Both the position numbers and the translations under genes were made by a program. From NCBI GenBank assembly GCA_022701985.1, contig JAKONK010000016.1, positions 1 to 36,440 on the forward strand: a stretch of DNA of 36,440 nt, written 5' to 3'. The notes under the pieces were generated by a model that saw only the letters and a program-made list of their open reading frames with translations, searched no databases and was not told the origin of the DNA. Positions 1 through 36,440 of this stretch are shown here, piece by piece. This stretch comes from Actinomycetales bacterium. Lineage in GTDB: Bacteria > Actinomycetota > Actinomycetes > Actinomycetales > Quadrisphaeraceae. Numbering within the stretch: position 1 is the stretch's first letter; each line of letters starts with the position of its first letter.

Positions 1-963
1 GTCGACCACCAGGTTCACCAGCGCGTACGTCAGCGCGATGAACAGGATGAACCCCTGCAGGACGGCGTAGTCGAGCTGGCTGATGGCCTGGAACAGGTAG
101 CTGCCGATGCCGTTGATGGCGAACACCGACTCGGTGAGCACCGCCCCGGAGAAGAGCAGGCCGGTCTGCAGGCCGATGGTGGTGACCACGGGCAGCAGCG
201 CGTTGCGCAGCACGTGGCGGCGGCTGACCAGCCCCCGGGGCAGGCCCTTGGCGCGGGCGGTGCGGACGTGGTCCTCGCCCAGCACCTCAAGCACGGAGGC
301 GCGGGTGATGCGCACGATGATCGCCAGCGGGATCGTCCCCAGGGCGATGCCCGGGAGCACCAGGTGCACCAGGGCGTCGAGCGAGGCGTCCCACTCGCGG
401 GTCAGCAGCCCGTCGAGCACGAAGAAGCCGGTGACGTGGGTCGCGTCGATGCGCGGGTCCTGCCGGCCCGACGTCGGCAGCAGCGGCAGCCACTGCGAGA
501 AGACGATCTTCAGCAGGTAGGCGAGGAAGAAGACCGGGATGGTGACGCCCAGCAGCGAGCCGCCCACGAGGAGGGAGTCGAGCGCGCCGCCCGCCCGCCG
601 CGCGGCGGCGTACCCCAGGGGCACGCCGAGCGCGACGGCGAACAGCAGCGCCGCCAGCGCGAGCTCGATGGTGGCGGGGAACCTGTCGAGGAAGCTCTGC
701 AGCACCGGCTGCCCGGTGGCGCTGGAGGAGCCCAGGTCACCGCGCAGCAGCCGCCCGACGTAGGTGACGAACTGCACGGGGAGCGGCTGGTCGAAGCCGT
801 AGGCCTCGTTGACCTGCGCGATGGACGCCGGCGTCGCGCGCTGGCCGAGCAGCGCGCGGGCGGGGTCGCCGGGCAGGGCCCGCAGCCATGCGAAGAGCAG
901 GACCACGAGCCCCGCCAGGACCGGCACCAGCAGCAGCAGGCGCCGGACGACGAAGGAGAGCAC
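1..963 (-). CDS. Dipeptide/oligopeptide ABC transporter permease, DppB type (partial at left edge)
   Basis: Inner-membrane channel subunit of a peptide/nickel-class ABC importer. The GTG start at 963 directly follows the TGA stop (966-964) of the binding-protein gene, so the two are co-translated. The 321 residues visible are close to full length for DppB. Seen: an N-terminal membrane segment preceded by VVRR (about 5-25), further hydrophobic segments, and the ATPase-contact (EAA-type) loop near residues 235-260 with RAKGLPRG followed by HVLRNALLP. The final membrane segment begins before the window ends and the stop lies outside. The second permease (DppC) and the ATPases are expected beyond the left edge. 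The substrate is not predictable; dipeptide, oligopeptide or glutathione are all possible. Confidence 0.93.
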   Translation of the reverse strand, partial: MLSFVVRRLLLLVPVLAGLVVLLFAWLRALPGDPARALLGQRATPASIAQVNEAYGFDQPLPVQFVTYVGRLLRGDLGSSSATGQPVLQSFLDRFPATIELALAALLFAVALGVPLGYAAARRAGGALDSLLVGGSLLGVTIPVFFLAYLLKIVFSQWLPLLPTSGRQDPRIDATHVTGFFVLDGLLTREWDASLDALVHLVLPGIALGTIPLAIIVRITRASVLEVLGEDHVRTARAKGLPRGLVSRRHVLRNALLPVVTTIGLQTGLLFSGAVLTESVFAINGIGSYLFQAISQLDYAVLQGFILFIALTYALVNLVVD

Positions 964-2640
964 TCAGCTGTCGGTGAGCGTGACGGTGTTCCAGACCTCG
1001 TCCTGGACGGGCGAGGGCTGGTAGCCCTGGACCTCGGGCGCGAACGCCAGCGAGGGGACCGGGGACGAGATCGGCACGCCCGGGACGAACTGCGCGATCT
1101 GCTCGTTGATGGCCTCGTAGGCCGGCACCTGCTCGTCGCGGGTGGGCAGGCCGCGGGCCGCGGTCAGGGCGTCGAAGAGCTGGGCGTTGTCGAAGCCCCA
1201 CTCGTTGGACTGCTGGCCGAAGAACACGCCGAGGAAGTTGTCCGGGTCGTTGTAGTCACCCGTCCACCCGAGCAGGTGGATGCCGTGGTCGGAGGTGCCC
1301 TGGATCTTGTCCAGGTAGTCCGGGCTCCAGCGGTTGGCCACCGGGTTGACGGTGATGCCGACGGCGGCGAGCTGCGCCTGGATCGCGGTGAAGGTGGCCA
1401 CCGGGTCCGGCATGTAGGGGCGGGAGACGTCGGTCGGGTAGTTGAAGTCGATCGTCAGGTTCGACTGCCCGGCCTCGGCGAGCAGCGCCTTGGCGCGCTC
1501 GGGGTCGTAGTCGTACGTCGTGACGCTGGGGTTGTAGCCCGCGACGGTCTCGGGGATGAACTCGATCGCCGGCTCGCTGCCCTCCGGCAGGGACTGCGTC
1601 ACCACGGCCTGCTTGTCGATGGCGTGGGAGATGGCCTGGCGCACGCGCACGTCGGCCAGCGCCGGGTCGGCCTGGTTGAAGCCCAGGTACAGGATGTTGA
1701 ACGCCGGGCGGTTGGCGATCTGGAACCCGGCGTCGGTCAGGGTGCCGATGTCACCGGGCGCGACCAGGTCGTACCCGTCGATGTCGCCGGCCTGCAGCGC
1801 CTGGAGGCGCGCGTTGCCGTCGGCGATGGTGCGGACGATGACCTCGTCGACCTTCGCCGCCTCGCCCCAGTACGTGGGGTTGGGCTTGAGGGTGACCTGC
1901 TGGCCGCGCTCCCAGGAGTCGAGCACGAACGGCCCGGTGCCCGTGGGGTGCTCGGTGGCGTAGGCCGAGAAGCGCGGGTCGTCCTCGGTGCCGCCGGTGT
2001 TGTCGGCGTCGTACTCCTCCAGGGCCGTGGGGCTCTGCATCGAGAACGCCGGCAGCGACAGGGTCTGGATGAACCCCGCGAACGGCTGCGTGAGCGTCAC
2101 GGTGGCCTGGCTGGCGGAGTCGGCGGTGCAGCCGCCGTAGATGCCGCGCTGGCCCTCGGGGCCGTCGGCGAAGCCCTTGAAGATCGAGTTGTAGTAGTAG
2201 CTGATGTTCTGCGACTGGTTCAGCCCGGTCCAGCCGTGCCACCTGTCGAAGTTGGCGCACACCGCGGCGCCGTCGAAGGCGGTGCCGTCGGAGAACTCCA
2301 CGCCCTGCTTGAGCTGGAAGGTCCAGGACAGGCCGTCCTCGCTGCCCGTCCAGGACTCCGCGAGCAGGGGGGCGGGGTCGGCGGTGCCGGGCTGGGTGCC
2401 CACGAGGCCCTCGAAGATCTGCCGCGCGACGCGGAAGGTCTCGCCGTCGGAGGCGAACGCCGGGTCGAGCATGACCGGGTCGGAGGAGGCGGCGAAGACG
2501 AAGGTGCCCCCGCCTCCGCCGCTCCCGCTGGAGCCCTCGCTGCTGGTGGTGTCGCGCTCGCTCTGGGCGCAGCCGGTGAGGGCCACGAGCGCCGCCAGGG
2601 TCACGGCAGCGGGGGCGAGCAGACGGCGGGGGGCTCTCAC
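964..2640 (-). CDS. Peptide ABC transporter substrate-binding lipoprotein (SBP family 5)
   Basis: Extracytoplasmic solute-binding protein that delivers a peptide-like ligand to the adjacent permease. The GTG start at 2640 is chosen because it follows a GAGGAG ribosome-binding site and opens directly into a lipoprotein signal: basic n-region (RAPRR), hydrophobic core and lipobox LTGC with the lipidated Cys at residue 24. A Ser/Gly-rich linker follows, then the family-5 fold (558 aa, normal for the class). Typical features are DPVMLDPAFASDGET near the start of the mature domain, GTGPFVLDSW in the middle and VRQAISHAIDKQAV further on. It heads the transporter operon. A longer in-frame upstream reading is rejected because it would bury the signal peptide. 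Confidence 0.95.
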   Translation of the reverse strand: MRAPRRLLAPAAVTLAALVALTGCAQSERDTTSSEGSSGSGGGGGTFVFAASSDPVMLDPAFASDGETFRVARQIFEGLVGTQPGTADPAPLLAESWTGSEDGLSWTFQLKQGVEFSDGTAFDGAAVCANFDRWHGWTGLNQSQNISYYYNSIFKGFADGPEGQRGIYGGCTADSASQATVTLTQPFAGFIQTLSLPAFSMQSPTALEEYDADNTGGTEDDPRFSAYATEHPTGTGPFVLDSWERGQQVTLKPNPTYWGEAAKVDEVIVRTIADGNARLQALQAGDIDGYDLVAPGDIGTLTDAGFQIANRPAFNILYLGFNQADPALADVRVRQAISHAIDKQAVVTQSLPEGSEPAIEFIPETVAGYNPSVTTYDYDPERAKALLAEAGQSNLTIDFNYPTDVSRPYMPDPVATFTAIQAQLAAVGITVNPVANRWSPDYLDKIQGTSDHGIHLLGWTGDYNDPDNFLGVFFGQQSNEWGFDNAQLFDALTAARGLPTRDEQVPAYEAINEQIAQFVPGVPISSPVPSLAFAPEVQGYQPSPVQDEVWNTVTLTDS

Positions 2641-2777
2641 AGGGGTCTCCTCGAAAGTCTCGACCAACCGCCCCCTTCGTCGGACGCGGCCCGAGCACGT
2701 TAAGCCGTGGGACGGGCCCCGGACGCGCTGGGGGTCGACTGCGAGGTCACGATCCGGACACGCCCGGGTGCGCCGCC

Positions 2778-3497
2778 TCAGTGCGCCAGCGGCACCGAGG
2801 CCCCCTCGTCGGGGGCCTCCCCCGCGGCGACGGCGCTCAGGAACGCGACGTCGCGACCCTCCAGGGAGGCCACGCGCACCAGGCCCGGGCGGCCCTCCAG
2901 CTCGACCACGCAGGGGATGCCGACGGTGGGCACCCCGGCCGCGAGCGCGCTGGTCACGCCGGTGGTGGAGTCCTCCAGGGCGACGCAGCGGGCCGGGTCG
3001 ACGCCGAGGCGGCGGGCGGCCTCGAGGTAGGGGTCGGGGGCGGGCTTCCCGCGGCGGACGGCGTCGCCGGTGACCACCTCGTCGAAGGTGCCCTCCGGCA
3101 GCACGGCCACCAGCTCGCGGGCCAGGACCTCCCAGGACATGGTGACCAGCGCGCAGGGCAGCCCGGCCTCGCGGACCCGGGCGAGCATCTCGCGGGCCCC
3201 GGGGCGCCAGGGCACCTCGCGCCGGACGGACTCCACGACGCTGCCCAGGAGCGCCGCCACGACGTCGTCGATCGGCAGGTCGACCCCGCCCTCGGTGCGC
3301 AGGCGCCGGGCCGACTCCCGCAGGTCCGAGCCGACCAGGGACCGCGCCTGGGCGTCGGACCAGGAGCCGCCGTGCTCGGCGACCAGGGAGTGCTCGGCGG
3401 CGAACCAGTAGGGCTCGGTGTCGACGAGGGTGCCGTCCATGTCCCACAGGACGGCGGCGGGCAGCTGGTGGCGCGGGTGGTCGCTGGAGGACGTCAC
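2778..3497 (-). CDS. HAD-superfamily phosphatase/phosphomutase-like hydrolase
   Basis: Haloacid-dehalogenase-fold enzyme of 239 aa, normal for the beta-phosphoglucomutase/phosphoglycolate phosphatase group. Motif I is DMDGT with the nucleophile Asp19 and acid/base Asp21; a helical cap follows; motif II Ser/Thr lies in ALVTMSW; motif III Lys and motif IV acidic residues lie in RRGKPAPDPYLEAARRLGV and CVALEDSTTGV. The substrate is probably a small phosphorylated sugar or metabolite, but nothing here fixes which. GTG 3497 is chosen because a TAGGGT box sits 8 nt upstream and the HAD fold begins within 20 residues. It is a single gene on its own promoter, 137 bp downstream of the divergently unrelated transporter operon start. 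Confidence 0.9.
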   Translation of the reverse strand: MTSSSDHPRHQLPAAVLWDMDGTLVDTEPYWFAAEHSLVAEHGGSWSDAQARSLVGSDLRESARRLRTEGGVDLPIDDVVAALLGSVVESVRREVPWRPGAREMLARVREAGLPCALVTMSWEVLARELVAVLPEGTFDEVVTGDAVRRGKPAPDPYLEAARRLGVDPARCVALEDSTTGVTSALAAGVPTVGIPCVVELEGRPGLVRVASLEGRDVAFLSAVAAGEAPDEGASVPLAH

Positions 3498-3505
3498 GTG
3501 CCCTG

Positions 3506-3511
3506 ACCCTA
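3506..3511 (-). promoter_or_regulatory. -10 box (TAGGGT) for the HAD gene
   Basis: TAGGGT ends 8 nt before GTG 3497. This spacing would start transcription at or beside the start codon (leaderless). No clear -35 element is seen. Confidence 0.55.
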
Positions 3512-3520
3512 GGCGCCGGG

Positions 3521-4225
3521 TCAGCCGCCGGGCTTGACCAGACCCGTCTCGTAGGCCGTCACGACCGCCTGCACGCGGTCGCGGGCGCGCAGCTTGGCGA
3601 GCACCCGGCCCACGTGCGTCTTCACGGTGGCCTCGGCGACGAACAGGTCCGAGGCGATCTCGGTGTTGGACCGCCCCTTCGCCATGAGCACCAGGACCTC
3701 CCGCTCGCGGTCGGTGAGGGCGTCGAGCAGGGCGCTGGACGCGACGCCCTCGCCGCCGTCGGCTGAGGGGAGCAGGGGCGCGACGTGCTCCAGCAGCCGC
3801 CGGGTGGTCGACGGCGCGATGACGGCGTCTCCGGCGTGCACGGTGCGCACGGCGGCGAGCAGCTCCTCGGGCGGGGCGTCCTTGAGGAGGAAGCCGCTGG
3901 CGCCGGCGCGGATGGCCGCCAGCGCGTACTCGTCGAGGTCGAAGGTCGTCAGGACCACCACCTTCGAGCACGGCAGCGAGGCCGTGATCCGGGCGGTGGC
4001 CTCGATGCCGTCGACGCGCGGCATGCGGACGTCCATGAGCACCACGTCGGGCTGGACCGCGGTGGCCATCGCGACCGCCTGCTCGCCGTCGCCGGCCTCC
4101 CCCACGACCTGCAGGTCGGGCTGGGAGTCGATGACCATGCGGAAGCCGGCGCGCAGCAGCTGCTGGTCGTCGACGAGCAGGACCCTGATGACTCCCGGGG
4201 CCTGCGCGGAGTCATCGCCGTTCAC
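3521..4225 (-). CDS. NarL/LuxR-family response regulator
   Basis: DNA-binding half of a two-component system; the likely partner is the kinase at 7908-9248. The receiver domain (about 12-130) shows the acidic pocket DD at 19-20, phospho-acceptor Asp65 in LMDVRMP, Thr in VVLTTFD and Lys115 in FLLKDA. The LuxR-type helix-turn-helix occupies about 165-225 (LTDREREVLVLMAKG, then VAEATVKTHVGRVL). It has 234 aa, a typical length. GTG 4225 is preferred over TTG 4234 because a TAGGTT box lies 7 nt upstream. That box overlaps the TAG stop of the FtsX-like permease, so the regulator can be made both from its own start and by read-through from the ABC operon. Confidence 0.94.
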   Translation of the reverse strand: MNGDDSAQAPGVIRVLLVDDQQLLRAGFRMVIDSQPDLQVVGEAGDGEQAVAMATAVQPDVVLMDVRMPRVDGIEATARITASLPCSKVVVLTTFDLDEYALAAIRAGASGFLLKDAPPEELLAAVRTVHAGDAVIAPSTTRRLLEHVAPLLPSADGGEGVASSALLDALTDREREVLVLMAKGRSNTEIASDLFVAEATVKTHVGRVLAKLRARDRVQAVVTAYETGLVKPGG

Positions 4226-4232
4226 GGTCCGC

Positions 4233-4238
4233 AACCTA
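4233..4238 (-). promoter_or_regulatory. -10 box (TAGGTT) for the response regulator, fused to the upstream stop codon
   Basis: The first three bases of TAGGTT are the TAG stop of the permease gene (4238-4236). Seven nt separate the box from GTG 4225, consistent with a leaderless internal promoter. Confidence 0.5.
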
Positions 4239-7033
4239 CTGCTCGGCCAGGGCGGCGACGGGCGGGGTGCGCACCGCCCGCCGGGCCGGGAGGACGGAGG
4301 CGAGCAGCCCGGCGGCCACGGCCACCCCCAGGAGCAGCGCGAGGCGCCCCCACGGCAGCTCCGGGGTCCAGATGGCCGACCCGCCCGCGGCCGCGGCCCC
4401 GCCGAGCAGCGACGCGGCGCCCGCCCAGCCGTACAGCGACCCGAGGACCACCCCGAGCAGGCCGCCGACGCCGGCGACCAGGGCCCCCTCCAGCGCCAGC
4501 ATGCGGCGCAGCTGCCCCCGGGTCAGGCCGAGGGCGCGCAGGACGGCGTTCTCGCGGGTCCTCTCGATCACCGACAGGCTCAGGGTGTTGGCCACCCCGA
4601 CCAGGGCGATCAGGACGGCGACGGCGAGCAGGCCGACCACCACGAGCAGCATCGTGTCGATGACCCTCTCGTACCCGGCGCGCTCGGCGGCCGCTCCGGA
4701 GACGGCGACCGGGGAGGTGCTGGCGTCCGTCCCGCCGGCGTCGGTGACGGCGGTCTGCACGTCGTCGGCGACCGCCACGGGGTCGGCGTCGGCGGACAGG
4801 TGCACCCACAGGCCCGAGGTGGTGGCGGCGGGGTCGGCCGCGGTGAGGTCCCCGGGGAGCACCAGCGCCTGGTAGCCGCCGAGGTCGGTGACGGCCACGC
4901 GCAGCACGTGCCCCTGCGGCGCGGCACCGGCCCACCCGGTGGGAGTCCCCTGGTCGTCGTACTGGGCCTGGGTGGTCGAGGGGTAGGCCACGACCTCGTC
5001 GCCGTCGGAGACCCCCAGGGAGGTCGCCAGGTCGCGGGGCACGACGACGGTGCCCGGCGCCAGGGCGGCGACCCACGCCGGGTCGGGCAGCACGGAGGCG
5101 AGCTGCCCGCGGCTCGCGGCGGCGGCCTCGAGCCAGGTCTGGCTGCGCGGGTCCGGGGTGGTCCCCCGGTTGGCCGTCAGCGAGGCGGTCAGCACCGGGG
5201 TCCAGGCCCGCACCCCGGGGACCGCGGTGGCGGCCCGGACGACCTCCGGGGCCAGCGGCTCCGGGCCGTCGGGTCCGCCGAGGGAGGTGACCTGCACGTC
5301 GACCGGGTACTGCCGGTCGAGGGCCGCCGCGAGGGTGCGGCTCGTGGTCGCCGCTCCGACCACCATCAGCGCCACGAGCGTCGTGCCGATCAGCAGCGCC
5401 CCCGTGGTGGAGGCGGTGCGCCGGGGGTTGCGGACGGCGTTCAGCGCCGCGAGGCGGGCCGGGGCGCCCCCGCCGCGGGCGACGAGCCGGCCCACCAGGC
5501 CCACGGCGCGCGGCACCAGGAAGACCGCGCCGAGCAGCACCCCGCTGAAGGAGGCCATCCCGCCGACGACGGCGGCGGCGACGCCCCACACGGCCAGCTC
5601 GTCGGAGGTGCCGGTCGCCCCGTTGACCGCGTCGGCGAAGACCCCGGTGGCCAGGAGCACCCCACCGACCAGGAGGACCCCGCCGCCGAGGAGCAGCACC
5701 AGCGAGGACGCCAGGCGCAGCCTCGAGGTGCGGGTGCGCAGGTCGGGCGCAGCGGCCGGGCGGAGGGCGGCCAGCGGGGAGACCCGCGTGGCGGCCCGGG
5801 CGGGGGCGAGGGCGGCCACCACGGTGACCCCTGTGCCCACGACCAGCGGCGCGACGACCGCGGCCGGGGTCAGCACCACACCGGTCGGGACCGGCACCCC
5901 CGGGGCGAGGTGCGCGAGGACGGCCGCGGCGACGGTGGACAGCCCCGCACCGACGAGGACGCCGACCGAGGAGGCGACCACGCCCAGCGCAGCGGCCTCG
6001 GCGAGCACGCTGCGCTGCACCTGGCGCTTCGTGGCGCCCACGCAGCGCAGCAGCGCCAGCTGGTGGGTCCGCTGCGCGACCAGCACCGAGAAGGTGTTGG
6101 TGATGACCGTGGTGGCCACGAACAGGGCCACCGCGGCGAAGGCGAGCACGACGCTCGTGAGCACGCGGGTGCCGCCGAGGGCGCTGTCGACGGCGCTGTC
6201 GACCACCTGCTGGGTGGTCAGCACGTCGACCGGGGGCGCGTCACCGGTCCAGCCCTGCGAGGGGTCCCACTCCCCGGTCTGGGTCTGGAGGCCGGCGGTG
6301 CGCAGGCGGTCGGCGACGGCGTCGCGGGCCTCCTGGGGGGAGGCCCCCGGCGCCGTGACCACGAGCACCGCGCTGTAGCCCGTGAGGGGCGCTCCCGAGA
6401 CGTCGGTGTAGCTGCCGCTGGACCAGGCCAGGGCGTCGGCCGTGGTGGCCAGCACCGCCCCGGAGGAGTCGAAGAGGGCGCCGGTGTCGTCCGAGAGCAG
6501 GCCGACCACGGTCACCGGGACGTCGACGGGCTCGGTCGCCGCGCCCGACAGGTCCGTGGTCACGGGGTAGGTGCGCACCGACAGCGACCCGCCCAGCCCC
6601 GCGCCGAGGCGCTGCGCGGTGGCGGCGCTGAGCGCCACCTGTCCGGAGGACGAGGGCAGCTCGCCCGCGGCGAGCCGGTCGTGGTCCGCGGCGGCCAGCG
6701 CGGGGGCCGTGGTGGTGTTGCGCAGGCCCGCGTACTCGGTGCCGCTGGCGCCCACGAGCTGCACCCCGGAGTCGACGCGGCCGTCGGCGGCGGCCACGGA
6801 CGGCGCGCCCGCCACGTCGGCGACCTCGGCGTCGGTGAGCGGCGTCCCGTTGGTGCGCACGACGACGTCGGCACCCCGGTACTGGGCGGCCACGGAGTCC
6901 GTGGTGGTGCGCGTGAAGAGCGCGGAGGTGAGGAGCACGGCGGCGACGAAGCCGGTGCCCATGGCCACGGCGACGCCCGCGAGCAGCAGGCGGCCCGCGG
7001 TGGACCTCGCCTGGCGGAGGGTGAGTCGCAGCA

Positions 7034-7034
<1 letters not shown>
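4236..7034 (-). CDS. ABC transporter permease with duplicated FtsX/MacB domains
   Basis: Large inner-membrane permease (932 aa) of the FtsX/LolC/MacB superfamily, working with the ATPase encoded just upstream. The ATG at 7034 overlaps the ATPase stop by one base (TGATG). Architecture: a first membrane helix at about 12-35, an extracytoplasmic region to about 280, an FtsX-type three-helix bundle at about 285-405 containing the family signature LALLRCVGATKRQ, a central membrane pair at about 445-510, a second helix near 545-570, a second external domain, and a C-terminal FtsX bundle at about 800-920 containing NAVLRALGLTRGQ. These two-copy permeases usually export or expel peptides, antibiotics or lipids rather than import. 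The neighbouring kinase and regulator suggest an inducible resistance or cell-envelope role (inference). Confidence 0.94.
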
Positions 7035-7840
<806 letters not shown>

Positions 7841-7907
7841 GCGCCCAGCGTGGCCCGCGAGCACCACCGGCCGCGTCGGCGCCCGGACCCATGCCCGGTC
7901 GCCGCCG

Positions 7908-9248
7908 TCATACCCCCGGCTGACCCGCGCGCGAGACCCCCGGACGACCCGCGGGCCGGCCCCGGGCGGGCACCGGGAGGACGGCGTGGACGGCGAACCC
8001 GCCGCCGGTGCGCGGGCCGGCGTGCGCGGTGCCGCCGTACAGCGCCATGCGCTCGGCCATGCCGGCCAGGCCGCGACCCGTCCCGTCGCCCTCGGCGCCG
8101 CCCCCGACACCCGCGGAGGCGCCGCGCCCGTCGTCCTCGACGTGGACCTCCAGCCGGGAGGCCCCGGCGGGGTGGTCGGGGTCGCCCTCGCCGTCGACGG
8201 CGCCGCCGCACCAGTGCAGGCGCACGGTGGCCCGCGCCGACGGGCCTCCGTGCTTGAGCACGTTGGTCAGGCCCTCCTGCACCACGCGGTAGACGGCGAG
8301 GGCCGCGCCGGCGGGCAGGGGCCGCGCCGCACCGGTCGTGACCAGCGCCACCGGCAGGCCGCTCTCGCGGACCGAGGCCACCAGGGCGGGGACGTCGGCG
8401 ACGGTGGGCTGCGGCTCCAGCTCGGCGCCGCCGTCCTCGCGGAGCACCCCGAGCAGCCGGCGCATGTCGGTGAGGGCGGCGCGCCCGGTGGACGCCACCG
8501 ACTCCAGGGCCCGCACGGCGGCGGCGGGGTCGGCCGCCGCGGCGTAGCGCCCGCCGTCGGCCTGCGCGATCACGACCGACAGGGAGTGGGCGACGACGTC
8601 GTGCATCTCGCGGGCGATCCGCGCGCGCTCGGCCGCGGCCGCCAGGGCCTGCAGCTGGCCGCGCTCGGTCTCCACGCCGCGGGCGCGCTCCTCCAGGGTG
8701 CGCACGTGCGCGAGGCGGGTGCGTCGCCACTGGCCGGCGGTCCACGCCAGCAGCGCCAGCACGCCGGCGGTGCCGGCGGCCGCAGCGGTGACGAGCACCG
8801 CGTCCTGGAGGCTGCGCGAGCCGCTGCCCAGCGACAGCCCGAGGCCCGCGGCGCCGGCCAGGGCCACGAGGAGCCCGGAGTAGCGGGCCCATCGGGGGCC
8901 GTGGGCGGCCAGGGAGTAGACCGCCACGAGCACCGCGAGGTCGGCCGGGGAGACCGCGAGCGCCTCCCCCCCGCCGCCGCCCCACACCGCACCGGTCACG
9001 AGGTGCAGGCCGGCGATCCCGAAGACGACGGCGGCGACCAGCACCGGGCGGACCCGGCGCACGGCGAGGACCCCGACCTGCACCAGCGAGGCGAGCGCCT
9101 GGAGCCAGGAGCCGTCGGCGGCGAAGACCCCCGCCAGCAGCAGCGCGGGGGGCCCGAAGAGCGCGGCGTCGGCGACCACCGGGTGGGTGCGCACCCACAC
9201 CTCGGAGCGGTCGACCCGCCCGCGCGGCTGGGGGCGCTGGTCCGGCAC
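7908..9248 (-). CDS. Sensor histidine kinase (HisKA_3 / NarL-type)
   Basis: Membrane sensor kinase of 446 aa paired with the NarL-type regulator in the same module. The N-terminal region (about 25-165) holds roughly five hydrophobic segments with almost no external loop, so the signal is likely sensed within the membrane or through the ABC transporter. A short coiled-coil-like stretch leads to the HisKA_3 box REMHDVVAHSLSV with the phospho-acceptor His216. The HATPase_c domain has the N-box QEGLTNVLKHGG (Asn about 329), a DDGRG G1-box and GRGLAGMAERM. The C-terminal 25 residues are Arg/Pro/Gly-rich and look disordered. GTG 9248 is supported by a TAGCGT box 6 nt upstream. Confidence 0.94.
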   Translation of the reverse strand: MPDQRPQPRGRVDRSEVWVRTHPVVADAALFGPPALLLAGVFAADGSWLQALASLVQVGVLAVRRVRPVLVAAVVFGIAGLHLVTGAVWGGGGGEALAVSPADLAVLVAVYSLAAHGPRWARYSGLLVALAGAAGLGLSLGSGSRSLQDAVLVTAAAAGTAGVLALLAWTAGQWRRTRLAHVRTLEERARGVETERGQLQALAAAAERARIAREMHDVVAHSLSVVIAQADGGRYAAAADPAAAVRALESVASTGRAALTDMRRLLGVLREDGGAELEPQPTVADVPALVASVRESGLPVALVTTGAARPLPAGAALAVYRVVQEGLTNVLKHGGPSARATVRLHWCGGAVDGEGDPDHPAGASRLEVHVEDDGRGASAGVGGGAEGDGTGRGLAGMAERMALYGGTAHAGPRTGGGFAVHAVLPVPARGRPAGRPGVSRAGQPGV

Positions 9249-9254
9249 GGCGAC

Positions 9255-9260
9255 ACGCTA
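9255..9260 (-). promoter_or_regulatory. -10 box (TAGCGT) for the kinase/ABC operon
   Basis: TAGCGT lies 6 nt before GTG 9248, consistent with leaderless transcription of the whole kinase-ABC module. The opposing PAC2 promoter lies about 80 bp away in the same divergent spacer. Confidence 0.55.
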
Positions 9261-9340
9261 GGCGCCCGGGCGGGCGGCGGCGTCGTCCTGGTGGGTGAGC
9301 CGCGCGCCCGGCTCGTCCACCCCGGGGGCGACGGCCCGCC

Positions 9341-9346
9341 TAGGCT
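9341..9346 (+). promoter_or_regulatory. -10 box (TAGGCT) for the PAC2 gene
   Basis: TAGGCT is followed by 7 nt and then GTG 9354, the spacing expected of a leaderless transcript. Confidence 0.55.
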
Positions 9347-9353
9347 GGCACCC

Positions 9354-10232
9354 GTGACAGGTGGTCAGTCGGAGCACGACGAGCAGCCGCTCGCGCTCGC
9401 CGAGCCGGTGATGCTGGCGGCGTTCGAGGGCTGGAACGACGCCGGCGAGGCGGCGAGCGGTGCGCTCGACCACCTCCGCCGAGCCTGGGGCGCCGAGCTC
9501 GTCGCCGAGCTCGACCCGGAGGAGTACCACGACTTCCAGGTCAACCGGCCGCAGGTCAGCATCGGCGACGACGGCCGCCGCACCATCACCTGGCCCACCA
9601 CGAAGGTCTGGGTGGCCACCGCCCCCGTCAGCGGCCGCACCGTGCTGCTCGTGCACGGCATCGAGCCCTCCATGCGCTGGCGGAGGTACACCGGCGAGGT
9701 GCTCGACCACGCCGCGCGCCGCGGCGTGCGCACCGTCATCACCATGGGCGCGCTGCTGGCCGACGTGCCCCACACCCGGCCCATCCCCGTGTCGTCGACG
9801 ACGGACGACGACGAGCTGCTCAGCCGCCTGTCGCTGGAGCGGTCCACCTACGAGGGCCCGACCGGCATCGTCGGGGTGGTCTCCGAGGCCGCGGCGGGCG
9901 CTGGGCTGCCCTCGCTGTCGCTGTGGGCGGCGGTGCCCCACTACGTCGGGCAGTCGCCCTCGCCCAAGGCGGTGCTGGCCCTGCTGGGGCGGGTGGAGGA
10001 GGTCCTGGGCGAGCCGGTGCCCCTGGGCGACCTCGTCGAGGACGCCCGCGCCTGGGAGCACGGGGTCGACGAGCTGGCCAGCGAGGACACCGAGATCGGC
10101 GAGTACGTGCGCCAGCTCGAGGAGGCCAAGGACACCGCCGACCTGCCGGAGGCCTCCGGGGAGGCCATCGCCCGGGAGTTCGAGCGCTACCTGCGCCGCC
10201 GCCCCGACGAGGGCACCCCCGGCAAGGTCTGA
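9354..10232 (+). CDS. PAC2-family protein (proteasome-assembly-chaperone-like)
   Basis: Soluble protein of 292 aa matching the actinobacterial PAC2 family, related to archaeal/eukaryotic proteasome assembly chaperone 2. The diagnostic opening VMLAAFEGWNDAGEAAS occurs at about 19-35, followed by LLVHGIEPSMRW, the segment VITMGALLADVPHTRP and VPHYVGQSPSP. No catalytic motif is obvious and no biochemical role is established for the bacterial members. The C-terminal quarter is helical and charged. GTG 9354 is preferred over the internal ATG at 9411 because of the TAGGCT box. The gene converges on mshC across a small hairpin and belongs to the conserved neighbourhood of mshC in actinobacteria. Confidence 0.9.
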   Translation: MTGGQSEHDEQPLALAEPVMLAAFEGWNDAGEAASGALDHLRRAWGAELVAELDPEEYHDFQVNRPQVSIGDDGRRTITWPTTKVWVATAPVSGRTVLLVHGIEPSMRWRRYTGEVLDHAARRGVRTVITMGALLADVPHTRPIPVSSTTDDDELLSRLSLERSTYEGPTGIVGVVSEAAAGAGLPSLSLWAAVPHYVGQSPSPKAVLALLGRVEEVLGEPVPLGDLVEDARAWEHGVDELASEDTEIGEYVRQLEEAKDTADLPEASGEAIAREFERYLRRRPDEGTPGKV

Positions 10233-10236
10233 GCCC

Positions 10237-10259
10237 GCGGGCCGCTCGGGGCGGCCCGC
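10237..10259. terminator. Hairpin between the convergent PAC2 and mshC genes
   Basis: Perfect 9-bp stem (GCGGGCCGC, 10237-10245, pairing with 10251-10259) around a 5-nt loop, lying 5 nt after the PAC2 stop and 8 nt after the mshC stop on the other strand. No T-tract follows. Its symmetric position suggests a bidirectional terminator, but the function is inferred. Confidence 0.5.
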
Positions 10260-10267
10260 AGGACGGC

Positions 10268-11551
10268 TCAGAGGGCGATGCCGAGGAGGGCGTCGACGGC
10301 GTCCGCCACCAGGTCGGCGCGGGTCCCGGGAGCGGGCGCTGCGAGCGTCACGGCCGCCCACGCGTCGAGGACGGCCAGGGCGCCGGGGGCGTCGAGGTCG
10401 TCGGCCAGCCGGGAGCGCAGGTCGGCGAGCACGGCCTCCTGCGCCTGCGCCGCGAGGCTGCCGGCCTCGCCACCGCCGACGGCCACGGCCGCGCGCCAGC
10501 GGGCCAGGCGCGCGGCGGCGTCGTCGAGGCCCTGCGCGGTCCACGACCAGTCGGAGCGGTAGTGGTGGGCGAGCACCGCGAGCCGCACGGCGGCGGGCTC
10601 GACGCCGGCGGCCCGCAGCTTCGAGACGAGCACCAGGTTGCCCTTGGACTTGCTCATCTTCTCGCCGTCCAGGCCGACCATGCCGGCGTGCGCGTAGACC
10701 CGCGCGAACGGCGGGGAGTACAGCAGGCCCCCGTGCGAGGCGCTCATCTCGTGGTGGGGGAAGACCAGGTCCGAGCCACCGCCCTGCACGTCGAAGCCGG
10801 AGCCGAGGTCGTCGACGGCGATGACGGTGCACTCCACGTGCCAGCCGGGGCGCCCTGCCCCCAGGGTGCCGCCGTCCCAGCTCGGCTCCCCCGTGCGGGC
10901 GGCGCGCCACAGCAGCGGGTCGAGCGGGTCGCGCTTGCCGGGGCGCTGCGGGTCACCGCCGCGCTCGGCGGACAGGGCGAGCATCGTGTCGCGGTCGAGG
11001 CCGGAGACCTGCCCGAAGCGCGGGTCGGCGGACAGGTCGGCGTAGACGTCGCCGGGGCTGCCGTCGGCGTGGTCCACCTGGTCGGGGGCGGGCGGCAGCG
11101 CGTAGGCGGCGCCCCGGGCGACGAGGGCGCGCACGGCGGCCGCGATCCTCGGGATCGCCTCCACGGCCCCGACCCACGACGCCGGGGGCAGCAGGCGCAG
11201 GGCCTCCATGTCGGTGGCGAACAGCTCGACCTGCGAGGCGGCCAGCTCGCGCCAGTCGACCCCGTCGCGGGTGGCGCGCTCCAGGAGCGGGTCGTCGACG
11301 TCGGTGACGTTCTGCACGTACCGGACCTCCAGGCCCGCGTCGCGCCAGGCGCGCTGCAGCAGGTCGAACGCCAGGTACGTCGCGGCGTGCCCGAGGTGCG
11401 TGGCGTCGTAGGGGGTGATGCCGCAGACGTACAGGCGGGCCCTCGGACCCGGGGCCGCGACGGTGCGGGCACCCGTGGAGGTGTCGTGCAGCAGCACGGG
11501 CTCACCGCGCCCGGGCAGCACGGGGACGGCGGGGGCTGGCCAGGGACGCAT
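10268..11551 (-). CDS. mshC: L-cysteine:1D-myo-inositol 2-amino-2-deoxy-alpha-D-glucopyranoside ligase (MshC)
   Basis: ATP-dependent ligase of mycothiol biosynthesis: it activates cysteine as an adenylate and joins it to GlcN-inositol. It is a class I aminoacyl-tRNA-synthetase-like fold of 427 aa, as expected. Visible motifs: the zinc ligand Cys43 in YVCGITPYD, the HIGH-type signature H52-L-G-H55, further zinc-site candidates in WHVECTV and FPHHEMS, and KMSKSKGN beginning at Lys298. It differs from cysteinyl-tRNA synthetase by its short length, the lack of a C-terminal tRNA-binding domain and the N-terminal [10 protein letters not shown] region. ATG 11551 has a TAGGGT box 8 nt upstream. Its presence indicates a mycothiol-producing actinobacterium. 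Confidence 0.97.
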
Positions 11552-11559
11552 CAGTCGCG

Positions 11560-11565
11560 ACCCTA
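11560..11565 (-). promoter_or_regulatory. -10 box (TAGGGT) for mshC
   Basis: TAGGGT precedes ATG 11551 by 8 nt within the 50-bp gap after the SCO1664-type gene. mshC therefore probably has its own leaderless start in addition to read-through. Confidence 0.55.
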
Positions 11566-11601
11566 CCCAGCGGGAGCGGGCCCCCGTCCGGGACGGGTCC
11601 C

Positions 11602-12465
11602 TCAGAAGGGGGGCCAGGGCAGCGCACGCCCACCGGGAGGGGGCTTCGGGAAGCGGCCCCGGGCCAGGAGGCGCTCCACGCGCAGCTCGGCGGCCAGCAG
11701 CTCGTCGTCGGTCAGCAGCTGCGAGAGCCGCTCGGCCAGCTCGCCGTCCAGCGCGGCGGCGGTGGCCTCCAGGAGCGCGACGACGTCGTCGTCGAACCGC
11801 TCCCCGGCCCAGCCCCACAGCACGGTCCGCAGCTTCGGGTCCTCGTGGAAGGTCAGGCCGTGGTCGACCCCCCGGACCCCGCCGTCGAGGCCGCGCAGCA
11901 CGTGCCCGCCCTTGCGGTCGGCGTTGTTGACGACGGCGTCGAAGGCGGCCATGCGGCGCAGCGCGGCGTCGTCGGCGTGGCACAGCACCACCGGCTCCCC
12001 GCCCCAGCCCTCGCCGCGGACCACCTCGCGCCAGCCGCCGGGCACCGCGGACGGGGCGACGACGTCGATGACGCCCCCGCCCGGCGGCGGCAGCTCCTCG
12101 TCGGCCCCACCGCCGCCGGGCCCGCCGGAGGGGTCGGGCCCGACCCAGGCCTGCACCGACCCCAGGCCCAGCTCGCCGTCGCGCAGGACGGTGGTCGGCA
12201 CCACGTCCCACCCGGCCGCGGCCGAGACCAGGGCGGCGGCCACCTCGCGGCCCGCGAGGGTGCCGTCGGGGAAGTCCCACAGGGGCGCCTCGCCGGCCAC
12301 GGGCTTGTAGACGCAGGGCACCGACGCGTCCCCGAGCGAGCACCTAGCGAGGAGCGTGGTGTTGGAGGCCCCGACGACCCTGCCGGTGACCTCGAGGTCA
12401 CCCGCTGCCAGCAGGGTGAGGAGGTCGGGCCGGTCCGGCCGGTCGGCGGGCTGGGAGGTGGTCAG
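11602..12465 (-). CDS. SCO1664-family protein (kinase-fold-like, unknown function), apparent CTG start
   Basis: Conserved actinobacterial protein always found near mshC; distantly like phosphatidylinositol-3/4-kinase/HipA folds. Seen: an N-terminal segment with SNTTLLARC, a Lys in VYKPVAGE (possible nucleotide-binding Lys), [16 protein letters not shown], a catalytic-loop-like [14 protein letters not shown] with Asn/Asp residues, and the metal-site-like [11 protein letters not shown]. The C-terminus ends in Pro-rich GRALPWPPF. No ATG, GTG or TTG occurs between the upstream stop and the conserved core. The best-placed start is CTG at 12465, which overlaps the DUF3090 stop by 4 nt (CTGA). The next candidate is a GTG about 25 codons upstream, inside DUF3090. 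Function is unproven. Confidence 0.82.
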
Positions 12466-13025
12466 CGGCGGTACCCGTTGGCGCGGGGGCAGACGTGCCC
12501 GGAGGGGTCCAGGGGGTCTCCGCAGAACGGGCACGGCGGTCGGCCGGCGGCCACCACCGCGAGGGCGCGGGAGGAGAAGGCGCGGGCCCGGGCGCCGGGG
12601 AGGCTGACCCGCAGCAGGGAGCGGGGGTCGGCGTCGTCGGCGAGGCCCTCGAGCTCGGCCTCCTCGTCTCCGTCGCCGACCTCGAAGCACTCGATGACGA
12701 CGACCTCGCGGTCGCCGTCCCACGCGAGGGTCATGGTGCCGACGCGGAACTCCTCCTCGATGGGGGTGTCGAGGGGGGCGTCGTCGCGGGCGTCGGCGGG
12801 CATCACCGCGGGCACGGGGGCTGCGCCGCCGCTGCGGCGCACGACCTCGTCGAGGAGCTCCTCGACGCGCTCGGCGAGGGCGGTGACCTGCGCCTTCTCC
12901 AGGGCGACGGAGGTGAGCGCCGTGCCGGCGCGGGCCTGGAGGAAGAAGGTGCGGCCTCCGGGAGGGCCCGTGGTGCCGGCCACGAACCGCTCCGGAGGGT
13001 CGTAGTCGAAGACCTGCCGGGGCAT
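12462..13025 (-). CDS. DUF3090 family protein
   Basis: Conserved actinobacterial protein of unknown role, 187 aa. It matches the DUF3090 pattern: the start MPRQVFDYDPPERFVAGT, the segment GRTFFLQA, a long middle helix (VTALAERVEELLDEV), PIEEEFRVGTMTLAWD, and a C-terminal cysteine cluster CPFCGDPLDPSGHVCPRANG that probably binds zinc (Cys-x2-Cys ... Cys). It sits between the phosphomutase and SCO1664-type genes and shares a 4-nt overlap with the latter. ATG 13025 has a TAGGTT box 6 nt upstream and an AGGAGG a little further up, so either a leaderless or a leadered message is possible. Function is not known; its tight linkage to mshC suggests a related process. Confidence 0.93.
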   Translation of the reverse strand: MPRQVFDYDPPERFVAGTTGPPGGRTFFLQARAGTALTSVALEKAQVTALAERVEELLDEVVRRSGGAAPVPAVMPADARDDAPLDTPIEEEFRVGTMTLAWDGDREVVVIECFEVGDGDEEAELEGLADDADPRSLLRVSLPGARARAFSSRALAVVAAGRPPCPFCGDPLDPSGHVCPRANGYRR

Positions 13026-13031
13026 GGCGCG

Positions 13032-13037
13032 AACCTA
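13032..13037 (-). promoter_or_regulatory. -10 box (TAGGTT) for DUF3090
   Basis: TAGGTT lies 6 nt before ATG 13025. An AGGAGG immediately upstream (overlapping the box) is 12 nt from the ATG, too far for an ideal ribosome site. Confidence 0.45.
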
Positions 13038-13045
13038 CCTCCTGG

Positions 13046-13774
13046 TCAGCGGCCGGCACCCCCGCCGATGACGGCGTCGGAGCCGGCCGGCCCCTCGGCC
13101 GCGGCGGCGGGGTCGCTGGGCGGGGGCGGCAGCAGGGAGGAGACGTCGCCGCCGGTGTCGTTGGTGCGGACCGCGAAGGGCCGCAGCGCGGTGTAGCGGA
13201 CCACCGAGACCGAGGCCGGGTCGACGACGATGCGCTGGAAGGCGTCCAGGTGCACCCCGAGGGCGTCGGCGAGGACGGCCTTGATGACGTCGCCGTGGCT
13301 GACGGCGGCCCACACGGCGTGCTCACCGTGCTCGGCGGCCACCTCGGCGTCGACGCGGCGGACCGCGTCGAGGGCGCGCTGCTGCATGCCGCGCATGGAC
13401 TCCCCGCCGGGGAAGACCACCGAGCTGGGGTGGGCCTGCACCGCGGGCCACAGCGGCTCCTTGACCAGCTCGGCGATGGGCCGCCCGGTCCAGTCGCCGT
13501 AGTCGCACTCCGACAGGCCCTCGTCGGTCTCCAGCGGCGGGCGCGGGGACCCCTCGGGGCCGGTGACGCCCAGCAGGGCCGCAGCGGTGGCCTGGCAGCG
13601 CTCCAGCGGCGAGGCCACCACGCGCACCAGCGGCAGCGGCGCCAGCCGCTGCCCGAGGGCGGCCACCTGCGAGGCCCCCAGCTCGTCGAGGCCGACCCCG
13701 GGGGTGCGGCCGGCGAGCAGGCCGCCGGTGTTGGCGGCGGTGCGGCCGTGGCGGACCAGCAGGAGGGTGGGCAC
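13046..13774 (-). CDS. Histidine-phosphatase-superfamily phosphomutase (MSMEG_4193 type)
   Basis: Phosphoglycerate-mutase-like enzyme of 242 aa. The catalytic RHG motif is at residues 8-10 (LLLVRHGRTAAN), a second Arg is in VASPLERCQATA, the acid is in LSECDYGDWTGRP, and the second His is in VSHGDVIKAVLAD. This is the intact four-residue phosphohistidine pocket. The physiological substrate is not established for the MSMEG_4193 group. The C-terminal 35 residues are a Pro/Ala/Gly-rich tail. GTG 13774 is supported by a TAGCGT box 6 nt upstream whose first three bases are the stop codon of the preceding lipoprotein gene. It leads the DUF3090-SCO1664-mshC series. Confidence 0.93.
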   Translation of the reverse strand: MPTLLLVRHGRTAANTGGLLAGRTPGVGLDELGASQVAALGQRLAPLPLVRVVASPLERCQATAAALLGVTGPEGSPRPPLETDEGLSECDYGDWTGRPIAELVKEPLWPAVQAHPSSVVFPGGESMRGMQQRALDAVRRVDAEVAAEHGEHAVWAAVSHGDVIKAVLADALGVHLDAFQRIVVDPASVSVVRYTALRPFAVRTNDTGGDVSSLLPPPPSDPAAAAEGPAGSDAVIGGGAGR

Positions 13775-13780
13775 TCCCCG

Positions 13781-13786
13781 ACGCTA
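13781..13786 (-). promoter_or_regulatory. -10 box (TAGCGT) for the phosphomutase, fused to the upstream stop codon
   Basis: The TAG of this hexamer is the stop codon (13786-13784) of the lipoprotein gene. The box ends 6 nt before GTG 13774, consistent with a leaderless promoter. Confidence 0.5.
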
Positions 13787-14443
13787 GGGCACGTCCACCA
13801 CGGGCGAGCGGCCGACCATCACCACGGTGGGGTCGCCGCCGAGGGGGTCGGTCAGCACGGTGTGCAGCCAGAACTGGTACCGGCTGCCGCTCGCCAGGCC
13901 CGTGATGGTCGTGGTCGCCAGCTGGCAGCCGGGCGGGGCCGGCACGTCCTTCCAGACCAGCGGGGGCTGGACGCCGGAGACCAGGTCCTGGCGGGCGGCG
14001 GCGACGCGCCACCCCTCCAGGGAGGCCCCCTTGCGGCTCATCCAGCTCAGCTGGACCGAGCCCTGCGTGGCGACGGCGGCCACACCGACCCCGACGACGC
14101 TGCGCGAGACCAGGTCGGCGCACATCTCGCCCTCGTCGCCCCCGGTGACCGTCTTCGCCGGCGGCGCCGGTCGCGTCACCGTGACGAACGACGTGGTGTC
14201 CTGCGTCACGGTCGCCGCCGGGACCGGAGCCGGCGGGGAGGGCTGCGGGCCGGTGCCGGCCACCAGGGTCTGCCCCGCGGCCGGCGCGGCCGTCGACAGG
14301 GGCGGCGCGGCGGCCTCCTCCTCGGCGGAGCCGAAGGGCGAGCAGGCGGCGCTGAGCGCGCAGCAGGCCGCGAGCAGCAGCGCGCCGGCGCGGCGGGCGG
14401 CGGCGGTCTGGTGGGCGCGCGCGGGCAGGTCGGCAGGGGCCAC
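13784..14443 (-). CDS. Secreted lipoprotein with a fibronectin-III-like domain
   Basis: Predicted surface lipoprotein of 219 aa, not assignable to a named family. A hydrophobic signal (about 18-34) ends in the lipobox LSAACS, giving a lipidated Cys at about residue 34. A Pro/Ala/Thr-rich linker of some 60 residues follows. The C-terminal half looks like one fibronectin-III-type beta sandwich: SVQLSWMSRKG, a GWRVAAARQ strand, then TTTITGLASGSRYQFWLHTV, which carries the usual L-x-x-G-x-x-Y-x-F pattern. Two Cys (MCADL, PGCQL) could pair. GTG 14443 is the start; it is divergent from corA with only 48 bp between. A role in surface binding is a guess. Confidence 0.78.
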   Translation of the reverse strand: MAPADLPARAHQTAAARRAGALLLAACCALSAACSPFGSAEEEAAAPPLSTAAPAAGQTLVAGTGPQPSPPAPVPAATVTQDTTSFVTVTRPAPPAKTVTGGDEGEMCADLVSRSVVGVGVAAVATQGSVQLSWMSRKGASLEGWRVAAARQDLVSGVQPPLVWKDVPAPPGCQLATTTITGLASGSRYQFWLHTVLTDPLGGDPTVVMVGRSPVVDVP

Positions 14444-14479
14444 CCCGCCTCATCGGCAGCCCCGGGCCGGGGCTTGAGC

Positions 14480-14485
14480 GAGGAT
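14480..14485 (+). promoter_or_regulatory. -10-like box (GAGGAT) for corA
   Basis: GAGGAT is 6 nt before GTG 14492. It is a weaker match to TAnnnT than its neighbours but has the same spacing. Confidence 0.35.
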
Positions 14486-14491
14486 GCCCCC

Positions 14492-15458
<967 letters not shown>

Positions 15459-15481
<23 letters not shown>

Positions 15482-16571
15482 GGCTGGCTGTGGGGCTGGT
15501 GGTGGGGCTGGCTGTGGGGCTGGTGGTGGGGCTGGCTGCAGCGCACGCCTCCAGCAGGGCCAGCCGGTCGTGCTGGAGGGGTGCCAGCGGGGCGACGGCG
15601 AGCGCGGTGACCCCCGCCGCCGCGTGCGCCGCGAGCCGCTCGGGCAGGGCGCTGGGCGGACCCACCAGGCAGGTGGCCTGCAGGAACGCGGTCGGCACCA
15701 GGGCTGCGGCCTCGTCGCGGCGGCCGTCGAGGTAGGCGTCCTGCACCGCGCGGGCGGCGGCGCCGTGGCCCAGGCGGGCCGCGGCCTCGACGTAGACGTT
15801 CTTCTGGCGGCTGCCCATGCCGCCGAGGTACAGCGCGGCGTACCCCCGCAGCGGGGCCGCGACGGCGGGGTCGTCGAGGTCGGCGCCCTCGGGGGTGAGC
15901 AGCGCCGGCACCGTCGCCACGACCTGCAGCGGGCGCTCCGGGCCGCCCGGCAGCGCGCAGCGGGCGCGCCCGCGCGCCAGGGCGGCGAGCTGCTCCTCGG
16001 CGTCCTCGGGGGCGAGGAACGCCGGCAGCCACCCGTCGGCGACCTCCCCGGCCAGCTCGGTGTTCCTGGGCCCGGTGGCCGCCAGGAGCACGGGGAGGTC
16101 GGGCCGCGGCGCCGGCAGGGCCAGCCGCAGCCCGGCGCCCCCGGAGGCGGGGTCCGGGTCGGCGGGACCGCGGGCCAGCACCCGGCGCACCACGTCGACG
16201 TAGGCGCGGGTGCGGGCCAGGGGGGCCGCGAAGGGCACCCCGTGCCACCCCTGGGAGACCTGCGGCCCCGACACGCCCAGGCCCAGGCTGAACCGGCCGG
16301 CCGAGAGGCCGTCGAGGGTGGCGGCGGTCATGGCGGTGGCCGCGGCGCTGCGCGCCGGGACCTGCAGCACCGCGCTCCCCAGCCCCAGGCGGGTGGTGTG
16401 CGCCGCCAGCCAGGTCAGCACCGTCACCGCGTCGGAGCCGTACGCCTCGCTGACCCAGGCGCTGGCGTAGCCGAGGTCCTCGGCCCGCCGGGCCAGGGCC
16501 ACGGCGTCGGCCGCCTGCTCCGCGACGGGACGACGGGTGCCGAGGTACCCCAGCGACAGCGCCAGCTCCAT
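15459..16571 (-). CDS. LLM-class F420/flavin-dependent oxidoreductase with repeat-derived tail
   Basis: Luciferase-like (TIM-barrel) oxidoreductase of the F420-dependent type common in actinobacteria; 370 aa. Seen: LSLGYLGTR at the first strand, a DLGYASAWVSE segment, the strand-4 region TRLGLGSAVLQVPARSAA, then LDGLSAGRFSLGLGVSGPQV, PVLLAATGPRN and DGWLPAFL. The substrate is unknown. The native protein appears to end near LEACAAA. Beyond that are about 25 residues of a Ser-Pro-Thr-x repeat encoded by the 15481-15540 array, and the stop lies inside corA. ATG 16571 has a TAGGGT box 8 nt upstream, and the start is only 33 bp from the divergent aldo/keto reductase start. Confidence 0.9.
15469..15540. 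repeat. 12-bp tandem repeat (GGGCTGG core), six units across the corA/oxidoreductase junction
   Basis: Six consecutive 12-bp units beginning GGGCTGG. The last five alternate between endings CTGTG and TGGTG (a 24-bp higher-order period). The first unit, GGGCTGGTTGTA, contains the final corA codons and the start of its TAG. Read on the minus strand the array encodes Ser-Pro-Thr-Thr/Ala repeats. A related array lies at 20464-20511. Confidence 0.9.
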
Positions 16572-16579
16572 GACGCCCG

Positions 16580-16585
16580 ACCCTA
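16580..16585 (-). promoter_or_regulatory. -10 box (TAGGGT) for the LLM oxidoreductase
   Basis: TAGGGT is 8 nt before ATG 16571 (leaderless spacing). It lies back to back with the TACTGT box of the opposite gene. Confidence 0.55.
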
Positions 16586-16591
16586 GGCCGC

Positions 16592-16597
16592 TACTGT
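16592..16597 (+). promoter_or_regulatory. -10 box (TACTGT) for the aldo/keto reductase
   Basis: TACTGT is followed by 7 nt and GTG 16605. A possible -35 (ATGACG, 16570-16575) overlaps the start codon of the divergent gene, with a 16-nt spacer. Confidence 0.5.
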
Positions 16598-16604
16598 GCG
16601 CGAC

Positions 16605-17549
16605 GTGGAGGAGCGCACCGTCGGTCGTTCGGGGCTGCGGGTCTCCGCCCTCGGCCTGGGCACCATGGGCTGGGGCACCCCCGGGGCCGTCAGCGACCAC
16701 CACGAGGCGCGCGACCTGCTCACCGCCTTCGTCGACGCCGGCGGCACCCTGGTCGACACCGCCGACGTCTACGGCGCCGGCGCGGCGGAGACCCTGCTCG
16801 GCGAGCTGCTCGACGGCACCGTGGCCCGCGAGGACGTCGTCCTCGTGACCAAGTCGGGCCGCGGGAGCGGTCGCGGCAGCCGCCCCGACACCTCCGCGCG
16901 GGCGCTGCTCGCCGGCCTGGACGCCTCGCTGCGCCGCCTGGGCACCGACCACGTCGACCTGTGGCTGGCCCACGCCTGGGACGCCGCCACCCCGCCGCAG
17001 GAGGTCGCCGCCGCCCTGGGGGCCGCGGTCAGCAGCGGGCGCGCCCGGTACGCCGGTGTCGCGGACCACAGCGGCTGGCAGCTGGCCACCACCGCGGCGG
17101 CGTCCGCGGCGCGGGGCCTGCCCCTGGTCGCGGCGAGCTGCGAGCTCAGCCTGCTGGCGCCCGACCACGCCGACGTGCTGCCCGCCGCCGCCCACCACGG
17201 CCTCGGGGTGCTCGCCTGGGCGCCCCTGGGGCGCGGGGTGCTGACCGGCAAGTACCGCGGCAGCGTGCCGCCCGACTCCCGGGCGGCGTCGCCGGTGCTG
17301 GCGGCCTGGGTCGAGCCCTACCTGGGCGCCGGGCCGCGGCGGGTGGCCCAGGCGGTGGCCACGGCCGCCGCCGGGCTGGACGCCTCGGCCACCGAGGTGG
17401 CCCTGGCCTGGGCGCGCGACCGGCCGGGCGTCGCGAGCGCCGTGGTGGGCGTCCGCACGCCCGGCCAGCTGCGCGGGGTGCTCGAGGCGGGCGAGCTGGA
17501 GCTGCCGGCGGAGATCCGCGCGGTGCTCGACGAGCTCAGCGAGAGCTGA
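16605..17549 (+). CDS. Aldo/keto reductase
   Basis: NADPH-dependent TIM-barrel oxidoreductase, 314 aa from GTG 16605. The catalytic tetrad is complete: Asp51 and Tyr56 (LVDTADVYG), Lys83 (LVTKSGRG) and His123 (DLWLAHAWD). The cofactor region includes LAWAPLGRGVLTGKYRG and, near the C-terminus, SAVVGVRTPGQL. It belongs to the bacterial general-stress/YajO-like branch by overall pattern; the substrate is unknown. GTG 16605 (VEERTVGRSGLRVS) is preferred to the GTG at 16596 because the latter lies inside the TACTGT box. The 3' end overlaps the convergent acidic-protein gene by 14 bp. Confidence 0.93.
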   Translation: MEERTVGRSGLRVSALGLGTMGWGTPGAVSDHHEARDLLTAFVDAGGTLVDTADVYGAGAAETLLGELLDGTVAREDVVLVTKSGRGSGRGSRPDTSARALLAGLDASLRRLGTDHVDLWLAHAWDAATPPQEVAAALGAAVSSGRARYAGVADHSGWQLATTAAASAARGLPLVAASCELSLLAPDHADVLPAAAHHGLGVLAWAPLGRGVLTGKYRGSVPPDSRAASPVLAAWVEPYLGAGPRRVAQAVATAAAGLDASATEVALAWARDRPGVASAVVGVRTPGQLRGVLEAGELELPAEIRAVLDELSES

Positions 17550-17832
17550 GGTCCCCGCGGGGGTCGCCGTCGGCGCGGTCGTCCTCGTCGTCCCCCAGCT
17601 CGTCGTCGCGGTCCTCGTCGTCGTCCTCGTCGTCGTCGGGGAGCTCGAACGGGGTGACCTCGTCGTGGGCGGTGTACAGCGCCTCGTCGTACACCTCGAA
17701 CGCGTCGGCCAGCTGCGCGTAGGCGGCCTCGACGGCGGGGTCGTCGTCGCCGCGGCGGCGCTGGGCGGCGCCCAGGTGCGCCTCCAGGGCGGCGATCAGT
17801 CGGTCCAGGGCCGCGCGGGGATCTGTCGCCAT
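17536..17832 (-). CDS. Small acidic conserved actinobacterial protein of unknown function
   Basis: 98-residue protein. The N-terminal half is helical (PRAALDRLIAALEAHLGAA, then AVEAAYAQLADAFEVYDEAL), then a YTAHDEVTPFEL segment leads to a long Asp/Glu tract (about 65-90). Similar proteins sit beside DUF5703 and M20-peptidase genes in streptomycetes and are sometimes labelled primosomal, without evidence I can see here. The acidic tail suggests binding to a basic partner or nucleic-acid mimicry (inference). ATG 17832 has a TACGGT box 7 nt upstream. It is divergent from the DUF5703 gene with 36 bp between starts. Confidence 0.82.
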   Translation of the reverse strand: MATDPRAALDRLIAALEAHLGAAQRRRGDDDPAVEAAYAQLADAFEVYDEALYTAHDEVTPFELPDDDEDDDEDRDDELGDDEDDRADGDPRGDLSSR

Positions 17833-17839
17833 GGCTCGA

Positions 17840-17845
17840 ACCGTA
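17840..17845 (-). promoter_or_regulatory. -10 box (TACGGT) for the acidic small protein
   Basis: TACGGT ends 7 nt before ATG 17832, consistent with a leaderless start. Confidence 0.5.
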
Positions 17846-17854
17846 GTGGGTGGG

Positions 17855-17860
17855 CATGAT
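17855..17860 (+). promoter_or_regulatory. -10-like box (CATGAT) for DUF5703
   Basis: CATGAT ends 8 nt before ATG 17869. It lies 9 bp from the opposing TACGGT box, making a very compact divergent promoter pair. Confidence 0.45.
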
Positions 17861-17868
17861 GGTCCGCG

Positions 17869-18093
17869 ATGGAGCAGATCCCCTCAGCCCGCCGCCCCGG
17901 CCGCTCGGGTGTGGAGTACGAGCACCGCACGATCACCATGCCCCGGGGCACCTCGCGCAGCGAGGCCCGGCGCCTCCTCGTGGAGGCCGCCGAGACCGGG
18001 CACTGGGAGCTGGCGCGCGTGCGCCTCTACCTGGGCGGGCGCCGCGAGGTGCAGCTGCGGCGCAAGATCGTGCGGGTCGAGCGGACCCTCTAG
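17869..18093 (+). CDS. DUF5703 family protein
   Basis: Basic 74-residue protein matching the small actinobacterial DUF5703 family: YEHRTITMPRGTSRSEARRLL, then ETGHWELARVRLYLGGRREV, ending LRRKIVRVERTL. No enzyme motif is visible and the function is unknown. Its many Arg/Lys contrast with the acidic protein encoded divergently 36 bp away, so an interaction is conceivable but untested. ATG 17869 is chosen because the family core begins upstream of the next ATG (17937) and a CATGAT box sits 8 nt before it. It converges on the M20 peptidase gene with 14 bp between stops. Confidence 0.88.
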   Translation: MEQIPSARRPGRSGVEYEHRTITMPRGTSRSEARRLLVEAAETGHWELARVRLYLGGRREVQLRRKIVRVERTL

Positions 18094-18107
18094 GCCCGCG
18101 CCGGGGC

Positions 18108-19475
18108 TCAGGCGCTGCGCACGAAGCGCCCCAGCACCCGCGTGCCGAAGCGGAGCGCGTCGAGGGGCACCCGCTCGTCCACGCCGTGGAACAGGCCGGC
18201 GAAGTCGAGCCCGGCGGGCAGGCGCAGCGGCGCGAAGCCGTAGCCGGGGATGCCGAGCTGGCTGAACGACTTGTTGTCGGTGCCGCCGGACAGGCAGTAC
18301 GGCAGCACCCGGGCGCCCGGGTCCTCCGCGAGCAGCGCCTCGACCATCCTGTCGACCAGCGGCACGTCGAAGGCGGTCTCCAGGGCGACGTCGCGGTGCA
18401 CGTCCTCGACGTCCACGAACTCCCCCGCCAGCTCGCGCACGGTCTCGACGAGGCGCTCCTCGTGCCCGGGCAGGAAGCGGCAGTCGAGCAGCGCCGTGGC
18501 GGTGCCGGGGATGACGTTCTGCTTGTACCCGGCCTCCAGCAGCGTCGGGTTGGCCGTGTCGCGCAGGGTGGCGCCCACCCAGCGCGCCGTCGTCCCGAGC
18601 TGGGCGAGGAGCTCCGAGGGGTCCTCGGGGTCGAACGCGACGCCGGTGATGTCGGTGACGCCGTCGAGGAAGGCGCGCACCGTCGGGGTGACCTCCACCG
18701 GCCACGGGTGCGCCCCGATGCGGGCGACCGCCTCGCACAGGCGGGTCACGGCGTTGTCGGTGTTGACCTGGCTGCCGTGGCCCGCGCGGCCGTGCGCCAC
18801 CAGGCGCAGCCACGCGATGCCCTTCTCGGCGGTCTGCAGCAGGTAGGTGCGCTGGGCGTCCGGCCCGCTGCCGATGGTGGTGGAGAAGCCGCCCACCTCG
18901 CTGACCGCGGCGGTGCAGCCCTCGAACAGCTCCCGGTGGTGGTCGACCAGCCAGTGGGCGCCCTGCACGCCACCGGCCTCCTCGTCGGCCATGAACGCCA
19001 GCACCAGGTCGCGCGGGGGCCGCTCGCCGGAGCGGACCAGGTCGCGCACCACCGCCAGGAGCATGGCGTCCATGTCCTTCATGTCGACGGCGCCGCGGCC
19101 CCAGAGGCACTCCACGCCGCCGTTCGCCGGGTCGGGGGCGACCTCGCCGGCGAAGGGGTCGACGCTCCAGTCGGCCGCGCGGGCCGGGACGACGTCGAGG
19201 TGGCCGTGCAGCAGCAGCGCACCCCGCTCCGAGGTGCCCGCCGGGTCTCCCTCGACGCGCACGACGACGCTGGCGCGGCCGCGCTCGCTCTCCAGCAGCA
19301 CCGGGTCGAGGCCCACCTCGCTGAGCAGCCCGGCCACGTGCTCCGCTGCCGCGCGCTCCCCCGGCCCCGTGCCGTCACCGGGGTTGGTGGTGTCGATCCG
19401 GATCAGGTCGCGGCAGATGTCGACGACCTCGTCGAGGGGGGTGTCGCGCGGGTGGGCCGGGGAGGTGGCGCTCAT
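18108..19475 (-). CDS. M20/M25/M40 family metallopeptidase
   Basis: Di-zinc hydrolase of the ArgE/DapE/CPG2 group, 455 aa. Metal ligands and catalytic residues are all visible: His92 and catalytic Asp94 in HGHLDVVPA, bridging Asp131 in WGRGAVDMKD, catalytic Glu165 and ligand Glu166 in MADEEAGG, and the late His in GLFHGVDERVP. The dimerisation lid domain lies at about 225-345. The substrate may be an N-acyl amino acid or a dipeptide and is not predictable. ATG 19475 has a TACGGT box 6 nt upstream. The gene lies 18 bp downstream of the MmpS-like membrane protein on the same strand, so read-through is also possible. Confidence 0.95.
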   Translation of the reverse strand: MSATSPAHPRDTPLDEVVDICRDLIRIDTTNPGDGTGPGERAAAEHVAGLLSEVGLDPVLLESERGRASVVVRVEGDPAGTSERGALLLHGHLDVVPARAADWSVDPFAGEVAPDPANGGVECLWGRGAVDMKDMDAMLLAVVRDLVRSGERPPRDLVLAFMADEEAGGVQGAHWLVDHHRELFEGCTAAVSEVGGFSTTIGSGPDAQRTYLLQTAEKGIAWLRLVAHGRAGHGSQVNTDNAVTRLCEAVARIGAHPWPVEVTPTVRAFLDGVTDITGVAFDPEDPSELLAQLGTTARWVGATLRDTANPTLLEAGYKQNVIPGTATALLDCRFLPGHEERLVETVRELAGEFVDVEDVHRDVALETAFDVPLVDRMVEALLAEDPGARVLPYCLSGGTDNKSFSQLGIPGYGFAPLRLPAGLDFAGLFHGVDERVPLDALRFGTRVLGRFVRSA

Positions 19476-19481
19476 CGACCC

Positions 19482-19487
19482 ACCGTA
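19482..19487 (-). promoter_or_regulatory. -10 box (TACGGT) for the M20 peptidase
   Basis: TACGGT is 6 nt before ATG 19475, within the 18-bp gap after the upstream gene. Confidence 0.5.
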
Positions 19488-19493
19488 CGGACG

Positions 19494-21242
19494 TCAGCCG
19501 TTGACGCCCGGCGGGGTGCCGATGATGCACAGCGCCAGCGTCTTGCCCGTCTCCGGCTGGGCCTGCACCTCGCGCTCGACGAGCACGCGCCCGTCGGCGT
19601 CCTTGATGCGGCAGCCGACGGTGCCCTGGCCGTCCTGGCTGTTGACGGCCACGTACCAGCCCGGCCAGGCCGCGGACCCCTCCATGGTCTTGGTGAAGGT
19701 CGAGCCCAGGTCCGTGGAGGTCTCGCGGGAGTCGGCGGTGCCCAGCTCGACGTAGGTGTTCTTCGCGGTGCCGAAGCCCTCGTAGGTGACGTCGCCGGTG
19801 GGGATCAGCGCCGCCGGCGCGGCGGAGGCGCTGGCGGCGGGCTCGGCGGCCGGAGCGCTGGTCGCGCCAGCGGCGGGCGCCTGCTCGGCGGCGGCGGTGT
19901 CGCCGGCCGCGGCGCCACCGGCGGCCGGGGCCGCGGCGTCTGCGGTCGCCTCGTCCTGCGCCGCCTCGGCGGGCGGGGTCGCGGTGTCCTGGGGAGCGGG
20001 CTCGGTCGTCCGCTCGGGCGCCGCTGCCGGGGTGCTGCCGCCGGTGGCGGCGGTGAGGAGGGTCGAGGGCAGCTGGCGGGCCTGCGGTGACAGGGCTCCG
20101 AGCCCGACGGCCACGACGAGGGCCGCGGCGGCCGCCAGCAGGCCCACGGGCAGGCCCAGGGCGCGGCGCTGGTGCCAGCGGCGCGGGGCCGGGGTCGCGC
20201 CGGTGCGGGCGTGGCGGGTGGCCGGACCGGTGGTCCGGGCTGCGGAGCCGGCAGGGGTGCGAGCGGTGGTGCGGGTCGTGGGGCGGCCCGTGACCCGGGT
20301 GACCGCCGCGGTGGCTCCGGCGGATCCGGCGGCCGCGGGGGTCGCGGGGGTCGCGGGGGTGGTGGTCGTGGCAGCGGCGGTGCGCAGGGCCGCCAGGTCG
20401 GCCGGGGCCAGGGGCGAGGTGCGGACGGGCCCCGGGCCGGCGACCGGGCCCTGTGCGGGCGTGGGGCTGGAGGTGGGGCTGGAGGTGGGGCTGGAGGTGG
20501 GGCTGGAGGTGGGCAGCAGGGCGGCGGCCGGCACGACCACCGAGGAGCTGCCCGTGGTCGCCCGGCGCACCTCCTGCTCGCGCAGGAGCGCCGCGACCTC
20601 GGAGGCCGGGGGCGGGGGCGGCAGCTCGGCCTCCCGGCGGGAGCGGCGGGTGGGGACCGGACCGGTGGTCCAGGAGGGCTCGCGGGCCGGCGCGGGGGCG
20701 ACGACGTCCAGGGGGCCCGAGATCGCGGGCGCTGAGCGGCCGCGCGGCACGAACGCCGGGGTCATCGGCTCCGACGGCGCGTCGAGGTGCTCGGTGATGC
20801 TGCGGGCCAGCGCGCGGGTCAGCGGGGCCGCCGAGGTGGCCAGGGCTGAGCGCGTGGGGGTGTCGGACAGCGCCGGGAAGCTCTTCCACGCCATCGTGTC
20901 GCCGGCGAGGACGGCGGGCTCGTCGAGGGCGGAGGGCCGGCGCAGGGCCGCGCGGTCGCGGCGGCTGGGCAGCTGCGCCGCGGGCAGCGCCGGGCCCAGG
21001 GCGCCGGGGGCGGCGTGCTGCGCGACCGCCGGCTGCGGCATCACGGGGGTCGCCGGCGCCACCGGGATCGGAGACGGGGTCAGGGGTGCGGCCGGGGCGA
21101 ACGCCGTGGTGGACGCCTGGCGCGGGGCGGCGTGGGCGCTGCGGCGACCCGCGCCGCGCTCCTCGCGCAGCGCTCGACGGCGCTCACCGCCGGCCTGCCC
21201 GGGGGCGGTGCCGTCGGTGCCGTCGGTCCCGTCGCCTGCCAC
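19494..21242 (-). CDS. Large single-pass membrane protein with a C-terminal MmpS-like domain
   Basis: 582-residue protein not matching a family I can name over its full length. About 1-360 is Pro/Ala/Thr/Arg-rich and probably disordered, with a (Ser-Pro-Thr-Ser)n stretch near 245-260. One membrane helix (about 363-385) is preceded by RRWHQRRALG, which by the positive-inside rule puts the N-terminus in the cytoplasm. An Ala/Pro-rich linker follows. The last ~100 residues form a compact, Thr/Ser-rich beta domain: VTYEGFG, AAWPGWYVAVNSQ, VGCRIKDADGRVL, LALCIIGT. This resembles the MmpS fold of actinobacteria, including two Cys that could pair. GTG 21242 lies 8 nt from a CACACT box. Confidence 0.75.
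   Translation of the reverse strand: MAGDGTDGTDGTAPGQAGGERRRALREERGAGRRSAHAAPRQASTTAFAPAAPLTPSPIPVAPATPVMPQPAVAQHAAPGALGPALPAAQLPSRRDRAALRRPSALDEPAVLAGDTMAWKSFPALSDTPTRSALATSAAPLTRALARSITEHLDAPSEPMTPAFVPRGRSAPAISGPLDVVAPAPAREPSWTTGPVPTRRSRREAELPPPPPASEVAALLREQEVRRATTGSSSVVVPAAALLPTSSPTSSPTSSPTSSPTPAQGPVAGPGPVRTSPLAPADLAALRTAAATTTTPATPATPAAAGSAGATAAVTRVTGRPTTRTTARTPAGSAARTTGPATRHARTGATPAPRRWHQRRALGLPVGLLAAAAALVVAVGLGALSPQARQLPSTLLTAATGGSTPAAAPERTTEPAPQDTATPPAEAAQDEATADAAAPAAGGAAAGDTAAAEQAPAAGATSAPAAEPAASASAAPAALIPTGDVTYEGFGTAKNTYVELGTADSRETSTDLGSTFTKTMEGSAAWPGWYVAVNSQDGQGTVGCRIKDADGRVLVEREVQAQPETGKTLALCIIGTPPGVNG
20464..20511. repeat. 12-bp tandem repeat, four units, inside the MmpS-like gene
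   Basis: Four exact copies of GGGCTGGAGGTG. Read on the minus strand they encode (Ser-Pro-Thr-Ser) repeats in the cytoplasmic disordered region. The GGGCTGG core and 12-bp period match the array at 15469-15540 in an unrelated gene. Confidence 0.92.
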
Positions 21243-21250
21243 AGGACAGC

Positions 21251-21256
21251 AGTGTG
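21251..21256 (-). promoter_or_regulatory. -10-like box (CACACT) for the MmpS-like gene
   Basis: CACACT ends 8 nt before GTG 21242. It is a weak match to TAnnnT supported mainly by spacing. Confidence 0.3.
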
Positions 21257-21389
21257 GTGCAGGAGGCGCGCCGTGTCCGGCGAGTGCGAGAAGTCACCGC
21301 CACCGGTTCCGGCGCGTCGCGCCCCGGCGCCGGGGCCCGCCTGCTACGCGCGCGGGCTCTCCGCGGCCGGGCGACGGCTCACGGGCGGC

Positions 21390-21860
21390 TCAGAGGCGGC
21401 GGCGGTCCTCGGAGACGTCACCCACGTGGACGTCGACGGGGAAGCCGCCCGCGGAGCCGTCCTCGCCGAGGACCTCGACGAGGACGCGCCCGACCTCCTG
21501 GCGCACCTCCTCGGCGACCTCGACGACGTCCGCGCCGAAGGCCACCACGAGGGTGGTGCGGACGGCGGTGAGGCGGTCGTCGTCACCGGTCTCGAAGACC
21601 ACCCGGGTGGGTGCGGCGTCGGGCAGCGGCTCCAGCGCGGTGCGCACCACGTCGGTGAGCACGTCGGTGGACACGGAGAAGCGGCCCAGCTCGTGCTGGG
21701 CGGACACCGTGCGGGCGGGACGGACGGCCGCCAGGGCGGCGTCGACCACGCGCTGGCGCACGCGGACCCAGCCCTCGTCGGTGTGGAGGCGGAGCGCCTC
21801 GGCGGCGCGGGCCAGCGGGTCCGCCGCCTGCGGCGCCACCTGCTCCTCGGGCACGCTCAT
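21390..21860 (-). CDS. Asp23/Gls24-like protein co-encoded with an ECF sigma factor
   Basis: 156-residue soluble protein. The second half resembles the Asp23 fold: TRVVFETGD, then TLVVAFGADVVEVAEEVRQEV and PVDVHVGDV. This parallels DITLIAEYG ... VNIEVSDV in the Asp23 protein at 22609-23052. The first half (helical, LARAAEALRLHTDEGWVRVR) is not typical of Asp23. Its ATG at 21860 overlaps the sigma-factor stop by 4 nt (ATGA), the position where an anti-sigma factor gene is often found. It has no membrane segment and no His-x3-Cys-x2-Cys zinc motif, so it is not a classical zinc anti-sigma. A sigma-modulating or envelope-stress role is inferred only from position. Confidence 0.75.
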   Translation of the reverse strand: MSVPEEQVAPQAADPLARAAEALRLHTDEGWVRVRQRVVDAALAAVRPARTVSAQHELGRFSVSTDVLTDVVRTALEPLPDAAPTRVVFETGDDDRLTAVRTTLVVAFGADVVEVAEEVRQEVGRVLVEVLGEDGSAGGFPVDVHVGDVSEDRRRL

Positions 21861-22447
21861 CTCCAGTCCTCCAGCAGGGTCGTGAGGGTCGCTCGGGCAC
21901 GGGACAGGCGCCCGCGGACGACGTCGGGGGTGGTGCGGCCGACCTCCGCCACCTCGGCGTACGACAGGCCCTCCACCTCCTTGAGGATCCACGCGGAGCG
22001 CTGTCCGTCGGGGAGCCGCCGCAGCGCGGCGTCGAGGGCCTCGACGAACCCCTGCATCTCCACGACGCGCGCCGGGTCCTGTCCGGGACCGGTGGCGCGC
22101 CGGGCGAGCACCTCGTCATCGACCGGGGCGGCGGTCTTCTTGAGCTGGCGGCTCTGGTGACGCCGCACCGCGTGGGTGACGAGCGTGAACATCCACGTGC
22201 GGACGCTGGAGCGGCCGCCGAACCCGGACAGGCCGCGCCAGGCGTCGGCCATGGCGTCCTGGAGGCAGTCGGCGGTCTCGCTCGGGTCGTCCAGCATGCG
22301 CGAGGCGTAGCGGTGGAGCGCGGGGCCGTGGCGGTCGACCAGCTCGGTGAACGCCCGGCGGTCGCCGAGGCCGGCCCGCCGCGCCAGGACGTCGTCGTCG
22401 AGCTCGTCGACGACACCCCCTCCGGGTGCTGATCTTCCATCGCGCAC
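21857..22447 (-). CDS. ECF-type RNA polymerase sigma factor
   Basis: Group-4 sigma-70 factor of 196 aa. Region 2 (about 20-95) includes LGDRRAFTELVDRHGPALHRYA, the core-binding/-10 segment ETADCLQDAMADAWRGLSGF and SVRTWMFTLVTHAVRRH. Region 4 (about 138-190) has LRRLPDGQRSAWILKEVEGLSYAEVAE followed by the recognition helix TTPDVVRGRLSRARATL. The GTG at 22447 is the only start that keeps region 2 intact with a short lead. A TGTGAT hexamer 11 nt upstream might be its -10. It is divergent from the Asp23 operon and translationally coupled to an Asp23-like gene, so it plausibly controls that envelope-stress operon (inference). Confidence 0.93.
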   Translation of the reverse strand: MRDGRSAPGGGVVDELDDDVLARRAGLGDRRAFTELVDRHGPALHRYASRMLDDPSETADCLQDAMADAWRGLSGFGGRSSVRTWMFTLVTHAVRRHQSRQLKKTAAPVDDEVLARRATGPGQDPARVVEMQGFVEALDAALRRLPDGQRSAWILKEVEGLSYAEVAEVGRTTPDVVRGRLSRARATLTTLLEDWR

Positions 22448-22491
22448 GACACGAAGAGATCACAGGCCCCCCACCCCTGCCACCGCAACGG

Positions 22492-22507
22492 TGTGATGCA
22501 GGTCACA
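22492..22507. promoter_or_regulatory. Perfect Crp/GlxR-type operator (TGTGA-N6-TCACA)
   Basis: TGTGATGCAGGTCACA is an exact match to the cAMP-receptor-protein consensus half-sites with a 6-bp spacer; symmetry extends one base further on each side (22491-22508). It lies in the 161-bp spacer between the sigma-factor gene and the Asp23 operon, so cAMP-Crp (GlxR in corynebacteria) could control either or both. Recognition of this motif by actinobacterial Crp is established; its use here is inferred. Confidence 0.7.
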
Positions 22508-22608
22508 CGAGGAGGACCGTGACGAACCCGCCCCGGCTGACTCTCACCCTCCGTCGAACGCACCAGCCCGGTGCGCTCCACCGACCCCGACCGACGAGGA
22601 GGGACACC

Positions 22609-23052
22609 ATGTCCCAGACCACCACCGCCGTGGCCACCAAGAGCACCGCCCTGACGAGCACGCAGGGCTCCACCTCGATCGCCGACGCGGTCGTCTCCAA
22701 GATCGCCGGCATCGCCGCCCGCGAGGTCACCGGCGTGCACAACCTCGGGGGCGGCGCCTCCCGCGCCGTCGGCGCCCTGCGCGAGCGCATCCCCGGCGCC
22801 ACCACCAACCACTCCCAGGGCATCTCCGTCGAGGTCGGCGAGAAGCAGGCCGCCGTCGACATCACCCTGATCGCCGAGTACGGCGTGGCCATCGCCGACC
22901 TGGCCGCCGGTGTGCGCCGCAACGTCATCACCGCCGTCGAGCGCATGACCGGCCTGGACGTGACCGAGGTCAACATCGAGGTCAGCGACGTCTTCATCCC
23001 CTCCGAGGACGGCGACGACGAGCAGCCGGCCCGCCAGGCCCGGGTCCAGTGA
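22609..23052 (+). CDS. Asp23/Gls24 family envelope stress response protein
   Basis: Canonical Asp23-domain protein (147 aa), first gene of the plus-strand operon. Seen: SIADAVVSKIAGIAAREVTGV, then NLGGGASRAVGALRERIPG, GISVEVGEKQAAVDITLIAEY, a helix with LAAGVRRNVITAVERMTGLDV, and the closing strand VTEVNIEVSDVFIP. In Gram-positive bacteria Asp23 coats the inner face of the membrane, tethered by AmaP, and two AmaP-like genes lie downstream. ATG 22609 follows an ACGAGGAGGGACACC ribosome site. A second in-frame GTG at 22519 also has a strong GAGGAGG site and would add 30 basic residues. The ATG fits the family better. Confidence 0.93.
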   Translation: MSQTTTAVATKSTALTSTQGSTSIADAVVSKIAGIAAREVTGVHNLGGGASRAVGALRERIPGATTNHSQGISVEVGEKQAAVDITLIAEYGVAIADLAAGVRRNVITAVERMTGLDVTEVNIEVSDVFIPSEDGDDEQPARQARVQ

Positions 23053-23059
23053 TCCTCGG

Positions 23060-23446
23060 ATGACGCCGAACACCTCCCCCACCCCGTCCGGCGCGAGCGC
23101 CGAGGTCGTGGGCGGCGAGGTGGTCACCGAGCGCGTCGAGGGCGTCGCCGAGGGCTCCGTCGTGGAGCCCGTCGACGTCGTCGCCCGCGCGGTGCTGGCC
23201 GTGCCCGGCGTGCACTCCCTGCACGCCGGGCTGGCCGGCTCGGCCGCCACCTTCCTGCCCGGACGCCGCGTCGCGGGCATCGCCCTGCGCGAGCGCGGCA
23301 CCGAGGTCCACGTCGTCGTCGAGATCGGCGCCGACGTCCGTGCCACCGCCGCGGCGGTCCACGCCGCGGTCACGGCGCTCGGGACCTCCACGGCCCCCCA
23401 GCCGGTGCACGTCCACGTCGAGGACCTGGCCGCGCCCCGCGCCTGA
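23060..23446 (+). CDS. Divergent Asp23/Gls24-like protein
   Basis: 128-residue protein 7 nt after the first Asp23 gene. A Thr/Ser-rich lead of about 35 residues precedes an Asp23-like core: VVARAVLAVPGVHSLHAGL, FLPGRRVAGIALRERGTEVHV, VVEIGADVRATAAAVHAAV and the closing strand VHVHVEDL. It keeps the order of strands and helices but lacks the conserved YG and the longer helix of the canonical member. It probably forms mixed assemblies with the other paralogues (inference). ATG 23060 has only a weak ribosome site and is likely coupled to translation of the preceding gene. Confidence 0.82.
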   Translation: MTPNTSPTPSGASAEVVGGEVVTERVEGVAEGSVVEPVDVVARAVLAVPGVHSLHAGLAGSAATFLPGRRVAGIALRERGTEVHVVVEIGADVRATAAAVHAAVTALGTSTAPQPVHVHVEDLAAPRA

Positions 23447-23492
23447 GCACACCCCCCACCACGACCACCCGAACTGCCGAAGGAGACCTCCC

Positions 23493-23684
23493 ATGTCCCC
23501 CGCCACCCCCTACTCCTGGATCGGCCTGCTGGCCGGTCTGCTGCTGGCCATCGCCGGTGCGGTCGGCGGTGCCGGAGCCTTCTTCGGCGCCCTCGTCCTC
23601 GGCGCGGTCGGCTGGGCCGTGGGCGCCCAGGCCGAGGGCCGCATCGACCTGGTGTCGGCCCTGAGCCGCCGCAGCCGTGGCTGA
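23493..23684 (+). CDS. Small DUF2273-like membrane protein
   Basis: 63-residue protein that is almost entirely membrane segments: SWIGLLAGLLLAIAGAVGG and AFFGALVLGAVGWAVGAQ form a two-helix hairpin, followed by a short polar tail DLVSALSRRSRG. The length, two-helix Gly-rich pattern and position in an Asp23 operon match the DUF2273 small membrane proteins, which occur with Asp23 and AmaP in firmicutes and actinobacteria. ATG 23493 follows a strong AAGGAGACCTCCC ribosome site. The next gene starts 8 nt inside its 3' end, so the two are translationally coupled. It may help anchor or organise the Asp23 layer; this is inference. Confidence 0.82.
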   Translation: MSPATPYSWIGLLAGLLLAIAGAVGGAGAFFGALVLGAVGWAVGAQAEGRIDLVSALSRRSRG

Positions 23685-24081
23685 GGCGACCGCTGCCCGC
23701 GACGCCCGCGAGCAGCAGCTGGGAGCGCCCGCCGAGCGCGGTGCGCTGCACGTCGCCGACAGGGTGGTGCTGGCGATCGCCCGCGCCGCCGCCCTGCGGG
23801 TGCCCGGCGTGGCCCCCACCTCCGCCACCTCCGGCCTCATCAGCTCGGCCGTCGGCCGCGACCTGCCCCGCGCCTCGGCGCAGGTGGCGGGCTCGCGGGC
23901 CCGCGTCGAGCTCCAGGTGGCCTCCGTGTGGCCCCACCCGGCGGCCCAGGTGGCCGCCGGGGTGCGCGAGGCGGTGACCGCCCAGCTGCAGCAGCTGGCG
24001 GCCGTCCGCGCCGACTCCGTGTCCGTGACCGTCGACGCCGTCGTGCGTCCCGACCGCCCCGAGCGAGCGAGGGTCCAGTGA
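23677..24081 (+). CDS. Asp23/Gls24-like protein, third paralogue of the operon
   Basis: 134-residue protein with an Asp23-type layout: LHVADRVVLAIARAAALRVPGV, a variable loop, SRARVELQVASVWPHPAAQVA, the helix AAGVREAVTAQLQQLAAVRAD and the closing strand SVSVTVDAVVRP. The usual YG after the strand is replaced by WPHP. GTG 23677 overlaps the DUF2273-like gene by 8 nt, and its own stop overlaps the next start by 4 nt (GTGA). Three divergent Asp23-like proteins in one operon, plus a fourth beside the sigma factor, suggest specialised subunits rather than simple dosage. The individual role is not known. Confidence 0.82.
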   Translation: MAEATAARDAREQQLGAPAERGALHVADRVVLAIARAAALRVPGVAPTSATSGLISSAVGRDLPRASAQVAGSRARVELQVASVWPHPAAQVAAGVREAVTAQLQQLAAVRADSVSVTVDAVVRPDRPERARVQ

Positions 24082-24695
24082 GCCTCACCACCGAACGCCC
24101 CACCTCCACCCCGACGACTCCGACGGCGCCGGCGAGCGGCCCGACCCGGCTCCCGCCGGCGAAGCTCCCGACCGGCCCGGGCACCATCGGCTGGCTCGGC
24201 CCGGTGCTCGCCCTGCTGCTCGTGGGGGTCGCCGTGCTCGTGGGCCAGGACGCGTGGGTCCGCCTGCAGGGCGGGTCGACCACCTGGCTCGGGAGCGCCA
24301 CCAGCGCCCTCGACGGGCTCGCCCCGAGCGCGGCCGTCGCCGCGGTCGGCGTCGTGGTCGCCCTCGTCGGCCTGTGGGCGGTGGTCGCGGCGCTCAAGCC
24401 CCGTACCCGTGACGCCCTGCCCCTGGCCGGCACCAGCGGCGCGCACCTGCGCACCGCTGACGTGGCCCGGCTCGCCTCCGGCGCCGCCGACCAGGTCGAC
24501 GGCGTGCTCCGGGCTCGCTCCAGCGCCCGCCGCCGCTCGGTGACCGTCGACGTCACCACCACCGCCGCCCGCGGCGGTGCCGCGGACGGCGTGGCCGACC
24601 GCGTGCGCGCCCGCGTCGAGCACGCCCTGCGGGCGCTGGAGACCCCGCCCCGCGTCAAGGTCCGCACCACCGCCTCGAAGGGAGACGACCAGTGA
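24078..24695 (+). CDS. AmaP-like membrane anchor, DUF6286 type
   Basis: 205-residue membrane protein. A Pro/Thr-rich cytoplasmic lead of about 40 residues is followed by two membrane helices: WLGPVLALLLVGVAVLVG at about 45-62, and AVAAVGVVVALVGLWAVVAAL at about 88-108. The C-terminal cytoplasmic domain resembles the AmaP/DUF6286 domain, with ADVARLASGAADQVDGVL, SVTVDVTTTAARG and VEHALRALETPPRVKVRT, itself an Asp23-like alternation of helix and strands. AmaP-type proteins tether Asp23 to the membrane. GTG 24078 overlaps the upstream stop by 4 nt, and the end overlaps the next gene by 4 nt. Assignment to this family is by pattern, not by search. Confidence 0.8.
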   Translation: MSLTTERPTSTPTTPTAPASGPTRLPPAKLPTGPGTIGWLGPVLALLLVGVAVLVGQDAWVRLQGGSTTWLGSATSALDGLAPSAAVAAVGVVVALVGLWAVVAALKPRTRDALPLAGTSGAHLRTADVARLASGAADQVDGVLRARSSARRRSVTVDVTTTAARGGAADGVADRVRARVEHALRALETPPRVKVRTTASKGDDQ

Positions 24696-25273
24696 GCCGC
24701 AGCGTCCTCGGCTTCGACCGCCTCGCGGCCCTCGTGCTCGGTCTCGTCCTCGTGGCCGCCGGAGCGGCAGCCGCCGCCTGGGGCCTGGGCCAGCTGACCC
24801 GGGTGTGGGCCGGCGCCCCGCAGTCGCTCAGCACCGCCGGCGCCGGTGACGTCTACGGCCAGTCGTGGTGGCCGGGTGCGGCCGCCGCAGCCGCCGTCGT
24901 CCTCGCCCTCCTGGGCCTGTGGTGGCTCCTCGCCCACGTGCCGCGCCGCTCGACCGGGCCGCTGCGCCTGGCCGGCTCGGACCGCTCCGGCGCCCTCGCC
25001 GTCGACGGCAGCTCTGCGGCAGCAGTCGCCGCCGACGTGCTCACCGAGACCCCCGGCGTGCGCTCCGCCTCGGGCCGCGTGGTCAGCGACCGCGGCCAGC
25101 TCGTGGCCGAGATCGACGTGACCGCCGAGCCCGACGCCGACCTCGCCGAGGTCGCCGCCGCGGTCGACGCGACCGGCGCCCAGCTGGCGCAGGTCATCGG
25201 CCGCGACGACCTGCGCGGCCGGGTGGCCGTGCACGTCGCCCGCCGCCAGCGCCGGGGCAGCCGGGTGCACTGA
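24692..25273 (+). CDS. Second AmaP-like membrane anchor, last gene of the Asp23 operon
   Basis: 193-residue protein with the AmaP layout: an N-terminal helix (ALVLGLVLVAAGAAAAAWGL), an external loop with VYGQSWWPG, a second helix (AAAAVVLALLGLWWLLAHVP) and a cytoplasmic domain carrying LAVDGSSAAAVAADVLTETP, then QLVAEIDVTAEPDADLAEVA and VAVHVARRQRR. The basic C-terminus could contact membrane lipids or an Asp23 partner. GTG 24692 overlaps the preceding stop by 4 nt. The pair of AmaP-like proteins in one operon is unlike the single AmaP in staphylococci. A strong hairpin 23 nt downstream ends the unit. Confidence 0.82.
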   Translation: MSRSVLGFDRLAALVLGLVLVAAGAAAAAWGLGQLTRVWAGAPQSLSTAGAGDVYGQSWWPGAAAAAAVVLALLGLWWLLAHVPRRSTGPLRLAGSDRSGALAVDGSSAAAVAADVLTETPGVRSASGRVVSDRGQLVAEIDVTAEPDADLAEVAAAVDATGAQLAQVIGRDDLRGRVAVHVARRQRRGSRVH

Positions 25274-25296
25274 CCCACCCAGCACCGCCCGGCACC

Positions 25297-25345
25297 ACGC
25301 CAGCGACCCCCGTCCGGACACCGTCCGGACGGGGGTCGCTGGCGT
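25297..25345. terminator. Perfect 23-bp hairpin ending the Asp23 operon
   Basis: Left arm 25297-25319 and right arm 25323-25345 are exact reverse complements around a 3-nt loop (ACC). The stem is GC-rich, with a C5/G5 run in the middle. There is no T-tract, as is usual for high-GC actinobacterial terminators. It separates the Asp23 operon from the kdp operon 57 nt further on. Confidence 0.8.
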
Positions 25346-25401
25346 CTGGGGGTCGTCTGGACCCGGGCGCGCGGCCCGCGGGCGGGTGCTGGATGGGGCA
25401 C

Positions 25402-25506
25402 GTGCCTGATCTCGCCTTCGTCGCGCTGACCCTCGTGGTCTTCGCCGTCCTCGCCCTGCTCGTCAGCGGCCTCGAGCGGCTCGGCCAGTCCGGCGGGCAG
25501 CGATGA
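25402..25506 (+). CDS. 34-residue single-pass membrane peptide leading the kdp operon
   Basis: Tiny ORF: a strongly hydrophobic helix (LAFVALTLVVFAVLALLVSG) followed by a polar tail (LERLGQSGGQR). Its TGA overlaps the kdpF ATG by 4 nt (ATGA), so it is coupled to kdpF. GTG 25402 is favoured by a CTGGAT box 7 nt upstream; an in-frame ATG at 25393 falls inside that box. It resembles kdpF in size but not sequence and lacks the PERF ending. Similar one-helix peptides precede kdpF in other actinobacteria as I recall, without a named function. A KdpFABC accessory role is inference. Confidence 0.7.
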   Translation: MPDLAFVALTLVVFAVLALLVSGLERLGQSGGQR

Positions 25507-25592
25507 GCGCCGAGTCCGTCGTGCTGCTGCTCCTCGCGCTCGCGCTGGCCGGCTACCTGCTGACCGCCCTGCTGGACCCGGAGCGCTTCTGA
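25503..25592 (+). CDS. kdpF: KdpF, small subunit of the potassium-importing ATPase
   Basis: 29-residue membrane peptide that stabilises the KdpFABC complex. It has one hydrophobic helix (VVLLLLALALAGYLLTALL) and the family ending DPERF. Its start overlaps the preceding peptide gene by 4 nt, and its TGA shares one base with the kdpA ATG (TGATG). Too short for most automatic gene callers, but size, motif and position are characteristic. Confidence 0.92.
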   Translation: MSAESVVLLLLALALAGYLLTALLDPERF

Positions 25593-27261
25593 TGGGCGGC
25601 CTGTCAGACCCCGCAGCCGGCTTCCTCACCATCGCCGCCCTCGTGGCGGCCCTGGTCCTGGTGCACGCGCCCCTGGGCGACCTCATGGCCCGCGTCTACA
25701 CCTCCTCGCGGCACCTGGGCGCCGAGCGGCTCCTCTACCGGGTCGCCGGCGTCGACCCCGACGCCGAGCAGCGCTGGCCCGTCTACGCCCGCGCCGTGCT
25801 GGGCTTCTCCCTCGTCTCCGTGCTGCTGCTCTACGCCCTCCAGCGGCTCCAGGGCCTGCTGCCGCTCTCGCTCGGGTTCCCGGGCGTGGCGCCGCCCACC
25901 GCCTGGAACACCGCCGTCAGCTTCGTCACCAACACGAACTGGCAGTCGTACTCGGGCGAGTCGACGATGGGGCACCTGGTCCAGGCCGCCGGCCTGGCGG
26001 TGCAGAACTTCGTCTCGGCCGCCGTCGGCATGGCCGTCTTCGTCGCCCTCGTCCGCGGCTTCACCCGCAGCCGCACCGACAGGATCGGCAGCTTCTGGGT
26101 GGACCTCGTGAGGACCTGCGTCCGGATCCTGCTGCCGCTGGCCCTCGTGGCCGCCGTCGTCATGCTGCTCGGCGGGGTGGTGCAGAACCTCGCCGGTCCG
26201 ACGGCGGTCACCACGGTCGCCGGGGGCACCCAGACCATCACCGGTGGGCCGATCGCCTCCCAGGAGGCCATCAAGGAGCTGGGCACCAACGGCGGCGGCT
26301 TCTTCAACGCCAACTCCGCCCACCCCTTCGAGGGACCGACCGCCTGGGTGAGCCTGTTCCAGGTCTTCCTCCTGCTGGTCATCCCCTTCTCCCTGCCGAG
26401 GACCTTCGGCCGGCTCGTGGGCGACAGGCGCCACGGCCTGGCCGTGGTCGGCGTCATGGGCCTGCTGTGGCTGGGCTCGGTGGCCCTGGCCGTCTGGGCC
26501 GAGGTCGCCGGCTCCGGTGCTGCGCCGCAGGCCGCGGGGGCAGCGATGGAGGGCAAGGAGGTCCGCTTCGGCGAGGTGCTCTCGGGCCTGTTCGGGGCGT
26601 CGACCACCGCGACGTCGACGGGAGCCGTCAACAGCTTCCACGACTCCTTCACCGCTGCCGGCGGCGGTGTGACGATCCTGAACATGATGCTCGGGGAGGT
26701 CTCCCCGGGGGGCACGGGATCCGGGGTGTACGGCCTGCTCGTCCTGGCCGTCATCGCCGTCTTCCTCGCCGGCCTCATGGTGGGCCGCACCCCCGAGCTC
26801 CTCGGCAAGAAGATCAGCCGCCCCGAGGTCACCCTCGTGGCCCTCTACGTGCTGGCAACACCCACCCTGCTGCTCGTGGGGGCCGCCCTGACCGCGGGGG
26901 TCCCCTCGCTGCGCGAGGCCTCGCTGCAGGACTCCGGGGCGCACGGCCTGTCCGAGGTGCTCTACGCCTACGCCTCGGCCGCCAACAACAACGGGTCGGC
27001 CTTCGCCGGCTTCGGCGCCGCCACCGACTACCAGAACACCGCCCTCGGGCTGGCCATGGTCTTCGGCCGGTTCGTCCCGATGCTGCTGGTCATCGCCCTC
27101 GCGGGCCGGCTGGCGTCGCAGGCGCCGGTCCCGGTCACCGCGGGCACGCTGCCCACCCACACCCCCCTCTTCGCGGGTCTGCTCACCGTCGTCGTCCTCG
27201 TGGTCGCCGGCCTGACCTACTTCCCCGCGCTCGCCCTCGCTCCGATCGCTGAGGCCCTCTC

Positions 27262-27265
<4 letters not shown>
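25592..27265 (+). CDS. kdpA: Potassium-transporting ATPase potassium-binding subunit KdpA
   Basis: Membrane subunit that forms the selective potassium pore of the Kdp pump; 557 aa, standard length. It contains the pseudo-fourfold pore-loop motifs: [16 protein letters not shown] at about 110-125, [21 protein letters not shown] split across about 229-250, and [12 protein letters not shown] near 468-480, along with about ten hydrophobic segments. ATG 25592 is fixed by the one-base overlap with kdpF. The 3' end overlaps kdpB by 4 nt. Expression is expected to rise in potassium limitation through the KdpD/KdpE pair encoded downstream. Confidence 0.98.
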
Positions 27266-29409
<2,144 letters not shown>

Positions 29410-29435
29410 GCCCCTTCGACCCTGAGAGGCACCCC

Positions 29436-30017
29436 GTGTCCCGCGTGCTCGACCTGACCCGCCAGTCCGCCGCCGGCCTCCGCCTGCTGCTGGCCCTCAC
29501 CCTGCTCCTCGGGGTCCTCTACCCCGCCGTCGTCCTGGGCGTCGGGCAGCTCGTGCCCGGCCGCGCGAACGGCTCGATGATCGAGGTCGACGGCCGCCCG
29601 GCCGGCTCGGCGCTGCTCGGCCAGGCCTTCGACGGGCCCGGGTGGTTCCAGCCCCGCCCGTCGGCCGCCGGCGACGGCTACGACCCGCAGGCCTCCGGCG
29701 CCTCCAACCTCGGCCCGAACAACCCCGACCTGGTGGCGAGCATCGCCGAGCGGCGCGCCGCCGTCGCCGCCAGCGACGGCGTGGACCCCGCGGCGGTGCC
29801 CGCCGACGCGCTGACCGCCTCGGGCTCGGGGCTCGACCCCGACATCTCCCCCGCCTACGCCGAGATCCAGGTGGCGCGGGTGGCCCGCGAGCGCGGGCTG
29901 CCGGTGGCGACCGTCGAGCAGCTGGTCGCGGAGCACACCCGCGGGCGCGACCTGGGCTTCATCGGTGAGCCGTCCGTGGACGTCGTGACGCTGAACGCTG
30001 CGCTCGCCGGCGCATGA
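29436..30017 (+). CDS. kdpC: Potassium-transporting ATPase subunit KdpC
   Basis: Assembly and substrate-affinity subunit of the Kdp pump; 193 aa. It has a single N-terminal helix (LRLLLALTLLLGVLYPAVVL) followed by an external domain with GSALLGQAFDGPGWFQPRPSA, ASGASNLGPNNPDL, the DALTASGSGLDPDISP motif and a C-terminal LGFIGEPSVDVVTLNAAL. All are family hallmarks. GTG 29436 follows a GAGAGG ribosome site in the 26-bp gap after kdpB. Its stop overlaps the ATG of a 13-codon mini-ORF that reaches into the start of kdpD. Confidence 0.97.
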   Translation: MSRVLDLTRQSAAGLRLLLALTLLLGVLYPAVVLGVGQLVPGRANGSMIEVDGRPAGSALLGQAFDGPGWFQPRPSAAGDGYDPQASGASNLGPNNPDLVASIAERRAAVAASDGVDPAAVPADALTASGSGLDPDISPAYAEIQVARVARERGLPVATVEQLVAEHTRGRDLGFIGEPSVDVVTLNAALAGA

Positions 30018-30055
30018 TGTCGTCCGTGGTGTCGCTCCTGGTGGTCCCGTGCTGA
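30014..30055 (+). CDS. 13-codon mini-ORF bridging kdpC and kdpD
   Basis: ATG 30014 overlaps the kdpC stop by 4 nt (ATGA). The frame encodes MMSSVVSLLVVPC and stops at 30053-30055, 4-6 nt inside kdpD, whose GTG starts at 30049. No ribosome site is seen, so translation would depend on re-initiation. Whether it is translated is unknown. Confidence 0.35.
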   Translation: MMSSVVSLLVVPC

Positions 30056-32670
30056 GGAGGGGCGGCCTGCGGGTCTACCTGGGGGCGGCCCCCGGCGTGG
30101 GCAAGACCGTGGCGATGCTCGGTGAGGGCCTGCGGCGCGCGGAGCGCGGCCAGGACGTGGTGGTCGCCGTCGTGGAGACCCACGGGCGCGCGCACACCGC
30201 CGCGGCGCTGGGCGGGCTGGAGGTGGTGCCGCGGCGCCGCGTGGTCTACCCCGCCTCGCCCGGCGCTGTGCCGACGACGCTGGAGGAGATGGACGTCGAC
30301 GCCGTGCTGGCCCGCGCCCCGCGGCACGCGCTGGTCGACGAGCTGGCGCACACCAACGCCCCCGGCGCGCGCAACGCCAAGCGGTGGCAGGACGTCGAGG
30401 AGCTGCTCGCGGCGGGCATCGACGTCACCACCACGGTGAACGTGCAGCACCTGGAGTCGCTGAACGACGTCGTCGCGCAGATCACCGGGGTGCGCCAGCG
30501 CGAGACGGTGCCCGACGACGTGGTGCGCGCCGCCGACGCCGTCGAGCTGGTGGACATGAGCCCGCAGGCGCTGCGGCGCCGGCTCGCGCACGGCAACGTC
30601 TACGCCGCCGAGCGGGTCGACGCGGCGCTGGCCAACTACTTCCGGGTGGGCAACCTCACCGCGCTGCGCGAGCTGGCGCTGCTGTGGACGGCCGACCGGG
30701 TCGACGCCGCGCTGGCCACCTACCGCGCGGAGCAGGGCATCGCCGCGCCGTGGGCCGCGCGCGAGCGGGTCGTCGTGGCCCTGACCGGCGGGCCGGAGGG
30801 CGACGCGCTGCTGCGTCGGGCGGCGCGGGTGTCGCAGCGGGCCGCGGGCGGTGAGCTGCTCGCGCTGCACGTGTCGCGCTCGGACGGGCTGACCGGCGCC
30901 GCGCCCGACGCCCTCGCCCGCCAGCGGGTGCTCGCGGAGAGCCTCGGGGGCAGCTGGCACTCGGTCGTCGGCGAGGACGTCGCCGCCGGGGTGCTCGACT
31001 TCGCCCGCGGGGTCAACGCCACGCACGTCGTCGTCGGCGCCAGCCGCCGCAGCCGGCTCGCGGCGGCGCTCGCCCCGGGGGTGGGCCAGCGGGTCATCGA
31101 CGGCTCGGGCGACATCGACGTGCAGGTGGTCACGCACGGCTCTGCGCGCGGCGGGCACCGGGGCAGGGGCGGCCCGGCACCGTCCCCGCTCCCTGGGCGG
31201 CGCCGCGCGGCCGGGTGGGCGCTGGCGGTGGTGGCGCCGGTGGCGCTGACCGCGCTGCTGCACCTGACCCGCGTCAACCACGAGCTGCCCAGCGAGCTGC
31301 TGCTCTTCCTCGCACTGGTGGTGGGCGTCGCGCTGGTGGGCGGCATGTGGCCGGCGCTGCTGGCCGCGGTGCTGTCGGGACTGCTCGCCAACTGGTTCTT
31401 CACCCCGCCCTACGGGACCCTCACGATCGCCCGGCCCGCGAACGCCGTCGCCCTGTTCGTGCTGGTCAGCGTGGGCGCTGCGGTCGCCGCCGTCGTCGAC
31501 ACCGCCGCGCGGCGGGCCCGCGACGCCGCCCGCGCCCGCGCCGAGGCCGACGTGCTCGCCACCCTCGCCGGCAGCGTGCTGCGCGGCGCCGAGGCGGTGC
31601 CCGCCCTGCTGGAGCGCCTGGTGGAGACCTTCGGGCTCCGCGGGGCGGCGCTGCTGGAGCGCACCCACGACGCCCCCGGGACCGCGCGCGACGTGTGGGA
31701 CGTGGTCGCCTCCGCCGGGTCACCGCCGCCGCTCTCCCCCGAGGCCGCCGACGCGGCGCTGCCCGTCGCCGAGCACCTCAGCATCGCCGTCACCACCCGC
31801 ACCGAGCAGGGCTCGGGCCGGTCGCTGTCGGCCTCCGACCTGCGCGTGCTCACCGCGGTCGCGGCGCAGGCCGGGACGCTGCTGGAGCGCGACAGGCTGC
31901 GCGAGGCCGCCCGCGGCGCGCGCCGCGAGGAGGAGCGCACCGCCACGCGCACCGCGCTGCTCGCCGCCGTGTCCCACGACCTGCGCACCCCGCTGGCCAG
32001 CGCCAAGGCGTCGGCGTCGACCCTGCGCGCGCTCGACGCCGAGCTGGACGACGCCGACCGCGCCGTCCTGCTCAGCGACGTCGAGGCAGCGGTCGACCGC
32101 CTGCAGGGGCTGGTGGACAACCTGCTCGACATGAGCCGCCTGGACGCCCGCGCGGTGCGGGTGCGCTCCGAGCCGGTCTCCCTCGACGAGCTCGTGCCCC
32201 GCGCGCTGGCGGGCCTGGCCCCCGACCAGGCGGCCGCCGTCGACCTCGACGTCCCCGAGGACCTGCCGCTGGTGATGACGGACGCCGGCCTGGTGGAGCG
32301 GGCGCTGGGCAACGTGGTGGAGAACGCGATGCGGCACGCGGTGGGCGCCGCGCCCGGGTCGCGGGTGCTGGTGCAGGCCGCCTGCGTCGGTGCGGACGAG
32401 CTCGTGGTCAGGGTCGTCGACACCGGGCCGGGGATCCCGGACGAGCGCAAGGCGCAGGCGTTCTCCGCCTTCCAGCGCCTCGGCGACGCCCCCGCCGGCC
32501 AGGGCACCGGCCTGGGCCTGGCCGTGGCGCGGGGCCTGGTGGAGGCGTGCGGAGGCAGCGTGGAGGCCGACGACACCCCCGGAGGCGGTCTCACCGTGGT
32601 GCTGCGCCTGCCCGTGGCCGGGTCGGCCGCACCCGCCGCGTCGGGCGGTGCTGGGAGGGTGGTCCCGTGA
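30049..32670 (+). CDS. kdpD: Sensor histidine kinase KdpD
   Basis: Sensor of potassium limitation, 873 aa. The N-terminal KdpD domain has a Walker A GAAPGVGKT (12-20) and LVDELAHTNAPG. A universal-stress-protein-like domain (about 240-360) includes HVVVGASRRSRLA. Four membrane helices of the DUF4118 region (about 385-480) contain NWFFTPPYGTLTIA. A GAF-like segment follows, then the HisKA box AVSHDLRTPLA with the phospho-acceptor His643, and HATPase_c with NVVENAMRHA, DTGPGIPDE and GTGLGLAVARGLVEA. GTG 30049 is the start; the family core begins within six residues. The 3' end overlaps kdpE by 4 nt. The partner is KdpE. Confidence 0.97.
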   Translation: MLRRGGLRVYLGAAPGVGKTVAMLGEGLRRAERGQDVVVAVVETHGRAHTAAALGGLEVVPRRRVVYPASPGAVPTTLEEMDVDAVLARAPRHALVDELAHTNAPGARNAKRWQDVEELLAAGIDVTTTVNVQHLESLNDVVAQITGVRQRETVPDDVVRAADAVELVDMSPQALRRRLAHGNVYAAERVDAALANYFRVGNLTALRELALLWTADRVDAALATYRAEQGIAAPWAARERVVVALTGGPEGDALLRRAARVSQRAAGGELLALHVSRSDGLTGAAPDALARQRVLAESLGGSWHSVVGEDVAAGVLDFARGVNATHVVVGASRRSRLAAALAPGVGQRVIDGSGDIDVQVVTHGSARGGHRGRGGPAPSPLPGRRRAAGWALAVVAPVALTALLHLTRVNHELPSELLLFLALVVGVALVGGMWPALLAAVLSGLLANWFFTPPYGTLTIARPANAVALFVLVSVGAAVAAVVDTAARRARDAARARAEADVLATLAGSVLRGAEAVPALLERLVETFGLRGAALLERTHDAPGTARDVWDVVASAGSPPPLSPEAADAALPVAEHLSIAVTTRTEQGSGRSLSASDLRVLTAVAAQAGTLLERDRLREAARGARREEERTATRTALLAAVSHDLRTPLASAKASASTLRALDAELDDADRAVLLSDVEAAVDRLQGLVDNLLDMSRLDARAVRVRSEPVSLDELVPRALAGLAPDQAAAVDLDVPEDLPLVMTDAGLVERALGNVVENAMRHAVGAAPGSRVLVQAACVGADELVVRVVDTGPGIPDERKAQAFSAFQRLGDAPAGQGTGLGLAVARGLVEACGGSVEADDTPGGGLTVVLRLPVAGSAAPAASGGAGRVVP

Positions 32671-33365
32671 CGCGCGTGCTGGTGGTCGAGGACGAGCCCG
32701 CCCTCGCCCGCGCCCTGGCCATCACCCTGCGGGCGCGCCGCTACGAGGTCGAGGTCGCGCTCACGGGGGCCGCGGCCCTCGACGTCGCCGGCCGGTGGAA
32801 CCCCGACCTGGTGGTCCTCGACCTGGGGCTGCCCGACATCGACGGCGTCGACGTGCTGCGCGCCCTGCGCGCCTGGTCGGGAGCGCCGGTGCTGGTGCTG
32901 TCGGCGCGGCACGACAGCAGCGACAAGGTGGAGGCGCTGGACGCCGGCGCCGACGACTACGTGACCAAGCCGTTCGCCGTCGACGAGCTGCTGGCCCGGC
33001 TGCGGGCCGCGCTGCGCCGGCGCGACCCGGTCGCCGCCGACCCGGTGGTGACCACCGCGGGCTTCACCGTCGACCTCCCCCGGCGCCTGGTGCTGCGCGG
33101 CGAGGAGCGCGTGCAGCTCACCCCCACGGAGTGGAGCCTGCTGGCCGAGCTGGCCCGCTCCCCCGGCAAGGTGGTCGAGCACCGCGAGCTGCTCGCGGTG
33201 CTCCGGGGCTCGGCCGGGGGGAGGCCCGGCGAGCGGGCCGTCGACCGCGAGAGCCACTACGTGCGGGTCTACGTGGCGCAGCTGCGCCGCAAGCTGGAGG
33301 ACGACCCGGCGCACCCGCGCCACCTGCTCACCGAACCGGGGATCGGGTACCGCCTGGAGCCGTGA
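32667..33365 (+). CDS. kdpE: Response regulator KdpE (OmpR/PhoB family)
   Basis: Transcriptional activator of the kdp operon, 232 aa. The receiver domain has the acidic pair in VVEDE (Glu8-Asp9), phospho-acceptor Asp52 in VVLDLGLPDIDG, Ser/Thr in VLVLSARH and Lys101 in YVTKPFA. The winged-helix domain (about 130-230) shows LTPTEWSLLAELARSPGKVV, VDRESHYVRVYVAQLRRKL and the ending EPGIGYRLEP, all typical of KdpE. GTG 32667 overlaps the kdpD stop (GTGA). The final 38 bp overlap the convergent DedA-type gene, so full read-through of one would run antisense into the other. Confidence 0.97.
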   Translation: MTRVLVVEDEPALARALAITLRARRYEVEVALTGAAALDVAGRWNPDLVVLDLGLPDIDGVDVLRALRAWSGAPVLVLSARHDSSDKVEALDAGADDYVTKPFAVDELLARLRAALRRRDPVAADPVVTTAGFTVDLPRRLVLRGEERVQLTPTEWSLLAELARSPGKVVEHRELLAVLRGSAGGRPGERAVDRESHYVRVYVAQLRRKLEDDPAHPRHLLTEPGIGYRLEP

Positions 33366-34020
33366 GGGCCTCGGGCTCGACCGGACCGGTCGGCTGGGCG
33401 GTGCGGCGGGCGTGCGCGCGGCGCTGCGCCCCCACCACCTGCAGCCCGGCGCCGAGGGCCACCGCGGCCGCGACGGCGACCGCCGTCCCCACCAGCGGGT
33501 GTCCCGACACCTGGCCCCCGAGCGCGCCGAGGGCGACGTAGGTGCTGGCCCACGCCGTGCAGGCGACCAGGTCGGCGCCGACGAAGCGGTGCAGCGGGTA
33601 GCGCTCCAGCGCGAGGGCCACGATGACGGGCGCCCGGCCGCCGGGGACGAGGCGGCCGGTGACCACCGAGGTGAACGCGTTGGCGCGGACCGTGCCCCCG
33701 AGGCGGCGCAGCCAGGTGTCGACGCGCCCGCGCAGTCCCGTCGGAGCTGCGCCGGTCGGTGACGTCGGGCGGCGGTGCGCGAGCCGGGCCAGGGCGCGGA
33801 CGCCGAGCAGCATCAGCGAGTCGCCCGCCACGGAGGCCACGACGACGACGGCGAGCACCACCAGCAGCCAGGGCACGGACTGCGTCAGGGCCGCGGCACC
33901 GCTGACCACCTCGCCGGTCGGGACGAACGGGACGCTGGAGGCGAGGAGGACGACGAGTCCGACCAGTGCGACGGACCCTGAGCTCACGGGCGCCACAACG
34001 CAGTTGCTCTGGCGAATCAT
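33328..34020 (-). CDS. DedA/VTT-family membrane protein
   Basis: 230-residue polytopic membrane protein of the DedA (SNARE-associated/VTT) group, whose members act as lipid scramblases or flippases in envelope maintenance. Seen: a first helix, the re-entrant-loop motif VPFVPTGEVVSGAAAL, a membrane helix with VVVVASVAGDSLML, and the second conserved loop TGRLVPGGRAPVIVALAL followed by ADLVACTAWASTYVALGALGG and a last helix. The C-terminal tail is Arg/Pro-rich. ATG 34020 has a weak GACAGGA upstream; starts further up would add an unlikely Arg-rich extension. It overlaps kdpE tail-to-tail by 38 bp. Confidence 0.87.
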   Translation of the reverse strand: MIRQSNCVVAPVSSGSVALVGLVVLLASSVPFVPTGEVVSGAAALTQSVPWLLVVLAVVVVASVAGDSLMLLGVRALARLAHRRPTSPTGAAPTGLRGRVDTWLRRLGGTVRANAFTSVVTGRLVPGGRAPVIVALALERYPLHRFVGADLVACTAWASTYVALGALGGQVSGHPLVGTAVAVAAAVALGAGLQVVGAQRRAHARRTAQPTGPVEPEALTAPGGTRSPVR

Positions 34021-34148
34021 TCCTGTCGCCCCGAACGGCCCCGCCGACCGCTGCACCGGTCCTGCTCCGGGCCCGGACGGTGACGGACCCCCCGGGTGTG
34101 TGCCTGGGGCCACCGTGACGCACGGGACGAGCACGGTCCGGCGGCGAC

Positions 34149-34154
34149 TACCGT
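34149..34154 (+). promoter_or_regulatory. -10 box (TACCGT) for the mini-ORF/YceI unit
   Basis: TACCGT is followed by 7 nt and the GTG at 34162. The spacing points to transcription starting at the mini-ORF rather than at the YceI gene. Confidence 0.5.
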
Positions 34155-34161
34155 GAGGCAG

Positions 34162-34221
34162 GTGGACACGAAGGGCGCGGTCGTGGCCGGCTCCCGCGCA
34201 CGACGGGGCGGCCCGCGGTGA
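34162..34221 (+). CDS. 19-residue leaderless mini-ORF coupled to the YceI-fusion gene
   Basis: GTG 34162 opens a 19-codon frame (VDTKGAVVAGSRARRGGPR). Its TGA overlaps the GTG of the following gene by 4 nt (GTGA). The start lies exactly at leaderless distance from TACCGT. It may be a leader cistron that brings ribosomes to the next start. No homology is recognised. Confidence 0.4.
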   Translation: MDTKGAVVAGSRARRGGPR

Positions 34222-35198
34222 GGTTCGGCCGCCCGTCAGCACGACGCAGGGCAGATGACGAACCGGCGCCCGCCCCGCCCGACGACCTGACCTCGGACCA
34301 CGTCGTCGATCCGTTCCCCCGCGCTGGCGCGGGCGGTGGGGCCCCAGCACCTCACGCGCAGTTCGCACCGGGCGGTGCGCGCGCCCACGGCGTCGTCCTC
34401 ACGCGCGACGGCTGGCCGCTGCCCGCGGCGTCGGTGACCCTGCTGGCCACCGACGGCCTCGGCAGCGCGCGGACCACCAGCGGCTCGGACGGCCGCTTCT
34501 CCCTCGTCGACCTCGAGCCCGGCCCGGCGACCCTGCTGGTCGCCTGCGCCGGGCACGAGCCGCTCGCCCGCTCCGTCGTCGTCCAGGCCCCGCGCGCCAC
34601 CAGGCCCGAGGAGGTCGTCGTCGACCTCGGCGAGCTGCGCCTGGCCCGGGTGGGCGCCGCGGACGTGCCCCCCGCCGGGCGCTGGGTGATCGACCCCGAC
34701 CACACCTCGCTGGCAGCCACCGCCCACCACCTCGGCCTGTCCGCGGTCACCGGTCGCCTGTCGCGGCTGGAAGGGGTCGTGGTCGTGGCGGAGTCGTTCA
34801 CCGAGTCGTCGGTGCAGGTGCGCATCGACGCCGCGAGCATCGACTCCGGCGTCGCCAAGCGCGACGAGCACCTGCGCAGCGCCGACTTCCTCGACGTGGC
34901 CAACCACCCCTGGATCACCTACGAGGGGCGGGGCCTGCTGTCGGACGGCGACGGGGGGTGGCAGCTCAACGGGGAGCTGGTCCTGAACGGCCGCGCGCGC
35001 CAGGTGCCCCTGGCGCTGAGGTGCACCGGCACCGGCACCGACCCCTGGGGCGGTGAGCGCGTCGCCTTCCAGGCCACCGCGCAGCTCAGCCGCGACGACT
35101 TCGCGATGCGGTGGAAGGAGGCCTTCGGGCTGGGCGTGGCGATCTTCGGGACCACCCTGCGCATCACCATCGACCTCGAGGCCGTGCGCGAGACCTGA
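34218..35198 (+). CDS. Carboxypeptidase-regulatory-like domain fused to a YceI domain
   Basis: 326-residue two-domain protein. Residues about 1-50 are Arg/Pro/Ala-rich. About 55-130 form a carboxypeptidase-regulatory-like (transthyretin-fold) beta domain: GVVLTRDGWPLPAASVTLL, SGSDGRFSLVDLEPGPATLL and GHEPLARSVVV. About 150-325 are a YceI lipocalin-like domain: GRWVIDPDHTSLAATAHHLG, VQVRIDAASIDSGVAKRDEHL, SADFLDVANHPWITYEG, LVLNGRARQVPLALR and the closing TTLRITIDLEAV. YceI proteins bind isoprenoid-type lipids. There is no signal peptide, so it is predicted cytoplasmic, unlike E. coli YceI. GTG 34218 is fixed by the 4-nt overlap with the mini-ORF. Confidence 0.9.
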   Translation: MRFGRPSARRRADDEPAPAPPDDLTSDHVVDPFPRAGAGGGAPAPHAQFAPGGARAHGVVLTRDGWPLPAASVTLLATDGLGSARTTSGSDGRFSLVDLEPGPATLLVACAGHEPLARSVVVQAPRATRPEEVVVDLGELRLARVGAADVPPAGRWVIDPDHTSLAATAHHLGLSAVTGRLSRLEGVVVVAESFTESSVQVRIDAASIDSGVAKRDEHLRSADFLDVANHPWITYEGRGLLSDGDGGWQLNGELVLNGRARQVPLALRCTGTGTDPWGGERVAFQATAQLSRDDFAMRWKEAFGLGVAIFGTTLRITIDLEAVRET

Positions 35199-35240
35199 GC
35201 CGCGAGACCCGGGCCGCGGTGCAGGCCCCAGACTCGCGGG

Positions 35241-36305
35241 ATGAGTGCCCCAGGAAACACCGTCTCGCCGGAGCCCGTGTCACGGCTGGGATCGGCGCTG
35301 TTCCGCCTGGGCCGCGCACGCCGCGACGCCGTCGCCTCCGTCCTGGCGCGGAGGGGCTGGAGCAGCGCCGTCCTGCCCTACCCGGGATACGGACTGGGCG
35401 GCAGCACGAGGGTGCTGGCTCGCGTCGTCCTCGCTCCGGCGCGGCGCCAGCCGAGCGAGGTCCGGGGCGTCACGGCCTGGCACCGCCTGGTGACGCTGCA
35501 GCGCTCCCGCGTCGACGTCGACATCACCGCCGAGGGCCAGACCGAGGAGCACCGCGTCCGCAGCGGCCCCGGCGGGTTCGTCGACGCGGCGCTGCCGTGG
35601 ACCCTGGAGCCGGGCGAGCGCACCGTGGTGCTCAGGGTCGGCCGCAGGCCCCCCGTGGAGGCGACCGTGCACGTCGCGGCCCCGGGGGTTCGCACCGGGA
35701 TCGTCTGCGACATCGACGACACCGCCCTCGTGACGGGTCTGCAGCACCCGGTGCGCGCGGCCTGGCAGACCATGAGCCGGGCCTTCGCCCAGCGGGTCGC
35801 GGTGGACGGGATGGCCGACCTGGTCACGGCCGCGCACGTCCAGCTCGGGGGGACCGGCACCCCCGTCGTCTACCTGAGCACCGGCCCGTGGAACTTCAAC
35901 GGTCCGCTGGCCCGCTTCCTGGCCCGCTGCGGGTTCCCCGCCGGTCCCCTGCTGCTCACGCAGTGGGGCCCCACCCCCGAGGGGGTCTTCCGCGACGGTC
36001 GCGTCCACAAGCGGCGCAGCCTGCAGCGGCTCCGCGCGGACTTCCCCGACGTGCGCTGGCTCCTCGTGGGCGACGACGGCGAGCACGACCCCGCGACCTA
36101 CGAGGAGTTCGCCCGCGAGCACCCCGAGCACGTGGTCGCCATCGCGCTGCGGCAGGTCGGCGTCAGCGCGACGCCGACCGGCGCTGAGGAGGACGCTCCG
36201 GTGCCGGTCGTGCGCGGAGCTGACGGGCACGTGCTGCTGGAGCGCCTGCGCCCCGTCCTGGCGGAGCACCTGCTGCGGTCTGGAGGAGGTACCGCACCTC
36301 GGTGA
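35241..36305 (+). CDS. App1-family (DUF2183) phosphatidate-phosphatase-like protein
   Basis: 354-residue protein. The C-terminal catalytic domain matches the App1/DUF2183 family, HAD-like phosphatases of which yeast App1 is a phosphatidate phosphatase. The DxDxT signature DIDDT spans 157-161 (VCDIDDTALV), followed by PVVYLSTGPWNFN, LLTQWGPTPEG, VHKRRSLQRL and WLLVGDDGEHDPATYEEFA, which supplies the later acidic metal ligands. The N-terminal 150 residues form an all-beta region with PYPGYGLGGSTRVLARVVL, found in other bacterial members. No signal peptide. ATG 35241 follows a CAGACT box by 6 nt. It lies 42 bp after the YceI fusion; both hint at lipid metabolism. Confidence 0.9.
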   Translation: MSAPGNTVSPEPVSRLGSALFRLGRARRDAVASVLARRGWSSAVLPYPGYGLGGSTRVLARVVLAPARRQPSEVRGVTAWHRLVTLQRSRVDVDITAEGQTEEHRVRSGPGGFVDAALPWTLEPGERTVVLRVGRRPPVEATVHVAAPGVRTGIVCDIDDTALVTGLQHPVRAAWQTMSRAFAQRVAVDGMADLVTAAHVQLGGTGTPVVYLSTGPWNFNGPLARFLARCGFPAGPLLLTQWGPTPEGVFRDGRVHKRRSLQRLRADFPDVRWLLVGDDGEHDPATYEEFAREHPEHVVAIALRQVGVSATPTGAEEDAPVPVVRGADGHVLLERLRPVLAEHLLRSGGGTAPR

Positions 36306-36397
36306 CGGTGGTGACCGGCGCCCGGGCGCGAGCACGCCCGCCGGGACCGGTGGCGCAGGGGTCCTCGACCGTCACGGCGAGCAGGGGTGACGCGTCG

Positions 36398-36403
36398 TAC
36401 CGT
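36398..36403 (+). promoter_or_regulatory. -10 box (TACCGT) near the right edge
   Basis: TACCGT ends 6 nt before GTG 36410, the same leaderless arrangement seen repeatedly in this window. It supports a gene starting at the edge. Confidence 0.45.
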
Positions 36404-36409
36404 CCTCGG

Positions 36410-36440
36410 GTGCCCGCCGCCTCCCGCAGCACCACCGACC
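36410..36440 (+). CDS. Start of a gene running off the right edge (partial)
   Basis: Ten codons from GTG 36410 (VPAASRSTTD) are open to the window end. The call rests on the TACCGT box 6 nt upstream and on the absence of any other gene after 36305. No function can be given. Confidence 0.4.
   Translation, partial: MPAASRSTTD

Follow-up and report, generated by a model that had tools for sequence, protein, structure and literature searches.

A divergent ECF sigma factor and a predicted Asp23-like anti-sigma factor beside a conserved Asp23/AmaP operon in actinomycetes

The window, i.e., the whole stretch of 36,440 nucleotides analyzed here, derives from a Quadrisphaera genome whose closest named relative is Quadrisphaera sp. 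INWT6 (sigma factor 97% identical). Within it, a short transcription unit on the minus strand, composed of an ECF sigma factor gene and a gene that we call S, faces a six-gene Asp23/AmaP operon on the plus strand. The intervening stretch carries a palindrome and a two-block promoter-like motif.

21390–21860, minus strand: S, Asp23-like (18.5 bits against a Pfam cut-off of 28); shares ATGA with the end of the sigma gene
21857–22447, minus strand: ECF sigma factor (Sigma70_r2 51.7 bits, Sigma70_r4_2 43.7 bits); start codon uncertain
22492–22507, no strand: Crp-type palindrome TGTGATGCAGGTCACA, an exact TGTGA-N6-TCACA
22518–22524, plus strand: -35 block CGTGACG of the predicted ECF-type promoter, a cross-validated motif (84 of 90 loci)
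22540–22547, plus strand: -10 block ACTCTCAC of the predicted ECF-type promoter, beginning 22 nt after the -35 block
22609–23052, plus strand: A1, canonical Asp23 (PF03780, 105 bits)
23060–23446, plus strand: A2, divergent Asp23-like protein (19.5 bits, under the cut-off; profile comparison with A1 88%, E 2.8e-6)
23493–23684, plus strand: DUF2273-like small membrane protein, a hydrophobic 63-aa ORF (PF10031 in 24 of 26 relatives)
23677–24081, plus strand: A3, Asp23 paralogue (33.3 bits, over the cut-off; profile comparison with A1 98%)
24078–24695, plus strand: DUF6286 membrane protein, AmaP-related (PF19803, 57.3 bits; two hydrophobic segments)
24692–25273, plus strand: AmaP-like membrane anchor (NF033218, 41 bits, under the cut-off of 55; two hydrophobic segments)

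The first-pass annotation of this DNA had described four Asp23-like proteins, two anchors and a DUF2273-like peptide opposite an ECF sigma gene, most with overlapping ends. All of these are present, and four gene pairs do overlap, by 4–8 nt (sigma/S, A3/DUF6286 and DUF6286/AmaP by 4 nt each, DUF2273/A3 by 8 nt). Its single array, however, has to be divided: three Asp23 paralogues and both anchors stand in one operon, while the fourth Asp23-like gene, S, is part of the sigma transcription unit. No Rfam family was matched in the window.

Assignment of the individual proteins to families is of unequal strength. A1 and A3 pass the curated cut-off of the Asp23 family, whereas A2 and S score below it and are termed Asp23-like by profile–profile comparison only, in which S is related to A1 with 95% probability. 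The DUF6286 protein lies above its cut-off of 35 bits and is in turn related to the AmaP-like protein (97% probability in profile–profile comparison). The latter is called AmaP-like as its match to the AmaP model (E 1.6e-10) stays under the curated cut-off, but all of its 26 relatives match that model. Similarly, the window copy of the 63-aa ORF is itself unmatched by the DUF2273 model that recognizes most of its relatives, and it has a single long hydrophobic stretch. As no profile similarity of the DUF6286 or AmaP-like protein to A1 was found, we do not claim that their soluble parts are Asp23-like. A sequence search of the PDB found no Asp23-family structure. The sigma factor itself contains regions 2 and 4 only, both over cut-off, as is typical of ECF sigma factors, and scores 79.4 bits with TIGR02937 (cut-off 42.9).

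This arrangement is not restricted to the window. The sigma gene and S are divergent from the gene set Asp23–Asp23-like–DUF2273–Asp23–DUF6286–AmaP in all 80 loci that have both sigma and A1; S is detectable in 75 of these and all six operon genes occur in the same order in 41. Because loci were collected via the sigma factor or S, these figures describe sigma-linked loci and not Asp23 operons at large. They span, among others, the genera Kineococcus, Cellulomonas, Isoptericola, Oerskovia, Phycicoccus, Rhodococcus, Nocardioides, Serinicoccus, Mycolicibacterium, and Streptomyces. In a sample of 394 genomes from the class, at least 22 had a match to a profile of S. This is a lower bound, as the profile is biased towards window-type S and no more than nine candidates were scored per genome; the S alignment held no conserved stretch usable for a genome scan. 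The six-gene set is present in three copies in the own genome, namely in the window and on two further contigs (C174 and C55), and a lone A1-type gene is found on a third contig (C8). No sigma gene was detected beside the sets on C174 and C55. The "multiplication" of Asp23 paralogues remarked on earlier is an old, widely conserved gene set and no peculiarity of this genome.

The intergenic stretch between sigma and A1 contains the block CGTGACG followed by a second block that starts 22 or 23 nt later (ACTCTCAC in the window, CGACCAAC or TGTCCAAC elsewhere), which is the geometry of ECF promoters. In five-fold cross-validation, the motif exceeded the 99th percentile of shuffled sequences in 84 of 90 loci. 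The exact two-block motif occurs at only two sites in the own genome, in the window and on C8, each time ahead of a canonical Asp23 gene. When Quadrisphaera was excluded from training, the model placed the window promoter barely over its shuffles (15.6 versus 15.0 bits); the same model found the motif, accompanied by the palindrome, at another A1-type locus in six of six Quadrisphaera genomes, there with scores higher than any shuffle. The motif is absent before most sister copies that lack a sigma gene. Among the copies in the own genome, the composite of promoter and palindrome is missing at both C174 and C55: C174 has no promoter motif, and C55 has a fair promoter-like match without palindrome, though no sigma gene was detected beside it. 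Furthermore, the -10 block varies between sigma clades. This co-variation is consistent with recognition by the linked sigma factor and falls short of proof, as neighbouring elements are inherited together. The earlier proposal that the array is switched on by its own sigma factor is nevertheless supported at the level of sequence, by a conserved ECF-type promoter that tracks the sigma gene.

An alternative explanation is that the operon is mainly driven by Crp or a housekeeping promoter, that the ECF sigma factor has other targets and that the shared intergenic region is coincidental. Conservation of the Crp-type palindrome would fit this explanation, as would the circumstance that other targets of the sigma factor were assessed by motif matches only. 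We consider it improbable given that two blocks with ECF-type spacing of 22/23 nt are found in nearly all loci, that the exact motif is confined to Asp23 loci in the own genome and that the blocks differ between sigma clades. A larger sigma regulon was not apparent: a search of the own genome with relaxed criteria, which was pattern matching only, returned just two convincing sites, and a match with two mismatches on another contig (C124) falls within a coding region. General autoregulation of the sigma gene through the A1 promoter motif was likewise dismissed, as the motif precedes sigma in only 5 of 90 loci; in three Streptomyces loci (L123, L130, L135) its presence also before the sigma gene suggests autoregulation there. 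No support was found for a conserved 5' hairpin downstream of the promoter (mean z -0.39). In Rhodococcus genomes with two units (L080/L106, L078/L120), the -35 blocks differ between the two Asp23 operons, which possibly keeps the paralogous sigma factors apart. One genome of the Kineococcus group (locus L189) has a further Asp23-like gene downstream of sigma and S, with a palindrome and a promoter-like motif of its own.

Upstream of the promoter, 63 of 78 loci carry a palindrome GTGA-N6-TCAC (one mismatch allowed) no more than 48 nt ahead of the -35 block, as compared to 1.3% in shuffled sequences. In 56 of these 63, the centre of the palindrome lies at a distance of 17 or 18 nt from the -35 block. 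The window palindrome is the sole exact TGTGA-N6-TCACA in the genome, and the stretch GTGATGCAGGTCAC fits the consensus GTG(N)6GNCAC reported for Crp of Streptomyces coelicolor (PMC10033298). Only one cNMP-binding regulator was found in the genome; it is an orthologue of Mycobacterium tuberculosis CRP (270 bits) with the same recognition helix, and we regard the palindrome as a candidate Crp site. The combination of palindrome and -35 block was found at 23 sites across the 394 genomes; five of these also have a good -10 block, and all five lie before A1-type Asp23 genes. Known actinobacterial Crp/GlxR sites (PMC10033298) share the consensus, while the candidate site described here stands at a fixed distance from an ECF-type promoter. 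Crp probably co-regulates the A1 promoter from this palindrome.

The role of S is central to any interpretation of the locus. The overlap of its reading frame with the sigma stop codon measures 10 nt in 76 of 91 loci and 4 nt in a further three (79 of 91 together), with mostly other short offsets in the rest. S orthologues of Streptomyces and Pseudonocardia have an extra N-terminal part with an invariant C..H-x3-C-x2-C (16 and 19 sequences). They thereby resemble Class I zinc anti-sigma factors, for which Hx3Cx2C serves as signature (PMC7406223), in the motif, the upstream Cys and a helical N-terminal part. They differ from that class in their Asp23-like second domain, and the Quadrisphaera S has no zinc part at all: the Hx3Cx2C signature is absent from the window S, which is therefore no Class I zinc protein by this measure. 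Pfam anti-sigma models matched neither the window S nor zinc-type S. Nearly the entire window S, however, aligns in profile comparison to the part of zinc-type S that follows the zinc signature, which indicates homology. In an AF2 model of the window S, a single long helix at the N-terminus is followed by an alpha/beta core (pLDDT 88), the predicted structure of one zinc-type S has helices at 26–93 followed by an alpha/beta core (pLDDT 80), and the core elements have the same order in both. Fold searches with both models returned mostly cytosolic domains of cation transporters and similar alpha/beta folds, and barely covered the N-terminal parts; no Foldseek match was below 0.001, and no anti-sigma structure was among the matches listed. 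We draw no conclusion on function from these folds. In the sigma tree, loci with zinc-type S fall into one fully supported clade, with one row in which S is probably misframed.

In the literature, Asp23-family proteins beside sigma factors of groups ECF286 and ECF292 are predicted as anti-sigma factors in the relevant passages of PMC8999054, which cite the 2021 ECF classification. The present loci share with these groups an ECF sigma factor that adjoins a soluble Asp23-family protein predicted as anti-sigma factor; the window sigma factor agrees with them in its Asp23-type neighbour. Promoter, target operon, Crp site and zinc fusion are features of the present loci that those passages do not describe.

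Together, orthologues and gene position suggest that S is most likely an anti-sigma factor. The first-pass annotation had instead counted S among the structural subunits; on that model, all four Asp23-like proteins would build a heteromeric layer and the locus would encode no dedicated sigma inhibitor. Indeed, S is Asp23-like by profile comparison, and that part of the earlier description holds; no recognizable anti-sigma domain was found in the window S either. Yet S always accompanies the sigma gene, with which it overlaps, and was never found in sister clusters without sigma, and two large groups of its orthologues carry the zinc anti-sigma signature. A role of S as layer subunit is therefore not favoured and, in our estimation, unlikely, if somewhat less so than an operon driven chiefly by Crp or a housekeeping promoter. 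Even less credible is the combination of S as a positive partner of the sigma factor (co-activator or layer adaptor) with a palindrome bound by a regulator other than Crp. A single exact palindrome per genome is indeed few for a global regulator, and zinc ligands are missing from the window S, but Crp reportedly accepts degenerate sites as well (PMC10033298) and the zinc signature of S orthologues points to inhibition.

In sequence terms, the loci share a conserved sigma/S unit, an ECF-type promoter before the Asp23 operon and a Crp-type site. We infer from them that the sigma factor uses the A1 promoter, that S inhibits the sigma factor and that Crp co-regulates, and propose, with a probability of about 0.65, that the locus is a conserved envelope-stress unit in which sigma drives the Asp23/AmaP operon with S as anti-sigma factor and Crp as co-regulator. 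Briefly, the ECF sigma factor would transcribe the divergent operon from the ECF-type promoter just before A1, with probable co-regulation by Crp from the upstream palindrome. S, co-translated with the sigma factor, would act as soluble anti-sigma factor. Together with the DUF2273-like protein and the two two-helix anchors (DUF6286 and AmaP), the three Asp23-type subunits may form a membrane-associated layer, the state of which S might, speculatively, sense via its Asp23-like domain. A1, A2 and A3 may be mixed in this layer, and the first-pass annotation had suggested that their different motif losses reflect distinct positions. A disturbed or under-supplied layer would then pull S off the sigma factor, and the operon would be induced until balance is restored. 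A more specific version, which we put forward only tentatively, is that this family-related anti-sigma factor reads assembly directly: free sites in the layer would recruit S by way of its Asp23-like domain and free the sigma factor, which would make the locus a self-balancing circuit for a protein coat at the membrane, gated by cAMP-Crp.

In Staphylococcus aureus, AmaP anchors filament-forming Asp23 to the membrane, and the cell wall stress response is induced when either gene is lost (PMC6954212). A loop that senses assembly is plausible in this light. The staphylococcal system also has Asp23 and an AmaP-type anchor in one operon (PMC6954212). In contrast, the actinomycete loci comprise three Asp23-type genes, two anchors, a dedicated ECF sigma factor and a probable anti-sigma factor. 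Proteins of the Asp23 family occur widely among Gram-positive bacteria, and their mode of action is unsettled (PMC6954212). With a dedicated switch, a probable inhibitor and a defined promoter, the actinobacterial Asp23 system becomes testable, and ECF groups that are so far predicted and uncharacterized gain a likely target. Synthesis could be coupled to assembly in a simple manner if inhibitor and structural protein belong to one family. The most interesting part of the locus is its regulation, on which the first-pass annotation had touched but with S placed on the structural side.

Two further features flank the locus. A low-complexity ORF of 582 aa (window 19494–21242, minus strand) contains TSSP repeats, had no Pfam match and is common to the closest relative. 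Downstream of the Asp23 operon (window 25592–29409) lie genes for a KdpA-like protein and a KdpB-like P-type ATPase. Three Rhodococcus loci (L080, L082, L083) also have KdpA/KdpB relatives near the sigma locus, there on the opposite side.
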